Shown piece after piece: positions 1-64,000 of a stretch of DNA of 64,000 nt. The stretch lies in assembly GCA_903847205.1 (NCBI GenBank), contig CAINDA010000012.1:1-64000 (forward strand). Reading direction: 5' to 3'. Every line of letters starts with the position of its first letter. The stretch's first letter is position 1. Below the pieces are notes generated by a model. It searched no databases, was not told where the DNA came from, and was given only the letters and a program-made list of their open reading frames with translations. Source of the stretch: an uncultured Bacteroidota bacterium. GTDB lineage: Bacteria > Bacteroidota > Bacteroidia > 2-12-FULL-35-15. The position numbers were made by a program, and so were the translations under genes.

Positions 1-79
1 AGACTTTCAGTTTCTACAAATTTTTAAAGTTGTAATCACAAATGATATGTTCTCAAATACCAATTTTTTCAAGTGTTGC

Positions 80-131
80 AGAAAGACTTTTAGTCTTTCT
101 TTCCCTCAACCTATGGACTTTCAGTCCATAG
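80..131. repeat. Two adjacent perfect hairpins sharing an ACT-TTY-AGT core
   Basis: The first hairpin has 9-bp arms AGAAAGACT and AGTCTTTCT at 80-88 and 92-100 around a TTT loop. The second has 9-bp arms CTATGGACT and AGTCCATAG at 111-119 and 123-131 around a TTC loop. The arms differ but the ACT-TTY-AGT centre is shared, and a half-match (GACTTTCAGT) lies at position 2. This looks like a family of short dispersed palindromes rather than a terminator, because no T-run follows. Genome-wide copy number cannot be judged here. Confidence 0.6.
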
Positions 132-403
132 TATTTGAGTCAGAAATACTTTTTAATTTACAAACAATCAGGACTTTTTTAAATAATAAAAAATTGAAAG
201 AGTTTGTTAAAGTTTTTGGCGGCCGAAATATGTTTTAAATGAAATTCGAAAAAATCATATCGTTTCTAAACACAAATCTCTGTAATTATGAGACGAACTT
301 ATAATGAAATGGCCGAATTGAGTTTAGGATTTAAGTCATTAAAATGGATTATGGTTTTCATTAAACTTTTTATAAAAACCCAACACGATTTAAAATTATT
401 GTA

Positions 404-411
404 TAGATTTG
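404..411 (+). promoter_or_regulatory. Candidate Bacteroidota -7 box for the 493 gene
   Basis: TAGATTTG fits the TAnnTTTG consensus of Bacteroidota primary-sigma promoters. It lies about 80 bases before the start codon at 493. No good TTTG -33 element is seen at the expected spacing, so this is tentative. Confidence 0.3.
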
Positions 412-492
412 TATGAGTAAAAAATCGTTTTTTCGATTTAAAATAAATTTTTAAAACGGAACTTATTAAAGCACTTAACCAATTATAAAAAC

Positions 493-2946
493 ATGATGAA
501 AAACAATTACTCTTTAGGGTGCAGCGAAGCTAACTCAACTAATTATTCTATCTTCAAAAAAACAGCTGCAGCTTTTAAAATTACAGCGGTTTCGATTATT
601 ATATTGGCTTCCGCAGGTTTAAATAATTTATTTTCCCAGGTAACAATTACGGCTCCGTCTCTAACTCTAACCGCCTGTTCAGCATTTCCTACAAATTCAG
701 GCAATTTGGGAGATATTGTAATTACCGAAATTGCAGCTGGTGATATATCAGGATCCGGCACTTTAATCCTTACGGCACCCGCAAATTTTGAGTTTACTTC
801 AGCCGGCACAGCCTCCGCCACAGGAACGGAGATAACAGGGGTTTCCAGCGTTCTTACTGATGCAGTTACAATTACTCTTAGTCTTACAGTAGGAGGTACT
901 GCAGAATTAAATGCAATAACTCTCAGCGGTATTCAGATCAGAGGAATTACTGCAGCAACAGCTGTCAGTGATGTTGCCAGAACAGGAGGAACATCTGTAA
1001 TAAATGGAGATGGAAACGCAGCTGTTCATGCCACTCTTACATCCTTATTAGGTATGCCGGCATTAAGCAGCACTTTAACACCGGCCCCAATCTGCAGCGG
1101 TACTGTATTTAATTATGCACCTACAAGCATTGTATCCGGTGCAGCATTTACATGGACTAGAGCTGCGGTAGTCGGCATAAGCAATACAGCAAACAGCGGT
1201 ACCGGTGATCCAAACGAAATTCTTAATAATACAACTGCCAATCCAGTGAATGTTACTTATGTTTACACGGTATCAGCTGATGGCTGCACAAATCCAAGTA
1301 CATATAATGTTGTTCTTACTGTAAACCCTTCACCATCATTAAGCAGCTTATTATCACCTCCTGCAATTTGCAGCGGATCAGATTTCAATTATACCCTGGC
1401 AAGCGCCACAACTGGAACTACTTTTTCCTGGTCAGTGATTCAAACAAATGTTACAGGAGCATCGGTGGGGTCAGGATCAGCTATTTCACAAACCTTGACT
1501 GCAACCGGAGCAGCACCAGGCAGTGCAGTTTATACAGTTACTCTAACGGCTAACGGCTGTACAAGTGCTGTTACAGCTGCTGTTACGGCTTCTGTTAATC
1601 CAATGCCTTCTTTGAGCAGCAGTTTAACGCCACCTCCTATCTGCGGAGACAGCAGCAGTACTTTCAGTTACACACCTACAAGCGGAACATCTGGTGCTAC
1701 ATTTGCATGGACAAGAGCTGTTGTAACAGGCATCAGCAATGCAGCTGGAAGCGGATCCGGGAGTATAAATGAAACACTTAATGATATATCATCATCGCCT
1801 GTAAATGTTACTTATGTTTTTTCAGTAACCGCTAACGGATGTACAAATCCCACTACTTTTAGTGTGGTTGTGGCAGTAAGTATTTGTGCTTGCCATCAAA
1901 TTTTAACCAGTACATTAACGCCCCCTCCAATATGCAGCGGAAGCAATTTCAATTATGCACCCACGAGCGATTCAACAGGTGCAACATTTGCATGGACAAG
2001 AGCCCTTACTGCAGGCATCAGCAACGTCAGCGGAGCAGGAACGGGGAATCCGAATGAAACGCTTATCAATACAACAGCATCATCCATTAATGTTACTTAT
2101 GTGTTTTCGATAACCGTGAACGGCTGCACAAATCCAGTAACTCACAACGTTGTTGTAAAGGTTAATCCCTCACCTTCATTAAGCAGCAGCCTTACACCTC
2201 CTGCGGTTTGCAGTCACAGCACTTTCAATTATGCACCGGCCAGTTTAACAACGGGAGCAACATTCGCATGGACGAGAGTGGCAGCAACGGGCATCAGTAA
2301 TATAGCGGGCAGCGGTTCCGGGCATGCAAATGAGATACTTATCAATACCACTTCTTCACCGGTAAATGTTACTTATGTATATAGTGTTACTGCCAATGGC
2401 TGCACAAATCCAACGACATTTAGTGTTGTTGTTACTGTGAATCCTCTTCCAACAGTAAGTTTGGCTCCCTTCACCCCTGTTTGTATGCAGGCCCCTCCTT
2501 TTACATTAACAGGCGGTGCCCCTGCAGGAGGAACTTATTCCGGAACCGGCGTGGATTCAATAGGTAAATTTCATCCAGCAAGTGCGGGTGCTATTCAGGC
2601 AATTGTTTATACTGTTACTAACACCTTTAACTGTTCTAATTCCGCATCTCAAAACATGACTGTTAATGCGTGCGCAGGAGTTGAAGAAAATAATATTTCA
2701 GGCATTCTTATTTTTCCAAATCCAACAAACGGAATGTTAACTCTTGCAGTAAAAAATCCAGCTTTTACTGAACTGCAGATCAGCGTGGTTGATATTCAGG
2801 GGAAAGAAGTCTTTAATAATTTATATAAAAACGTCAGTGCCGGTTATAATAAACAAATCAATTTAGATGGATTTGCAAAAGGAATTTATTTTATTAAAAT
2901 GAATACAGGATCTGATATTCAAATACAAAAATTGATTATTCAGTAA
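493..2946 (+). CDS. T9SS-secreted protein with five PKD-like repeats
   Basis: An 817-residue exported protein. The N-terminus has an unusually long polar stretch (about 28 residues) before a hydrophobic segment ending near LFSQ, read as a signal peptide. Residues ~55-185 form a Ser/Thr/Ala-rich beta domain. From ~189 to ~650 there are five repeats of about 92 residues, each with an LTPPxICSG-type start, ATFAWTRA, NVTYVYSVTANGC and FSVVVTVNP, resembling PKD-like/Ig-like modules of Bacteroidota surface proteins. The last ~80 residues (IFPNPTNG ... GIYFIKM ... KLIIQ) are a type A T9SS sorting domain, normally removed after passage through the Por system. No catalytic domain is visible, so an adhesin-like or structural role is an inference. 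The start is the first of two adjacent ATG codons. A strong terminator follows. Confidence 0.85.
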   Translation: MMKNNYSLGCSEANSTNYSIFKKTAAAFKITAVSIIILASAGLNNLFSQVTITAPSLTLTACSAFPTNSGNLGDIVITEIAAGDISGSGTLILTAPANFEFTSAGTASATGTEITGVSSVLTDAVTITLSLTVGGTAELNAITLSGIQIRGITAATAVSDVARTGGTSVINGDGNAAVHATLTSLLGMPALSSTLTPAPICSGTVFNYAPTSIVSGAAFTWTRAAVVGISNTANSGTGDPNEILNNTTANPVNVTYVYTVSADGCTNPSTYNVVLTVNPSPSLSSLLSPPAICSGSDFNYTLASATTGTTFSWSVIQTNVTGASVGSGSAISQTLTATGAAPGSAVYTVTLTANGCTSAVTAAVTASVNPMPSLSSSLTPPPICGDSSSTFSYTPTSGTSGATFAWTRAVVTGISNAAGSGSGSINETLNDISSSPVNVTYVFSVTANGCTNPTTFSVVVAVSICACHQILTSTLTPPPICSGSNFNYAPTSDSTGATFAWTRALTAGISNVSGAGTGNPNETLINTTASSINVTYVFSITVNGCTNPVTHNVVVKVNPSPSLSSSLTPPAVCSHSTFNYAPASLTTGATFAWTRVAATGISNIAGSGSGHANEILINTTSSPVNVTYVYSVTANGCTNPTTFSVVVTVNPLPTVSLAPFTPVCMQAPPFTLTGGAPAGGTYSGTGVDSIGKFHPASAGAIQAIVYTVTNTFNCSNSASQNMTVNACAGVEENNISGILIFPNPTNGMLTLAVKNPAFTELQISVVDIQGKEVFNNLYKNVSAGYNKQINLDGFAKGIYFIKMNTGSDIQIQKLIIQ

Positions 2947-2961
2947 TAGAAATATAAATTT

Positions 2962-3003
2962 AAAAAGACCCATTCTTTTAATAAGAATGGGTCTTTTTTT
3001 TTT
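2962..3003 (+). terminator. Rho-independent terminator after the 493 gene
   Basis: A perfect 16-bp stem (2962-2977 with 2983-2998, core GACCCATTCTT) with a 5-base loop runs into a T-tract ending at 3003. It begins 15 bases after the stop codon at 2946. Confidence 0.92.
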
Positions 3004-3320
3004 GCGCGGAAATTTTTATCAAAAAAATGGAAAGGGAGAAGTATTGGTTTACACATTTCTTTTTCCTTTTTGCATTATGCTGAAATTTTCAAAAAAAATA
3101 TTTAGGAAGAGCCAGATGTTCAATGGTTTTTGTAAAGATTTGCTTTATTAAGAAAAAAAATTTAGATTTGGTTTAACGGTATCCGAATTCAAAATTTAAT
3201 TTTTTCTAAAAATCAAACTAAAAAAGTATTCAAAGTTTTTTTCTGATCGAGAATATATAGAAGAAAACCTGCTGCTCTTTTTTGAATAAAAGTTTAATTT
3301 CCATTTTAAATACACATAGC
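3004..3320. other. AT-rich intergenic region ahead of the M4 peptidase
   Basis: About 317 bases without a supported gene. It presumably holds the promoter of the metallopeptidase, but no clean TAnnTTTG box with a paired -33 element was found. Antisense frames here have no protein character. Confidence 0.5.
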
Positions 3321-6300
3321 ATGAATCTGAAAATACAACTATTTAAAAAGTCAGCAGTAATTTTATTTACCTGCTCTTCGGCATTGAACATGTATGCACA
3401 GCAATCTGATTTTAAGCTGGGAAATGCAGAAATAATAAGCAGCAGCAAAGATACCAAACTGCCAAACGCTATAAAGTTCGGCCCAGGTCAAAATATCAAT
3501 GATAAAGATTTTGCTGACTGGGCAGTGCATGCGCTAAATCTGCCTAACACAGTCTCTCTTAGATCTTACAGTGTTGAAAAAGATGATTTGGGTTATACCC
3601 ATACCCGTTACAGGGAATATATAAATAACTTCCCAATAGAAGGATCAATGTTAATTACACATTGCAAAGGCGGACGTTTAAATTCAGTAAACGGAGATTA
3701 TTTTCAAGATTTTAATTCAAACTTGACAGCTTCAATTTCAGAAAAAAACGCATTAGAAAAGGCATTAAAAAAAGTAAATGCTGTAAAATATAAATGGGAA
3801 AATAAGGAACAGGAAGCGGCAATGCGTCAGCGCTTAAAACAACCTGATTTTACTTACTTTCCGAAAGGCGAGTTAGTGATCGTACATAAATTCAAGACTG
3901 ATTATTCTGCAGTAAATATGCGTCTTGCCTATAAGTTTAATATCTATGCTGAAAAACCTCTTTACCGTTCTTATGTATTTGTTGATGCTGCCACAGGTGA
4001 GGTAATTGCTGAAGAACAGATAATTCATACTGCAGATGTAATTGGAACAGCAAATACCAAATACAGCGGAAGTGTAACTATGACTTCCGATAATTTTGGA
4101 ACTGGTCAGTACAGGCTGCAGGAAACAGGAAGAGGGAATGGCATACAAACGTATAATGTAAATAATACAACAACTTATACAAATACTGATTTTACAAATG
4201 CTTCAAGTGCATGGAATGTTTCTGGAATTGATCAGGCCGCTTCAGATGCTCATTGGGGTGCGGAAAAAACTTACGATTATTATCATCAGATACACAATCG
4301 CAATAGTATTGACGGTAATGGTTACACGCTGTTAAGCTATGTTCATTATGATGTAAATTTTGTAAATGCTTTTTGGGACGGACAAGAAATGAGTTACGGT
4401 GACGGCGATGTATCACAAGGCTTCAATATTATGACCGCGCTAGACGTCTGCGGACATGAAATTACGCATGGCTTAACGAGTAATACTGCAAACCTGGGAT
4501 CAGGGGAAGCGGGAGCCCTCAATGAAGGATTCAGTGATATTTTCGGCACTTCAATTGAATTTTTTGCCCGACCCTCACAGCACGATTGGCTGATGGGAGC
4601 GGATATTATGACAAACCATGCTGGTCTCAGAGATATGTCGAACCCAGTAAATTTAGGGCAGCCAAACTGTTATTTAGGTACGAACTGGGATCCAAACGGT
4701 GAAGTTCATAACAACAACGGCCCTTGCATTTATTGGTATTACCTGCTATGCCAGGGAGGTGCAGGAACAAATGATAATGGAAGTGCATACACTGTTACCG
4801 GCATTACCATGGCTGAGGCCGAAAAAATTGCTTTCCGTGGTTTAACAGTTTATTTTACACCAGGTACAACATACGCAGATGCTCGTACACAGACCATCCA
4901 GGCAGCAACTGATTTATACGGAGGCTGTTCGCCTGAAGTAATAGCAACTACAAATGCATGGTATGCTGTGGGAGTGGGGCCTGCTTTTGCGACAACAGCT
5001 GTAACTGCAGCATTTACAGCTAATTCAACCAGCAGCTGTGTAATTCCATTTGTAGTTAATTTTACCAATACAAGTATTAATGGAAGTAATGCCGTTTGGT
5101 CTTTTGGCGACGGTGCTGTAAGCAGCTTAAATAATCCCTCACACTCATACGGTGCAGCAGGCGTTTATAATGTAAAGCTTGTTGTGAGCGGCGCATGCGG
5201 CACCGATTCTATAATTCAAACATCATACATAACCATAAATCCGCCAGTTGCTCCTACAGGTACAGGCGGGTCAAGCTGTACCACACCAGCCTCGGTTTTA
5301 TTAAGCGCAGCAGGAGGCGGAACATTAGATTGGTACAGCACTGCAACTGGCGGAATACCGCTTAACAGCGGAAGTACTTTCACAACACCTCCAATAAACA
5401 CCACCACAACTTTTTATGTGGAGAGTCAAAATCCAGGAGCAACCGGGCATGTTGGGCCTCCCACTACTACTTCATTTGGAGGAGGAAGCTATCATTATAA
5501 TAATTCCTTTCAATATTTAACATTTGATGTGCTGCAGCCATGTACATTTCAAACTGCTCTTGTTAATTCGGCTGCAGCCGGAACACGAAATGTTTTACTA
5601 TGGGATAATACCGGCACGCAGCTGCAAAGTATTCCTGTTAGTTTCCCGAACGGAATTGGAACTGTTACCCTAAACCTTCATCTTTTACCGGGAAGTTATA
5701 GAATCGGTGGTGATTCGATGAACCTTTGGAGAAACAATGACAGCCTAGGCGGCGGAGCTTATACTTTCAGTCTCAACGGGGTAATAAATATTACCGGTTC
5801 ATCCGCAGGACGGGCTTTTTATTATTACCTATATAACTGGCAGGTGCAGAATGACCCATGCGTCAGCGCACGAACACCGGTAATTGCAGCTATCACTGGA
5901 CCGGCAGTTACTTATACGCCTTCAATAGACTCTATCTGTATAAATGCTTCTCCATATGTATTAACAGGCGGAACACCTGCAGGCGGAACCTATTCAGGCG
6001 CAGGAGTGAGTTCAGGTTCCTTTTCTCCGGCAGCGGCTGGTGCCGGTTCTCACATAATTACTTATTCCTATACCGACAATAACGGCTGTTCCAAAACGGC
6101 AGCGCAGACTATTAATGTAAATACAGGAACGGGAGGTGCTGCATTTACTGCCGATGCAACAGCGGGCTGCGTAGTTCCTTTTGTAGTTAATTTTACTAAT
6201 ACAAGTACAAGTGGAGGCACTGCTGTATGGCATTTCGGAGACGGAACTTCAAGTTCAGCCAACAGCCCCTCTCATTCATACTTAACTTCAGGTGTTTATA

Positions 6301-7541
6301 CAGTAACGTTAATTGAGAGCAGCGGCTGCGGTACCGATTCTGTAGTTCAAACGTCCCTCATAAATATAACATCCCCTGCTCCTCCCACCGTTACAGGTGC
6401 TTCCAGCTGTACCTCACCGGCAGTTGTTACCTTAAGCGCAGCGGGGGGAGGAACACTCAATTGGTACAGCACTTCAACCGGAGGCGTATCGCTTAACAGC
6501 GGAAGTACTTTCACAACACCATCTCTTACCGCAGCAACTACTTATTATGTAGAAAACCAAACACCCGGCCCGACAGGGCATGTAGGGCCGCCAACAACAA
6601 CTTCATTCGGAGGAGGAGGGTATCATAATAATGCTTCTGTTCAATATTTAATATTTGATGTTTTACAGTCCTGCACATTGCAGACTGCTCTTGTAAATTC
6701 CGGCGCTGCAGGTATCCGCAATGTTTTACTCTGGGATACTTCCGGGCTGCTGCTGCAAACTATTCCTGTTAACTTCCCGAACGGTGCAGGAACCGTAACC
6801 CTTAACCTTCATCTTAACCCAGGAAACTATAGAATCGGAGGAACAGCTATGAATCTTTGGAGAAACAATGACAGCCTTAGCGGGGGGGCTTATACTTTCA
6901 GCCTCAGCGGGGTGATAGATATTACAGGCTCCTCTGCCGGCCGGGGTTTTTATTATTATCTCTATGACTGGGTAGTGGCTACCGACGGCTGCGTAAGCTC
7001 ACGTACTCCCGTTACGGCTTCTATAGGCGGCCCCGCAGTTAATTTTCCTTTACTGCACGACTCTGTATGTATTACAAATCCACCCTATGCTTTAACAGGA
7101 GGAACACCAGCAGGCGGAACTTATTCCGGAGCAGGAGTAAGCTCCGGTTCGTTTTCTCCTGCAGCAGCGGGGGCAGGTGCCCATTCAATCACCTATTCAT
7201 TTACTGATAATAACAGCTGTACAAAAACGGCAAGTCAAAATATATTTGTAAAATCGCCATGTACGGACGGTATAAGTTCCATTGATGGTGCATCAGGAAT
7301 GACGCTGTATCCTAATCCAGCCAATGGCAGTTTTACTTTGGAGGTAAGCCTCTTACATGATGAACGAGTGAGAGTTGAACTGACTAATGCTATAGGTCAA
7401 ATTATAAGCACAGAAAATTACAATTTAATTTCAGGTACAAATAAACTGCCTTTTGATATCGGAAGTAATGCAAAAGGGATTTATTTTATTCAGCTGCGAA
7501 CGGCAGCAAATGTGATTACACGGCGTATTTTAATGAATTGA
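3321..7541 (+). CDS. M4-family (thermolysin-like) metallopeptidase, T9SS-secreted
   Basis: A 1406-residue secreted zinc protease. ATG 3321 is chosen because it gives a clean signal peptide ending MYAQ; an in-frame ATG at 3282 adds 13 unlikely residues. An FTP/PepSY-like propeptide follows, then the M4 catalytic domain with HEITH near residue 379 (two zinc ligands and the catalytic Glu), NEGFSD near 400 (third ligand) and VHNNNG near 461 (the conserved second active-site His). After ~560 a module is present twice (about 5010-6130 and 6130-7250): PKD domain, Ig-like segment with DWYST/NWYST, a FGGG...LTFDVLQ beta domain, and a GGTPAGGTYSG motif. The C-terminus (YPNPANGSF ... GIYFIQL ... RRILMN) is a type A sorting domain. 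Expected role: extracellular protein degradation. Confidence 0.93.
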   Translation: MNLKIQLFKKSAVILFTCSSALNMYAQQSDFKLGNAEIISSSKDTKLPNAIKFGPGQNINDKDFADWAVHALNLPNTVSLRSYSVEKDDLGYTHTRYREYINNFPIEGSMLITHCKGGRLNSVNGDYFQDFNSNLTASISEKNALEKALKKVNAVKYKWENKEQEAAMRQRLKQPDFTYFPKGELVIVHKFKTDYSAVNMRLAYKFNIYAEKPLYRSYVFVDAATGEVIAEEQIIHTADVIGTANTKYSGSVTMTSDNFGTGQYRLQETGRGNGIQTYNVNNTTTYTNTDFTNASSAWNVSGIDQAASDAHWGAEKTYDYYHQIHNRNSIDGNGYTLLSYVHYDVNFVNAFWDGQEMSYGDGDVSQGFNIMTALDVCGHEITHGLTSNTANLGSGEAGALNEGFSDIFGTSIEFFARPSQHDWLMGADIMTNHAGLRDMSNPVNLGQPNCYLGTNWDPNGEVHNNNGPCIYWYYLLCQGGAGTNDNGSAYTVTGITMAEAEKIAFRGLTVYFTPGTTYADARTQTIQAATDLYGGCSPEVIATTNAWYAVGVGPAFATTAVTAAFTANSTSSCVIPFVVNFTNTSINGSNAVWSFGDGAVSSLNNPSHSYGAAGVYNVKLVVSGACGTDSIIQTSYITINPPVAPTGTGGSSCTTPASVLLSAAGGGTLDWYSTATGGIPLNSGSTFTTPPINTTTTFYVESQNPGATGHVGPPTTTSFGGGSYHYNNSFQYLTFDVLQPCTFQTALVNSAAAGTRNVLLWDNTGTQLQSIPVSFPNGIGTVTLNLHLLPGSYRIGGDSMNLWRNNDSLGGGAYTFSLNGVINITGSSAGRAFYYYLYNWQVQNDPCVSARTPVIAAITGPAVTYTPSIDSICINASPYVLTGGTPAGGTYSGAGVSSGSFSPAAAGAGSHIITYSYTDNNGCSKTAAQTINVNTGTGGAAFTADATAGCVVPFVVNFTNTSTSGGTAVWHFGDGTSSSANSPSHSYLTSGVYTVTLIESSGCGTDSVVQTSLINITSPAPPTVTGASSCTSPAVVTLSAAGGGTLNWYSTSTGGVSLNSGSTFTTPSLTAATTYYVENQTPGPTGHVGPPTTTSFGGGGYHNNASVQYLIFDVLQSCTLQTALVNSGAAGIRNVLLWDTSGLLLQTIPVNFPNGAGTVTLNLHLNPGNYRIGGTAMNLWRNNDSLSGGAYTFSLSGVIDITGSSAGRGFYYYLYDWVVATDGCVSSRTPVTASIGGPAVNFPLLHDSVCITNPPYALTGGTPAGGTYSGAGVSSGSFSPAAAGAGAHSITYSFTDNNSCTKTASQNIFVKSPCTDGISSIDGASGMTLYPNPANGSFTLEVSLLHDERVRVELTNAIGQIISTENYNLISGTNKLPFDIGSNAKGIYFIQLRTAANVITRRILMN

Positions 7542-7546
7542 AAGCA

Positions 7547-7646
7547 CTCAAATACGAATCAGTGACACAGAAATGAGAATCAGCGGCACAGAAATACGTT
7601 TCGGCGGCACAGAAATGAGTTTCGATTGAACTGAAATACGAATCGG
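7547..7646. repeat. 21-bp tandem repeat between convergent genes
   Basis: About 4.8 imperfect copies of a 21-bp unit; successive copies start at 7547, 7568, 7589, 7610 and 7631. The shared core is CAGAAATRMG followed by ATC or TTC and GGC. It fills the gap between the stop codons of two convergent genes (7541 and 7653). On the minus strand one frame is open through it, reading heptads of the ISVPxxx type. It is not a recognisable terminator. Confidence 0.8.
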
Positions 7647-7652
7647 ATTTTT

Positions 7653-9296
7653 TTATTTATGAGGCGCAGGTGCTGTTTTTACAGGACCTCCTTTTTGAAC
7701 TTCTTTAGAAGGTGAAGCTCCCGGTTTATGCAGTGAAATGTTTTTATCTATTTCAAAAACATAATCAGACTTATCAAAAACAGTTATCTCCTCCTTAATA
7801 TCCTCAAAACCTGGGCTGGTAACAGTAAGTATATACTTTCCGGGATAAGCCGAAAAAAGATATTTTCCAGTTTTAGGATTTGCATTTTTTGAATCAATCT
7901 GTTCATTCTTTTTTATATCAGTTAATGAAACCACAGCATCAATATCCTTTTTCAGTGAATCACCTGTTGAAATAAAACCTGTAATCACAGAAGGCCGGCT
8001 TTCTACATCATTAAAAATAACTTTGTATATATCCAAGTCGCCGTATCCTCCTTTTCTAACTGCTGAGATATAGCCGTCGCGCTTATTCCCTGCAAGGGTA
8101 AATTCCAGGTTCTCTTCCGGGGTATTTATAGGATACCCCATGTTTACTGCAGGGCCGAATGTCTGTGTTTCAGGATCAAATTTTGATTTAAAAATATCGG
8201 AGCCGCCCATATTTTGATGACCTTCGGAAGCGAAGTATAAGATGTAATTCTCCTCATCATAAACAGGGAATGATTCTTTGTATTTGGTATTAACATTTGG
8301 ACCCAAATTAATAGGGTTGCCCCATTCACCGCTGGGAATTTTTTTAAACATATAAAGATCCGTTTCCCCAAGGCCGGCAATTCTATCGCTTGAAATAATA
8401 AGTGTATTGCCGTCTTCTGTAATACAGCCTTCTAATTCAAGATCAGGAGTGTTTACGGGATCAAGGAAAGGAACCGGTTTTGAAAATGCCTTGCTTTTTG
8501 CCGACATTGTTGACATAAAAAGATCACCTGTAGTGGTTTCATTATCCATATAAATGATCATTTTTTTGCCGTCCCGTGTAACATAAACACATTGCTCATC
8601 CTCTGGAGAGTTTATCGGGGCAAGACTTTTAGCCTTTGTCCATTGCCCAGCAGCTACTTTTGAAAAATAAATATCAGAAGTAAAATAGCCCTGCCAGCTT
8701 TTTAATTTCCGGGAAGCGCCTTCTCTGCGTGTTGTAAAATAAAGCGTTGACTGGTCCTGTGTTACAAAAGGATAATAATCCGGGAATTTCGAATTAATTT
8801 CGGGGCCTAAGTTTTCGAAAGTTACGTTCACCGGGTGTTGCATTAATTCTTTGGCACTTTCACAATTTTCTATATAATGATCAACCATTTCAGACTTTTT
8901 GATACCGGCTTTTGTGCGGTAGTCATTAAAGTATTTTATTGCGTCATCAAATTTATAAGAGTAGGAATAGGCCATTCCGAGATATAATAACAGTTCATCC
9001 TTATAACCGCCTTTTTTAAATGCAAATTCCAGAAATGGAAGAGCCTTTGATTTATCATCATTTACATGAAGATAACAGAGTCCGACATTGAAATTAATTT
9101 CAGGATCGGTTTTTCTGCCTTTATAAATTTTAAGATATTCTTCCAGGGCGTGAGTATAATCCTGCGCTGCTAAATATTCTTTCGCGCCCATTTTCTCTTC
9201 AGGCTGGGCATAAGACAGACTGCAGGTTCCACACACTATTAATATTATTGCTGCTGAATAAATTTTAAGCACTTTTCGATCTGATTTTATAAACAA
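7653..9296 (-). CDS. TPR and PD40 propeller protein, PorE-like without OmpA domain
   Basis: A 547-residue exported protein. The signal peptide ends near SYAQ. Residues ~35-160 are TPR-like helices (YLAAQDYTHALEEY, NVGLCYL, FDDAIKYF). Residues ~170-420 form a WD40-like PD40 propeller (TLYFTTRREG, QCVYVTRDGKKMII, LIISSDR, YILYFASEG, DGYISAVRKGG). Residues ~435-520 are a CarboxypepD-regulatory-like domain, followed by a Pro/Lys-rich tail. PorE of the T9SS has this order plus a C-terminal OmpA peptidoglycan-binding domain, which is absent here, so this is a truncated architecture or a paralogue. The predicted start is TTG 9296: an in-frame stop lies just upstream and no ATG occurs before the signal peptide. 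It is convergent with the M4 gene. An outer-membrane or periplasmic scaffold role is inferred. Confidence 0.75.
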   Translation of the reverse strand: MFIKSDRKVLKIYSAAIILIVCGTCSLSYAQPEEKMGAKEYLAAQDYTHALEEYLKIYKGRKTDPEINFNVGLCYLHVNDDKSKALPFLEFAFKKGGYKDELLLYLGMAYSYSYKFDDAIKYFNDYRTKAGIKKSEMVDHYIENCESAKELMQHPVNVTFENLGPEINSKFPDYYPFVTQDQSTLYFTTRREGASRKLKSWQGYFTSDIYFSKVAAGQWTKAKSLAPINSPEDEQCVYVTRDGKKMIIYMDNETTTGDLFMSTMSAKSKAFSKPVPFLDPVNTPDLELEGCITEDGNTLIISSDRIAGLGETDLYMFKKIPSGEWGNPINLGPNVNTKYKESFPVYDEENYILYFASEGHQNMGGSDIFKSKFDPETQTFGPAVNMGYPINTPEENLEFTLAGNKRDGYISAVRKGGYGDLDIYKVIFNDVESRPSVITGFISTGDSLKKDIDAVVSLTDIKKNEQIDSKNANPKTGKYLFSAYPGKYILTVTSPGFEDIKEEITVFDKSDYVFEIDKNISLHKPGASPSKEVQKGGPVKTAPAPHK

Positions 9297-9502
9297 TAAA
9301 TAGAAGTCCCAAAATTACTAATCTTTCATCAATAAACATTCAATCTTTCATCTCAAGATGAAAGCGCAGATAAATAAATGAAGGAAGCCGAATCAGATAT
9401 GGTGTTTTGAAAGGAACAAAAAATGATATACCGAAAATTATTAAAATATCAGATTGCTTTAAATGTTATTTTTTTCAGAGCTAAAAGATTTAATCTGGGA
9501 AA

Positions 9503-9727
9503 TTAATTCGAACTGTTAAGCTGCTTATAACACTTAATTGCTGAATATATTCTAAAGCATGCATAAGCAGTTAATACTCCGCCGACAGGCAGCCTGTAAT
9601 CGGGAAAAACATGAATGAGTATGTCCGAAAATAAAAACAAGAAGCCTGCAGTTAAATAAAGAAGCGCCATTATAAAGCCGGAATAGCAGCGTATTTTATT
9701 TATTGATTGATTGTTGTTAGAAAACAT
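9503..9727 (-). CDS. Small two-helix membrane protein downstream of tonB
   Basis: A 74-residue protein with two likely membrane segments (~15-34 and ~45-62) and short polar ends. It lies 89 bases downstream of tonB on the same strand, separated by a hairpin. I recall short membrane proteins at this place in Bacteroidota exb/ton clusters, but I cannot verify homology here. It could be an accessory protein of the TonB motor. Function unknown. The ATG at 9727 is the first in frame. Confidence 0.6.
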   Translation of the reverse strand: MFSNNNQSINKIRCYSGFIMALLYLTAGFLFLFSDILIHVFPDYRLPVGGVLTAYACFRIYSAIKCYKQLNSSN

Positions 9728-9759
9728 AATTTTAATTCTAAATATTAAATCTTAAACTT

Positions 9760-9792
9760 CAAATCCCTAAATTTTTAGGATTTAGGGATTTG
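9760..9792 (-). other. Perfect intergenic hairpin between tonB and the small membrane gene
   Basis: Thirteen-base arms (CAAATCCCTAAAT at 9760-9772 and its exact complement at 9780-9792) enclose a 7-base loop. On the transcribed strand no T-run follows, so it is not a standard terminator. It may mark mRNA processing or partial termination that lowers expression of the last gene, or be a dispersed palindrome. Confidence 0.6.
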
Positions 9793-9816
9793 GCGTTATA
9801 ATTTATTTGAAAAATT

Positions 9817-10641
9817 CTACCTGATAGTAAATTTAATAGGCAGGTTATACTGTACTGAAACCGAACGCCCGTTTTGTTTTCCTGCACTCCATTTCGGCAT
9901 TGCTTTTACAACTGCAAGGGCTACTTTATCGTAACCAGGTCCGCCGGAAACTCCTCTTAATAATTTAGAGTCAACAACGTTGCCATCCTTATCAATAACA
10001 AAGGTAACATAACAGGTACCTGAAATGCCGGCTTCCTTTTCCATCTGAGGGTATCCGATAGATTCAATTTTGTCTTTTATCCATTTCATCATTGCTGCAT
10101 CACCGCCCGGGAACGAAGGCATCTGTTCAACAATGGTAAATATTTCTTCTTTAACAGGTGCTACAACTCCAGTTCCTTCAGTTGGGATAATAATTTCATC
10201 ACCTCCTGTGCCTTCATGTGTTTCAGTGCTTATCTGAGGTGTTTCTTCAGTCTGCACCGGAGGCGGTTCGTCAATCACTTCTTCGTCTTTTACAATCGGC
10301 GGTGTAAACTTTACAGTTTCCATTACCGGCGGCGGAGGAGGAGGAGGAGGAGGAGGTTCCGTTTTATCAATAGGAGGAGGAGGTGTTAAATCAACAGCTG
10401 TTATATCAACCTTTGCAACTTCCTCTCCCTTTTGTTTATTGAGCCAGTCCATTATTGAAGGAATACTGACAATTACTAAAAAAGATACTGCTGCAATTGT
10501 AAGCGCCTTAAAAATAGTACGGTTATAACCCATCCGTATCTGATAGGCTCCGTAGGCCTTATTTTTGTTTTCAAAAACAAGTTCATTCCGGCCTTTGGCT
10601 ACAACATTAGTCCATTCATTAAATAATGTTTCTTCTGCCAT
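9817..10641 (-). CDS. tonB: Energy transducer TonB
   Basis: A 274-residue inner-membrane protein that transmits proton-motive force from ExbB/ExbD to outer-membrane receptors. A cytoplasmic N-terminus of ~45 residues includes an FENKNKAYGAYQIR segment, typical of the Bacteroidota TonB type. One membrane helix lies at ~46-66, followed by a Pro-rich spacer with runs of prolines (~86-110) and acidic/Thr linkers. The C-terminal TonB domain (~170-274) has FPGGDAAMMKWI, GTCYVTFVIDKDGNV and the terminal VQYNLPIKFTIR strand. Only one base separates its start codon from the end of the upstream exbD, so the genes are co-transcribed and possibly translationally coupled. Confidence 0.95.
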   Translation of the reverse strand: MAEETLFNEWTNVVAKGRNELVFENKNKAYGAYQIRMGYNRTIFKALTIAAVSFLVIVSIPSIMDWLNKQKGEEVAKVDITAVDLTPPPPIDKTEPPPPPPPPPPVMETVKFTPPIVKDEEVIDEPPPVQTEETPQISTETHEGTGGDEIIIPTEGTGVVAPVKEEIFTIVEQMPSFPGGDAAMMKWIKDKIESIGYPQMEKEAGISGTCYVTFVIDKDGNVVDSKLLRGVSGGPGYDKVALAVVKAMPKWSAGKQNGRSVSVQYNLPIKFTIR

Positions 10642-10642
10642 T

Positions 10643-11302
10643 TTATTTCTTCTTTGTTGTGTTAATCAAATCTAATTCTTCCTGCATCATGTCAACAATA
10701 GCGTATTTACCGACATTGCAGATATTCAACTCATCAATTGCATCCACAACCTCTTTGTAAACGGCTTTATCATCCGATTTAATAAGAACAGTTAATGCTG
10801 TTTTTATTCCCTTCTCATGAATTGCTAATCGTTTGTATGTAGTATCTGCAATTTCTTTTTTCTTGTATTTTTCCTCTAAGGCGTTTATCGCGTCAATTGT
10901 GGGTTTATTTCTATCCAGCAAAAGTTTGTGAAGGCCGTCTTTAGAAAAATCAGTTTTAATAAGTGTGGTCGGCGGTTTACCGTCTTTGTTATTCGGCGGA
11001 TAAAACTCTCCTGCATAATAATAAACAGCATTTTCTTTTTCATCTTTGCCTTCTCTGGTCATAATAAAAGTTAAGGCATTGTTAATTTTCTGGCGCTGAT
11101 CTTCTGAAGTAGGTTTTGCCGGAAAATTAATTTCCATTGTTTTCGGCTTATTGAAAGTTGACGTAAGTACGAAAAACGTAAGAAGCAGGAACGCCAAATC
11201 CACCATTGGCGTCATATCTATTTTTGTAGATGCTTTTTTGGCGCGTTTCTTTTCGTGTTTGCCATGGCCTCCTCCGCCATCACCGGTATTTACTTCTGCC
11301 AT
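10643..11302 (-). CDS. exbD: Biopolymer transporter ExbD (second copy)
   Basis: A 219-residue TonB-motor subunit. The cytoplasmic start is rich in Gly, His and Lys, followed by KIDMTPMVDLAFLLLTFFVL, the single membrane helix with the conserved proton-carrying Asp. A periplasmic domain of ~160 residues follows. It is longer than E. coli ExbD (~140) because of an insert around residues 70-130, which is common in Bacteroidota. It lies between the first exbD (85-base gap) and tonB (1-base gap). It is clearly diverged from the other ExbD, so the two are probably not interchangeable. Confidence 0.95.
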   Translation of the reverse strand: MAEVNTGDGGGGHGKHEKKRAKKASTKIDMTPMVDLAFLLLTFFVLTSTFNKPKTMEINFPAKPTSEDQRQKINNALTFIMTREGKDEKENAVYYYAGEFYPPNNKDGKPPTTLIKTDFSKDGLHKLLLDRNKPTIDAINALEEKYKKKEIADTTYKRLAIHEKGIKTALTVLIKSDDKAVYKEVVDAIDELNICNVGKYAIVDMMQEELDLINTTKKK

Positions 11303-11387
11303 TTTTTTAGAATAATTATTCTGTTAATTTTTTAAAGCCAATGATAAGATGCATTTATTAAATACATTCCATAATCAAATGCTGTTT

Positions 11388-12047
11388 TTATTTTTTATCC
11401 CCTGCTTCAAGGTTAGTAATGAGGTTAAAGCGATAAACATCTTTGTCGGTAAATACTTTTATTACCTGCTTTACGGCAATGTAATTGGCTTCTCCGTCGG
11501 CTTTGATAGCAAAACGCAAAGGCTCATATTTAAACTGACGGCCTAATTTTTCGGATTTTTCTTTTTGTGTTCTGGCTTGTTTTGCTGCTTCTATACGGCC
11601 AAACTGAATCCAGTCGCCAAGTTCATTATGAAGAGAGTCAAGCGGAACACCGGTAGATTTTACCTTAGCCCTCTGGGCATCTTCCATATTTACGTATTCC
11701 TTTAATTGAGCCATCGGCACACCGAAGCTGGTCATTTTACCAAAACGTTCTTTCTCTTTATCTGTAAAAGCAACCTTGTATTGAGCAGCCATTTTTTCAA
11801 GGGTTTTCACACGCACATCATAATTATTAATATTATAAAATGCTTTCCCTTTATTATCCACAGTTATTAAAATTACATTATCGGGCAGTAATTTATCGGA
11901 AGTAGATGATGGTGTATCAACAATAACAGGTTCAGAAACTCTTACAGACGCCGTAAGCATAAAGAAAGTAACCAAAAGGAACGCCAAATCCACCATTGGT
12001 GTCATGTCAAGCGATGGATTGCCTTTGGGCATCTTAATTTTAGGCAT
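11388..12047 (-). CDS. exbD: Biopolymer transporter ExbD (first copy)
   Basis: A 219-residue ExbD-family protein with a short cytoplasmic start, then PSLDMTPMVDLAFLLVTFFM, carrying the membrane Asp needed for proton coupling. The periplasmic domain ends in the usual beta/alpha pattern (RFAIKADGEANYIAVKQVI). It follows exbB by 40 bases and precedes the second exbD. Two consecutive exbD genes are the common arrangement in Bacteroidota ton operons. Both keep the essential Asp, which suggests both function. Confidence 0.95.
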   Translation of the reverse strand: MPKIKMPKGNPSLDMTPMVDLAFLLVTFFMLTASVRVSEPVIVDTPSSTSDKLLPDNVILITVDNKGKAFYNINNYDVRVKTLEKMAAQYKVAFTDKEKERFGKMTSFGVPMAQLKEYVNMEDAQRAKVKSTGVPLDSLHNELGDWIQFGRIEAAKQARTQKEKSEKLGRQFKYEPLRFAIKADGEANYIAVKQVIKVFTDKDVYRFNLITNLEAGDKK

Positions 12048-12087
12048 GTTTTATATTTTTTGAGTTAATAAACTTATTCGAAATCTC

Positions 12088-12882
12088 TTATTTAGCATTA
12101 ACAGATTGTATGATGCTGAATCCGGCTTCATCCATACTGTAAGTAATAGCATCAACACGGGTAGAGAAGTAGTTATACATAACGATACCGATGATAGAAG
12201 AAACGATACCGATTAATGTATTGATAAGAGCTTCAGAGATACCAGTTGCAAGAGCAGTTGTATCGGGAGCACCTGCCTGTGCAAGAGCGGCAAATGAACG
12301 AATCATACCTAATACTGTTCCAACCAATCCTCCTAATGTTGCGATAGTAGCGCAGGTAGAAATGATTACTAAATTTTTAGATAACATTGGCAATTCAAGT
12401 GCTGTAGCTTCTTCAATTTCTTTTTGAATAGCAGCAATCTTGCTTTCTTTATCCATTGAAGCATCTTTATTTATCTGTTCTAATTTTTCAACTCCGGCAC
12501 GCACAACGTTTGCCAGAGAACCTTGCTGTTTATCGCAGGCTGCAATAGCTTCGTTGAATTGGTTATTTGAAACCATTGACTGAATGCTGCGGACAAAGGC
12601 AGTAACATTTCCTTTTCCTTTTGCTTTAGCAATAGTGATTAAACGCTCAAGAGAGAACGTAACAATTGTAATTAAAATAGCAATCAAAAGCGGTACAACA
12701 AATCCTCCTTTGTACATTGTACCCAGAAAATTACCATTTATTGGATGGCCTTCTGCATCAAAGTGCGAAGGTGCACCAAGAATAAAATAAAAAATTAGCT
12801 CCCCTAATACGACAGCTACTACAATCGCTGCAAAAGCAGACATAAAGTTAAATCCGCTCGGTGTTGACTTTTGATTACTCAT
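12088..12882 (-). CDS. exbB: MotA/TolQ/ExbB proton channel
   Basis: A 264-residue inner-membrane channel subunit, first gene of the minus-strand exbB-exbD-exbD-tonB operon. Predicted membrane helices lie at ~14-36, ~58-80, ~168-190 and ~212-235, the extra first helix being typical of Bacteroidota members. The MotA/TolQ/ExbB core includes LVIISTCATIATLGGLVGTV and TALATGISEALINTLIGI, which line the proton path. It works with ExbD to energise TonB. A candidate promoter lies about 100 bases upstream. Confidence 0.95.
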   Translation of the reverse strand: MSNQKSTPSGFNFMSAFAAIVVAVVLGELIFYFILGAPSHFDAEGHPINGNFLGTMYKGGFVVPLLIAILITIVTFSLERLITIAKAKGKGNVTAFVRSIQSMVSNNQFNEAIAACDKQQGSLANVVRAGVEKLEQINKDASMDKESKIAAIQKEIEEATALELPMLSKNLVIISTCATIATLGGLVGTVLGMIRSFAALAQAGAPDTTALATGISEALINTLIGIVSSIIGIVMYNYFSTRVDAITYSMDEAGFSIIQSVNAK

Positions 12883-13214
12883 ATTGATTTGTTTTTGGTT
12901 TTAATTTATTGTTTTAGGTTTAATACGTATTGAATTTTAAAATTTTAATCTAAAATCTTTTATGTTTTTTTTACAAGGCTCCAAACATACTAAATCTATT
13001 TTGAATGAAAAAATTTCTGTTAAAACTTATCTTTTAAATTCTGATTTGTGTTATTTGTTTTGAAAAAAAAGTTTTGTATGTTTTATCATAATTAAACTTT
13101 AATATTAGAATAAGCTGGTTTTTTTATTTCTATTGTTAACCAAAATTGTTAAATAATATTGTGCGGTATAACTGAAAATTATTAAACGGTTGTTTTTTAC
13201 TTGTAAACGGCGGT
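12883..13214. other. AT-rich region between exbB and the DedA gene
   Basis: About 330 bases without a supported gene. It contains the exbB leader and a candidate promoter (12982-12989); the rest is AT-rich with no convincing hairpin terminator for the DedA transcript. Confidence 0.5.
12982..12989 (-). promoter_or_regulatory. Candidate promoter for the exbB-tonB operon
   Basis: Read on the minus strand, TATGTTTG matches TAnnTTTG exactly. A TTTC resembling the TTTG -33 element lies 17 bases upstream, close to the known spacing. The exbB start codon is about 100 bases downstream. Confidence 0.45.
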
Positions 13215-13838
13215 TTATTTCGAAGTTTTTTTTTCTTTCAGATAGGTTGTTATCAGGGGAATTAAAGTTATAATTATAAGACCGAGAACAATGTAACCAA
13301 GGTTTTTCTGCACCCAGCTGTATTCTCCCAAATAGTATCCGATGCCCGACAGAAGGCCAATCCATGAAATGGCACCAATTACATTATAGATCATAAATGT
13401 TTTAAAATCAATTTTTATGACACCGGCTAAAATGGGAGCAAATGTTCTGATAATAGGCAGGAAGCGCCCCATAATAAGGGTTTTGCCTCCGTTGTCGCGA
13501 TAAAATTTCTGTGTGACTATCAAATATTTTTTTTTGAAAATCCAGGAGTCCCTGCGTTTGAATAAAGGAGGACCGGTTTTGTATCCGAACCAATAGCCGG
13601 CCATGTTTCCTATTACAGCTGCAATGGACAGCAGCAGAATCAGCAGTGTGATATTTACACCTAATAAATCCGGCTTTAGGCGGCACATCATGCCTGAAAT
13701 AAAAATAAGAGAATCGCCCGGAAGGAAAAAACCGATCAGCAGTCCGGTTTCTGCAAAAACTACAAACAGCAGCAAGGCCAAACCGCCATATTGAATGATG
13801 GATTGCGGATCGGTCAGCTGTTTTAAAAATTCTATCAT
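13215..13838 (-). CDS. DedA-family membrane protein
   Basis: A 207-residue integral membrane protein (SNARE-associated/VTT family). Visible hallmarks are an N-terminal ETGLLIGFFLPGDSLIF segment, the family signature MGRFLPIIRTFAPILAG with its Arg and Pro residues (~120-138), and several hydrophobic helices. DedA proteins act in membrane homeostasis; some members flip undecaprenyl phosphate or phosphatidylethanolamine. The substrate cannot be told from sequence. It lies 17 bases downstream of the symporter gene on the same strand, suggesting co-transcription. Length is normal for the family. Confidence 0.9.
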   Translation of the reverse strand: MIEFLKQLTDPQSIIQYGGLALLLFVVFAETGLLIGFFLPGDSLIFISGMMCRLKPDLLGVNITLLILLLSIAAVIGNMAGYWFGYKTGPPLFKRRDSWIFKKKYLIVTQKFYRDNGGKTLIMGRFLPIIRTFAPILAGVIKIDFKTFMIYNVIGAISWIGLLSGIGYYLGEYSWVQKNLGYIVLGLIIITLIPLITTYLKEKKTSK

Positions 13839-13855
13839 AATAAATGGAAAGTATT

Positions 13856-15094
13856 CTATAAAGTCAAAACATCAACATCGTTTTTATTTTGAGGTGTGAG
13901 TGTATGGCCTTCCCACTTAGAAATAACTGCGGATGCTACCGCATTCCCAATCACATTAACGCCGGAGCGGCCCATATCTAAAATCTGATCAATACCCAAA
14001 AGTAATAATAATCCTCCTGCAGGAATATTAAAATGATGCAGCATGCCGGCAATCACAACCAGCGAAGCACGCGGAATGCCGGCCATTCCTTTACTTGTTA
14101 TCAGCAATATTAAAAGCATAGTGATTTGATCGCCGGCACTCATATTAATTCCATAGGCCTGAGCAATAAACATAATTGCGAAAGTCATGTACATCATAGA
14201 ACCATCGAGATTAAAAGAATAACCAAGCGGCAGCACAAAACTCACAACGCGCTTTTCACAGCCGAACCGTTCTAATGCTTCAATGGTTTTTGGCATAGCA
14301 GCTTCTGAACTTGCTGTGCTGAATGCCAGTAAAACAGGCTCTTTAATATGACTGAGTAATTTAAAAAATTTGATTTTCAGAAAAAAGCAGATTAAAAATA
14401 AAACCACAAATATGAATACCAGCAGTCCTAAATAAAATGTGCCGATTAAATATAAAAAGCCTGAGAGCACACCTAATCCCTGCTTTGCAACTACTGCTGA
14501 AATTGCACCGAAGACAGCTAAGGGCGCAAGAGCCATTACATAATTTGTTATTTTAAACATAATCTGAGAAACGGAATCAAAAAAATCAGTGACGACCTTA
14601 CCTTTAGGGCCTATGGAAACGGCTGCAATACCAAAGAACAGAGCAAATATTACAATAGGAAGTATTTCGTTTTTTGCCATTGAGGCGGCAATGCTGTCGG
14701 GGATAATGTGTTCTATGAAATTTTTTGAGTCGAATCCTTTGGCTTCAATGCCGACTTCTTCAGCAGCTGCAGGAAGCTGGAGCGGCATTGCTTTTCCCGG
14801 TTCAAAAATATTTACCAGGAATAATCCCAGCAGCAAAGCAACAATTGATATTGTAGTAAAGTAAAGCAGTGTTTTTATCCCGATACGGCCAACCGATTTG
14901 AAGTCGCCTGTTTTTGCAACGCCCACCACTAAAACAGAAAACACCAAGGGGGCAATAATCATTTTTATGAGGCGCATAAAAATATCACTCAGAATCTGCA
15001 GGCCCGGCGCATCTTTCCAGAAATGGCCTGCAGCTATTCCAAGAAACATTCCCAGAAAAATCTGAACAATTAAACTTGGTCTGCTGAATTTCAT
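13856..15094 (-). CDS. Dicarboxylate/amino acid:cation symporter (DAACS family)
   Basis: A 412-residue inner-membrane transporter that couples uptake of dicarboxylates or acidic amino acids to H+ or Na+. Eight hydrophobic helices are visible. Family motifs: ILPIVIFALFFG, the serine-rich hairpin AFSTASSEAAMPKT, GYSFNLDGSMMYM (the helix-7 substrate/cation site) and SKGMAGIPRASLVV. Length is typical of GltP/DctA-type carriers. A match to the -7 consensus lies about 55 bases upstream, so a promoter is likely there, with the DedA gene following in the same transcript. Substrate choice (Asp, Glu, succinate) is not resolved. Confidence 0.92.
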   Translation of the reverse strand: MKFSRPSLIVQIFLGMFLGIAAGHFWKDAPGLQILSDIFMRLIKMIIAPLVFSVLVVGVAKTGDFKSVGRIGIKTLLYFTTISIVALLLGLFLVNIFEPGKAMPLQLPAAAEEVGIEAKGFDSKNFIEHIIPDSIAASMAKNEILPIVIFALFFGIAAVSIGPKGKVVTDFFDSVSQIMFKITNYVMALAPLAVFGAISAVVAKQGLGVLSGFLYLIGTFYLGLLVFIFVVLFLICFFLKIKFFKLLSHIKEPVLLAFSTASSEAAMPKTIEALERFGCEKRVVSFVLPLGYSFNLDGSMMYMTFAIMFIAQAYGINMSAGDQITMLLILLITSKGMAGIPRASLVVIAGMLHHFNIPAGGLLLLLGIDQILDMGRSGVNVIGNAVASAVISKWEGHTLTPQNKNDVDVLTL

Positions 15095-15147
15095 ACTCTT
15101 TGTTTTTATCTGCCTGTTGCGCTGTCTGAGCGGTTTTTTACAGGAAA

Positions 15148-15155
15148 CAAATATA
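15148..15155 (-). promoter_or_regulatory. Candidate promoter for the symporter-DedA unit
   Basis: Read on the minus strand, TATATTTG matches TAnnTTTG. A T-rich stretch sits near the expected -33 position. The downstream ATG is at 15094. Confidence 0.45.
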
Positions 15156-15297
15156 CGTTTTGTATTTATTAAAAAAAGTTTAATAAATATATAGGGAAGC
15201 TCTTAATCCTTGCGCGCGGTTACAGAAATTTGTTTTTGAATAAAATGAAAATAGATAACAGGGGGACGCCCGCGAAACTCCGTTGGCTTCTAAATTT

Positions 15298-16086
15298 TTA
15301 CAAACAGCCTGTTCTTCCGCCATCCACAGGCAGATTAATTCCGGTAATATAAGATGCGGCAGGGCTTGCTAAAAAGGCAACAGCATTGGCTATTTCAGAG
15401 GCTTCGGCAAAACGGCCCATTGGAATTTCTCTTTCCATTTCATTTTTAATTTCGTTGAGCGAGCCGCCGGTGTTTTTCGATTTGTTTTCTATAATTGTCT
15501 GCAGCCGTCCGGTAGATGTTGCGCCGGGAAGTACATTGTTTACAGTGATTCCAAAGGATGCAGTTTCATTTGCTAATGTTTTGGACCAGCTTGCAACAGC
15601 TGCGCGTATGGTATTGGATACTCCCAGATTTTTTAAAGGCATCTTTACGGATGTGCTGATAATATTGATGATGCGCCCGTAGTGTTCTTTTTTCATTCCT
15701 TCAATTAATGCCTGAACTAAAATATGACTGCATACTAAATGATTATTAAATGCCTGTAAAAACTCATCGGTTTTCGCATTTGTAATCAAGCCTCCCGGAG
15801 GTCCGCCGGTATTATTTACGAGGATATGTATCGGTCCGTGGGATGCAGCAAAGCTTTCAATTTTTGCTTTTAACTGATCAGGGAATTGAAAATCTGCACA
15901 TAAATAAGTATGCTTCTGTCCTTTCGTAACATCTAATTCTTTTAACGTTTCCTTAAGCGATTCTTCATTACGGGCAATCAAAACTATATTCGCGCCAAGC
16001 AGTGCAAGTTCAATTGCAGAAGCTTTTCCGATACCCTGAGTGCTGCCGCATACAACAGCTGTTTTTCCTGATAAATTTAAATTCAT
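15298..16086 (-). CDS. Atypical short-chain dehydrogenase/reductase-like protein
   Basis: A 262-residue Rossmann-fold protein. The N-terminal nucleotide-binding motif reads GSTQGIGKA and NNTGGPPGG replaces the usual NNAG. Where classical SDRs have Ser, then YxxxK, the segment IISTSVK...VSNTIRAAV shows Ser at the Tyr position and Arg at the Lys position. The C-terminus (NLPVDGG) is standard. I recall a subgroup of FabG-like proteins described as lacking a perfect NAD motif and tetrad (BKR_like_SDR_like); this fits it. Annotation as 3-oxoacyl-ACP reductase would therefore be unsafe. The gene is single. A -7 box ends only four bases before the ATG, suggesting a leaderless or nearly leaderless mRNA. 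Confidence 0.88.
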   Translation of the reverse strand: MNLNLSGKTAVVCGSTQGIGKASAIELALLGANIVLIARNEESLKETLKELDVTKGQKHTYLCADFQFPDQLKAKIESFAASHGPIHILVNNTGGPPGGLITNAKTDEFLQAFNNHLVCSHILVQALIEGMKKEHYGRIINIISTSVKMPLKNLGVSNTIRAAVASWSKTLANETASFGITVNNVLPGATSTGRLQTIIENKSKNTGGSLNEIKNEMEREIPMGRFAEASEIANAVAFLASPAASYITGINLPVDGGRTGCL

Positions 16087-16090
16087 GGGG

Positions 16091-16098
16091 CAAATATA
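16091..16098 (-). promoter_or_regulatory. Promoter -7 box almost touching the SDR start codon
   Basis: TATATTTG on the minus strand matches TAnnTTTG exactly and is followed by CCCC and the ATG at 16086. If used, transcription would start at or within a few bases of the start codon. Confidence 0.45.
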
Positions 16099-16257
16099 AT
16101 GATTTAAAGAAGAGGTGTTAGTGAACGCTGTCAGCTATTTTACGAACAAGATGAGCTGCGGGAATCTGATATTTTCTTATTGCTGTTTCACAATTTTTCT
16201 TGTGTAAGTATTGTCGTTATTGTAAATGTTTACAAAACAAATTGCTGTTTTAAACCT

Positions 16258-16295
16258 CACCCCCGGCCTCTCTCCTTGAAAAAGGAGAGGGGAGT
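16258..16295. repeat. GC-rich palindromic element (CTCTCCTT...AAGGAGAG type)
   Basis: CTCTCCTT at 270-277 of this kilobase pairs with AAGGAGAG at 16282-16289, flanked by CCCCGG and GGGGAG. It lies just after the stop codon of the SprB-repeat protein gene. The same element type recurs at 31.6, 32.9, 52.2 and 52.9-53.0 kb. Confidence 0.65.
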
Positions 16296-16307
16296 GCATG
16301 GCGGGTT

Positions 16308-19300
16308 TTACTGAACTATAATCTTTCTATTCGAAAGAGGTTTTATTTCATCACTTATCTGCACAAAATAAATTCCTTTAGGAATATCAGAGAGGTCAAT
16401 TTCATTTGCTGTCCGCTGTTTCAATTCGGATATATAAATCTGTTCGCCGAGTATATTGTGAATTTTCACTTCACATTTACTATTTGAAAGCTGTATGCTG
16501 CTCAACTGAATTGTAAATTTTCCATTAGAAGGGTTAGGCGAAATGGTCACTGACATGCTGTTGAATAATTCATTTATACCTGTTGCCTGTGAAGCGGTAT
16601 TTGATTTTGAAGAACTGCGGGTTGTACTCTGCCTTGTTGAAACACAGGGTGCGGGTCTTTTTGCTTCAACTATGTAACGTGCGTTTGGCAGAACATCGGT
16701 GCTGGTATAAGTTGTGATGCCGAAACTTACAGAGTCTATCGCATGCCAATTGCCATTGCCTAAATTATCACGCAGGATGCGGTACTGCGGAAATGTGAAT
16801 CCTGAATAATCATTCCAGCTTAAGTTTACGCCTTGAGGAAATGCCACCCCAAGCTGAACATGCACTGTTTGATGTTCTGCACTTAGAGCACTTTCGTTAC
16901 CGCAGGTATCCAAAACTGACAATTTATATTTGTAAGAAGTTGTATTGGGGTTGATTCCGCTGGTGTTGTCGGTGAATTCGCTCAATGCGCTGTAAGCCAC
17001 ACTGCCAATGTGAGTATAAACACTTGCTATTTCCCTGTAAACCTTGAAGCTGTCAATTGGTGCGCCGGCAGGCTTTTCCCAGACAATTACATTTTTTGTA
17101 GAAGAGCTGTCAACAGTTACCATGCAGATGGGTATTGAACTTGGTGCAACAGAGTTAATTATGGTAAGCGTATCTGAAATAAAGCATCCATTATGGTCAG
17201 TAACAGTAACCGTATAGGTTCCGCTTCCAATTCCAACTAGGCCTTGATTTGTGCTGCTATTTGACCAATGGTAAGTATAGGGTGCGGTACCTCCATTTGG
17301 AGTAATACTTGCACTTCCATTATTAGTACATGAAGTATTAGTAGTAGAAGGAGTCAGCGAGATAGAAGGGAATTGCGTAACAAGAGTATATGCAGCTGAA
17401 ACTACACATCCGTTTGTATCAGTTACTGTAACAGAATAAGTTCCGGCTGGTCTGCCTGATATTGAGTCGGCAGTATTATTATTTGCTGTTGACCAAAGAT
17501 AATGATAGGGGGCTGTGCCACCGTTTGCTGTGATGCTCGCACTTCCATTATTACTTGTGCAAATAGGATTTGTTATTGTTGGAACGAGAGATAGCACTGG
17601 GTATTGTGTAACAAGAGTATAGGCGCCAGAAATAAAACATCCATTAGTATCAATTACCGTAACAGAATAAGTTCCGGCTAAGCGGTTTGATATTGTGTCA
17701 GAAGTATTATTATTTGTTGTTGACCAAAGATAATGATACGGCGCTGTTCCGCCGTTTGCTGTTATACTTACGCTTCCATTATTATTTATACAGATAGGAT
17801 TAATAATTGTTGGAACGAGCGATAGCACTGGATGCTGGGTAACAAGGGTGAATGAATTTGAAACAGTACAGCCGTTAGTATCTGTAACAGTTACTGAATA
17901 AGTTCCGGCCGGCCGGCCGGATATTGTATCGGTAGTATTGTTATTGCCGGTCGACCAAAGATAATGATACGGCGCTGTTCCGCCAGCTGCAATAATGCCG
18001 GCACTTCCATTATTATTTGTACAGATTGGATTATTTGAGGATGGAGTTACTGATAATGCAGAAGCGGGTTGGTTAATAGTGATGCTTGTTGTTACAGAAC
18101 AGCCGTAACTTGTTTCGGTAACTGTTACAGGATAAACACCCTGTACGAGGCCTGTTCTTGATGCTGTGGTTTGCCCGCCGTAACTCCACAAATAAGTATA
18201 TATACCGCTTCCACCTGCCGCTACAACGGTGGCTGTTGCATAATCTCCATAACAAAGAATTGGTTGAGTTTCTGAAATTACGGCAGTAAGCGGAATACCA
18301 TCCTGATATTCATAAGCACCCATATCAATACGGCATACGGTTACACGTGGATTTCCTGCTTTATCGGTTGCGGGATAAGTGCCATTAGGGTCTCCTGTAT
18401 TGATACATGGCGAGTTACTTTGCAATGACCAATCAGCATTTACTCCATTATAGCCTGTTCCGCTTCCAATCGAAGGCGAAATAAATAGCGGGTCAGCATC
18501 TATGTTGTTCTGGTAAGTGCCTGTATAACTAGTTCCATTAAGTTCAAAAGCAGTTGAACCTCCCAGTACATCACAGTAATAAAAATTTGGATCACTGGGT
18601 TCATCTTCTAAAAACACTTGTGCTCCACTTGCGTTTGCGATGTTACCCCAAAAAATACAATTGCGAAATGTTGGGCTGCTTCCAGAACAATAAATTCCAC
18701 CGCCAGAGTTTGAAGCAGTGTTATTTGATATTGTGTTATTTAAAATAGTTGGATTGCTAATATTCACGCAATAAATTCCACCACCATTAAAAGCAGTATT
18801 ATTGGAAATCGTGTTGTTTGAAATGGTTGGATTGCTACTATAGCAAAAAATTCCACCAGCCGTTAAATCAGCATTATTATTGGTAATGGTGTTGTTTGAA
18901 ATTATTGGACTGCTCGCAAAGCAGGCAATTCCACCACCCACCTCATGAGAAATGTTATTTGATATTGTGTTATTTAAAATGGTTGGATTGCTACTATTAT
19001 GGCAAAAAATTCCAGCACCGAATTTATGAACGATTGGTGTCATATTATTGGAAATTATAGAGTTGGTTATGGAAGGGCTGCTGCCATTGTCACAAAAAAT
19101 TCCACCACCATTATTATAAGCTACACAGTTTGAAATACAACAATTAGATATAATTGCTTTAGAAAAGGCATTGAAATAAAATGCCCCTCCATTATCATCG
19201 GGTGAAGCACCTGTTGCTTTGCCATATTGCAGCTTACAAAAAACGATTTTCGAAGTATCATTGGTTGTAGGTGTATTGTCAAAACGTATTCCCCACCATC

Positions 19301-19595
19301 CATTTGTAATATTGGCAGCAGTAAAAACAATTGTATCAGCAACAGTCCCAATGGCTAGCAACCGCCCCTGCACATTAAGTTTGTAATGTCCCTGAAAATT
19401 TACTGTTACACCCGGCTGAATAGTGAGAGTTGTGCCATCAACAATTTGAATACTGCCCATTATATTATATGGAGAACCTGCAAGATTCCATGTACCAGAT
19501 ACATTGCCGGCAGGTATGGATGTTTGAGCCATGGTATTTAAAGCTGAAAATGCAAAGTTTAAAGTCAGAAAGGAGAGGAGTAAATGTTTTTTCAT
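16308..19595 (-). CDS. T9SS-secreted beta-helix and SprB-repeat protein
   Basis: A 1095-residue exported protein with signal peptide ending NTMAQ. Residues ~25-95 form a capping domain; ~95-330 are right-handed parallel beta-helix coils with many NNTISNN-type turns (Pbh1-like), ending in the IDMGAYEY motif near 430. Residues ~440-815 hold five SprB repeats (GGTAPYHYLWS ... AGTYSVTVTDTNGC). A fibronectin III-like region follows, then a type A sorting domain (SPNPSNGKF ... GIYFVQI ... RKIIVQ). SprB repeats are known from the gliding adhesin SprB and other surface proteins; beta-helices often bind or cleave polysaccharide, but no catalytic residues are identifiable. An adhesin role is inferred. 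It shares its N-terminal design with the protein at 44935. Confidence 0.88.
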   Translation of the reverse strand: MKKHLLLSFLTLNFAFSALNTMAQTSIPAGNVSGTWNLAGSPYNIMGSIQIVDGTTLTIQPGVTVNFQGHYKLNVQGRLLAIGTVADTIVFTAANITNGWWGIRFDNTPTTNDTSKIVFCKLQYGKATGASPDDNGGAFYFNAFSKAIISNCCISNCVAYNNGGGIFCDNGSSPSITNSIISNNMTPIVHKFGAGIFCHNSSNPTILNNTISNNISHEVGGGIACFASSPIISNNTITNNNADLTAGGIFCYSSNPTISNNTISNNTAFNGGGIYCVNISNPTILNNTISNNTASNSGGGIYCSGSSPTFRNCIFWGNIANASGAQVFLEDEPSDPNFYYCDVLGGSTAFELNGTSYTGTYQNNIDADPLFISPSIGSGTGYNGVNADWSLQSNSPCINTGDPNGTYPATDKAGNPRVTVCRIDMGAYEYQDGIPLTAVISETQPILCYGDYATATVVAAGGSGIYTYLWSYGGQTTASRTGLVQGVYPVTVTETSYGCSVTTSITINQPASALSVTPSSNNPICTNNNGSAGIIAAGGTAPYHYLWSTGNNNTTDTISGRPAGTYSVTVTDTNGCTVSNSFTLVTQHPVLSLVPTIINPICINNNGSVSITANGGTAPYHYLWSTTNNNTSDTISNRLAGTYSVTVIDTNGCFISGAYTLVTQYPVLSLVPTITNPICTSNNGSASITANGGTAPYHYLWSTANNNTADSISGRPAGTYSVTVTDTNGCVVSAAYTLVTQFPSISLTPSTTNTSCTNNGSASITPNGGTAPYTYHWSNSSTNQGLVGIGSGTYTVTVTDHNGCFISDTLTIINSVAPSSIPICMVTVDSSSTKNVIVWEKPAGAPIDSFKVYREIASVYTHIGSVAYSALSEFTDNTSGINPNTTSYKYKLSVLDTCGNESALSAEHQTVHVQLGVAFPQGVNLSWNDYSGFTFPQYRILRDNLGNGNWHAIDSVSFGITTYTSTDVLPNARYIVEAKRPAPCVSTRQSTTRSSSKSNTASQATGINELFNSMSVTISPNPSNGKFTIQLSSIQLSNSKCEVKIHNILGEQIYISELKQRTANEIDLSDIPKGIYFVQISDEIKPLSNRKIIVQ

Positions 19596-19699
19596 AGGGA
19601 AGGTTGTTAGTTATCGATATAAACTTACAATTAAAAAGCGGTTTACAGGAAATTATTGAAAACAATTTACGAGGTTAAATTTTTTTCAAAAATTCACAT

Positions 19700-19732
19700 A
19701 AAAAAAGCCCCTCTGAATTATCAGAGGAGCTT
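19700..19732 (-). terminator. Terminator after the 122-residue unknown gene
   Basis: On the minus strand a 12-bp stem (AAGCTCCTCTGA with its complement, one G-U pair) and 4-base loop run into a 7-base T-tract. It starts about 20 bases after the stop codon at 19753. Confidence 0.88.
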
Positions 19733-19752
19733 CAACCAATAGCTGCAAAAAA

Positions 19753-20121
19753 TTATGCTGCAGGTTTGGTGGTAACTTTGGTTTTTTTCTTGGTTTTCTT
19801 GCGATTGCTTGTACGAACGCCTCCGGCTTTTTCGTATTCAATGCTGTCGTGCCCAAAAGCCGAACCCACTGCCTCCAACATCCGCTGACTCATATCTCTC
19901 AGTTCTTTTTCGTTTTGCTTCAGCTCTGTAGATGATGCATCAACTCCTGAAATCAATTGATTGTAAGCATCTAATTTGCTTGTTATAGCGATTACTTTAG
20001 CGTTATAAGCAGGCACAGTAAGTCCGTTACCCAAATCAAGTGTTAATGAAATTGTTTCCATCCCTGCTAATCTCTTGCTCGCTTTTTCTAACACTGTTGA
20101 TTTTCTTTTTGGTCTTGCCAT
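19753..20121 (-). CDS. Conserved-looking 122-residue protein of unknown function
   Basis: A small, charged, probably cytoplasmic protein. A Lys/Arg-rich start (MARPKRKST), a central helical region (~10-95) with DLGNGLTVPAY and LDAYNQLISGVD, then SQRMLEAVGSAFGHDSIEYEKAGGVR, and a strongly basic tail (NRKKTKKKTK). No membrane segment or signal. I recall similar 'hypothetical proteins' with the DLGNGLT and DS-x-EYE-x-AGG motifs in several phyla, but cannot verify this. The ATG at 20121 is preferred over a GTG at 20130 because an unusually strong Shine-Dalgarno-like AAAGGGGG lies 8 bases before it. It has its own terminator, a two-hairpin leader and a large repeat array directly upstream. The basic ends suggest nucleic-acid contact, an inference only. 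Confidence 0.75.
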   Translation of the reverse strand: MARPKRKSTVLEKASKRLAGMETISLTLDLGNGLTVPAYNAKVIAITSKLDAYNQLISGVDASSTELKQNEKELRDMSQRMLEAVGSAFGHDSIEYEKAGGVRTSNRKKTKKKTKVTTKPAA

Positions 20122-20127
20122 TGTAAA

Positions 20128-20185
20128 CACCCCCTTTCGGAATTTATATCATCTTATATTTTAAGATGATGCAAAGTGCATCATC
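20128..20185 (-). promoter_or_regulatory. Mutually exclusive hairpins and strong RBS ahead of the 122-residue gene
   Basis: In the transcript direction, GATGATGCA/TGCATCATC (20177-20185 with 20165-20173, 3-base loop) comes first, and ATCATCTTA/TAAGATGAT (20162-20170 with 20148-20156, 5-base loop) second. Both use bases 20165-20170, so only one can form. The second hairpin ends about 10 bases before AAAGGGGGTG, the probable ribosome-binding site. The layout resembles a switchable leader; the ligand or trigger is unknown. Confidence 0.6.
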
Positions 20186-20263
20186 ATTGGATAAGCTGAT
20201 TAAGAGCATAAAAACAAAGCAGATGCCAAAGCAGTTTATTTAACATAAATTAGTAAATCGGAT

Positions 20264-20570
20264 GATGAAATTAACAAACGTCTGAACGTTACTCACAAAC
20301 GTCTGCGTGTTACTCAGTAGTGGGGTGATGAAATTAACGAACGTCTGAACGTTACTCACAAACGTCTTCGTGTTACTCAGTAATGCGATGATGAAATTAA
20401 CGAACGTCCGAACGTTACTCACAAACGTCTACGTGTTACTCAGTAATGCGATGATGAAATTAACAAACGCTTGAACGTTACTCACAAACGCCCGAGTGTT
20501 ACTCAGTAGTGGGATGATGAAAGTAACAAACGCTTGAACGTTACTCTATAATGGGATGATGAAACTAAAT
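20264..20570. repeat. 63-bp tandem array built from 21-bp subunits
   Basis: Units start at 20264, 20327, 20390, 20453 and 20516, exactly 63 bases apart; the last is shortened to 42. Each unit has three related 21-bp parts with cores TTAACAAACGTCTGAACG, TTACTCACAAACGTCTGCG and TTACTCAGTAGTGG. Copies differ by a few substitutions. There are no unique spacers, so it is not CRISPR. On the minus strand a frame reading SN(V/T)QTFV heptads is open except for one CAG-to-TAG change. Confidence 0.92.
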
Positions 20571-20600
20571 TTTGTCTGGAAGATTATAAAAATCGAACAA

Positions 20601-22046
20601 TCATTTCAGCTTAATACACACATTCTTCGGCTCAGTAAAAAAGTGCAATGCTTCAAAACCGCCTTCTCTGCCTACTCCAGAGCTCTTTACTCCGCCAAAA
20701 GGAGTCCGCAGATCGCGCAGCAGCCAGCAGTTGATCCATACAATACCTGCATGAAGCCGGCTTGCCATGCGGTGTGCACGTGTTAAGTTTTCTGTCCAGA
20801 GAATGGCAGCTAATCCGTACTGAGTGCTGTCGGCGTAGTGCAGCACTTCTTCTTCTGTTTCAAACGGGGTAAGAGTTACAACAGGGCCGAAAATTTCTTC
20901 CTGGTTGGTGCGGCAGTTATATGCTAACCCTTCAATAATAGTAGGTGCAATGTAATATCCTTCAGCAAATTCGCCTTCTAATTTTACCTGAAAACCGCCC
21001 GATACAATTGTTCCGCCTTCCTGTTTTGCCAAATCAATGTAGGATAAAACTTTTTCCATGTGTGACTTAGAAACTACAGCACCCAGCCTGCTGTCGGCAT
21101 CAGCGGGGTTTCCCACTTTTAAAGCTTTTACTTTTTCGATAAATTCTTTTTTGAATTTTTCGTAAATCGGTTTCTCAATAAATATACGTGATCCGCAAAG
21201 GCATATCTGTCCCTGGTTTGCGAAGGACGACTGCAGAGTTGTTTTAATTGCTTTTTCGAAATCGCAGTCGGCAAAAATGATGTTCGGATTTTTCCCGCCT
21301 AATTCAAGCGAGAGCTTTTTAAACATCGGAGCAGCTGTTCTGGCAATTTCGGCGCCTGTTTTTGTACCTCCGGTAAACGAAATCAAAGGGATTTTCGGAT
21401 GTGCAGTAATGGCGGCACCCACTTTATGGCCATAGCCGTGTACAATATTTAAAACACCTTTGGGCAGTCCTGCTTCAATACATAATTCGGAAAGCAGGTA
21501 AGCTGTCATTGGGGTAATTTCAGAAGGCTTTGCAACCACACAGCAGCCGGATGCAATAGCCGGAGCAATTTTCCATGTAAATAAATACAAAGGCAGGTTC
21601 CAGGGGGAAATACATCCAGCAATGCCCACAGGAGTGCGGAGTGTATAATTAATCGCCATATCTTCCATTGCGTGGCTTTCGGATGCGTAATGCAGAATAG
21701 CAGTTGCGTAAAAATGAAAGTTGCTTGCAGCACGCGGTATATCAACTGTTCTGGCTAATGATATTGGTTTGCCGTTATCAATGGATTCTGCAATCGCCAG
21801 ACCTTCTAAATTTTTTTCTATCAAATCAGAAATCTTCAGCATGATGCGTGAACGTTCTTCTTTGGGCGTTACCGACCATATAGGGAAGGCTGTTAATGCA
21901 GCCTGCACAGCCTTTTCAACATCCTGTTCGTCCGAATCAGGAATCAGTGAATATACTTTTCCGGTTGCGGGATTATAATTATCTATATAGTGTCCGGCAG
22001 CAGGTTCAATCAGCTCGCCGTTGATGTAGTTTTTTATTTTCTGCAT
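20601..22046 (-). CDS. Aldehyde dehydrogenase, 2-amino/2-hydroxymuconic semialdehyde type
   Basis: A 481-residue NAD(P)-dependent aldehyde dehydrogenase. Signatures: the cofactor segment ISPWNLPLYLFTWKIAPA, Rossmann loop SFTGGTKTGAEI, catalytic-base motif LELGGKNPN, and the nucleophilic Cys in FANQGQICLCGSRIFIE. The C-terminal WINCWLLRDLRTPFGG segment is characteristic of 2-hydroxymuconate/2-aminomuconate semialdehyde dehydrogenases, which act in meta-cleavage of aromatics and in the kynurenine route of tryptophan degradation. No other genes of either pathway are in the window, so the substrate is inferred from family resemblance. The gene stands alone between a repeat array and a terminator. 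Confidence 0.9.
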   Translation of the reverse strand: MQKIKNYINGELIEPAAGHYIDNYNPATGKVYSLIPDSDEQDVEKAVQAALTAFPIWSVTPKEERSRIMLKISDLIEKNLEGLAIAESIDNGKPISLARTVDIPRAASNFHFYATAILHYASESHAMEDMAINYTLRTPVGIAGCISPWNLPLYLFTWKIAPAIASGCCVVAKPSEITPMTAYLLSELCIEAGLPKGVLNIVHGYGHKVGAAITAHPKIPLISFTGGTKTGAEIARTAAPMFKKLSLELGGKNPNIIFADCDFEKAIKTTLQSSFANQGQICLCGSRIFIEKPIYEKFKKEFIEKVKALKVGNPADADSRLGAVVSKSHMEKVLSYIDLAKQEGGTIVSGGFQVKLEGEFAEGYYIAPTIIEGLAYNCRTNQEEIFGPVVTLTPFETEEEVLHYADSTQYGLAAILWTENLTRAHRMASRLHAGIVWINCWLLRDLRTPFGGVKSSGVGREGGFEALHFFTEPKNVCIKLK

Positions 22047-22057
22047 TTGTTTTAAAA

Positions 22058-22100
22058 TTAAAAATGTGCTGATTTGAAAAATAAATCAGCACATTTTTAA
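22058..22100 (-). terminator. Terminator after the C10 peptidase gene
   Basis: An uninterrupted 18-bp inverted repeat (22058-22075 with 22083-22100, core ATGTGCTGATTT) with a 7-base loop lies 18 bases past the stop codon at 22119 and just before the aldehyde dehydrogenase start. T-rich flanks on both strands make it potentially bidirectional. Confidence 0.88.
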
Positions 22101-22118
22101 ATAAGTATAATCTTAAAT

Positions 22119-24929
22119 TTAATTTTGAATCACAACCTTGCCTTTGCCGATAAGTTTGTTTTTATAAAAAGCTTTATAGAAATATAAACCTTCAGAAAGC
22201 TCGTTTTTGCTAAGCTGCGCCTGTCCGTTGATATTATTTATCTGTCTTACTTCCTTACCTAATAAATCATAAAGAATAAAATTTACTTCAGTAAGCTGGT
22301 CGCCATTTGCAGTTTGAACTGCAATAACTGCCTCTGAACTGAAAGGGTTAGGATAAATAATTACAGAAGGGATGCCTTCTGCCAGATTATCAATGCCTGT
22401 TGTAGTAACAACAGTTCCTGCAGAAACCGCCTTACATCCGTTAGCATTTGTTACAATAACCGTATAGGTTCCTGGAGAAGTTACTGTGTAAGATATAGAG
22501 GTGGCACCGGTAATAATAACTCCGTTCTTTTTCCATTGATAAGTAACTCCGGCACTTGACGTAAGAACATTTCCGGATTGATTGATTGTAGGCACAGCTG
22601 GTAATGGACTTACCACAATATAACCGGTTTTAGTTTTAGTATTGGTTCCTCCGCCGTTGGATGCCGTTAAAGTAACAGGGTAGGTGCCGGCGGTATTATA
22701 ACAAATATTTGTTGGATGAGCAGCTCCAAACGATGTGGTGGAAGCTCCGGTAAAAGTCCATGCCCATGTAGTAGGCGTATTTGTACTTTGGTCGGTGAAG
22801 CTGATGCAGTCGCCCACGCAGATTGTTGAGTCGCTTGCTGTGAATTTAGCCACAGGGGCCACGGCGTTGCTTCCTGTAATATTTATATCATCGAGGTATA
22901 AATTATTACCATAATGGTTGGTTCCGGTAAATTTCACAACAATATTGCTTCCAGCATAAGAATTTAAATTAACGGTTTCTGTACGCCAGTCTGCTGCTGC
23001 CGCAGGAACAAATGAAAGAGTATCCCAGCCTGTTGTCTGCAGTATTGTATCTCCTTTGGTATAAACCGCCGGGCCGTATGTAGCGCCGCAGTCAGTAGAA
23101 ACAAAAACCTGTAATGAATCAAAGTTGCTGTAATTCGGGAAGAATCTGTAAGCCACTTTAAAAGTCATGGTTACTGTATTAACTCCTGCTAAGCTTATGG
23201 GTTTGCTGATAAGGTTATCTTTTGCTCCAGCAACATTGTAATAATAATTGCTGATATAAGCGCAGGCTGTGCTTGTTCCGTTTCCTGCAGCAGTTGTATT
23301 TCTAAACCATGTTATTGAATCAGCAGGGGTTTGAGTGATAGACCAGCCTGCAGGAGGGAATGCTGCAGTTTCGAAGCCTTCGGTAAAAGGCAGTGAAGCG
23401 CTGCCTACAGTTAGATGGATAATAGTTGAATCATTAACAATATTGCCATCCGCAATATTATTAGGCATACTTGTGAAGCAGGCAAGCGTGTGTGCTCCCG
23501 ATGTTGTTGTAACAGCAGCAAGGGTGACGTTAGCAGTTGCATTTGTGGCAAGCGACCCCGTATAGGTTTGAGAAACAATGCTGCCGCCATCCAATTTATA
23601 CTTAATACTGCATGATGTGAGTGCACTGGAGCCGTAATTCTTTATTGTTACTATCGGTGTGAAAGTAGTACCGCAGACTGCGCCTGACGGGGAAACAACC
23701 GCTGAAACGCCTGCATCATTCGGGGTTGTTATTAAAGGTTTAATACCTATGAGGGCTTGCTGCGTATTAATTGGATTAAATACAGGTGAAGTACCAGTAC
23801 TTAAATTAGTAACAGGGAAATAGCCATTACTATTACCGCCCCAGCCCCAGTTCATGTGAAAATTATTGCTGGCATCATATCCATCGCATACCCAGCTATG
23901 GCCCCCGCCGCTGCCAACATCATCACCAGCGTATTGTATAGGTCTTCCTATGTTTAATTCATTTTCTAATAAGGTTGTCCATGTAGTATTGGTATAAGCT
24001 GATTTGTCATATCCATGAATTGTAGTAGAATCGTATTTAAAAAATCTTACATAAGAAGTTCTTGCACATACTCCCATATAAGATTGTGGAGACCAATAAA
24101 CAGTTGATCCGCTTCCATCAGGACCGTAGTCCATTTGAACACTTATACCGCAGTCGGACATTATTTTAGCTACGCTTGCATTTGCTGATGTAACATTATT
24201 CGGCATAGCAGCCCAGTTGTAGGTGGATGTTCCATAATTTGCAGACAGTGTTCCGTAGTTGTTAGAAAAGGGAGAGCCGCAATCGCAATAAGAGCTGGAG
24301 CCATGGCCCTGTGTTGGATAATTCCAAAATTTCATTATTTGTGCCATTGCTGTGGCTACGCAGCCTGTTACGCAATGTGTAGTGGAATTACCAGAATTGG
24401 GCAATGAAGGATCAACAGGACAATTAGCATTATAAAAACCGCCGTTGTTGCCCTGATCCCATGTTGTTGTACAAAGCGGGGCAACTACATTAGAAGCTCT
24501 GGAATTATTCAGCTGTATGTTATTTAGGTAAGCAGTCCATTCATTAGTAATAGCAGCATCAGCTGATAAATTAGCGGCACGCATTGCGATAATTTCATTT
24601 TTACGCATGGTCATCCAATATGAAAAATTATTGTTACTTGTTGGAATAACAAATTTTCCGGCGGCAGAGTACCCTATAATGGGATGCGCATTGTCATCAG
24701 CAGAAACAATAACAAAACCATCATTTGCATTTATATTAAATGCATAATAAACAGGATTGCCGTGAAGATCTGTTTCAGTAAAGGTTAGTGTAACTGAGGC
24801 AGGCACAACAGTAAAATTCTGACTGTAGAAGTTTCTTGAAACGGTTTGCGCGGCAATAACCGGAATTGTGTTTGCGCTTACATTCGCTGTCAGACAAATT
24901 GCAAACATTAAGTAGTAAAGTTTTTTCAT
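22119..24929 (-). CDS. C10-family cysteine peptidase (streptopain-like), T9SS-secreted
   Basis: A 936-residue secreted protease. Signal peptide ~1-19, then a Spi-like propeptide (~28-140; GFVIVSADD, PIIGYS). The C10 catalytic domain carries the nucleophile in CVTGCVATAMAQIMKFW (Cys near 190) and the catalytic His in GGGHSWVCDGYD (near 344), followed by HMNWGWGG. Later regions: a beta domain with CARDB-like features (~410-510), a jelly-roll-type domain (~515-690; YLDDINITG), a PKD domain (~695-775), an Ig-like segment, and a type A sorting domain (IYPNPFSSEA ... GLYFYKA ... GKVVIQN). SpeB and PrtT are known relatives. Expected role: extracellular protein degradation, with cleavage of the propeptide needed for activity. 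Confidence 0.93.
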   Translation of the reverse strand: MKKLYYLMFAICLTANVSANTIPVIAAQTVSRNFYSQNFTVVPASVTLTFTETDLHGNPVYYAFNINANDGFVIVSADDNAHPIIGYSAAGKFVIPTSNNNFSYWMTMRKNEIIAMRAANLSADAAITNEWTAYLNNIQLNNSRASNVVAPLCTTTWDQGNNGGFYNANCPVDPSLPNSGNSTTHCVTGCVATAMAQIMKFWNYPTQGHGSSSYCDCGSPFSNNYGTLSANYGTSTYNWAAMPNNVTSANASVAKIMSDCGISVQMDYGPDGSGSTVYWSPQSYMGVCARTSYVRFFKYDSTTIHGYDKSAYTNTTWTTLLENELNIGRPIQYAGDDVGSGGGHSWVCDGYDASNNFHMNWGWGGNSNGYFPVTNLSTGTSPVFNPINTQQALIGIKPLITTPNDAGVSAVVSPSGAVCGTTFTPIVTIKNYGSSALTSCSIKYKLDGGSIVSQTYTGSLATNATANVTLAAVTTTSGAHTLACFTSMPNNIADGNIVNDSTIIHLTVGSASLPFTEGFETAAFPPAGWSITQTPADSITWFRNTTAAGNGTSTACAYISNYYYNVAGAKDNLISKPISLAGVNTVTMTFKVAYRFFPNYSNFDSLQVFVSTDCGATYGPAVYTKGDTILQTTGWDTLSFVPAAAADWRTETVNLNSYAGSNIVVKFTGTNHYGNNLYLDDINITGSNAVAPVAKFTASDSTICVGDCISFTDQSTNTPTTWAWTFTGASTTSFGAAHPTNICYNTAGTYPVTLTASNGGGTNTKTKTGYIVVSPLPAVPTINQSGNVLTSSAGVTYQWKKNGVIITGATSISYTVTSPGTYTVIVTNANGCKAVSAGTVVTTTGIDNLAEGIPSVIIYPNPFSSEAVIAVQTANGDQLTEVNFILYDLLGKEVRQINNINGQAQLSKNELSEGLYFYKAFYKNKLIGKGKVVIQN

Positions 24930-25276
24930 GGCGTAGCTTTTAAATAAAATTTTGTTTTTTAACCTGTTTTAATATAGATTTTTTTCAAAGATTAAAAAAA
25001 AATAATGAGAAAGCAATAAAAAGAACATAAAGTTTTCCCCAACGGTGCGCCTTTCCTGTTTTGGTGTGTACCTGCAAGGGACAGTGTATTAGATGAGCAT
25101 TCAATTATCCGAGATGTTTTTTTACTTCTGCCGGACGAATAATGATTCAAAATAAATAATTGATTTCGCACAATTAATTTAATATGCCGAAATACGGCAG
25201 CCCGATATTAAGTGATTAAGGTTATATGGGGCGTTGATAGGAATAGCGTATTTTTGTAATTCGGATTACGGTAGAA
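24930..25276. other. Divergent intergenic region between C10 peptidase and kinase genes
   Basis: About 350 bases serving as promoter region for two divergent genes. A short palindrome TGCCG/CGGCA occurs near 25185-25198. A -7 box for the kinase is given separately. Nothing else is recognised. Confidence 0.5.
25249..25256 (+). promoter_or_regulatory. Candidate -7 box for the kinase-regulator operon
   Basis: TATTTTTG matches TAnnTTTG and ends 20 bases before the ATG at 25277, implying a short leader. No good -33 element is seen. Confidence 0.35.
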
Positions 25277-26893
25277 ATGAAAAAGAGCAGCATCAGGATA
25301 ATAACTATAATGGCAAGCCTTGCATTAGCAGGCTTAACAGCAATTCAATTTTATTGGATAAACAATGCTTTGACATTAGGCGAAAAACGGTTTGAACAAA
25401 ATGTAAGCGAAGTTTTAAGCAATGTTGTTTCAAGGATGGAAAAACAAAGTGCAGCTGCTAAAATCACCAAAAAATTCAACTTCAGAAAACAAGGTATCCG
25501 CTGGTTTTCTCAGCCGGATTCGCTGGCTGATAAATCCAAATTTATTAATGATTCTCTTTCAGACAAAAATGATTTTTCTCTTCCAAAAGATAAATTGAAT
25601 GTGAAAGTTTATGAGGAATATTCTTCTGATTCAAATGGTGTAATATTAAAAAAATCACGTCATAAAAATTACCTGAGCGACAGTACTTCGTCTGAAACTG
25701 ATTCACGCACCGAAATAGACATGCCCTCATACATGCAGGAATTTAATTCAGGAGAACTGCGAAAAAAATGGCTGTCGAGGAACAAAAATATGGTGAATGA
25801 TATTTTTGATGAGTTAGTGAGCATCAATATTTACAATGATTACAATCGAAAAATTGATACGCTGCTTTTAGATTCTATTATCCGTTCTGAGTTGTGGGAA
25901 AAAGGCATTTTTACAGATTTCATCTATGGTATTACCGCTTCGAAAACAGCTCCGGAAGATTCAAAAAAACTTTCTTCAAAAGAAATTCTTTTATATGCAT
26001 CCAATTATAAAGTCAACTTATCTCCTGATAACGTTTTTATAAAGCCGATGTTTTTATCATTGTATTTTCCAGATCAAAAAAAATATTTATTGAGTAATAT
26101 GAGGCTGATGCTGTTTGTTTCCGGTGCATTTATGCTCATGATTATTTTTTCATTTTATTATACAGTTACAACCATTTTTAAACAGAAAAAATTATCTGAA
26201 ATCAAAAACGATTTTATCAGCAATATGACTCATGAATTTAAAACGCCTATCTCAACAATATCATTAGCCTGTGAAGTATTAAATGATAAAACTTTTGAAA
26301 AATCACAGGAGCGTGTTAATAATTATGTTAAAATAATCGGTGATGAAAATAAACGCTTAGGCCTGCTGGTTGAAAATATTTTACAGACAGCAATATTAGA
26401 TAAGGGTGAATTCAAATTGAAAATTCAAAGCATTGATATCAATCTATTGATTGAACAAACAATTGAAAATATTAAACTGCAGGTAGAAAATAAAGAAGGG
26501 GCGATTACAACTGATCTGAAGGCTTTGTCCCCGGTTATTAATGCAGACAGGGTGCATGTAACAAATGTTGTTTTTAATTTAATCGACAATGCTTTAAAAT
26601 ATTCAGATAAAAAGCCGAAAATAAATATCAGCACGAGGAATAATAATGAGGGCATTTTTATTTCTGTTGAGGATAATGGTATTGGAATAAGTAAAGAAAA
26701 TCAAAAGCGTATTTTTGATACAATGTACCGCGTTTCCACCGGCAATATTCATAATGTGAAAGGGTTTGGGCTGGGTTTGAGTTATGTAAAAGCGGTGGTT
26801 GAAAAACACGGAGGGGAAATAAATGTTGAAAGCAGCTTAGGTAAGGGAAGCAATTTTACTGTTTATCTTCCGTTTAATAATTCAGCAGTTTGA
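25277..26893 (+). CDS. Membrane sensor histidine kinase
   Basis: A 538-residue class I kinase. Membrane helices at ~8-28 and ~275-298 enclose a ~245-residue extracytoplasmic sensor region, very polar and without a recognised domain. The H-box NMTHEFKTPIST carries the phosphorylated His at residue 319. The ATPase domain has the N-box NLIDNALKYS, G1 VEDNGIGIS and G2 GFGLGLSY. No HAMP domain is evident between the second helix and the H-box. The response-regulator gene follows after 51 bases. The pair resembles Bacteroidota RprX/RprY-type systems. The signal is unknown. Confidence 0.94.
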   Translation: MKKSSIRIITIMASLALAGLTAIQFYWINNALTLGEKRFEQNVSEVLSNVVSRMEKQSAAAKITKKFNFRKQGIRWFSQPDSLADKSKFINDSLSDKNDFSLPKDKLNVKVYEEYSSDSNGVILKKSRHKNYLSDSTSSETDSRTEIDMPSYMQEFNSGELRKKWLSRNKNMVNDIFDELVSINIYNDYNRKIDTLLLDSIIRSELWEKGIFTDFIYGITASKTAPEDSKKLSSKEILLYASNYKVNLSPDNVFIKPMFLSLYFPDQKKYLLSNMRLMLFVSGAFMLMIIFSFYYTVTTIFKQKKLSEIKNDFISNMTHEFKTPISTISLACEVLNDKTFEKSQERVNNYVKIIGDENKRLGLLVENILQTAILDKGEFKLKIQSIDINLLIEQTIENIKLQVENKEGAITTDLKALSPVINADRVHVTNVVFNLIDNALKYSDKKPKINISTRNNNEGIFISVEDNGIGISKENQKRIFDTMYRVSTGNIHNVKGFGLGLSYVKAVVEKHGGEINVESSLGKGSNFTVYLPFNNSAV

Positions 26894-26944
26894 AAAATTT
26901 AAAGAGGTATAAATCATTTTTAATAATTTTACAATCATAAAAAA

Positions 26945-27640
26945 ATGGAAAAATTTAAAGTGTTATTAGTTGAAGATGATCCTAATTTGGGAACTCTTTT
27001 AAAAGAATACCTTGATGCAAAAGGATATTCAACTACTCTGGCTGTAAATGGCAAACAGGGTTATGAAGTTTTTTCGAAAGATAAATTCAATATCTGCCTT
27101 TTGGATGTAATGATGCCTTTCAAAGACGGCTATACACTTGCCAGGGAAATCAGGGCAATTGATAAAAATGTGCCGATTGTTTTTTTAACAGCAAAATCAA
27201 TGAAAGAGGATGCGATTGAAGGTTTTACCGCCGGAGCCGATGATTATATCACAAAGCCTTTCAGTATGGAGGAGCTGCTGATGCGCATCAAAGCAATATT
27301 AAGAAGAACTGACAATAAAACAGCGCCGAATTCTGACGATACAGAGTTTCAAATTGGCAGCTACAAATTTGATTATAAACATCAAACCCTTGAAATCAAA
27401 GGAACGCAGCAAAAGCTTACTACTAAAGAAGCTGATTTGTTAAAACTTTTATCGTTAAATATAAATAATGTGCTGGATAGAAATTTTGCTTTAAAATCTA
27501 TTTGGCATGACGATAATTATTTCAGCGGAAGGAGCATGGATGTTTATATTGCAAAGCTTCGTAAATATCTGAAAGAAGACAGTTCAGTGGAACTTGTAAA
27601 CGTTCACGGCAAAGGATTTAAACTGCTGATAAGCAAATAA
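26945..27640 (+). CDS. OmpR/PhoB-family response regulator
   Basis: A 231-residue DNA-binding regulator, partner of the adjacent kinase. The receiver domain (~1-120) has the acidic pair D11/D12, the phospho-acceptor D54 in CLLDVMMP, Thr82 in FLTAKS and the conserved Lys in ITKPF. The C-terminal winged helix (~135-231) has LTTKEADLLKLL, GRSMDVYIAKLRKYL and VNVHGKGFKL, typical of Trans_reg_C. RprY-like regulators of Bacteroidota are the closest type I recognise. Targets cannot be read from the window. Confidence 0.95.
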   Translation: MEKFKVLLVEDDPNLGTLLKEYLDAKGYSTTLAVNGKQGYEVFSKDKFNICLLDVMMPFKDGYTLAREIRAIDKNVPIVFLTAKSMKEDAIEGFTAGADDYITKPFSMEELLMRIKAILRRTDNKTAPNSDDTEFQIGSYKFDYKHQTLEIKGTQQKLTTKEADLLKLLSLNINNVLDRNFALKSIWHDDNYFSGRSMDVYIAKLRKYLKEDSSVELVNVHGKGFKLLISK

Positions 27641-27699
27641 ACAAGCTTCACAGCATTGGACTTTATTATTCATATAATGAACAAATCATTGGAGACTTT

Positions 27700-27729
27700 T
27701 TTAATGAAAATTGAATTCGTTTCATTAAA
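27700..27729. terminator. Possible bidirectional terminator between convergent genes
   Basis: Perfect 10-base arms TTTAATGAAA and TTTCATTAAA (27700-27709, 27720-27729) with a 10-base loop lie between the regulator stop (27640) and the EnvC-like stop (27773). The stem is very AT-rich, so its strength is doubtful. Confidence 0.4.
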
Positions 27730-27772
27730 CCAGCAGTAAGATTTTTGAAATGTTTTTGATGCGCAGGATTGC

Positions 27773-29029
27773 TTAATTAGTCCTGAACAGCCAGTTTTCG
27801 GGATCTAATTTTATCTGGCCTTTCCATATTTCAAAATGCAAATCTGTTTTTGAATCTTCAGCATCAAACACAATAGAACCAAGGTTCTGCTTGGTTTTTA
27901 TTTTATCGCCGGCTTTCACATAAACATCTTTCAGGTTGGCGTAAATTGTCAGAAATTCTCCGTGGCGGATTAAAACAAACTCACCTGCTCCCGGTATATT
28001 TACTACAGCTTTTACTTCTCCGTCAAACACAGCCCGCGCTAAGGCCCCCGTATTGGTAGTAATATCAATACCATTATTATTAATATCGATATTAGGCATA
28101 AGCGGATGCGGGTGAACGCCGAAATGTCCGCTGATAATGCCCTTTACAGCTGGCCATGGAAGTTTACCCTTATTGCTTGCAAATGAATTTGATAATTGCT
28201 GCGATTCAGGAGTAAGTACTAATTTTTCCGGTTTTGGTTTATTTGCGGTCTCCGCATCTTTCTGCATTTTTTCAAGCTCCTTCTGAATAACCCTTTGAAT
28301 AGCCTGCTGCAGCTTCTCGGCATCTTTTTTCTTTTTGGCTAAATCTTTTTTCAGCTTTCCTTCCTGCTCCTGAAGCTGTGAAAACATCTGCTCCTTCTCG
28401 GTTTTTTCTGAAGTTAAATTTTGTTTTTCCGACTGTTCGCTGCTCAGTAAAACGCGCTGGTCCGATTTTTTAGTTTCCAGATCCTGCACTGTTTCATTCA
28501 GCTTCTTTTTCGTTGAAGTAATCAACTCGGCCTGCTTGTGCCTGTAATCACTGTATTGCTGAAGATATTTTAAACGCATAAAAGCCTGCTCAAAATCCCT
28601 GGCGGCGAAAATAAACATCAGTCTGCTGTATGCATCCTGGTTTTTATAGGCGTAATAAATCATTTTCGCATATTCTGCTTTCAGTTTTATTAAGTCATTC
28701 TGCAGTCCTTTTATTGATTCGTTATTTTGATTTATCTGGAGGCTGATTCCTCTAATTTCTCCGTTAACAATGGAGATCAGCTCTTCCCGTTTTCGTATTT
28801 TTTCATTTAAGGCTATTAACTGGCTTAAGGAATGTTTTTTGTTTTTTCTTGTTTCATCAAGCAATTGATTGGTGTATTCAATTTCTTTCTGAAGCTGTTT
28901 TTTTTTATTCTCTAAATCTTTTTTTGTCTGCTTTTGCGCAAAAGTACTGCCGGTATTCAGAATCAGCGAACACCAGAATATAGCAAGCAGCAACGGCCGG
29001 CTATTTTTCTTTGTAAGAAATCTGTTCAT
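27773..29029 (-). CDS. EnvC-like periplasmic protein with degenerate LytM (M23) domain
   Basis: A 418-residue exported protein. ATG 29029 gives a signal peptide ending TFAQ; this start overlaps the upstream gene by 29 bases. Residues ~30-260 are heptad-rich coiled coil (Lys/Glu/Gln). The C-terminal ~120 residues have the M23 fold, but two zinc-ligand positions are substituted: NNGIDI instead of HxGxD and YANL instead of YxHL, while LHFEIW keeps its His. As in E. coli EnvC, this points to an activator of cell-wall amidases rather than an active endopeptidase. It is last in a gene set with a TPR lipoprotein and a DUF4292 lipoprotein. Confidence 0.88.
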   Translation of the reverse strand: MNRFLTKKNSRPLLLAIFWCSLILNTGSTFAQKQTKKDLENKKKQLQKEIEYTNQLLDETRKNKKHSLSQLIALNEKIRKREELISIVNGEIRGISLQINQNNESIKGLQNDLIKLKAEYAKMIYYAYKNQDAYSRLMFIFAARDFEQAFMRLKYLQQYSDYRHKQAELITSTKKKLNETVQDLETKKSDQRVLLSSEQSEKQNLTSEKTEKEQMFSQLQEQEGKLKKDLAKKKKDAEKLQQAIQRVIQKELEKMQKDAETANKPKPEKLVLTPESQQLSNSFASNKGKLPWPAVKGIISGHFGVHPHPLMPNIDINNNGIDITTNTGALARAVFDGEVKAVVNIPGAGEFVLIRHGEFLTIYANLKDVYVKAGDKIKTKQNLGSIVFDAEDSKTDLHFEIWKGQIKLDPENWLFRTN

Positions 29030-29876
29030 AATTATCCGGAATTTTAAAAGGGAAACTTTGTTCTTCGTTGAGTCTCGGTTTTGAATATTGAATATCAATG
29101 TTAATATTCTTTTTTGCTTTTACGATAAAACTCATTTTTAATGGAAACAGCTGTGCGGAATCAACAGGCGTAAATTCACTAAAACGCGCATCAAGACTGC
29201 GTGAAGGGTTGAAGTCATAAAACAATATGCGTGAAATTTTAAAAGTTTCGGGCACCATATAAATACTCTGCACAGGATCGTTTAATTCTTTTCCTTTTGA
29301 CATTACCCTGCGCAGCTTATATTTTCTGATGGTTCCAAGAGTGTACTGGCAGTTGTCAACGCCGGATTTTATTTTTTCATCTTCGTTATAAAACGTTACG
29401 CTGTTGCCTGTTAAAAGGGATTGCAGATCATCGTAGTCAATCTCGGCGTTTAGTAATGTACTAAAGTAAGAGAAGTCGTCTTTAAAATAAGTGTTGTTAA
29501 CGCGGTTCATAAACTTCACTGAGTCTTTTGTAATCAACAGCCGTGCGCCTTCTATTCCTAATTTTGAAATAGACATCCAGATCAGGCTGTCTTTTTTTAT
29601 GCGAAGCGATACAGTAAAAGAATTGAATGTACTGTCAATATCAGCTTCTAAATTGAGCTTTGCGTTTAATCTGTCGAACCTGAATTCGTTCGATTTTAAA
29701 TTTGCAGTTAGTGTTTTAGAATTTTTAAAATCTAAAATACATTTGCGGTTGGTAAGTGTAATTTTCTGTCTGTGTTTGCAGGAAGTTAGAAGAAGCGCTG
29801 ATAATAAAAAAAGAATGAAAAGCCTGATGCCAGAGTTTAAAGCAGGGAAAAAAAAACAGACAATTCGATTATTCAT
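29001..29876 (-). CDS. DUF4292-type lipoprotein
   Basis: A 291-residue lipoprotein. ATG 29876 starts a hydrophobic segment that ends in LLLTSC, a lipobox, after an unusual 18-residue lead. An in-frame upstream start at 29939 would place ~21 extra residues and lies inside the preceding gene. The mature part looks all-beta (alternating hydrophobic strands such as FTVSLRIKKDSLIWMSISKLGIEGARLLIT), resembling the DUF4292/LolA-LolB-like fold, which suggests lipid or lipoprotein handling in the periplasm. It overlaps the TPR gene by 8 bases and the EnvC-like gene by 29, so the three are translationally linked. Confidence 0.82.
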   Translation of the reverse strand: MNNRIVCFFFPALNSGIRLFILFLLSALLLTSCKHRQKITLTNRKCILDFKNSKTLTANLKSNEFRFDRLNAKLNLEADIDSTFNSFTVSLRIKKDSLIWMSISKLGIEGARLLITKDSVKFMNRVNNTYFKDDFSYFSTLLNAEIDYDDLQSLLTGNSVTFYNEDEKIKSGVDNCQYTLGTIRKYKLRRVMSKGKELNDPVQSIYMVPETFKISRILFYDFNPSRSLDARFSEFTPVDSAQLFPLKMSFIVKAKKNINIDIQYSKPRLNEEQSFPFKIPDNYEQISYKEK

Positions 29877-31590
29877 ATAATTTTTTGTCAGCAATTTTTT
29901 TATCAATAAGATCAGTTGTACCGCTGGCCTTTTTTGCATCCATCCAATACTTTAAACTTTTTTCTGTTTCGCCGAGTTTGAAAAGCACATCGCCGTAATG
30001 CTCAAGTAATGTACCGTTGGCAGATCCGCCGTTTTCAATTGCTTTGCCGATCCATACTTTGGCATCGTCGTATTTTTTCATCTGGTATAAAATCCATCCA
30101 TAGGTATCCTGATATGAACTGCTGTTAGGCACAATCTGGTTGCTTCTTTTAGACATAGCTTCAGCTTTTTCTAAGTTCACGTTGCGCAATGACAAGTAAT
30201 AGGCATAGTTATTTAAAACGTACACATTGTTTGAATCCACTTCCAAAGCTTTGTTGTAGGCAGAATCGGAGGCAGGATAATTTTTAAGCTGATTCAGTGC
30301 ATCGCCGATACTCGAATAAAATTGTGTAAGAACCGGCTTGTTGTCGAAAACATATTCTTTGCCCGCAATAAGGGCGGTAAGGGCTTCTTTGTAATTTTTC
30401 AGCTGTATATTTGAGGCGCCGTTAAAAAAATAAGGAAGCGGCTGGCTTGGAAATAATTCCATTGCTTCTTTGCTTTCCTTGAGTAAAGAATAATAATCGT
30501 TCAGCTCTGAATCAATTATCAAGAGCTGGTTCCACAGTGCATATTTTTCTTTGTCAATTGCAACAGCTTTTCTGTATTGTGTTCTGGCATCTTCAAATTT
30601 TTTATCACGGTATAAAAAATCGCCGTAAATAGAAAAAGATTTTGCATCGTCAGGATGAACTTCAATAAGTATTCTGCATAATTCCTCCGCGTCTGCTTTC
30701 AGGTCGCTTGAAAATTCTGTAAGGGTGTAATACGACAGCAGAATTTTAACCTTTGTGTCAATATCTAATTCCTTGTTTTTGAATGCAATTTTTACTTCGC
30801 TGAATGCTTTATCATTTTGTTTGTTTTTTTTGTAATAATCAGCTAACGACAAATGAACAAAAGCGTTTTCCGGATCAGCTTTCAGCAGGTCATTATAGGC
30901 TTGTAATGCTTTTTCATTCTGCCCTTTATCCTGATATAATTCACCTAAAATTCCGTAGTATTTCCCTTCTTTAGGAAATGCTTTAATTAATTTCTGCACT
31001 TCAATAACAGCTTTTTCAGAATTATTTACTGCCTTGTAAATTTTGATTTTCTGCATTGATGCATCTTCGGTAACACCTGTGAGGCTTTCTATCTTATCAT
31101 ATACTTTTAATGCTTCAGCCGGCTTGCTTTCATATAAGTATGCATTGGCGAGTTCATAATAAAAATCTACACGCTCAGGATATTTTTTGAGCAGTTTTTG
31201 ATACGCTGCCACAACTTCCGCGGGCATTTTATTATCTTTCAAAGATTCGATGTAAAGCAGCTGATACCATATATTGTTTGGATCGGCAAGAGCTGCTTTT
31301 TTACTGTATTGCAGCGCCAGCTTTTTATTGTTTTGAAAAGTATAGATATTTGCAAGTTCAAACATAGCAGCACCGCTGGTTGGATCTATACGAAGGGCTT
31401 TTAGGAAATCCGTTTCGGCTAAATCGTAATTACCCAGAATTTTTTCTTTATCTGCATCAAAAAAAGTATTCTCGAATTCAAGCCTCTCTCTGCCCGACAA
31501 TTGTTTTCCGGATGCAGAAGCTGCTTTCTGAGAAGTTTTGCAGGAAACTATTGAAATAAATAAAAACAAAATAAAAACAAAGATGCTCAT
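29869..31590 (-). CDS. TPR-repeat lipoprotein
   Basis: A 573-residue protein made almost entirely of tetratricopeptide repeats (about 13; e.g. AETDFLKALRIDPTSGAAMF, LNNYAYYLSLRNVNLEKAEA). ATG 31590 is preferred because it opens a lipoprotein signal (LFLFISIVSC). A longer frame begins at ATG 31680, but its extra 30 residues include a translated copy of a GC-rich palindromic repeat and would bury the signal. TPR proteins act as scaffolds for other proteins; here the partner is probably in the envelope, given the DUF4292 and EnvC-like genes downstream. I recall this trio as conserved in Bacteroidota, not verified here. Confidence 0.87.
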   Translation of the reverse strand: MSIFVFILFLFISIVSCKTSQKAASASGKQLSGRERLEFENTFFDADKEKILGNYDLAETDFLKALRIDPTSGAAMFELANIYTFQNNKKLALQYSKKAALADPNNIWYQLLYIESLKDNKMPAEVVAAYQKLLKKYPERVDFYYELANAYLYESKPAEALKVYDKIESLTGVTEDASMQKIKIYKAVNNSEKAVIEVQKLIKAFPKEGKYYGILGELYQDKGQNEKALQAYNDLLKADPENAFVHLSLADYYKKNKQNDKAFSEVKIAFKNKELDIDTKVKILLSYYTLTEFSSDLKADAEELCRILIEVHPDDAKSFSIYGDFLYRDKKFEDARTQYRKAVAIDKEKYALWNQLLIIDSELNDYYSLLKESKEAMELFPSQPLPYFFNGASNIQLKNYKEALTALIAGKEYVFDNKPVLTQFYSSIGDALNQLKNYPASDSAYNKALEVDSNNVYVLNNYAYYLSLRNVNLEKAEAMSKRSNQIVPNSSSYQDTYGWILYQMKKYDDAKVWIGKAIENGGSANGTLLEHYGDVLFKLGETEKSLKYWMDAKKASGTTDLIDKKIADKKLYE

Positions 31591-31604
31591 ATCAATACCC
31601 GGAA

Positions 31605-31640
31605 CTTTCCCTTTAATCCCCTTTTCAAGGGAGGGGCTGT
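31605..31640. repeat. GC-rich palindromic element in the TPR gene leader
   Basis: CCCTT/AAGGG pairing at 31619-31631 within a CCCTTTAATCCCC...GGGAGGGG context. It lies in the 5' leader of the TPR lipoprotein and is open in its frame, reading SPSLEKGIKG. A shorter relative (CTTCT/AGAAG) is near 31722-31735. Confidence 0.6.
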
Positions 31641-31805
31641 ATAGTGAGAGCAGCTTAATTTTATATTTTATCCAATTCATTTTTCTCGTGTTTTTTCTGT
31701 CCTCTTTTATGTTTTCGGCCCTTCTCTATAGAAGAGAAAAATAACTGAAAAGATATTATTTAATGAGCTGTCTTAATTCAACCCAAGGCATACTGCTAAG
31801 TGTAT

Positions 31806-32804
31806 TTACTTTATAATACTGTAATCGCCCAAGCTTACGTTCTCAGACTTTCCTGTAAATTCAGCATAATTACCAACCATAGAATTACTTAATTCAGCAT
31901 TTTTAATTTTACTGTTTGTTTGAATGATGCTGTTTTTTACAACAGAGTTTTCAATCACGCAGTTGTCGCCGATTGAGGCATAGGGGCCTACAGAAGCATT
32001 AATAAGCTGCACATTTTCGCCGATGTAGCAAGGTTCTATAATTGAAGAATTACGATTTGTAAAACTGGATTTACGGATCACATCTTTAGTAAACTCTAAA
32101 ATGCGCTGATTTGTATAAACTGTTGCGTCTTTATTTCCGCAGTCGAGCCATTCAGTTACTTTGCCTGGTGTAAAGCGTGTTCCTTTTGCTTTCATGTTTT
32201 CAAGGGCATTGGTAAGCTGGTACTCTCCCTTTTCTTTGATATCATTATCAAGCAGGTATTTCAGTTCACGTTTTAAATACGCTCCGTCTTTAAAATAATA
32301 AATCCCAATGATGGCAAGGTCAGAAACAAATTCCTGGGGCTTCTCAACAAAATCAGTTATTACATTATCGGCATTTAATTTAACCACACCGAAAGGTTTG
32401 GGGTCAGCTACTTTCTGCACCCAGATAATTCCTTCCTGCGAAGAATCCATTTTAAAATCTGCTTTAAAAAGCGTATCAGCAAAGGCAACCAGTACTTTTC
32501 CTGTAAGGCAGTTTTCGGCGCACATGATTGCATGTGCAGTGCCGAGGGGATCTTCCTGATAGAAGATACGGCCTTTGGCGCCGAGGCTTTCAGCAATTTT
32601 GATCAGATTGTTTTCTGCTTCTTTCCCGAAATGTCCTACAACAAATGCTATTTCGTCAACAGGCTCATCGCAGACTTTTATAATGTCTTCTACAATGCGC
32701 TGCACCATAGGTTTGCCGGCAATCGGGATTAAAGGTTTTGGTGTGGTGAGTGTGTGTGGGCGCATCCGCTTGCCCATTCCAGCCATTGGAATAATTATTT
32801 TCAT
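31806..32804 (-). CDS. Sugar-phosphate nucleotidyltransferase
   Basis: A 332-residue cytoplasmic enzyme that transfers NMP from an NTP to a sugar 1-phosphate, giving a nucleotide sugar for polysaccharide synthesis. The N-terminal domain has PMAGMGKRMRPHTLTTPKPLIPIAGKP (nucleotide-binding loop with the catalytic Arg and Lys), GTAHAIMCAE, VAFADTLF and VEKP. The C-terminal ~90 residues form left-handed beta-helix hexapeptides (IGENVQLINASVGPYASIGD). Closest type: glucose-1-phosphate thymidylyl- or uridylyltransferases; substrate not resolved. It lies downstream of the dUTPase and flippase genes, consistent with a role in surface glycans. Confidence 0.92.
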   Translation of the reverse strand: MKIIIPMAGMGKRMRPHTLTTPKPLIPIAGKPMVQRIVEDIIKVCDEPVDEIAFVVGHFGKEAENNLIKIAESLGAKGRIFYQEDPLGTAHAIMCAENCLTGKVLVAFADTLFKADFKMDSSQEGIIWVQKVADPKPFGVVKLNADNVITDFVEKPQEFVSDLAIIGIYYFKDGAYLKRELKYLLDNDIKEKGEYQLTNALENMKAKGTRFTPGKVTEWLDCGNKDATVYTNQRILEFTKDVIRKSSFTNRNSSIIEPCYIGENVQLINASVGPYASIGDNCVIENSVVKNSIIQTNSKIKNAELSNSMVGNYAEFTGKSENVSLGDYSIIK

Positions 32805-32882
32805 ATATGTGTTTTCCTGGCATCAGCCGCAGCCGGAGCCTTTATTTTTTAGATATAATAATTCAGCTTTTCGTTGTAAGCG

Positions 32883-32901
32883 CCTTCTCTTTTGGAGAAG
32901 G
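32883..32901. repeat. Short GC-rich palindrome between dut and the nucleotidyltransferase
   Basis: CCTTCTC and GAGAAGG (7 bases each, 5-base loop) lie in the 115-base gap. It is of the same general type as the CTCTCC palindromes elsewhere in the window. Confidence 0.55.
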
Positions 32902-32919
32902 GCAGAGATTTGCTGCAGT

Positions 32920-33354
32920 CTATTTTGTACCGGTACTTCCGAAACCGCCGGTTCCGCGGTTGGTTTCAATCAGCTGTATTGTTTCTACCCATTCGGCCTG
33001 CTCATGTTTAGCAATTACCATCTGGGCAACTCTTTCGCCGTCATTGATAATAAATTCCTGGTTAGAAAGATTTACTAAAATTATTTTAATTTCACCCCTG
33101 TAATCCGCATCAATAGTGCCGGGCGAGTTAAGAACCGTTACCCCGTTTTTAAATGCAAGGCCGCTTCTGGGGCGGATTTGTGCTTCGTAACCTTCAGGGA
33201 TTTCAAGAAACAAACCTGTTGCTACCAATGCTCTTTCGAGTGATTTTAAAACGATTGGTGCGTTTAAATCAGCACGCAGATCCATACCGGCAGCGGCTGT
33301 AGTTGCGTAACCGGGCAGTTCGTGTTTTGATTTATTGATTATTTTTATTTTCAT
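32920..33354 (-). CDS. dut: dUTP diphosphatase
   Basis: A 144-residue enzyme that hydrolyses dUTP to dUMP and pyrophosphate, keeping uracil out of DNA. All five trimeric-dUTPase motifs are present in order: [40 protein letters not shown] and the C-terminal [13 protein letters not shown] 33354 is chosen over a TTG two codons earlier. Length is typical. Presence among polysaccharide genes reflects a shared transcript rather than shared function. Confidence 0.97.
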
Positions 33355-33441
33355 TGTCAATATTAATAATAATGAATCTTAAAATTTATTAATCATTCTT
33401 TTAAGATGCTCCGCCTTTAAAATAGATAAGTCCGAAACATT

Positions 33442-34920
33442 TCAATTTGCCTTCAGCAGCAGTTTTTTTACATCCAGTATCCAAACAACAGCAGCAAAAC
33501 CAAGCAGCATTGTATTATTCAAAATCAAATTAATGGCTGTTGATCCTGTTTGGATAAAAGTGCTGATAAAATACAAAGTTACGGATAAACCCAAGTAACC
33601 CAAAATGCGTTTTAAATCATAATTAACAGGGTAATGTTTATTACCCCAGAAATACGATGCAGCCATCATAGCAGCGTAACAGATAAGCGTTGCCCAGGCT
33701 GAACCCATATATCCGATTTTTGGAATCCAGTATAAGTTTAAGCCTATTGTGATTACTGCCCCCAAAATGGTTAACATGGCGCCGTATTGGGTCTGCCCGG
33801 TAAGTTTATACCAGATAGACTGGTTCCAGAATATACCTAGAAACATGTTGGCCAAAAGTAAAATTGGAACAACCTTTATTCCGGTTCTGAACTCTGCTGT
33901 GCCTGCAAAATACTGTATCCATTGTATGTTCATCATTGTCCCCAAGAAAATCAGGGAGCAGATAATCACAAAATATTTCATAATATCAGCATAGGTTTTT
34001 TTAGAATCTTTTTCTTTGGAATGGCTGAAAAAGAACGGTTCTGCCGCATACCGGAATGTTTGAATAAAAATAGTCATGATGATGGAAACCTTGTAGCAGG
34101 CGCCGTATATACCTGCCTGCACCATTGCCTGGTCTTTCGGGAGGAGGCGGGTAAGTAAAATCCGGTCGAGTGTTTCATTTACCATTCCGGCTAAACCGGC
34201 AATCAACAGGGGTAAAGCGTAACGCATCATCTTTTTCCAAAGAGGAGAATCGAATACGAAACGAACGGAAATTATCTGAGAGGAAAGCAGGAGCAGAGTA
34301 ATAAGGCTGGAAATGAGGTTTGAAATAAACACATAGCCGATGCCTATTTTGGGATTGTAAATTTTTTCGACAAAAGGTTTGAATACGGAGTCGGGCGCTT
34401 CATGCACGTGCTTACAGAACACGATGAAAAAAAGATTCAGCCCGATAAGCGTACAGATTTTAATAATATTGATGAGTGCAAAACGCTTTGCTTTATTTTG
34501 TTCGCGCAGTTTTGCAAAAGCCACCGCAGCCAGGGCATCTGATCCGATTATTACGGCAAACCAAGTAACATACTCTGGATGCCCTGTAAATCTGATGCTT
34601 TCGGAGATGGGCTGAGAAAAGAAACAGGCCGCAGCAATGAAAATAGCAGAAGAAGTGAATACTGAAATCAATGCCGTTGTGTAAACTTTTTCTTTGTCGA
34701 TTTCAGTCTGAGAAAAACGAAACAAAGCAGTTTCCATTCCATAGGTTAAGAAAACAAGCAAAAAAGAAACGTAGGCATAAGCGGATGTGTTAACACCAAA
34801 TTCAGCTGTGGAAAAATTGTAGGTGTAAAGCGGATTCAATAAATAATACAGCAAACGCCCCACAATAGTGGGCAATCCGTATATGGCAGTCTGGGAAGCG
34901 AGTTTTCTGAGCGCGGTCAA
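33442..34920 (-). CDS. Wzx-like polysaccharide flippase
   Basis: A 492-residue multi-pass membrane protein of the MATE/Wzx (polysaccharide biosynthesis) superfamily, with about 13-14 hydrophobic helices. It begins LRKLASQTAIYGLPTIVGRLLYYLLNPLY, the typical start of Bacteroidota flippases. The expected role is moving lipid-linked oligosaccharides across the inner membrane. The start appears to be TTG 34920: an in-frame stop lies three codons upstream and no ATG fits before the first helix. It is the first gene of the minus-strand envelope cluster, and its upstream region is a tandem repeat array. Confidence 0.88.
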   Translation of the reverse strand: MTALRKLASQTAIYGLPTIVGRLLYYLLNPLYTYNFSTAEFGVNTSAYAYVSFLLVFLTYGMETALFRFSQTEIDKEKVYTTALISVFTSSAIFIAAACFFSQPISESIRFTGHPEYVTWFAVIIGSDALAAVAFAKLREQNKAKRFALINIIKICTLIGLNLFFIVFCKHVHEAPDSVFKPFVEKIYNPKIGIGYVFISNLISSLITLLLLSSQIISVRFVFDSPLWKKMMRYALPLLIAGLAGMVNETLDRILLTRLLPKDQAMVQAGIYGACYKVSIIMTIFIQTFRYAAEPFFFSHSKEKDSKKTYADIMKYFVIICSLIFLGTMMNIQWIQYFAGTAEFRTGIKVVPILLLANMFLGIFWNQSIWYKLTGQTQYGAMLTILGAVITIGLNLYWIPKIGYMGSAWATLICYAAMMAASYFWGNKHYPVNYDLKRILGYLGLSVTLYFISTFIQTGSTAINLILNNTMLLGFAAVVWILDVKKLLLKAN

Positions 34921-34930
34921 ATTAATTTAT

Positions 34931-35131
34931 TGATTTGATAATTGCTGATTTACCAATGTGCTGATGTACCAATTTGTTGATGTACCAATTTTTTGATTTA
35001 CCGATTTGCCGATTTACCGATTTATTGATTTACCAATTGGGTGATGTGCCAATTTTTTGATGCACCAATTGCTGATTTATCAATGTACTGATTTATCAAT
35101 GGCTATCTTCACATCAGCACATTGGTAAATC
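34931..35131. repeat. 15-16-bp tandem array ending in an inverted unit
   Basis: About ten copies of TGATTTACCAATTTGC-like units start at 34931, 34946, 34962, 34978, 34994, 35026, 35042, 35058, 35073 and 35089; the middle (about 34994-35030) falls into 8-bp TTTACCGA steps. The 19-bp segment at 34947-34965 recurs exactly in inverted orientation at 35113-35131, so the ends can pair. It fills the gap between the flippase start and the enoyl-CoA hydratase stop. Confidence 0.88.
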
Positions 35132-35143
35132 TTCTCATCAAAT

Positions 35144-35923
35144 TTATTTTCCGGCAAAAACAGCTTTTCTTTTTTCCATAAAAGCATTAGTCCCTTCTTT
35201 AAAATCTTCGGTAGAAAAACATTTTCCGAACTCATCAGTTTCAACTTTAAACCCATCGACATTATTTTCGAAATAGGCATTTATACTATTGATAACAGAT
35301 GATACAGCCTCCGGTGATTTGCTGGTTATTTTTTCAAGAAGCTCAATACATTTGGGAAGGAGCTGTGCCTGCGGAACAACATAATTAACCAAGCCCAGGT
35401 TCAGTGCTTGTTCTGCATTTATCATATCACCGGTCATATGAAATTCCATAGCTTTTGTTTTGCCGATATACTGGATCAAACGCTGTGTTCCGCCGTAACC
35501 GGCAATCAAGCCAAGGTTTACTTCGGGCTGACCGAACTTTGCATTATCGCTTGCAACACGCAGATGGCAGGCCATTGAAAGCTCACAGCCACCGCCTAAA
35601 GCAAATCCATTCACTGCGGCAATAACAGGTTTAGAGCAGTTTTCTATTGATTTAAAAATATTTTGTCCGCTGCGTGCAAGATCTTTTCCCTGCTCCACTG
35701 AAATGCCGAGAAATTCTGTTATGTCGGCACCGGCAATAAATGATTTTTGTCCTGAGCCGGTAATTATTATTCCTTTTACACCTTTGTTTGATTCGGCATT
35801 TTTTACTGCAGCGCCAATTTCTTCAACGGTTTTTCTGGTGAGTGCATTTAATTTATCCGGACGGTTTATGGTAATTGTAAGAATACCATTTTCTACTGTT
35901 GTTAAAAGATTTTCGAAGATCAT
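35144..35923 (-). CDS. Enoyl-CoA hydratase/isomerase (crotonase family)
   Basis: A 259-residue enzyme adding water to trans-2-enoyl-CoA in fatty-acid or amino-acid degradation. Crotonase hallmarks: the oxyanion-hole segments FIAGADITEF and NGFALGGGCELSMACH, the first catalytic Glu in CELSM and the second in FGQPEVNLGLIAGYGGTQRL. Having both Glu residues favours hydratase over isomerase activity. Length is typical. It is a single gene between a repeat array and a SpoIIE gene, with no beta-oxidation neighbours in view. Confidence 0.95.
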   Translation of the reverse strand: MIFENLLTTVENGILTITINRPDKLNALTRKTVEEIGAAVKNAESNKGVKGIIITGSGQKSFIAGADITEFLGISVEQGKDLARSGQNIFKSIENCSKPVIAAVNGFALGGGCELSMACHLRVASDNAKFGQPEVNLGLIAGYGGTQRLIQYIGKTKAMEFHMTGDMINAEQALNLGLVNYVVPQAQLLPKCIELLEKITSKSPEAVSSVINSINAYFENNVDGFKVETDEFGKCFSTEDFKEGTNAFMEKRKAVFAGK

Positions 35924-36011
35924 AAAAAATATATAGGATTACAGATAAAAAATAAAAAAACGAAAGTACGAATTATTGGTTTTGAATAATAAATTGAATT
36001 TAAAGTATAAC

Positions 36012-39000
36012 TTAAATCCGCATGCCGATTACAAGTATATCATCCACCTGCTCAAGATTTCCTTTCCAGCCAGCAATGGCAGCAGTAAGGAGCTGTTTCT
36101 GATCTTCCATAGATTTAAGATTTATGGAAATCAATAAGTTTTCGAGCTGTTTATATTTAAATTTTTTGCCTTTAGGTCCGCCGAACTGATCGGCATAACC
36201 ATCAGTATAGAAAAAAAGAACATCGCCTTTTTTTGCATCAATTGTATGAAGTGTAAATGAAACGCCTTTCTCGCCTTTTCCAATAGGCATTTTATCTGAA
36301 GGTAAAATTATAACAGCATTATCTCTTACAATTACCGGGGCATTGTTTGCAGCTGCGTAAGTTATTGTCACTTGTTCATTAGTATCAGAAGGTTTTACTA
36401 ATGACGAATGGCTGCTGGCAAATGCCTTTTTTTCGATACATACTAAAATACCATCCATGCCGTCCTGTGCACCATCTTGCGAAACGCTTTCTATTAAACG
36501 GTTTCGGACATAATTTAAAATTTCATTAGGCTGCTGTATATGTTTTTCTGTAATTGCTTCGTTCAAAAATGAAATATTCAGCAGGCTCATAAATGCGCCG
36601 GGAACACCGTGGCCTGTGGAATCGCAGACGGCAAGATAAAAATGTTCTGTTTTTTCATTGCTGCCGTCTGTCAGCCGGCTATCACCCTTTATTTTGGCAG
36701 CCCAGTAAAAATCGCCGCTTACAATATCTTTCGGCTGGAACAAAACAAAATGTTCATTTAAATTTTGCTTCAGTAAATTTTCATCAGCAAGCAGTGTATA
36801 TTGAATTCGTTTTGCATAATTAATTGAATCAACAATTTCTTTCTGCTTTTCTTCAATCACTTCTTTTTGTTCTACAACCTCTTTTGTTCTTTCAATTACT
36901 GTCTGCTCCAGTATTTCTTTTTCTTTTCTTAAGGATGCTGTGCGCCATCTGAAAAATAAAGCGATTGCAGATAATACTAGAAACAAATAAGTTAAATACA
37001 TCCACCAGGTACGGTACCAGGGGGGCAGTACTTTGAAAGTGAATGTAACAGGGGTGCTCCAGACACCATCAGGACTTTTAGCCTTCAGCTTGAAGGTGTA
37101 TGTGCCTTCATAGATATTCCCAAATACTGCGGCTGTTTTATCAGTAACAGGGCTCCAGCCGTGATCATAGCCTTCAAGCATATACTGATAACGGATCATG
37201 GAGGGGCGGGCTGTTTCAACTGCTAAAAAATCAAATGCGATATTGTTATGTGCAAAAGGAAGTACAAGATTTTTTGGCAGGGGACAAAAGCGGCTGATGC
37301 CGTCGAATTTTATATCACCGAATTTTTTACGCATCGCATCACACTGTGCTTCTGTTAAAGGGTGGCCATTGGATATCATTTCTTCATTGAGGACTGCAAG
37401 GGAATCAGATTCATTTATTGCTGTATTATTTGATTCTTTAGGTATGAGGCTGTACCAGCTTACATTCTCGCCTTGAATTTTCAAACTTTGTATAAATAAT
37501 GCCGGGGGGGCAGTACTTTTATGAACTGCTTTATAATCAAAGCGGACAAGCTTGTCACTTGTACCGGCCCATATTATTCCTTTTTTATCTAAAAACAGAG
37601 AACCTGTATTAATATCTTTCAGCGCGTAACCGTTATTATTATTGAAGTTTTCAAATTCGGCCCCATCTGTTCCTGAAGAAATTGAGTTCAGCTTTAAGCC
37701 TGATAAACCAAAGTTTGTTCCGAACCACATTATATTATTGAGTGTATCTTCCGCAATAGCGTACACCATATCATCAGCCAATCCCCGCGCGGAAGTAAGT
37801 GTTGTGAATGGTTTTGAAATGATGCTGTCTTTAGGAGAAGGCTTATACCGGCATACGCCGCCGCCTGAGGTGCCCAACCAGAGAGCTCCGGTTTTATCTT
37901 CTGCAATGCTTAAAATAATATTATTCGGCAGGCCCTGCGCTCTTGAATAATTTGTAAAAGAAATGCCGTCGAATTTACTAATGCCGTTCCCATTGGTTCC
38001 AAACCACATGTTTCCGCTTTTATCCTGAATGATGCACTTAATAGTATTATCTGCCAGGCCCTGCGCTTTGGAATAATTGGTAAAAGACTTACCGTCGAAT
38101 CTGCTTACGCCTCCGCCATAAGTACCGAACCAAAGATTTCCTTTTTTGTCTTCAGTAATACTCAAAACAGCATTGTGGGGCAGTCCCTGCGTCATGGTAT
38201 AATTAGTAAAAGATTTACCATCGTATTTGATTGCACCAAGGCTGCTTCCAAACCAAATGTTCCCATTTTTATCCTCTGCAACGCATCTTACCTGGGAAGT
38301 AATAGTTTTGAGATTAAAATTAGTGAATCCTCCTCCACCGCTTGGCTGGCCTCTGTTTTCAGCTTCGTGTCTGTTATATCTGCTGATACCGCCGGCGGTA
38401 GCAAACCAAAGATTTTCTTTTCTGTCTTCAATGATATTCCAAACCTTATTATAAATGAGGCCCTGGTCTGTTGCAAAACTTGTAAAAGATTTACCATCGT
38501 ATTTACACAGCCCTCCTCCCTGAGAGCCTCCTATCCATAGACTTCCGGCGGCATCTTCGGTAATACATGAAATGCCGTTATTTGCAAGGCCTTGAGCAGA
38601 AGCAAAATTTGTGAATAGAGAAACATTTGTTCTGTTATCCAGAGAATTTGTTCTATCATCTAATGACGGATTGTATCTGCTTATTCCGGCACCCGTTCCA
38701 AACCAGATATTTCCGCTTTTGTCTTCAGTGATACTCAAAACCATATCCTGCGGCAGACCTTGTAAATGGTTGAAATTACTAATTCCGGCTTGCCGCCGGG
38801 CAGTTGAATTATTTATAGTACATGCTTTAATATCAGGGCTGCATTTAAAGGCTCCTTCTCCAATAGTGCCGAACCAGATATTTCCTTTTCGGTCTTCCAT
38901 AATACTTGTAATACCATTTTGTATAAGCCCCTGGCCGGCTGGGAAATTAGTAAAAGAATTACCATCATATCTGCTCAGCCCGGCAGATGTCCCGAACCAG

Positions 39001-39794
39001 AGATTTCCTTTTTTATCTTTAATGCTTACGCCGACATCATTGCTTATTAATCCTTGGGCCTTTGTAATGCTAGTAAAACGAGCCCTTTTGCCTGCAGGCG
39101 ATTTTTCGTCAGTTTCTTTTTCTTCTGTTGGTGTATACTTACTTATTCCGCTGACTGTACAAAACCATAGATTGCCGCTGTTATCTTCAATAATGCTGAA
39201 AACGCGGTTGCTTAACAGCCCTTGATCAGTTGTGAAATTGCTAAAAGATTTCCCGTCGTATTTACTCACTCCGCCGCCATTAGTCCCGAACCATAAATTT
39301 CCGTTTTTATCTTCCATAATGCACCTGACTATATTATTGGAAAGGCCCTGTGCTGCCCTGAAAGTAGTGAAAGCGCTGCCATCGTATTTACTTACCCCCC
39401 CGCCGGAAGTGCCAAACCAGAGGTTACCCGTTCTGTCTTTATAGCCGCAGTTAATGGTGCTCTGGGCCAGTCCCTGTTCGGTATTGAAATTCTGCATAAA
39501 GGTATACCCCCCTGCTTCCCCTGCAAGAATAGGCCTTTCATCAGGTGCAGGAAATTGAAAAGGCTGGGGGCCGTTTTGTGTCTGGATAGTATAAAGCTTG
39601 CTGCCTTTTGCAGGAAGAATAATTATGTTCGGCTTAGGGCAGGTATCAATGAAAGTAACTGCGGGTTTTGAAGCTTTAATTATAACAGGGGGGCTGAAAG
39701 AATTTTCTTTTGGTGATCCTTCTTTCTTTTGTTTTGTTTCGCATGAGAGAAAGCTGAAGATTATTAAAAAGATAAGAAGGTGAATCCTGTTCAT
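36012..39794 (-). CDS. Two-component-type propeller sensor fused to SpoIIE phosphatase (copy 2)
   Basis: A 1260-residue membrane signalling protein. The N-terminus has a lipobox (SFLSC). Residues ~60-760 hold 14 Reg_prop blades (GNLWFGTxGGG ... KYDGKSFTNF ... QGL), enough for two seven-bladed propellers, followed by a Y_Y_Y domain (NIAFDFLAVE ... YQYMLEGYD ... GTYTFKLKAKSPDG). One membrane helix (~925-948), a coiled coil, then a PP2C/SpoIIE domain (SGDFYWA, CDSTGHGVPGAFMSLL, FYTDGYADQFGG, VDDILVIG) with the metal-binding Asp residues. In known hybrid two-component systems this sensor drives a histidine kinase; here a Ser/Thr phosphatase takes its place. It lies 19 bases downstream of a close paralogue. 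Its phosphoprotein target is not in the window. Confidence 0.92.
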   Translation of the reverse strand: MNRIHLLIFLIIFSFLSCETKQKKEGSPKENSFSPPVIIKASKPAVTFIDTCPKPNIIILPAKGSKLYTIQTQNGPQPFQFPAPDERPILAGEAGGYTFMQNFNTEQGLAQSTINCGYKDRTGNLWFGTSGGGVSKYDGSAFTTFRAAQGLSNNIVRCIMEDKNGNLWFGTNGGGVSKYDGKSFSNFTTDQGLLSNRVFSIIEDNSGNLWFCTVSGISKYTPTEEKETDEKSPAGKRARFTSITKAQGLISNDVGVSIKDKKGNLWFGTSAGLSRYDGNSFTNFPAGQGLIQNGITSIMEDRKGNIWFGTIGEGAFKCSPDIKACTINNSTARRQAGISNFNHLQGLPQDMVLSITEDKSGNIWFGTGAGISRYNPSLDDRTNSLDNRTNVSLFTNFASAQGLANNGISCITEDAAGSLWIGGSQGGGLCKYDGKSFTSFATDQGLIYNKVWNIIEDRKENLWFATAGGISRYNRHEAENRGQPSGGGGFTNFNLKTITSQVRCVAEDKNGNIWFGSSLGAIKYDGKSFTNYTMTQGLPHNAVLSITEDKKGNLWFGTYGGGVSRFDGKSFTNYSKAQGLADNTIKCIIQDKSGNMWFGTNGNGISKFDGISFTNYSRAQGLPNNIILSIAEDKTGALWLGTSGGGVCRYKPSPKDSIISKPFTTLTSARGLADDMVYAIAEDTLNNIMWFGTNFGLSGLKLNSISSGTDGAEFENFNNNNGYALKDINTGSLFLDKKGIIWAGTSDKLVRFDYKAVHKSTAPPALFIQSLKIQGENVSWYSLIPKESNNTAINESDSLAVLNEEMISNGHPLTEAQCDAMRKKFGDIKFDGISRFCPLPKNLVLPFAHNNIAFDFLAVETARPSMIRYQYMLEGYDHGWSPVTDKTAAVFGNIYEGTYTFKLKAKSPDGVWSTPVTFTFKVLPPWYRTWWMYLTYLFLVLSAIALFFRWRTASLRKEKEILEQTVIERTKEVVEQKEVIEEKQKEIVDSINYAKRIQYTLLADENLLKQNLNEHFVLFQPKDIVSGDFYWAAKIKGDSRLTDGSNEKTEHFYLAVCDSTGHGVPGAFMSLLNISFLNEAITEKHIQQPNEILNYVRNRLIESVSQDGAQDGMDGILVCIEKKAFASSHSSLVKPSDTNEQVTITYAAANNAPVIVRDNAVIILPSDKMPIGKGEKGVSFTLHTIDAKKGDVLFFYTDGYADQFGGPKGKKFKYKQLENLLISINLKSMEDQKQLLTAAIAGWKGNLEQVDDILVIGMRI

Positions 39795-39813
39795 GATATT
39801 ACTTTGTAAATTA

Positions 39814-42800
39814 TTAACCTATCCGCATACCGATTACAAGTATATCATCCACCTGTTCAAGATTTCCTTTCCAGCCTGCAAGGGCAGCAGTAAGGAGTTG
39901 TTTCTGCTCTTCCATTGATTTAAGATTTATGGAAATCAATAAGTTTTCCAATTGTTTGTATTTGAATTTTTTGCCTTTAGGCCCGCCGAACTGATCGGCA
40001 TAACCATCCGTATAAAAATAAATCAGGTCGTCTTTTTGGGCATCAATGGTATGAAGCGTAAATGAAGTTTCTTTTTCGCCTTTCCCTATCGGCATTTTAT
40101 CAGAAGGTAGAATTATAACAGCCTTATCTCTTACAATTACCGGGGCGTTATTCGCGGCGGCGTAAGTTATCGTCATTTGCTCATTGGCTGAGTAGTCATT
40201 AGTCATTTGTTCAGTGGTTGATTTGTCATTGGAGGCCATTGCTGCACTTTCTAATGACGAATGACTATTGACAAATGCCTTTTTCTCAATACACACTAAA
40301 ATACCGTCCATACCGTCTTGCGCGCCTTCCTGCGAAATGCTGTCTATTAAACGGCGGCGCACGTAATTTAAAATTTGATCGGGCTGTTGTATGTTTTTTT
40401 CTGTAATAGCTTCATTCAAAAAGGTAATATTCAGCAGGCTCATAAAAGCACCGGGCACACCATGCCCTGTGGAATCGCAGATGGCAAGATAAAAACGTTC
40501 TGTTTTTTCTTCACTGTCTGCCGCTTGTTTATTGGCTGCAATCTTTACTGCCCAATAAAAATCTCCGCTTACAATATCTTTGGGCTGCAGCAACACAAAA
40601 TATTCTTTTAAATTTTGCTGAAGTACTGTGTCATCCGCCAGCAGTGTGTACTGAATGCGTTTTGCATAATTAATTGAATCAACAATTTCTTTTTGTTTTT
40701 CTTCCAGCAATTCCTTTTTTTCTTCCACAAGCTCTTTCTGCTCCACAACTTCAGAGGTTCTTATTTTTACCATCTGCTCCAGCAGTTCTTTTTCTTTTCT
40801 TAATGATGCGGTGCGCCATCTGAAAAACAGGCCGATTGAAGCTAACCCGATAAACAAATAAGTGAGGTACATCCACCATGTGCGGTACCATGGCGGCAGC
40901 ACTTTAAATGTATAGGTGATAGGCTCAGACCATATACCATCAGGACTTTGAGCTTTTAATTTAAAAGTATAAGTGCCTTCATGTATATTCCCGAAAACTG
41001 CAGCGGAGGCGTCAGTGATGGCATTCCAATCATTATCATAGCCTTCTAAAATATACTGGTAACGGACATTGCGGGGCCTCGAGGGGTTGATGGCAGCAAA
41101 ATCAAAAGTAATATTGTTGTGATTAAAAGGCAGTACAAGGTTTTCAGGGACGGGGTAAAAACGGCGCACACTGTCGAATTTTACATCACTGAATTTTTTG
41201 CGCATATCATCACGCTGTGCTTCAGTTAAAGTGCGGCCGAAGGTGATAACTTCTTCGTTGAGGACCGGCGGCTTGGTAAGCGGGGCATTCGGAGATTTTA
41301 CAATTGCGTTTTTTTCTGAATCATCATCTATCAAATCGTACCAGCAGATTTTCTCCCCTTGTATTTTCAAAGCTTGTATAAATATCACAGGCGGCTCAGT
41401 ATTTTTGTGTACTGCTTTATAATCGAACCGAACTAATGTATTGCCGGCTCCAGCCCATATTATTCCTTTACTGTCGATAAATAATGCACCTGTATTTATA
41501 TCTCTAATAGGGTAACCGGTATTGTTGTTGAAATTTTCAAATTGAACTGCAGCGTCCTCAGAAGAAAGAGTGTTTAATTTTAAGCCGGACAATCCGGAGT
41601 TTGTTCCAAACCACAGTATGTTGTTCCTGGTGTCTTCAGCAATTGCGTATACAACGTCATTAGCGAGCCCCTGAGTTGTTGTATAGTTGATAAATGATTT
41701 GGAGCCGGGATGTTGCTCAGACGCTGGATCATATCTGCTGACACCGCCTCCGGAAGTGCCGAACCAAAGATTTCCGGCTTTATCCTTCAGGCAGCTTAAA
41801 ACAGTATTGCCGGCCAAACCTTGTGCAGTATTATAATTTGTAAATGATTCAGAACCTGTTCTGGATTTAGCTGAAGGATCAAATCTGCTGATTCCATTTC
41901 CATTGCAGCCAAACCAGATATTGCCGTTTTTATCTTCTGCGATACATTTAATAACGTTGTCGGCTAAGCCCTGAGTGGTTTTGTAATTTGTAAAAGATTT
42001 ACCATCGTATTTATAAACTCCGTTGCCATAAGTGCCGAACCAAAAATTGCCCTTTGAATCCTGGATAATGCTAATAACACCTTTGTTTAGGAGCCCCTGC
42101 ACCATTGCAAAAGTTTTCATTGATTTTCCGTCAAATTCCACAGCTCCAAAAGCACTGCCAAACCAAAGATTGCCGGTTTTGTCTTTAATAATGCTTCTCA
42201 CATTAGAGGTTATATAGCTGATGAAAATATTCGAAACGGATTTGCCGTCATATTTGCTCAGTCCTGAACCTACGCCAATCCAAATATTTCCGGTTGTATC
42301 TTCTGTGACGCACCAAACCTTACTGCCATTGAATCCTTGATCTGTGCCAAAAATTGTGAAAGCTTTGCCATCGTATTTATTCAGCCCGAAGCCGCCTGTG
42401 CCAAACCATAGATTACCGGTTTTGTCTTCGGTAATGCAGTAAACCTCATTATTTATCAGACCTTGTGCTGTAGTAAAATTGGTGAAAGATTTTATTAAGG
42501 GATTATATCTGCTAAGCCCAGAGGAGGTTCCAAACCAAATATTTTCATCGCTGTCAATAGCAATTGTGTGAATACTATTATGTGCAAGCCCCTGGCTGGT
42601 TGTAAAATTAGTAAAGCAGCAGCAGCCTGTTTTCTCCTTATCAGCAGGATTGTAGCTGCTTACCCCGCCTGAGGTGCCAAACCAAATATTGCCGCTTTTA
42701 TCTTCAATGATAGATCTAACCTCGTTAGAAGTAAGGCCATGAGCTGTTGTGAAATTGGTAAAAGATTCTGAACCTGTTCTGGCTTTACCCGAAGGATCAT

Positions 42801-43602
42801 ATCTGCTGATGCCATGATCGGTACCAAACCAAATATTTCCTGATTTATCTTCGAGCAGGCTTAAAACATAATTATTTACTAGTCCTTGTTCAGTTGTGTA
42901 ATTGATAAAGATATTTTCACCCTCTTTAATTATCCCAGCTGGATTGTATCTGCTTACACCGCCTTCTGTGCCAAACCATAAATTTCCTTTTTTATCTTCA
43001 ATGATACCAAAAACAAGATTACCGGCAAGCCCCTGCATTTTATTATAGTTAGTAAATTTGCTGCCATCATATTTACTCACTCCTCCGCCGTTAGTTCCAA
43101 ACCATAAATTTCCTGTTTTGTCCTGCGCAATGCTTTTAATAAGATTACCAGCCAAGCCTTGGGCGGTAGTAAAATTGGTAAATGATTTGCCATCATAACG
43201 GCTTACTCCTCCTCCATAAGTGCCAAACCAAAGGTTTCCGGTTTTGTCAGTTATACTGCAGGAAACAGAATTTAAAGCTAAGCCCTGCTCGGTATTAAAG
43301 CTTTGCATAAAAGTAAATCCTCCTGCTTCACCATTTATTAATGGATGAAATAGCGGGGGAGGAACTGTAATTGTTATAGAGCCGTCAACGGTTGGTATAT
43401 TAATATTGCTTGCTTTCTCCGTAATATTAATAACAAGCGGTTTCGGACAGGTGTCGAGGTTTGTAATAATAGGAGGAGATGCATTAACAGTAACAGGCGG
43501 ACTGAAAGAGTTTTCTTTTTTCTGTTCCCCATTCTTTTGCCGCTTTCCGCAGGACAAAAAACTAAGAGCAATTAGTAAGTGTAAAATAAAAAGCTTATAC
43601 AT
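39814..43602 (-). CDS. Two-component-type propeller sensor fused to SpoIIE phosphatase (copy 1)
   Basis: A 1262-residue paralogue of the next gene, with the same layout: lipobox (SFLSC), 14 Reg_prop blades, Y_Y_Y domain, one membrane helix (RTWWMYLTYLFIGLASIGLF), coiled coil and SpoIIE phosphatase. ATG 43602 is preferred over a TTG at 43623 because it opens the lipoprotein signal. The phosphatase halves are nearly identical (for example KFKYKQLENLLISINLKSME), while propeller blades differ more, as expected if ligand specificity diverged after tandem duplication. A low-complexity insert around residues ~1125-1145 (short repeats of STTEQM/SANEQM type) is absent from the other copy. First gene of a two-gene unit; no anti-sigma or STAS partner nearby. 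Confidence 0.92.
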   Translation of the reverse strand: MYKLFILHLLIALSFLSCGKRQKNGEQKKENSFSPPVTVNASPPIITNLDTCPKPLVINITEKASNINIPTVDGSITITVPPPLFHPLINGEAGGFTFMQSFNTEQGLALNSVSCSITDKTGNLWFGTYGGGVSRYDGKSFTNFTTAQGLAGNLIKSIAQDKTGNLWFGTNGGGVSKYDGSKFTNYNKMQGLAGNLVFGIIEDKKGNLWFGTEGGVSRYNPAGIIKEGENIFINYTTEQGLVNNYVLSLLEDKSGNIWFGTDHGISRYDPSGKARTGSESFTNFTTAHGLTSNEVRSIIEDKSGNIWFGTSGGVSSYNPADKEKTGCCCFTNFTTSQGLAHNSIHTIAIDSDENIWFGTSSGLSRYNPLIKSFTNFTTAQGLINNEVYCITEDKTGNLWFGTGGFGLNKYDGKAFTIFGTDQGFNGSKVWCVTEDTTGNIWIGVGSGLSKYDGKSVSNIFISYITSNVRSIIKDKTGNLWFGSAFGAVEFDGKSMKTFAMVQGLLNKGVISIIQDSKGNFWFGTYGNGVYKYDGKSFTNYKTTQGLADNVIKCIAEDKNGNIWFGCNGNGISRFDPSAKSRTGSESFTNYNTAQGLAGNTVLSCLKDKAGNLWFGTSGGGVSRYDPASEQHPGSKSFINYTTTQGLANDVVYAIAEDTRNNILWFGTNSGLSGLKLNTLSSEDAAVQFENFNNNTGYPIRDINTGALFIDSKGIIWAGAGNTLVRFDYKAVHKNTEPPVIFIQALKIQGEKICWYDLIDDDSEKNAIVKSPNAPLTKPPVLNEEVITFGRTLTEAQRDDMRKKFSDVKFDSVRRFYPVPENLVLPFNHNNITFDFAAINPSRPRNVRYQYILEGYDNDWNAITDASAAVFGNIHEGTYTFKLKAQSPDGIWSEPITYTFKVLPPWYRTWWMYLTYLFIGLASIGLFFRWRTASLRKEKELLEQMVKIRTSEVVEQKELVEEKKELLEEKQKEIVDSINYAKRIQYTLLADDTVLQQNLKEYFVLLQPKDIVSGDFYWAVKIAANKQAADSEEKTERFYLAICDSTGHGVPGAFMSLLNITFLNEAITEKNIQQPDQILNYVRRRLIDSISQEGAQDGMDGILVCIEKKAFVNSHSSLESAAMASNDKSTTEQMTNDYSANEQMTITYAAANNAPVIVRDKAVIILPSDKMPIGKGEKETSFTLHTIDAQKDDLIYFYTDGYADQFGGPKGKKFKYKQLENLLISINLKSMEEQKQLLTAALAGWKGNLEQVDDILVIGMRIG

Positions 43603-44234
43603 TGTTTTGGTGAATGGCTTCAATCCCCTGCCTGCTGGATGATAAACTTTCTGTGAAAAATCGGAATCGGCTGAACAGCTAAAGTAATGAAATTATATAT
43701 GATTGAATTTATTTTGTCCCTGAATCTATTCACAATAAAAATGCCCGCCCGAATTTATATCGGGCGGGCTTAAGTAAGTCCCCTCTGTTCTTCCCAAGGC
43801 TGGGGAGGCAAACACCGGTAAAACAAAAAATATACCAGGAGATTTTCTCTCATTGAGGAGGTTAAAATCGGTATCCCCTGCAGCAGACTCAGCTCAAATG
43901 AACCATCCTGAATTGTATCAGGATTATATACCATTATAAAATGATTATTGGCATTTTAAGAACTGTTGTAAAACTTAAATCTAATTCGCTTTTTAATCTT
44001 CGGTAGAAGTTTTCCTACGGCCCCGATCGCTCAGCTAGAAGCTGTTAAACAGCATTTCCTGATTTCCTTTTTTTCTTGCATGATGCAAAGATTTTTTTTC
44101 TTCTCTTCATTTAATGAATAATATCTATTTATTCAATAGTTTTACACAGGTTGTGCAGCAAGCACACTAAATTATGCGCTAAAAGGCGCATATTTGATTG
44201 TTGTGGGCAATATTCACTGAAAAACAAATAAAAT
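43603..44234. other. Intergenic region with several palindromes
   Basis: About 630 bases without a supported gene, between divergent genes. It holds a strong hairpin (43743-43769), a TTCCC...GGGGAGG stretch (about 43790-43808) like other GC-rich elements here, GCTGTT/AACAGC near 44040-44052, TTGCAT/ATGCAA near 44077-44089, and TATGCGC/GCGCATA at 44173-44192. The mixture suggests accumulated small repeats; promoters for both flanking genes must also lie here. Confidence 0.55.
43743..43769. repeat. GCCCGCCCGA hairpin
   Basis: Perfect 10-base arms (43743-43752 and 43760-43769) with a 7-base loop. On the minus strand it runs into ATTTTTATT, so it could stop minus-strand transcription, but no minus-strand gene lies directly to its right. 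A dispersed repeat is the likelier reading. Confidence 0.7.
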
Positions 44235-44867
44235 ATGAACATTAGTAAAGAACAGAACCAAGCAGTAAATGATATTGTAGAACTTATCGCATTGAAATTA
44301 GGAAATGAAAAAAGAGAGTTGAACATAGTGGATGCTATTTCTACTTGTGCTAGACTTGCTGGAAGTTTATTGTTTAGGTCTTTTGATTTTCAAATTAAGG
44401 ACGCCAAACCAGGAAGTGTAATGTTGTCCGAAAATGCAAATATAAAAGGTCCTGAATTGGTAAATATTACCCATGCTGTATTACAAAATTTCGGAATAAC
44501 AATTGACAATCAAAAAATGAATAGCAGTTCGGGAGAAGAAACTAAAATTAATTTTTTAGATGCAATTAATTTAGTGCAAAACCAAGCATTAGAAATTATG
44601 AACAAGTACAAATTATCATATGAACAATTAGCTCAGTCAACTGCAATTGCAACAGCATTTATTATACAACAAAGTCCAAATATACCTCCGGAAACAGGCT
44701 TTGGTAAGGCAATTTATCATTATATTGAAGGATCAAAGACTTATCCTCCCGATTTAATTAAACCAACATTTGGCGGTGAAACAAAAAATCAAACAAATGT
44801 GGATAACAAAAGAGAAGAAATCAAATCAAAAGAAAACAGCAGAAAACCTTGGTGGAAAATATGGTAA
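44235..44867 (+). CDS. Protein of unknown function, 210 residues
   Basis: I do not recognise this protein. It has no signal peptide or membrane segment. It appears mainly alpha-helical: an N-terminal helical region with a CARLAGSLLFRSF segment (~35-50), a helical middle with LVQNQALEIMNKYKLSYEQLAQSTAIATAFIIQQ (split here across ~118-150), then a polar, Lys/Glu-rich tail ending KPWWKIW. The ATG at 44235 is the first in frame. Its codon use is more AT-rich than that of the secreted proteins around it, and palindromes lie upstream, hinting at recent arrival. It precedes a T9SS cargo gene by 67 bases without obvious functional link. Confidence 0.7.
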   Translation: MNISKEQNQAVNDIVELIALKLGNEKRELNIVDAISTCARLAGSLLFRSFDFQIKDAKPGSVMLSENANIKGPELVNITHAVLQNFGITIDNQKMNSSSGEETKINFLDAINLVQNQALEIMNKYKLSYEQLAQSTAIATAFIIQQSPNIPPETGFGKAIYHYIEGSKTYPPDLIKPTFGGETKNQTNVDNKREEIKSKENSRKPWWKIW

Positions 44868-44934
44868 AAAAATACTGCCCACAACTCCTGCTAGTCCTAA
44901 TGAAACCAATCAACAACCAACAACCAACCCCAAC

Positions 44935-47424
44935 ATGAAAACAAAATTTACCCTGACAGCACTATCCATTACTCTCAGTTTCCTGCTACTAACTTTAAAC
45001 AGCAGCGCCTTCACAACCGTCCCAGCCGGCAATGTAAGCGGTCATTGGACGCTGGCAGGCTCGCCTTATAACATTACAGGATCAGTAATAATCCCGACAC
45101 ATACAACACTTACAGTTGATCCTGGAGTAGTAGTAAGTTTTCAAACAGCATATCTCAGCATCACTGTTCATGGCCAGCTGCTGGCTGTAGGAACTTCTGC
45201 CGACACTATTACATTTACTGCATCAAGCCCTTCTGCAGGTTTCCGCGGAATACGTTTTGAACACAGCCGTCTTTACACAGGCAACGATACATCTAAATTT
45301 ATCTATTGCAAAATACAATACGGAAAGGCCGACAGCACTGATTTTACAAATGGAAACGGCGGAGGTTTATTGTTTAACAATTGGTCGAAGGCAATAGTTT
45401 CTCACAGCCTGATTACAAATTGCACTACCATTGGAAACGGCGGCGCAATTTTATGTGATTCAACAAGCAGCCCAATAATAACTTATAATACCATCTCTTA
45501 TAACTCAGCAGCACAGAGCGGTTCAGGCGGCTATGGCGGCGGGATCTGCTGCAGCGATTCCAGCAGTCCTTTAATATCCCACAATATTATTTCCAATAAT
45601 TATGCGAACGGTTATGGCAGCGGAGGCGGTATTGCCAATATGTTTTATACCAGTCCGCTGATCACTTACAATACCATTACTTACAATTCAACTGGCGGCA
45701 ACGGATTAGGCGGAGGTGTTTTTTGCGGCGGCAGCAATACTGTTATTTCACATAATATTATTTCACACAATGTATGCGGCGGACAATACTGTCATGGCGG
45801 CGGAATATGCTGCGGTGCGGGTGTTTATACCGTTATCACCTACAATACTATTACTTATAATTCAGCACTCACTGCCGATGGTTTCGGAGGGGGTATTTAT
45901 TGCGGCGACGGCGGAACCGATGGTATAGCGGGTATTACAGTATCATCCATCCGTCATAATTTAATTTCGTACAACAGCGCCATCCGTGCCGGCGGAATTT
46001 TTTGCGGTGCCGGAAGTCCTTTCGAAACAGGCGCCGACACCAGGATTTCTTCAATTGCGTATGATACCATTTCAAATAATTCTGCAGTGATTGATGCCGG
46101 CGGTATTTATTGCGGCACGTATGATGCTACTAACAACACCAGCAATATTGATACAATCTCGAATGTAACAATCACAAACAACACTGCATCCGGAGGTAAC
46201 GGCGGCGGTTTTTATTGCAGCGGAACAAACACCATAATGATGAATGTAACCATCGCGAATAATTATGCTATTCCTTCAGGTAATTATGGCGGCAATGGCG
46301 GAGGTTTATTCTGCGATGTAAACGCCAAGCCGAAATTATACAATTGTATTTTATGGCATGATACTGCTTCAGTAACCGGCGGCGGTAATGAGCTTTATCA
46401 AAACGACAGTGCAAGCGCTCCAAACTTTTATTATTCTGATGTAAGAGGTGCGCAGGCCGCTTTCGGACTTGGAACAAATATCTATTATGGTGCTTATACA
46501 AATAATATAAATTCAAACCCGAAGTTTGTGTCGCCCTCGGCAGCAGCCGGCAGCATTTATGACGGTGTAAGTGCCGATTGGCGCCTGCTTTCCGGTTCTC
46601 CCTGCATTGATACAGGCAGCCCGCTGTCTCCGTATTCATCATATCCATCAAAGGATTTAGCAGGCAGTCCGCGTATTGTAATCTGCCGGATTGATGAAGG
46701 AGTTTATGAAAATCAATACAGCACTTCAGCACCTTTAAACGTATATGTTTCAGGTGCAGCATCTATCTGCCTGCATACCTCCGAGGCACTCACAGCGCAT
46801 GGTGCAGCATCCTATGTATGGAGTCCTTCTGCAGGACTGAGTTCCACAGTAATTGCAAATCCTTCTGCAAGTCCCATAGTTAGTACAACCTATACAGTTG
46901 TTGGCACCTCAGGCATCTGCCAGGCGAAAGATACAATCAGGATAACAGTTAATACTGTTGATACTTCAGTTACAGTTTCGGCAGGCACCTTAACAGCAAA
47001 TGCAAATGCAGCCGCTTATCAATGGATAAACTGCGGAGCTGGAACAGCCATTACCGGCGCGGTAAACCAAAGTTATACAGCTTCAGCGAGCGGTAATTAT
47101 GCAGTAATCGTTACTCAAAACGGATGCTCAGATACCTCATCATGCTATAGTTTAATCACTACAGGCATAAGCAGATTAAATACTGAAAATGCTTTTACAA
47201 TTGCACCGAATCCTTTTTCGTTTGAAGCCTCAATCACCTTTAACAGCGAACAAAAAAACACAACAGTAAAATTGATGGATGTATTAGGTAAAGAAATAAG
47301 AACAATAATCTTTTCAGGAAAACAATTACAATTGGAAAAAGGAGAAATAAAGAGCGGAATTTATTTTGTGCAGATAACAGATGAAAAGAAAAATGTTGTT
47401 ACTAAAAAGGTTGTAATAGAATAA
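44935..47424 (+). CDS. T9SS-secreted parallel beta-helix protein
   Basis: An 829-residue exported protein. ATG 44935 opens a clean signal peptide ending NSSAF; the frame extends 55 codons upstream into the previous gene but without protein character. Residues ~20-110 are a capping domain like that of the protein ending at 16308 (PAGNVSGHWTLAGSPYNITG). Residues ~110-590 are right-handed beta-helix coils with NTISYNSA turns and many Gly and Cys residues (GGGIYCG, GGGICC). An IDEGVYENQ motif closes the helix. Ig-like segments and a type A sorting domain (IAPNPFSFEA ... GIYFVQI ... KKVVIE) follow. Beta-helices are common in polysaccharide-active and adhesive proteins; no catalytic site is identifiable. 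Confidence 0.88.
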   Translation: MKTKFTLTALSITLSFLLLTLNSSAFTTVPAGNVSGHWTLAGSPYNITGSVIIPTHTTLTVDPGVVVSFQTAYLSITVHGQLLAVGTSADTITFTASSPSAGFRGIRFEHSRLYTGNDTSKFIYCKIQYGKADSTDFTNGNGGGLLFNNWSKAIVSHSLITNCTTIGNGGAILCDSTSSPIITYNTISYNSAAQSGSGGYGGGICCSDSSSPLISHNIISNNYANGYGSGGGIANMFYTSPLITYNTITYNSTGGNGLGGGVFCGGSNTVISHNIISHNVCGGQYCHGGGICCGAGVYTVITYNTITYNSALTADGFGGGIYCGDGGTDGIAGITVSSIRHNLISYNSAIRAGGIFCGAGSPFETGADTRISSIAYDTISNNSAVIDAGGIYCGTYDATNNTSNIDTISNVTITNNTASGGNGGGFYCSGTNTIMMNVTIANNYAIPSGNYGGNGGGLFCDVNAKPKLYNCILWHDTASVTGGGNELYQNDSASAPNFYYSDVRGAQAAFGLGTNIYYGAYTNNINSNPKFVSPSAAAGSIYDGVSADWRLLSGSPCIDTGSPLSPYSSYPSKDLAGSPRIVICRIDEGVYENQYSTSAPLNVYVSGAASICLHTSEALTAHGAASYVWSPSAGLSSTVIANPSASPIVSTTYTVVGTSGICQAKDTIRITVNTVDTSVTVSAGTLTANANAAAYQWINCGAGTAITGAVNQSYTASASGNYAVIVTQNGCSDTSSCYSLITTGISRLNTENAFTIAPNPFSFEASITFNSEQKNTTVKLMDVLGKEIRTIIFSGKQLQLEKGEIKSGIYFVQITDEKKNVVTKKVVIE

Positions 47425-47487
47425 GATTGCGGGTTAGACGAAGATATTATAGAACAAAGAACAGCAAAGGAATCGATTCAAGTCTTT
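47421..47487. repeat. Dispersed element after the beta-helix gene (copy 1)
   Basis: The ~65 bases spanning the stop codon and 3' flank (AAGATTG ... CAGCAAAGGAAT ... CAAGTCTTT) match the flank of the next gene in plan and partly in sequence, with imperfect inverted ends. Confidence 0.5.
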
Positions 47488-47527
47488 TAAAATGAAAACA
47501 AGAAATTTGATAATAAAAATTAGAGAG

Positions 47528-48430
47528 ATGAAAAAGGTACTAATATTTTTTGCTGTGATTTCTCTTTCTATTATAAACTTGAATTGTTTTGCCCAACTGA
47601 CAATGACTCATGGAGATGTTTATAATTACAATGTGGGTGATATTTTTTTAATAAGAAGTTATTGTCACAACGTGTCAGGAAATCAATTTGATCCAACAGA
47701 TACACTGTATGAAAAAACATCTATTTTAAATAAGTACTTTTCTTTAAACTCAGATACAGTTTTTTATAATTGTTTAGTGAAAACAAAATATGTTCAACCT
47801 GCTCAATGGGCGTCACCTCCTTTTATAGTAACGTATCATAATATTACTGATACATTAGTTTATACTGATTTACATTCACCAATACAGAATTATCCTTTTA
47901 TGATAACTTATCCTTGCTACAGAGATAGCATTGATAGTATTTACAGTCAACCTTATACTTATTGTTCAAGAAAAATATGGCATAAAGAATATATTTCAGG
48001 TACAAATTGTTTTGAAGAACCTTTTCAAAAATATGATTATGTAGAAGGTTGCGGCGGTCCATATCATTATTATTTTGATGCCTCGAGCGGATGTTTGAAT
48101 TATCGAAATTTAATCTATTACAAAAAAGGAAGTGATACTTGCGGAGCAAATATTTCTTTTACCACAGAAGTTGCAGCACTCGCAAATTTAGAATCTGAAA
48201 TAAATATTTTCCCAAACCCTGCCAGCTCATTCACGACTATTATATTTTCAGAACAACAAAATCAAACCTGTTTAATAATAACAGACATACTTGGTAAAGA
48301 AATAAAAAGATTAAATTTTACTGGAAGACAGCTGCGAATTGAAAAAGGAGAAATAAGCAACGGTATTTATTTTGTGCAGATAACAGATGAAAAGAAAAAT
48401 GTTGTTACTAAAAAGATAGTAATAGAATAA
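47528..48430 (+). CDS. Small T9SS-secreted protein of unknown function
   Basis: A 300-residue exported protein. ATG 47528 gives a signal peptide ending NCFAQ; an upstream ATG at 47492 adds 12 charged residues and is less likely. The mature region (~24-220) has no recognised domain; it is rich in Tyr, Thr and aromatic residues, with several Cys, and repeated 'DT-L-Y' strands, suggesting a beta fold. The C-terminal ~75 residues are a type A sorting domain (IFPNPASSF ... GIYFVQI ... KKIVIE). A 51-base run in this domain is identical to the preceding gene. The substrate-facing function is unknown. Confidence 0.85.
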   Translation: MKKVLIFFAVISLSIINLNCFAQLTMTHGDVYNYNVGDIFLIRSYCHNVSGNQFDPTDTLYEKTSILNKYFSLNSDTVFYNCLVKTKYVQPAQWASPPFIVTYHNITDTLVYTDLHSPIQNYPFMITYPCYRDSIDSIYSQPYTYCSRKIWHKEYISGTNCFEEPFQKYDYVEGCGGPYHYYFDASSGCLNYRNLIYYKKGSDTCGANISFTTEVAALANLESEINIFPNPASSFTTIIFSEQQNQTCLIITDILGKEIKRLNFTGRQLRIEKGEISNGIYFVQITDEKKNVVTKKIVIE

Positions 48431-48497
48431 GACTTCAGTTTAAGCGGGGATAGTTTGTAACGAAGCGCAGCAAAGGAATAGGACTGGAGTCTTTCTA
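48427..48497. repeat. Dispersed element after the 47528 gene (copy 2)
   Basis: AAGACTTCAG near the stop codon and CTGGAGTCTT at the other end are inverted ends with one mismatch, around AGCGCAGCAAAGGAAT. The arrangement repeats that after the previous gene. It separates convergent genes and may act as a weak terminator. Confidence 0.55.
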
Positions 48498-48902
48498 AAA
48501 ATCCCGATGCTCTTTCACATAACCGGTAATATAATCAACAATCTCTTTAGTATCTGTTCCGGGAGGAAACAGCTTGCCTACGCCCTGTTCATTTAAGCTT
48601 AGCATATCTTTAGAAGGAATAATACCGCCGCCAGTAAGCAGCACATCATCCATTCCTTTTTCTTTCATCAGTGTAATTATTTTCGGGAAAACAGTATTAT
48701 GTGCTCCTGAAAGAATGCTTATGCCTATTGCATCCACATCTTCCTGCAAGGCTGTATTTACAACCATTTCAGGAGTCTGCCTGAGTCCTGTATAAATTAC
48801 TTCCATGCCGGCATCACGTAAAAAAGAGGCGATAACTTTTGCGCCGCGGTCATGTCCGTCAAGGCCGACTTTTGCAATTAAAACTCTTATAGGTCGCTTC
48901 AT
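48495..48902 (-). CDS. Cobalamin-binding subunit, methylmalonyl-CoA mutase C-terminal type
   Basis: A 135-residue stand-alone B12-binding domain. It has the cobalamin signature DGHDRG, in which His is the lower axial ligand of cobalt, together with SILSGAHN and LLTGGGIIP. The sequence order matches the C-terminal domain of methylmalonyl-CoA mutase-type enzymes. ATG 48902 is preferred over a longer frame starting at 48944, whose 14 extra residues do not match the family. It should pair with a separate catalytic subunit encoded elsewhere, carrying out a B12-dependent acyl-CoA isomerisation (such as methylmalonyl-CoA to succinyl-CoA). No partner gene is in view. Confidence 0.92.
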
Positions 48903-49044
48903 AATACAATCGGAATAGGCTGCGAATATACGAAAACAAACCAAGAAGTTTTTTCGGCCGTTGTTTTTTGAGCTCGTAAAACCGAAATTATTTTTGCATA
49001 TATTAGCTCTTTATTTCAATCTAACAGCCTTCTAAAACAATTCA

Positions 49045-52000
49045 ATGAAAAAAATAATTCTTATAATCAGTTTATTTTTCATTTATAACTCCCTGTTAAA
49101 GGCTCAGAGTATCCAGCTTTTTACAGAGGATTTCCAAACCGGCGGCAGTTCCTTTACACTGAATGGTGCAGGGCCAGGCAGCAGCACCGGTAACAACCAA
49201 TGGATTGTAAATAATCAGTACATCGGTGCTCCTGCATATCCCAATACTATGCGTGAGGACAGCACCTACAGCGGGACCATAGGCAATGCACCTTTCGGAA
49301 GTTACCTTCATATCCATGATGTACCTTCGGGGATACTGAATGGCAATTATGATCCGGCTTCACAGTCCGATAATTTTGCATACATGACGGCGGGCTTGTG
49401 TACATTGGGCATGGATTCGGTTCACTTCAGTTTTTTCTACCTCTGCGAAGGATCTGCCGGAGCTTACGGCAAGGTTTATTACAGCGCCAACAACGGCCCC
49501 TGGATTCAGATGGGACAGGCGCAGTATAACAATAAATACAAATGGAAATATGAAGATATAACCGATGCCGCATTCAGCAATATCGGCAATCTCCGTTTTG
49601 GTTTCCGCTGGGAGAATAATGCAGGCACACCGCCGAGTTCACAGTCGTTTTCAATTGATGATATTAATATTGTTGCAAGTTATAACACCATTACCCCCGT
49701 TACTGTTACTGTTGACAGCGTTACACCCAACCCTGTATGCCAGGGCACTTATGTTTCAATTAATTATCACCTCTCCGGTGCTCTATGCGACGGTTCTTAC
49801 TTAATTGAATTATCAAATTCCTCCGGTACTTTCCCGGGGCCTTATAACAACTGGATTTACAACATCTCTTATCCGCAGACCAGCGGCTCAATTTCTATTC
49901 AGTTGCCGAACGGTGCAGCACCGGCGGCCTGTTATAAAATACGGATAAGCCGGACGTCGCCGGCGCCTGTAATAACAGGCATTGCAAGTCCATGCTTTAC
50001 TATTCAATACTGCGCCAACGTTATTACAACGCTGCAGCCTGTAGTAACTATGGATCCCAACCCGGTATGTATCGGCAGCGCTATTGATATTCCTTTTTAT
50101 TCAACAGGTGTTTATACGTTTAATACTTATACAGCCCAGCTTTCCGATTCAAACGGAACTTTCGCGGCCACACCCCCTGTAGTTGGCACTTCTAACAATT
50201 CCACTACTTACGATCCTTCTTTAGGTTCGCTCCCGGGTTCGGTTTCAGGGCAGATTCCTGTTGTGCCTGCCGGATGTAATTATTATATCAGGGTTGTATC
50301 AAGCAGTCCTGTTGCAACAGGAAGCCAGTATGGGCCTTTCTGTATCAGGCAGTGCGACATCACCACCAATAATAAGCAGGATCTTAGTTACTGCGTTACC
50401 GACTGTTCTGTTGCTCCATTGGGTCAAAACTCAATAATCCCTGTTGATGAAAATACTTTTAACAGCACTTCTGTTTATAATTTTGGAAATGTATTCACCA
50501 CGCAGTTATTGAGTTCACAGGATTTTTCTCAGATAGGTGCAAATGGTATTTTAGGCTCCAGGCCGGCAACGCATGATACTACTTTAAGGGTGCATATTCC
50601 CTGTAAGGACAGTCTGCCCATACTCGGCATACCAACAGGCATGAACTACATGCGTGTTATCGCAACCAATTCAAGCACTCCCGGCAATGCTGAAGGAAGT
50701 CTTATCAGAGTAACCATCGGTGCAACCCACACTGCCGCACCTGTAATACAATCGTATGATTACAGTGCACCGTACGACTTCAGCCTTCCTTATCCCTGGA
50801 AGCCTATGAAAGATACTTTTTGCGTTGGCGATGCGGTTATCTTTTATTTCAGCCCTTACAATTATTCCGATCTTTCGTCTTACGAATGGGCAAGCCCGCA
50901 GTTCAATGGCGGCAATCCTTTTTCGGCAACACCTCCCAATTCAGACCAATCGCCTTATGTATGGACATTGAATGCTCCCGGTGTTTTTAAAATAAGGGTG
51001 AGAGAAAAAAATAATGGATGCAACGGTCCGTGGTCAACCTGGGATTCGATTCTTATTCAAGGCCCGCCTAACGTTTTGATCAGCGGTCCAACACCCGTCT
51101 GCCAGGGCGATACCAATCATTTCCAGGTGCCGTTTGAAAACAATACCTATTACCACTGGACGGCAAACAGCGGGATAATTGTGGATACTTCCAACAATGT
51201 GATTGATATTAAATATCCGAACATAAGTCCGCCTTCTTATACGATAACAATTCATGCAATAAATTCATGCGGTTCATCATCGGCTGTAAAAAATATTCAG
51301 GTAAAAGCGCATCCAATTGCTAATGCAGGGAATGATACAATAATATGCATCAGCCAGCAGGCGGCGCTGAGTACGCCTACAGGCCTTGGTTATCAATATT
51401 CCTGGACAGATCACTCCAGCATTATCAGCTCAGTCCGAACGGCAGCGCCGTCACCCGCAGTAACTACTACCTATACGGTTACGGTTACAGGGCCTGGCGG
51501 ATGTAAAACAAAAGATTCGGTAAAAGTTCAGGTGAGAACGCCCACTCACGCTGTTTATGCCGACAGCACCTGCCCGAGCGGAGATTACCCTATTCAATTA
51601 ATTGCGGACAGCCTTGGTACTTATTTATGGAGCAACGGCGCTTCAACACAGAACATTTCAGTAACGGATACCGGCACGTATGTTCTTAACATCCGCCTGC
51701 CGAATGCAGTATGCCCAAGAATAATAACATATAATGTGAAGCAGGATGTATGCCCTGTGGAATTAGTACTGCCGAATGTGTTTTCGGCGAACAACGACGG
51801 CATCAATGATTTTTTCACACCGCTTTCTCCTGGCAAATACGGCGTGTACAATTTTGATAAATTTAATATAAAGATTTACGACAGGTGGGGTAATTTAATT
51901 TTTGAATCAACAGATCCTGCCTTCAAATGGAACGGGACTAACAAATCGGGAAAACCTTTATCAGACGGTGTTTACTATTATATTGCAGAGTCCTCTTTAA

Positions 52001-52050
52001 ACGGCACTGCCAATAAAGCGAAAACGGGCTTCATTACTTTAACAAGATAA
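49045..52050 (+). CDS. Large secreted protein with gliding-motility C-terminal domain (T9SS type B)
   Basis: A 1001-residue exported protein; signal peptide ends LLKAQ. Residues ~22-215 resemble a jelly-roll/choice-of-anchor domain (FTEDFQTGG ... FSIDDINIVA). Several Ig-like or PKD-like beta domains follow (~220-890), some with paired Cys (VTPNPVCQGTYVSI, MDPNPVCIGSAIDI). The last ~95 residues form the CHU_C/gliding-motility domain: LPNVFSANNDGINDFF, KIYDRWGNLIFES and SDGVYYYIAE. This is the type B T9SS sorting signal, which exports proteins such as SprB. An adhesin-like surface role is inferred. It is followed by another CHU_C gene and an NtrY-like kinase on the same strand. Confidence 0.88.
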   Translation: MKKIILIISLFFIYNSLLKAQSIQLFTEDFQTGGSSFTLNGAGPGSSTGNNQWIVNNQYIGAPAYPNTMREDSTYSGTIGNAPFGSYLHIHDVPSGILNGNYDPASQSDNFAYMTAGLCTLGMDSVHFSFFYLCEGSAGAYGKVYYSANNGPWIQMGQAQYNNKYKWKYEDITDAAFSNIGNLRFGFRWENNAGTPPSSQSFSIDDINIVASYNTITPVTVTVDSVTPNPVCQGTYVSINYHLSGALCDGSYLIELSNSSGTFPGPYNNWIYNISYPQTSGSISIQLPNGAAPAACYKIRISRTSPAPVITGIASPCFTIQYCANVITTLQPVVTMDPNPVCIGSAIDIPFYSTGVYTFNTYTAQLSDSNGTFAATPPVVGTSNNSTTYDPSLGSLPGSVSGQIPVVPAGCNYYIRVVSSSPVATGSQYGPFCIRQCDITTNNKQDLSYCVTDCSVAPLGQNSIIPVDENTFNSTSVYNFGNVFTTQLLSSQDFSQIGANGILGSRPATHDTTLRVHIPCKDSLPILGIPTGMNYMRVIATNSSTPGNAEGSLIRVTIGATHTAAPVIQSYDYSAPYDFSLPYPWKPMKDTFCVGDAVIFYFSPYNYSDLSSYEWASPQFNGGNPFSATPPNSDQSPYVWTLNAPGVFKIRVREKNNGCNGPWSTWDSILIQGPPNVLISGPTPVCQGDTNHFQVPFENNTYYHWTANSGIIVDTSNNVIDIKYPNISPPSYTITIHAINSCGSSSAVKNIQVKAHPIANAGNDTIICISQQAALSTPTGLGYQYSWTDHSSIISSVRTAAPSPAVTTTYTVTVTGPGGCKTKDSVKVQVRTPTHAVYADSTCPSGDYPIQLIADSLGTYLWSNGASTQNISVTDTGTYVLNIRLPNAVCPRIITYNVKQDVCPVELVLPNVFSANNDGINDFFTPLSPGKYGVYNFDKFNIKIYDRWGNLIFESTDPAFKWNGTNKSGKPLSDGVYYYIAESSLNGTANKAKTGFITLTR

Positions 52051-52140
52051 ATCCGCTAAGCCTGGTACTCTGGTGCAGAATGCTCAAACGGCTGAAGCGC
52101 CCACCTGCAGAGGGAGGGGCGCAGAAATTTTAAACGGGCA

Positions 52141-54738
52141 ATGAAAACAACAAAAAACAAATCCTGCATTTATTCTCTCTCTTCCTTTAAGGAAGGGCAG
52201 GGCAGGGGTTTGTTTTTATTTTGTTTTGTTTTTGTTTTTAAATTTGCCTGCGCACAGAATGTGCCTGCCAAAGCAATTACTCAGACTATGCTGCTGAAAG
52301 GTGCTGTAAATGCAGATGTTTCCGGAATTTATTCTTCCCGCACGGGATATAAAAAAAATAATTCATCCAGTACAGCCTCTGATCTTCCCTCCGATTTTCC
52401 CAGGCCTGATGAGCATTACAAAGAAGTAATTGGTAAAAGAACATTAGCTTCCAGAACATTTGTAAATGATAAGGGAGGTGTTATTATTAAAAACGGTTCT
52501 AAGAATCTGAATTATCCTGACAGGGAAAATAAACTCCAGCCGATAAGTGCAAAACTTTCTTCAGGCAAAGCAGTTGATTCTCCTGCTAAAACCTCATGGA
52601 CAGCCTCGCATCAGGAATTCCCAGCTTTTCTGAATTACGATGGAAGTACTGGTTTTACTGCTGATGAAAAAAATAAAATTGTTTTTAATAAGAACTGCAC
52701 CATCAATGATGCAGCAATTAATTGCAGTGATTTTACGGTAGGGGAAGATGGAATGCTTGTAAATAATGCTGCTGCAGGCATAGATAAAAAAATAATGTTT
52801 TCGGAAAACACTGTCGAAACAGATTATATCATTCATAAGCCTCTTGATTTGAATAATAAAGATCTTGTCATTTCTGAAGAAATTGAATTGCCTGAAGGAT
52901 ATAAAATCCTGGAAGAAGCCACCTCTCCCCAGCCCTCTCCGCAGGAGAGGGAGAATAAATACGCAGGTCAAAACTTCAGCCCCCTCTCTTGTGGAGAGGG
53001 GATTAAGGGGAGAGGTTCTGATTATGTTGTTTACTCTTCTGATAATAAAGAGAAAGCAAGATTCAATGCGCCTGTTTTTTATGATGATTCTAAAGCCTTT
53101 ACTTTCGGCCGATACAAGCTGATAAAGGAAAATGGTAAAATTATTTTGCAGCTGATTATTCCTGAAAGATGGTTAAACGATGCAGAAAGAATTTACCCTG
53201 TTACAATAGACCCGCTTGTTACGGGGCCGGTTTCTCTTTACCCTCCTAATCCAATGAATTCATGTGTTCTGCCAACTTATGCATCCGACAGTATGCTGGT
53301 AACAATTCCGGGGCGCATAACCATTACAAGTTTTATTGTGGAAGACAGCTATTTTGCAGATGCTTTAACAAGCCCGCCGGCATTGATGGAATATGGGCAC
53401 ATGGGGCTTTCTTCAGTCTGCGGAGGTGTTACATTTTCCTGCCAGGGAACGGCAGCGGATTCTTCAGGTACTTGTTATTTGGTTGCGAATACTGATTTGT
53501 CGGGCCAGTTATCCTGCTGTTTCAGCCCATCTTGCAGTGACCAAACATTTTACCTGGTACACAGCTTAGCCAGAAACAATTACGGGCCGGGATGCAATCC
53601 TAATTATATATACTACAGTCCGTACGGCCAATACCCTTTCAGTGCCTATATAATCGGCAGAACTGTTGAAACGGCGCAGTCTGAATGGTCAGTTTCTCCG
53701 CTGACAATCTGTTCTGATATCTGTACACTTTCTTTGAATGTTAGCACGAAGCATGGTGTTCCGCCATATACCATTACTCACCCATGGGCTGCAGGCTCTG
53801 CCCAGTATGGCACAGCGACGGGTTCCTGCAATAGTATAGGTTCTCATACCATTTCTTTAACAATCCCGAACTGCCCACCTACCTGCGGAACTAACCCATC
53901 CATAAGTGTTCCGCCTCCTTTAGTTATTGATGTTTGCGGAGATACCGTAAAATTTTTGAATAACAAACCTGTTACTGTAAAACCTGTACCGGTTGCAACG
54001 GCAAGTACAGTAAGCGTCTGCACGGGTCATCCATTAACTATACCTGTTTCTTCCTGTGTTACTGGCAGTACTTTTCAATGGACAGGAAGCAACGCAAGTC
54101 TCGGTACCGGAAATATAACTGACAATGTTTCGAATAATGGACTGCTGCCTATTACAGTGAACTATACAGTTACTCCCACAGCAAACGGCTGTACAGGTCA
54201 GCCAATAACTGTTTCGGCAGAGATAGATCCCAAAGCTGTGATTACTGGAAGCCTTGATGATACTATTGATCCAGGAATTGCTGCGCCCTTAATGGCATCC
54301 GGCGGTGTAACCTATATTTGGAACCCTTCAAACGGCTTGAGCTGCAGCACCTGTCCAAACCCGTTGGCAGCGCCTGTAATCACAACCAGTTATTTTGTTA
54401 CCGGCACAAATGAATACGGCTGTTCGGCTTCGGATACTATTACTGTTTTTGTTACTCAGGGCGGAGAGGTGCTGTATATACCCAATTCATTCTCTCCTGA
54501 TGGAAATACTTTAAACGATAAGTTCTGTGTTTACGGCACATCCATTAAAACTATTGATCTTCAGATTTTCGACAGGTGGGGAGAATTAATTTTTAAAAGC
54601 AATGACATAACAAAGGGATGGGATGGAACTTTTCATGGAGAAGATATAGAAGGCGGGGTTTATGTGTATATTGTGAACTGTGAATACATGAGCGGGAAAA
54701 CTGCTCACAGAAAAGGGATTGTAACTGTACTGCGGTAA
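52141..54738 (+). CDS. Secreted protein with gliding-motility C-terminal domain and in-frame palindromic inserts
   Basis: An 865-residue T9SS type B protein. Its N-terminus is odd: residues 12-23 (SLSSFKEGQGRG) are a translated GC-rich palindromic element directly before the hydrophobic part of the signal peptide (ending ACAQ). Residues ~260-294 are a second insertion, TSPQPSPQERE and FSPLSCGEGIKGRG, encoded by two more such elements and lying between otherwise continuous sequence (EGYKILEE and SDYVVYSS). The ~30-370 region resembles a conserved beta domain found in large Bacteroidota surface proteins; later parts are Ig/PKD-like (~480-770). The end (IPNSFSPDGNTLNDKF ... IFDRWGELIF ... EGGVYVYIV) is the CHU_C domain. 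Role: probably surface adhesin or structural. Confidence 0.87.
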   Translation: MKTTKNKSCIYSLSSFKEGQGRGLFLFCFVFVFKFACAQNVPAKAITQTMLLKGAVNADVSGIYSSRTGYKKNNSSSTASDLPSDFPRPDEHYKEVIGKRTLASRTFVNDKGGVIIKNGSKNLNYPDRENKLQPISAKLSSGKAVDSPAKTSWTASHQEFPAFLNYDGSTGFTADEKNKIVFNKNCTINDAAINCSDFTVGEDGMLVNNAAAGIDKKIMFSENTVETDYIIHKPLDLNNKDLVISEEIELPEGYKILEEATSPQPSPQERENKYAGQNFSPLSCGEGIKGRGSDYVVYSSDNKEKARFNAPVFYDDSKAFTFGRYKLIKENGKIILQLIIPERWLNDAERIYPVTIDPLVTGPVSLYPPNPMNSCVLPTYASDSMLVTIPGRITITSFIVEDSYFADALTSPPALMEYGHMGLSSVCGGVTFSCQGTAADSSGTCYLVANTDLSGQLSCCFSPSCSDQTFYLVHSLARNNYGPGCNPNYIYYSPYGQYPFSAYIIGRTVETAQSEWSVSPLTICSDICTLSLNVSTKHGVPPYTITHPWAAGSAQYGTATGSCNSIGSHTISLTIPNCPPTCGTNPSISVPPPLVIDVCGDTVKFLNNKPVTVKPVPVATASTVSVCTGHPLTIPVSSCVTGSTFQWTGSNASLGTGNITDNVSNNGLLPITVNYTVTPTANGCTGQPITVSAEIDPKAVITGSLDDTIDPGIAAPLMASGGVTYIWNPSNGLSCSTCPNPLAAPVITTSYFVTGTNEYGCSASDTITVFVTQGGEVLYIPNSFSPDGNTLNDKFCVYGTSIKTIDLQIFDRWGELIFKSNDITKGWDGTFHGEDIEGGVYVYIVNCEYMSGKTAHRKGIVTVLR
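52180..52206. repeat. Palindromic element inside the signal-peptide coding region
   Basis: CTTCCTT/AAGGAAG near 52190-52204 in a CTCTCTCTT...GGGCAGGGG context. It is translated in frame as part of the 52141 protein. Confidence 0.55.
52918..53018. repeat. Two palindromic elements inserted in frame in a coding region
   Basis: CCCTCTCC/GGAGAGGG (52933-52951, 3-base loop) and CCCCTCTC/GAGAGGGG (52981-53001, 5-base loop) are each perfect 8-bp stems, 29 bases apart, flanked by CTCTCCCC and ATTAAGGGGAGAGG. They add about 35 codons to the 52141 gene without disrupting the frame. Confidence 0.85.
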
Positions 54739-54755
54739 ATTTAAAGATTTAATAA

Positions 54756-57700
54756 ATGTTGTTTAGTTTGAAAGATTTTTTTAAAAATAAATTATTTCTT
54801 TTCGTTTTGTCTGCACTGTTTTTTCTTGCAGCTTATTTTCTTCATCATCCTACCATCGGCGGTGCTGCAGCAACGGTTGCTAATTTCGAAAAAGTACTTC
54901 ATAAAAAAGAGCATCAGTTAAATGATGCAATGAGGGCACTTGCAAAGCTCGCAGAAACTCAGAATTATAATCAGCTGTTCGCAAATAAACCCGAAAGCTA
55001 CAACACTTTACTGGAGCAGGAAGGGTTAGTGCTGCTGCTTTATGAAAATGATACGTTGAAATTTTGGAGTGATAATTCTATTGCTGTCGAAAATTGGATG
55101 AAAGAAGTCTGCCTCGACACAAAAATTGCAAAGCTTCACAACGGCTGGTTTGAAGTAATGAAACCTGCCAGCAATGCCGCAACTGCAAAAAGAATAGTCG
55201 GGCTTATTTTAATTAAAAATGATTACCCCTACCAGAATAAATATCTTGTAAATGAATTTCAAAAAGATTTTGCTGTTCCTTCAGAAACAAAGCTGACGGC
55301 CAATTCGCCGAATACCAGCGGGCAGGTAAAGAATCTTAACAACGAGTATCTATTTTCACTGCAATTTAATTCTGCAGGCAGCACTACTGCTCTGTTTTCT
55401 TTTTTTGCATTGGTATTTAATCTGCTTGGTTTTCTTTTTGTAATTCTTTTTCTGAAAAAAATATCACAGCTGCTCGAGCCTGATCTGGGAATAAATGCGT
55501 CTTTGTTTTTATTTGTTTTTACAATTACTGCGCTGCGTTATCTCACAATTAAATTTTCATTCCCCGCCATTTTTTACGATTTTGAATTGTTCAATCCTAA
55601 AGTATTTGCTGATGCAAGTTCCCTATGGCTGGCTTCATTGGGCGATTTGCTGATAAATACAGTTTTGCTTTTTTTTCTGATTTATTATATAATCAGGGAA
55701 TATGATGCAGAACGTTTTTTAACAAAGCTTAAAAGCCATTACAGGATAGGGCTTTCTGCGGTTCTGTTTCTCGGTTTCTTTTGGTTCTCCTGGATAATTA
55801 CCACACTTTTTGCAGGGTTGATTTCAAATTCCAACATCCCTTTCAACATTAATAATTTATTCAGTATTAACAAATACAGCTATACTGCTTTAATTATTAT
55901 TGGTTTGTTTTTATTCATTTATTTTTTGATTGCCGATAAATTGGTAGTTGTTTTAAAACAGCTCCAGTTAAGCCGTAACCAATATATTATTATTTTTATA
56001 ATCACTGCAGCAGCCCATGCGGCTATTTCACACTTTGAAGGAATTCTTGATCTAATTATTATTTTATGGCCTCTTGTTTTAATTATTGCTGTAGCGATGA
56101 TCAGGCAGAAGCAGGCTGTTTATCCTTTTTCAGGAATTGTATTTTTAGTTTTTCTTTTCTCGCTTTATGCGATGCATATTTTTGTAAAGCATACGGGTAT
56201 AAAAGAAATTGAAAGCCGTAAAATATATGCTGAAAAATTAGCGGCCGAGCAGGACCCGATTGCTGAATTTTTATTCCAGGATATAGAAAGTAAATTTAAT
56301 AATGATTCTGTTTTAGTTTCTCTTATAAAAAAATCGCCGAAGGAAATTACTGAATTTGAAAAGAGGCTGAAACAGGAATACTTCAGCGGTTTCTGGGAAA
56401 AATATAATGTGAGGATTGCATTGTTCGACACCATGTGCGTGCCAATCATAAAATCGAAAAATGCATTATTCGACAACAATCTTTACTTTGATGAATTGAT
56501 CGGAGAAAAGGGCACGCCTACTTCCTGTGAACATTTTTTATTCTTAAACAGTCCTTCCGGGAAAGTCAGCTATCTGGCAAAGCTCCCGGTTTTGAAATCA
56601 AAATGGACAAAAACAAAAATAGGCACACTGTATGTTGAGCTGGATGCAAAATTTATTTCCGATGAAATCGGTTTTCCGGAATTGCTGCTTGACCGCAGTA
56701 TAGGGCTTTCGCAGGAGCTGAACAATTATTCGTATGCGAAATACAAACACAATCAGCTGATCAGCCAGTACGGAAAATATCCTTATAACCTGGGAACGCA
56801 GGAGTTCAGCGCTTATACCGGAAATTTTTCAAACGTTAATAAAGAAGATTTTAATCATCTTTTGTACCGCCCGGATCCAAACACCTTGATTGTATTGAGC
56901 AAGCGGAAAGAGGGGATTGTAAACCAGGTTACAACCTTCTCGTATTTATTTGCCTTCTTCAGTTTACTGCTTCTCACTATTTTGTTTGTTCGGCAGGTTT
57001 CCGGAAAAGGATTGTTTAATAATTTTAGTTTTAAATACCGCATCCAATTGTTTTTGGTTTTCATTGTTCTAATCTCTTTGGCGCTGTACGGAGGCGGTAC
57101 AATATATTATATCAAGCAGCAGTTTGAAACAAAGAACCGTGAAAACATAAGCGAAAAAATTCATTCGGTTTTGATGGAAACCGAACCGAAATTTGCGGAT
57201 GAAAAAGAGTTGTCTAAAGCTCTTTCGGAGTATATGTCGTTTACATTAAAAAAGTTATCAAATGTATTTTTTACTGATATTAATTTGTTTAACCCGGAGG
57301 GAAACCTCTATGCTTCCTCACGTCCTGAAGTTTTTGACGAGGGTTTGATATCTAAAAAAATGAACCCCGAAGCATATCTGCAGACTGCTGTATTCGAAAA
57401 AACAGTTTTTATTCACGAAGAAAATATCGGCAAATTAGAATATTTATCTGCTTATATCCCGCTTAAAAATAAAGAAGGTAAATTACTTGCTTACCTTAAT
57501 CTGCCTTACTTTGCGAAGCAGAATGAACTTGAAAAAGAAATTTCGGAATTCCTTGTTGCCATAATAAATATTTATGTTTTATTATTTGCGTTGTCAATTG
57601 TTACCGCAATTTTTATTTCGAGTTATGTAACCAAGCCTCTTAAATTAATTCAGGATAAATTAAGTAAAATAAAACTCGGCAAAACTAATGAATTGATTGA

Positions 57701-58475
57701 ATGGCCTGAGAAAGATGAGATAGGCCGCCTGGTAAGCGAATACAACCGCATGATTTTAGAGCTTGCCAAGAGCGCTGATCTGCTTGCAAAATCTGAGCGG
57801 GAGAGCGCATGGCGAGAGATGGCAAAGCAGGTTGCACATGAAATTAAAAATCCGCTGACACCGATGAAATTAAGTATTCAGCATTTGAAACGCATTTGGG
57901 ATGACGGCGCTCCGGATATGGATGAGAAGATGGAAAGGCTTACGCAGACCATCATTGAACAGATTGATACGCTTTCAACTATAGCCACGGAATTTTCGAA
58001 TTTTGCAAAAATGCCGAAAGCTAACCTGGAAAAAATAAATGTGCGCCAGATTTTATTTAACAGTATTGCATTGTTTCAGGATTCAGAAAATGTTCAAATT
58101 GACTTCAAAAATGAAACTACAGAAAATGCGCTTGTGATGGCAGACAAAGAACAGCTGCTTCGCGTATTCAACAACTTAATAAAAAATGCAATACAAGCTA
58201 TTCCTGAAGAACGGAATGGGAAAATTGAAATCAAACTGCAGCAGGAAAATCAATTTTATATAATTACAATAAAAGATAACGGAATAGGCATCAGCGATGA
58301 TGTGCTTGATAAAATTTTTGTTCCCAATTTCACTACAAAAACCGGCGGTATGGGACTAGGCCTTGCAATGGTAAAAAGTATTATAGAAAGCAGCAAGGGT
58401 AAAATAGGATTTGAAACAAAGAGCGGGGAAGGAACTGTGTTTTATGTTTCACTGCCTTGTTATGCCGACGAATGA
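54756..58475 (+). CDS. NtrY-like multi-pass sensor histidine kinase
   Basis: A 1239-residue kinase with about a dozen predicted membrane helices: one near 12-30, eight between ~213 and ~475, then ~735, ~765 and ~935-960. Two extracytoplasmic stretches (~30-210 and ~480-730) have no recognised domain; a third (~790-930) resembles a Cache/PAS-type sensor. A HAMP domain (~960-1010), the H-box MAKQVAHEIKNPLTPMKLS with His1028, and an ATPase domain (NNLIKNAIQAI, DNGIGIS, GGMGLGLAM) follow. The H-box and C-terminus are of the NtrY/NtrB type. It begins 17 bases after the CHU_C gene stop, so co-transcription is likely. No sigma-54 response regulator is adjacent, making it an orphan here. Confidence 0.9.
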   Translation: MLFSLKDFFKNKLFLFVLSALFFLAAYFLHHPTIGGAAATVANFEKVLHKKEHQLNDAMRALAKLAETQNYNQLFANKPESYNTLLEQEGLVLLLYENDTLKFWSDNSIAVENWMKEVCLDTKIAKLHNGWFEVMKPASNAATAKRIVGLILIKNDYPYQNKYLVNEFQKDFAVPSETKLTANSPNTSGQVKNLNNEYLFSLQFNSAGSTTALFSFFALVFNLLGFLFVILFLKKISQLLEPDLGINASLFLFVFTITALRYLTIKFSFPAIFYDFELFNPKVFADASSLWLASLGDLLINTVLLFFLIYYIIREYDAERFLTKLKSHYRIGLSAVLFLGFFWFSWIITTLFAGLISNSNIPFNINNLFSINKYSYTALIIIGLFLFIYFLIADKLVVVLKQLQLSRNQYIIIFIITAAAHAAISHFEGILDLIIILWPLVLIIAVAMIRQKQAVYPFSGIVFLVFLFSLYAMHIFVKHTGIKEIESRKIYAEKLAAEQDPIAEFLFQDIESKFNNDSVLVSLIKKSPKEITEFEKRLKQEYFSGFWEKYNVRIALFDTMCVPIIKSKNALFDNNLYFDELIGEKGTPTSCEHFLFLNSPSGKVSYLAKLPVLKSKWTKTKIGTLYVELDAKFISDEIGFPELLLDRSIGLSQELNNYSYAKYKHNQLISQYGKYPYNLGTQEFSAYTGNFSNVNKEDFNHLLYRPDPNTLIVLSKRKEGIVNQVTTFSYLFAFFSLLLLTILFVRQVSGKGLFNNFSFKYRIQLFLVFIVLISLALYGGGTIYYIKQQFETKNRENISEKIHSVLMETEPKFADEKELSKALSEYMSFTLKKLSNVFFTDINLFNPEGNLYASSRPEVFDEGLISKKMNPEAYLQTAVFEKTVFIHEENIGKLEYLSAYIPLKNKEGKLLAYLNLPYFAKQNELEKEISEFLVAIINIYVLLFALSIVTAIFISSYVTKPLKLIQDKLSKIKLGKTNELIEWPEKDEIGRLVSEYNRMILELAKSADLLAKSERESAWREMAKQVAHEIKNPLTPMKLSIQHLKRIWDDGAPDMDEKMERLTQTIIEQIDTLSTIATEFSNFAKMPKANLEKINVRQILFNSIALFQDSENVQIDFKNETTENALVMADKEQLLRVFNNLIKNAIQAIPEERNGKIEIKLQQENQFYIITIKDNGIGISDDVLDKIFVPNFTTKTGGMGLGLAMVKSIIESSKGKIGFETKSGEGTVFYVSLPCYADE

Positions 58476-58478
58476 GTT

Positions 58479-58816
58479 ACTTTTTAGATGTATGATTTTG
58501 TCTTGTGAAATTCGTGCGTTTTCTTTTTTTTGTAACATTTTTTCTGTCAGTGGAAGCACCCGTCGGTCCTGGTGTACAAAAAAAATTCTATAATTCCCAA
58601 GGCTGAATACTTCAGGATCCAGCATGAGCCGGAAAATTTATTTTTTTTATACTGCTAATCTTCCGGCTTCCAGCAAATGTTGATATTAATGTCAGCACCG
58701 GATGTGGCTTTCACACCAAGTCCGCAATAATCTTCAGTAGGATTTAGTAAAATATTTGCACCGCACCCATCGCCCTTTATGTCAATGTCAGAAAAGGTTC
58801 AATCATTTTTTTGCCT
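58479..58816. other. Intergenic region holding a possible gene remnant
   Basis: About 340 bases between the NtrY-like kinase and the flavoprotein gene. The left part is AT-rich and empty; the right part contains a minus-strand open segment reported separately. The composition steps up at the flavoprotein. Confidence 0.5.
58655..58798 (-). pseudogene. Possible C-terminal remnant of a secreted-protein gene
   Basis: On the minus strand a frame without any start codon is open for about 47 codons from a stop at 58799-58801 to a TAG at 58655. It reads FSDIDIKGDGCGANILL, then YCGLGVKATSGADI and finally ICWKPED. The alternating hydrophobic pattern, Cys residues and clean stop look like a real C-terminus in native codon use. 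Its 5' part would be where the compositionally foreign flavoprotein gene now lies. It may instead be chance. Confidence 0.35.
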
Positions 58817-60274
58817 TCACCGCTTGTTTCCCCGAAGGCATCGGCCTCTCGGCTCATCACTCTCATGGAGCACAATTTCGGAATGCAGAAACTGTGCAGC
58901 CTCTTCAGAATCTTTCACTTTGGAAGCACTGCGTGTTAACATTTCTGATTCAAACTCAGTTAATACACTTTTCCTTAGTCCGGTTTCTCTCCATCGAGAT
59001 AAGGGCCTGCATCCTTTTGATATCGCCCGGGCCAGTGCCAGCGCATCCAGGAGCGCTTGATTTGCCCCCTGTCCTTTGAACGGACTCATTGGGTGAGCGG
59101 CATCTCCGATCAGAGTAAATGCCCCCGCCTTTTCTAACAATTCTGACTTGAGTAATTCCCGATCATACACAGGATAGCCGGAAATCTGGCCTTCCAGGGT
59201 CGCTGCTAAAATCTGAGGAATGGGGTTGTGCCACTGAGTTCTGCGGAACGCTTCTTCCTTGAGTGCCAGAGCTCCTCGAGCACTTAAGGCAGCAGCCTCT
59301 TTTTCGGGCATCGGGAAGCTAAGCTGCCACATCACCGAGTCCGACGCATAAGGCATCACGTATATCCGCTCATTGCCATTGGCGGTTTGAAATACCGTTG
59401 CAGAGTCCAGCAAGGAACTCTCAAGACCTTCGAGAGCTGCTAAAGGGCAAATACCCAATATCACAATACAGCCCAGATAACGTAAAGGGCTTATGGCCTC
59501 ACCAATCAACAGCCTTCGTAACGAACTGCGAATACCATCGGCTCCCGCCACAAGATCGGCCTTAGCGCTCTTCATCTTTCCGTTTACAAGAAAACTCAAC
59601 TCAATACCTTCACCCTCACATTCCTTAAAACCTATTAACTTGTGCCCCCAGGCAACTGCATCAGGACCTCCGAGCTGTTCAAGCAGCGCTAAACGCAATG
59701 ACTGCCTTGCGATATGCACATTTGTGCGCTTCGGTGATTTTTTAGCAGCTGAAGTCATCCACTTTCTCATCCCCCATTCCGCTATCACTTTTCCTGCTGT
59801 AGTATGAACCAGATGCCGCGTTGAAATCACCCCTTCTTCTAACGGGAAAATACCCAATCCTTCAATCGCTTTACTAGCTTGCTGCAAAGTGAGTCCATAG
59901 CCTTGAGAGCGGGTCTCGAAGCTGCTATCGCGCTCATAAAGGGTAAAAGGGATTCCGCGGTGCAGACAAGCTGCCGCTAGGGCCGTTCCTCCTATACCTC
60001 CTCCGATAATAGCAACGTGAGGGTAGTTTTCTTTATCTGCTTTGGGAGGACTGGCAGCATGAACCAGCCCGGATCCGCTGCAGTTCATGCATGAATATAG
60101 GTGCCCCTTAGGACGAACCGGAGCCGTCCCTTCGCCAATTGTTTTTTCAAATTGATCGAATGCCATACGATAACGGAGCCGCACTTTTTTGCGGAGCTTC
60201 CTGCTTTTTTTGCCTCGTCCCTGACATTCCAGACAAACAGTCCAGCAAGCCTCTTCTTTTCCTGCCTTTTTCAA
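58817..60274 (-). CDS. FAD-dependent monooxygenase with DnaJ-like cysteine motifs
   Basis: A 485-residue flavoprotein. Residues 14-21 and 62-69 are two CxxCxGxG motifs of the DnaJ zinc-finger type, joined by a basic helix (KKSRKLRKKVRLRYR). The rest is a class A flavin monooxygenase: GGGIGG (residues 91-96) and YERD for FAD binding, GADGIRSSLRR (DG motif), and GDAAHPMSPFKGQGANQALLDALALA (GD motif). Such enzymes hydroxylate or inactivate small aromatic or polycyclic compounds using NAD(P)H and O2; substrate unknown. The start seems to be TTG 60274, since an in-frame stop lies just upstream. Composition differs from the window: 33 of 60 bases are G/C at 59281-59340 against 19 of 60 at 58081-58140. 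Horizontal acquisition is likely. Confidence 0.9.
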   Translation of the reverse strand: MKKAGKEEACWTVCLECQGRGKKSRKLRKKVRLRYRMAFDQFEKTIGEGTAPVRPKGHLYSCMNCSGSGLVHAASPPKADKENYPHVAIIGGGIGGTALAAACLHRGIPFTLYERDSSFETRSQGYGLTLQQASKAIEGLGIFPLEEGVISTRHLVHTTAGKVIAEWGMRKWMTSAAKKSPKRTNVHIARQSLRLALLEQLGGPDAVAWGHKLIGFKECEGEGIELSFLVNGKMKSAKADLVAGADGIRSSLRRLLIGEAISPLRYLGCIVILGICPLAALEGLESSLLDSATVFQTANGNERIYVMPYASDSVMWQLSFPMPEKEAAALSARGALALKEEAFRRTQWHNPIPQILAATLEGQISGYPVYDRELLKSELLEKAGAFTLIGDAAHPMSPFKGQGANQALLDALALARAISKGCRPLSRWRETGLRKSVLTEFESEMLTRSASKVKDSEEAAQFLHSEIVLHESDEPRGRCLRGNKR

Positions 60275-60718
60275 TATTTTTTATTTAACCTGATCTTCAC
60301 TCCGCTTAGCTTGTAAGAACCCTGCAAATTAACAGGGTACTGTCGGAGGAGGTTTATTTATTTATTTTCAGTTTCGGCTTATGCAGCCCGATGAACGGGG
60401 TTTGCTTAATTCAATTAAAGGTCGCGAAAAAAAATCGGTTGACTTTGTTTTGCGTATTATCGGCGATATGCAAAAGAAAAATTAAAAAAATCTGCGCAAA
60501 AAAAATTGCAGCTCACGAGTTTTTCTAATTGAGTTTGTATGAATACAAACCCAAAGGTCGATTGCTTAAACGATATTAGGGGGCAGTTTTTATTTTAGTC
60601 CTTGTACAATTTTGTCTATTAAAACACATTTATGAATTTTTATTTCATGCTTTCAGGTTTTGAAACGAACGTTTTGAAAATTCAAATAATATTTCAGGAA
60701 TACGTAAAAGGGAAATTA
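60275..60718. other. Intergenic region with hairpins and a short open frame
   Basis: About 440 bases without a supported gene. It contains a small hairpin ACCCTG/CAGGGT (60319-60338), a near-perfect palindrome GTTTGTAT/ATACAAAC (60533-60550), and on the plus strand a 34-codon frame (60381-60485: MQPDERGLL ... IIGDMQKKN) that could be a gene remnant. The minus-strand leader of the flavoprotein ends in a small frame whose TGA overlaps its TTG start. Confidence 0.45.
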
Positions 60719-63700
60719 TCACTTCAGCAGTGTAACATAGCCAATATATTGATGAAAATCCTTCCTTGGGTCATCTGTAAAGGTTATTTTGTAAACATAA
60801 ATATCTGCTTTGCACAATACCCCTTTGTAATAACCGTTCCAGCCGGCATCTTTATCCGTTGTTTCAAATATTTTTTCGCCCCAGCGGTCAAATATCATAA
60901 AGCTGTAATCATGCACGCAGTTGGCCACCGGTTTAAATACATCATTCAATAAATCATTATTGTTTGGAGTAAATGCATTCGGCACATACACAGATCCTAC
61001 CGGGAGATAAAGCGTTCCGCAGATCATTGCAGGTGAAAGTGAATCTGTAACTATAACAGTAACGCAGGCCGAATCGCTGCATCCGTTTTTTGAAACTGTA
61101 ACACAGTAGCTTGTTGTCTGTGCAGGGCTTGCTATTGGCGCACGACAGGTGTCACAGTTTAAACCAGCCGGCGGTGTCCATAAATATGTTCCGCCTCCCG
61201 AAGAATTTAATTGTGCTGAAGTGCCCGCAGTTATAGTAATATTAGGCCCCGCAGCAGCTGTAGGCGCTCCGTTTGAAACAACAGTGCCGCTTGCCGTTTT
61301 GGTACATCCTGCAGAATCAGTAACAGTAACTGTCTGCAGGCCTGCGCCAATGTTATTAATAGTTGCAGCAGTTCCGCCGCTGCCCCATGAATATGTTAAA
61401 TTGCCTGTTCCGCCGCCAGCCGTAACTGCTGCAGAACCTGTTGAAGTGCCACAGGCTGTTGCAGTTGTAGTTACATGGGCATGAATAGAGTCAGGCTGAA
61501 TGATAGGCACGGTTGCTGCACCGGTACAGCCGATGCTGTCTGTAACAGTAACTGTATATGTACCCGCAGCAAGATTATGAGCCGACATGCTGTTTCCGCC
61601 GCTTGCTGTCCAAGCATACGTTAAAGTTCCTGCACCGCCGCTGGCTGCTGCATTCGCGCTTCCATTACTTCCTCCGTAGCAGGAAACATTAATATGTGAG
61701 CTAATCGAAACAGCCGGACCTACGCCGGTATTGGTAATGGTGACCTGATCGGCAGAAGCCGGGCAGGGAGGATTATTGATTGTCCACTCTAAAACCAGTG
61801 AGCCTACACCTAAACCTGTAACAAGTGATGTCGGCGAATTAGGAGATGTGATAGTTCCTGTGCCGCCTATTAAAGTCCATACTCCTGTTCCGGAAACAGG
61901 GCTGTTGCCTGCTAATACAGCGCTGCTCGCGCAAATTGTTTGATCTGGTCCTGCATTTGCCGCAGTACCTCCCGAATTAATTATGCTCACCTGGTCGGAA
62001 GTAGGCGGGCATGGCGGATTAGTAATTGTCCAGGCCAAAATTATTGTTCCCACGCCTAATCCGGTAACACCGGAAGTAGGCGAAGACGGGGTTGTAATTG
62101 TTCCGGTTCCGCTGACAATAGTCCACAGGCCTGTGCCTGCAGCCGGAATGTTTCCTTCTAAAAAAGTGGAGTTGCTGCATATTGTTTGGTCGATTCCTGC
62201 ATTAGCAGCTGTTCCTGCGGCAGGCTGAGTAATAATAACGGAAGCCGTTCCCGGACAGGCATTATTATCTAAAACATTTAAAGTATATGTTCCTGCGGGA
62301 AGCCCTGTGAAACTTTGTGTTCCGACAACATTTGCAAAAGATGCAACAGTAGTTCCTCCGCTATTTACTAATGTATAATCCCATGGAGATGCCCCTCCGC
62401 TGGTTGCAGCACTGAAACTGCCCGCTGATTGCCCGAAACAGCTGTCCATAACAATGCTTGAAGGGGTAACAGTCAGCGCAGGGCAGGTGTTGGAACAGGC
62501 TGGCAGTGAAGACAAGCTGGTTATTGTTAAGCTGGTTGCACCGGAATCTGTAACATGTATCGGGTATGTTCCCGGAGGTGTTACTGTTGTTCCGGTTGCG
62601 AAGGTTGTAGAAATTGTTGCTGTTGTTCCGGTACAGAATCCCGGAATACAATTTCCGCCGAAACAGGTGCTGCAATCTGTGAAGGTAGAATCTTTTGTCC
62701 ACGTGTATGGCCCTGTACCACTTGTTACGGTAATGTTTCCGTTTGTTTCATGGCAGGCGGTAAGTGCTAAGCAGGGGCTTACGATAATGGTAGTTGAATC
62801 GCTTCCACAGCTTAAAGTATAAATAATAACATGTGAGCCGACTCCTGCGACAGAGGGAGTGAATACACCTGTTGAGGCATTAACTCCGACGCCGCTCCAG
62901 GTCCCTCCCGCTGTTGCAGGTGTGAGTGTAATAGGCGCAGCAGCTATACACAAAGGACCTGCTGGACATATAGTAGCATCACAGCAGAATAAAATCATCG
63001 GGTCGCAGGCTGACATATTGATGGATTGCACGTATCCCGTTCTGGTATGGTTTGAACTGTTGCCTGTGGCACCGCATACAATAACATTTCCGCTATAGCT
63101 GACTGCAACATCAAACACACTGAAGGGTAGAGAAACAGAAGTAATCACATTAAGATTTGCATCATATTTAATAACCGAATTTCCAGAACCCACATATACA
63201 TTTCCGCAGCTGTCAATATCAATACCGCTGTTGCCGGCCTGGTTCAGCCCTCCGCTGGAAGTATTTATCCCGCCCGCAATTGCAGCTGTGGCTAATACAG
63301 CTCCGGTGCCAAGCGAACGTTTCTGAATGTTAGCGCCGTTTTGAGTATAAACAAAATTTTTATTTGCCCGTATTGCCATGATGCCTGCATTGCCGTTATT
63401 AGGGCGGAAGTTTTCGCATTTATAGCTAAAAGCATAAGTATCATTTATATTAAATATGTTCCCGTTAGGACATGCCGCAAAATTTTGATCGATAGCGCCG
63501 ATAGTATCTAAAGTTAAAAAATAGTATTTCGAATTCCGCGAAGATGTTATTGAACGCACTTCTTCAATGTCTGTAACAGGAAAACCAAAAACAACATGAG
63601 ATCGGTTGTAACCGACTTTTTTTGTACTGCTGACGCTTCCATTACTTGTATTGATATCGAAAATCATTCCGTTGCTGCCGGCCGGAGGGAGCATCCCCAG

Positions 63701-64000
63701 GCGTGTTCCGCCGACAATTAATTTTGTCTGGTCGCAGTTAAAAGCTATGTTCCAGTATTCATCAAGGCTTCCGCCTGCGGCATTGTAAACCATTGAACCG
63801 CCGGTGTTAATTTTTTGCAAAGCGGCAGTAGAGCCATTTGTAACATAGCTGTTGCCGGCTAAATCAGTTGCAAATGTTCCCAGCCACTGCCCTGCAGTAT
63901 CCCAAGGGGTAATATAAGTCCATTGTATTACGCCTGCTGCATTGTATTTCCTGAGTTTCATCGGCATGTCACCGCCGATAATATATACATTGCCGGCGCC
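60719..64000 (-). CDS. Secreted protein with SprB repeats and gliding-motility C-terminal domain (5' end outside window)
   Basis: The C-terminal ~1093 residues of a larger T9SS type B protein. The frame is open to the window edge; an internal ATG at 63967 is not the true start, because in-frame sequence before it (GAGNVYIIGGD) continues the same fold. The first ~330 residues look like beta-propeller (SBBP/NHL-like) blades (DSCGNVYVGSGNSVIKYD). Next come Ig-like segments, two copies of an AGIDQTICS...GTGLWTI / AGPDQTICA...GTGVWTL unit, two or three SprB-type repeats (NVSCYGGSNGSANAAASGGAG ... YTVTVTDSIGC split here), and the CHU_C domain (YVPNAFTPNNNDLLND, IFDRWGEKIFET, YVYKITF). Adhesin-like role inferred. 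Confidence 0.88.
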   Translation of the reverse strand, partial: GAGNVYIIGGDMPMKLRKYNAAGVIQWTYITPWDTAGQWLGTFATDLAGNSYVTNGSTAALQKINTGGSMVYNAAGGSLDEYWNIAFNCDQTKLIVGGTRLGMLPPAGSNGMIFDINTSNGSVSSTKKVGYNRSHVVFGFPVTDIEEVRSITSSRNSKYYFLTLDTIGAIDQNFAACPNGNIFNINDTYAFSYKCENFRPNNGNAGIMAIRANKNFVYTQNGANIQKRSLGTGAVLATAAIAGGINTSSGGLNQAGNSGIDIDSCGNVYVGSGNSVIKYDANLNVITSVSLPFSVFDVAVSYSGNVIVCGATGNSSNHTRTGYVQSINMSACDPMILFCCDATICPAGPLCIAAAPITLTPATAGGTWSGVGVNASTGVFTPSVAGVGSHVIIYTLSCGSDSTTIIVSPCLALTACHETNGNITVTSGTGPYTWTKDSTFTDCSTCFGGNCIPGFCTGTTATISTTFATGTTVTPPGTYPIHVTDSGATSLTITSLSSLPACSNTCPALTVTPSSIVMDSCFGQSAGSFSAATSGGASPWDYTLVNSGGTTVASFANVVGTQSFTGLPAGTYTLNVLDNNACPGTASVIITQPAAGTAANAGIDQTICSNSTFLEGNIPAAGTGLWTIVSGTGTITTPSSPTSGVTGLGVGTIILAWTITNPPCPPTSDQVSIINSGGTAANAGPDQTICASSAVLAGNSPVSGTGVWTLIGGTGTITSPNSPTSLVTGLGVGSLVLEWTINNPPCPASADQVTITNTGVGPAVSISSHINVSCYGGSNGSANAAASGGAGTLTYAWTASGGNSMSAHNLAAGTYTVTVTDSIGCTGAATVPIIQPDSIHAHVTTTATACGTSTGSAAVTAGGGTGNLTYSWGSGGTAATINNIGAGLQTVTVTDSAGCTKTASGTVVSNGAPTAAAGPNITITAGTSAQLNSSGGGTYLWTPPAGLNCDTCRAPIASPAQTTSYCVTVSKNGCSDSACVTVIVTDSLSPAMICGTLYLPVGSVYVPNAFTPNNNDLLNDVFKPVANCVHDYSFMIFDRWGEKIFETTDKDAGWNGYYKGVLCKADIYVYKITFTDDPRKDFHQYIGYVTLLK

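Follow-up and report, generated by a model that had tools for sequence, protein, structure and literature searches.

A 21-bp tandem array upstream of an uncharacterised gene as half of an apparently undescribed array–gene pair in at least five bacterial phyla

In this study, we analysed a repeat array located between an aldehyde dehydrogenase gene and the gene of an uncharacterised 122-aa protein in a stretch of 64,000 nucleotides (the window) from an uncultured Bacteroidota bacterium. The array is one half of an apparently undescribed array–gene pair, which occurs in at least five bacterial phyla. The pair forms a conserved module of a gene and a phased array upstream of it, in which the spacing is constrained while the sequence is nearly free. 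No description of such a module was found in the open-licence literature searched, and its apparent novelty is judged from this literature and from general knowledge. Conservation of the period only and the presence of arrays throughout the genome had been missed by an earlier sequence-only reading of the window, because that reading was based on one sequence.

The window array (20260..20568, minus strand) was delimited by TRF, stacking of the units and a shuffle test, and is a non-coding tandem array of fifteen 21-bp units in strict register. On the gene strand, three unit types can be distinguished, A (GAGTAACGTTCAGACGTTTGT), B (TAATTTCATCATCGCATTACT) and C (GAGTAACACGCAGACGTTTGT), which follow each other in the order B A B C A B C A B C A B C A B and thereby mainly form a 63-bp A-B-C higher-order unit. 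TRF reported 4.5 copies of 63 bp with 91% match at 20261-20546, with flanking 21/42-bp rows extending to 20568. The self-identity of the array was 0.87 at lag 63, 0.49 at lag 21 and 0.53 at lag 42, while the top identity over all lags from 10 to 100 never exceeded 0.39 in 2000 shuffled arrays. The five units at exact 63-bp spacing described previously are the five A units in the stacked alignment; the outermost B-A-B step is only 42 bp, and the outer end falls short of a full fifth 63-mer. The distance to the unknown gene, given earlier as about 140 bases, was measured as 138 bp to the ATG. On the other side, the stop codon of the aldehyde dehydrogenase is located ~32 bp past the outer end of the array.

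The spacer between array and gene (20122..20259, minus strand) is the presumed promoter region. It contains a Shine-Dalgarno-like sequence (AAAGGGGG; 20130-20137, minus strand) and, as found by direct sequence reading, a 21-bp palindrome with 9-bp arms (GATGATGCAAAGTGCATCATC; 20165..20185, without strand assignment). A consensus promoter scan was uninformative. Just downstream of the 122-aa gene, the region 16308-19595 encodes a protein of 1095 aa, probably a secreted one, in which beta-helix-like and PKD-like repeats are combined with a T9SS-type C-terminus; its own tandem repeats are coding.

The 122-aa protein P0001 (19753..20121, minus strand) was characterised by its ORF and translation, a family alignment and AlphaFold2. 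The ORF is intact and encodes a basic N-terminus (MARPKRKS), a short helix (residues 9-24), a 54-residue helix (residues 36-89) and a basic tail; the family alignment revealed a conserved EYExAGGxRxSxR motif. In the AlphaFold2 model, obtained with 34 sequences (pLDDT 89, pTM 0.56), a short helix is followed by the continuous 54-residue helix and another short helix before the basic tail. There was no family match in Pfam, NCBIfam, PHROG, PADLOC or PDB, a Foldseek search with the model against the PDB and a viral library gave no confident match, and no DNA-binding domain is recognisable in the protein. Since a lone helix would extend over ~80 angstroms, the model suggests that the family may work as an oligomer. 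That the modelled helix is near the ~71 angstroms of a 21-bp unit may be a coincidence worth testing, nothing more.

To determine how regularly such arrays accompany the gene, a scan of a species-genome collection yielding 80 named loci was used. The loci were found mostly by one protein pattern ([YF]G[KHR][DN]S[ISE]EY[EV]), and because the sample leans to close relatives and Nostoc-type cyanobacteria, protein clustering was applied. An array was called when, in the 600 bp preceding the gene, the lag with the best autocorrelation was divisible by 21 and reached a z of at least 6. This was the case upstream of the gene at 61 of 76 loci, compared with 1/79 control regions just downstream, 0/74 at 1.2-1.8 kb upstream and 0/76 at 1.2-1.8 kb downstream (Fisher p 2e-27). 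When 1.1 kb upstream was allowed, 66/76 loci had a 21n array, corresponding to 28/29 protein clusters at 70% identity and 17/18 at 60%. In a tally of non-coding tandem repeats of 80 bp or more in 618 kb of these loci, 48 of the 50 repeats up to 700 bp upstream of the gene had a period of exactly 21n, the remaining two being 41 and 104, while elsewhere only 4/14 were 21n, two of them displaced arrays of the same gene family. Loci with arrays belong to Cyanobacteriota, Bacteroidota, Chloroflexota, Desulfobacterota (Desulfobulbaceae) and Verrucomicrobiota. A few loci of the P0001 family are without an array, including one each from Chloroflexota (L054) and Verrucomicrobiota (L086), and at the distant homologues L044 and L046 an array was not found.

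The same picture was obtained around the window. Its genome contains one paralogue of P0001, 79% identical and located on contig C24, with a 21/42-bp array 197 bp upstream that no longer aligns with the window array. A single distant homologue, from a different family within the class, has a 21-bp array with a third unit sequence 101 bp upstream, and a homologue on a megaplasmid of the cyanobacterium Kovacikia has a 42/84-bp array with a fourth unit sequence 306 bp upstream. No homologue of P0001 was present in 35 congeners, and in 28 congeners the aldehyde dehydrogenase orthologues (81-89% identical) are followed by neither array nor 122-aa gene. The pairing of array and gene, which the sequence-only reading had proposed for the window, is thus borne out by the locus and cluster counts, by the joint absence in these 28 congeners and by the arrays of both paralogues. 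As a rule that the array always stands beside a homologue, it holds for the recurring 21n period and fails for the unit sequence. The same 63-bp unit does not accompany every homologue: elsewhere in the genome a related unit occurs only on contig C44, where no homologue adjoins.

In a search of the phylum, P0001 homologues were detected in 13/396 genomes, i.e. ~3% of Bacteroidota genomes, many of them with 21n arrays. In viral contigs, phages and plasmids, the family was absent except for one cyanobacterial 1.2-Mb megaplasmid, and with this sole match an origin from phages or mobile plasmids was rejected. The protein tree is too poorly resolved to prove horizontal transfer. Two individual loci differ in their gene: the homologue at L038 has two in-frame TGA codons and is a pseudogene, yet a short degenerate 21-bp array lies upstream, and a 257-aa frame at L045:120-994 apparently contains two copies of a distantly related domain, with a 21-bp array (3 copies) ~110 bp before the likely start codon.

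The minus-strand frame of SN(V/T)QTFV heptads noted earlier in the window array is indeed open but for a single CAG-to-TAG change, and the sequence-only reading had left the choice between a decayed coding repeat and a noncoding array. That the arrays are decayed or live coding heptad repeats would agree with periods that are often multiples of three and with the long open frames that several arrays have on one strand. With a 21-bp unit, however, a frame is often left open by chance. In 66 arrays, open frames were found in sense in 43/66 and in antisense in 46/66, and several arrays (L062, L047, L063) lack any open sense frame. Moreover, periods of 20, 41, 62, 83 or 125 bp occur in arrays of another family and in arrays elsewhere in the window's genome, the first four corresponding to units of 20, 20.5, 20.7 and 20.8 bp beside those of 21 bp. 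Because open frames are as common in antisense as in sense and these periods break the triplet phase, the array is regarded as non-coding, and a coding repeat, decayed or live, as highly improbable. Judged by the periods, the shared denominator of the arrays is a 20-21-bp step of two DNA turns, not seven codons.

Alternatively, the array might act as RNA, either as a leader or as a separate transcript, with repeated hairpins that bind a protein or control the mRNA. The position of the arrays, always 5′ of the gene, and the palindromic units in some of them are in line with such a role, as are the 32% of 72 arrays that fold better than column-permuted controls (p<0.05; mean z -1.5). The window array (L003) is unstructured (z +0.6), as are most others; there is no obvious RNA reason for a fixed 20-21-bp DNA step, and Rfam matches in ten loci consisted of one tRNA only and none at an array. 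We therefore consider this explanation quite unlikely. RNA structure as a general explanation was rejected, since it concerns only about a third of the arrays and the window's is not among them; given the self-complementary units in this third, an RNA or cruciform role is conceivable for some arrays.

Within the arrays, the register is well kept: 50/65 linked arrays are without indels, with a mean unit match of 84%. Commonly, a core of 7-12 bp is well conserved in each unit and the remainder is variable. Between P0001-family loci the unit sequences are unrelated and only the period is conserved. A universal core motif was rejected, as AGTAAC, ATGTTG and TAAGTA were each present in 5/36 arrays, just slightly above the control maximum. 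Intrinsically curved DNA was likewise rejected, with no A/T phasing at 10-11 bp. Near-identical orthologues differ by 21 or 42 bp inside their arrays; in Flavobacterium NRK F7 and F. profundi, for example, the proteins are identical and the arrays are separated by a 42-bp internal gap. Such copy changes in whole units agree with the expansion by slippage or unequal exchange suggested earlier. Between the window and its C24 paralogue, the proteins are 79% identical and the spacers 67%, while the arrays are 51% identical, which is background identity; the C24 spacer has a shorter GATGCA...TGCATC at the position matching the 21-bp palindrome of the window.

In twelve loci of the Nostoc group, the alignment starts at the outer border of the array, continuing via a spacer of ~163-195 bp into the gene, while DNA beyond this border does not align; most of these loci are otherwise syntenic downstream. 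Array and gene are inherited in a cassette-like manner. In Nostoc sp. NMS9 (L094, compared with L097/L105/L107), a segment of ~2 kb comprising array, gene and next gene is inverted relative to both flanks, and one boundary of the inversion is the outer edge of the array. These borders can also be read differently, namely that the period is a signature of how the array is made: a host process would copy or slip in steps of two helical turns, and a cassette of array and gene would spread or persist with the array as its outer end. Besides the start of the Nostoc conservation at the outer end of the array, outside of which the DNA often does not align, the whole-unit copy changes, the unit sequences unconstrained across families and the patchy distribution (~3% of Bacteroidota genomes, 0/35 congeners) are in favour of this reading. 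Against it, the family is absent from viral contigs, phages and plasmids except for the one 1.2-Mb replicon, the Nostoc locus keeps synteny with the gene downstream of it, neither a transposase nor terminal repeats were seen, and the placement upstream of particular gene families would be left unexplained. In our view this makes an origin of the period in array making unlikely.

To see arrays beyond this gene family, 2.29 Mb (42%) of one genome, that of the window, were surveyed for non-coding tandem repeats of 80 bp or more. This genome comprises 5.5 Mb in 72 contigs, and its relatives and its gene content, with T9SS-type sorting tails, suggest Bacteroidota. Among the 74 repeats detected, 41 had a period of exactly 21n and 54 were within one base of 21n, where ~11 would be expected for periods random modulo 21; one of the 54, the 16/64-bp array of the window, is probably a coincidence. 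This second array (34924-35100; period 16/32/64 bp, TTGCTGATTTACCAAT-like units) is flanked on one side, at a distance of 4 bp, by a flippase-like gene and on the other by an enoyl-CoA hydratase-like gene. It does not have a period of 21, and no small helical protein adjoins it. Extrapolation from 41-54 arrays in 2.3 of 5.5 Mb gives ~100 arrays for the window's genome. Many 21n arrays precede, by 40-450 bp, genes for uncharacterised proteins that are 200-330 aa long; some of these proteins have a C-terminal fibronectin type III or carboxypeptidase-regulatory-like domain. The L216 family has five copies, four of them, including one pseudogene, with 21-bp arrays upstream. For the L140 family (~210 aa), arrays with differing units precede the gene at ten different loci, spread over four genomes of the genus, and several more distant members are without arrays. 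Two phylum-wide searches with other array-linked proteins gave matches in their own genome only. Since hhalign with single sequences revealed no homology between P0001 and the other array-linked proteins, the families sharing such arrays are apparently unrelated, although deep homology is possible.

Other 21n arrays of this genome adjoin ordinary genes (orphan arrays). The orphan array on C44 has A and B units in common with the window array and no homologue beside it. At this locus (L028:10380-11115), two unrelated 21n-bp arrays, TGAAGGAGACAATTGAAACAG in 20.8 copies and a 42-bp relative of the window's unit in 7.1 copies, are arranged head to tail 273 bp upstream of a gene for a 300-aa protein; a 122-aa homologue is missing there. 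Three related 62-63-bp arrays of the window's genome (L133:6715-6906, L182:6227-6422, L213:19103-19363) each lie at a distance of 24-25 bp from a small gene, on its 3′ side, and probably represent a duplicated unit. Nearly identical TTCCCTGTTCGCTGCGGAA arrays are present at the contig starts of C15 and C27 (L160:102-393, L188:102-392), so the assembly is probably broken by such arrays; the start of contig C24 also lies inside an array.

From the observed association of gene and array, the fixed period, the free unit sequence and the copy changes in whole units, we infer, tentatively and short of even confidence, a helically phased array of putative binding sites, probably for the product of the adjacent gene, with a nucleoprotein complex that controls the gene or anchors DNA. 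The module consists of a gene for a small, elongated, helical protein with basic ends and a non-coding array of roughly 3-20 units, two helical turns (20-21 bp) apart, about 70-430 bp upstream of the gene. Each unit would be one binding site, all on the same face of the helix, and the linked protein, or its oligomer formed through the long helix, would bind the units side by side in a cooperative complex. Upstream of the presumed promoter, this complex may autoregulate the linked gene, and on orphan arrays it may serve as a DNA-anchoring or DNA-organising site. Array length would change in whole units by unequal exchange or slippage and units would drift, while the spacing would be retained, as neighbouring units have to remain in phase on the helix. 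A helical phase, and not a codon phase, is favoured because units of 20, 20.5, 20.7 and 20.8 bp occur beside 21 bp.

Binding of the array by the linked protein is supported by several observations. A conserved core with a variable remainder resembles binding sites, the array is located 5′ of the gene with a spacer conserved in Nostoc, other, apparently unrelated families share the arrangement, and the protein is a single long helix, basic at its ends. On the other hand, a DNA-binding domain is not recognisable in the protein, a core motif common to all arrays is lacking (AGTAAC in 5/36 arrays), and orphan arrays stand beside ordinary genes. The significant self-complementarity of about a third of the arrays, which the model does not require, argues against a pure operator. 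Sequence-specific recognition is awkward, because the two paralogues retain 79% identity in the protein and 51% in the array. The main difficulty is thus how a little-changing protein follows a much-changing array; alternatively, recognition may be weak or shape-based, or the phase may be read by a host factor. In the latter case, a general factor such as a nucleoid protein or an RNA polymerase partner would read the phased structure, and the linked proteins would be its regulated clients. In favour of such a reader, no sequence similarity is detectable between at least three gene families that have this kind of array, the unit sequence is free and orphan arrays exist. No A/T phasing at 10-11 bp for intrinsic curvature is present, however, and among the mainly cyanobacterial loci hardly any arrays occur outside the P0001 gene family, so that we assign a general host factor a low probability.

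Free sequence combined with a fixed two-turn spacing points to a protein-DNA system recognised by spacing. Whether, across several phyla, unrelated small helical protein families are each paired with their own two-turn-phased array and form filaments at many chromosomal sites is doubtful, although a serious prospect. If true, this would be a system for chromosome organisation or regulation that is defined by spacing and not by sequence, and it would raise the question of what reads a two-turn spacing yet ignores sequence. Since only the periodicity is conserved, standard annotation or motif searches would miss the pairing. Autocorrelation at 20-21n upstream of orphan genes offers a simple search for further members, and a testable function is suggested for proteins without a family model.

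Among known systems, a CRISPR array was rejected, as the units are head to tail without spacers and the protein matches no defence family. Plasmid iterons are tandem repeats of ~17-22 bp adjoining the rep gene and bound by Rep proteins. In spacing and position, and in these only, the module resembles them, with direct tandem sites about two helical turns apart beside the gene of a candidate binding protein, and by analogy autoregulation appears plausible. It differs in that P0001 is not a Rep/winged-helix initiator (no Pfam, NCBIfam or PDB match; single-helix model), that it is mostly chromosomal with many arrays per genome, and that the unit sequences of relatives are unrelated, whereas iteron sequences are conserved. 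Plasmid partition systems of the ParR or TubR type combine centromere-like arrays with ribbon-helix-helix or winged-helix proteins and a motor NTPase. The helically phased array directly upstream of a small protein gene, which would form a nucleoprotein filament, is similar, but P0001 is modelled as a single long helix and not as one of these folds. In the loci read, i.e. beside the window, C24 and G093 copies, no gene for an actin-, tubulin- or Walker-type motor NTPase was seen; an ATPase-like 615-aa gene is located near the C24 copy (L027:6020-7867). REPs are described as dispersed palindromes of 20-40 bp that are sorted into sequence superfamilies and associated with RAYT transposases (PMC3733652). 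REPs and BIMEs share with the arrays an intergenic, sometimes palindromic nature. The arrays, in contrast, are tandem and locus-specific in sequence, have no tyrosine transposase and are linked to a protein without Pfam match. Borg tandem repeats are likewise scattered and fast evolving, in intergenic and genic positions, with perfect units free of SNPs and intergenic unit lengths of which only 14-38% are divisible by three (PMC9879509). In contrast to these, the arrays described here have drifting units (mean match 84% in linked arrays) and a fixed period of 20-21n, and they are linked to gene families.
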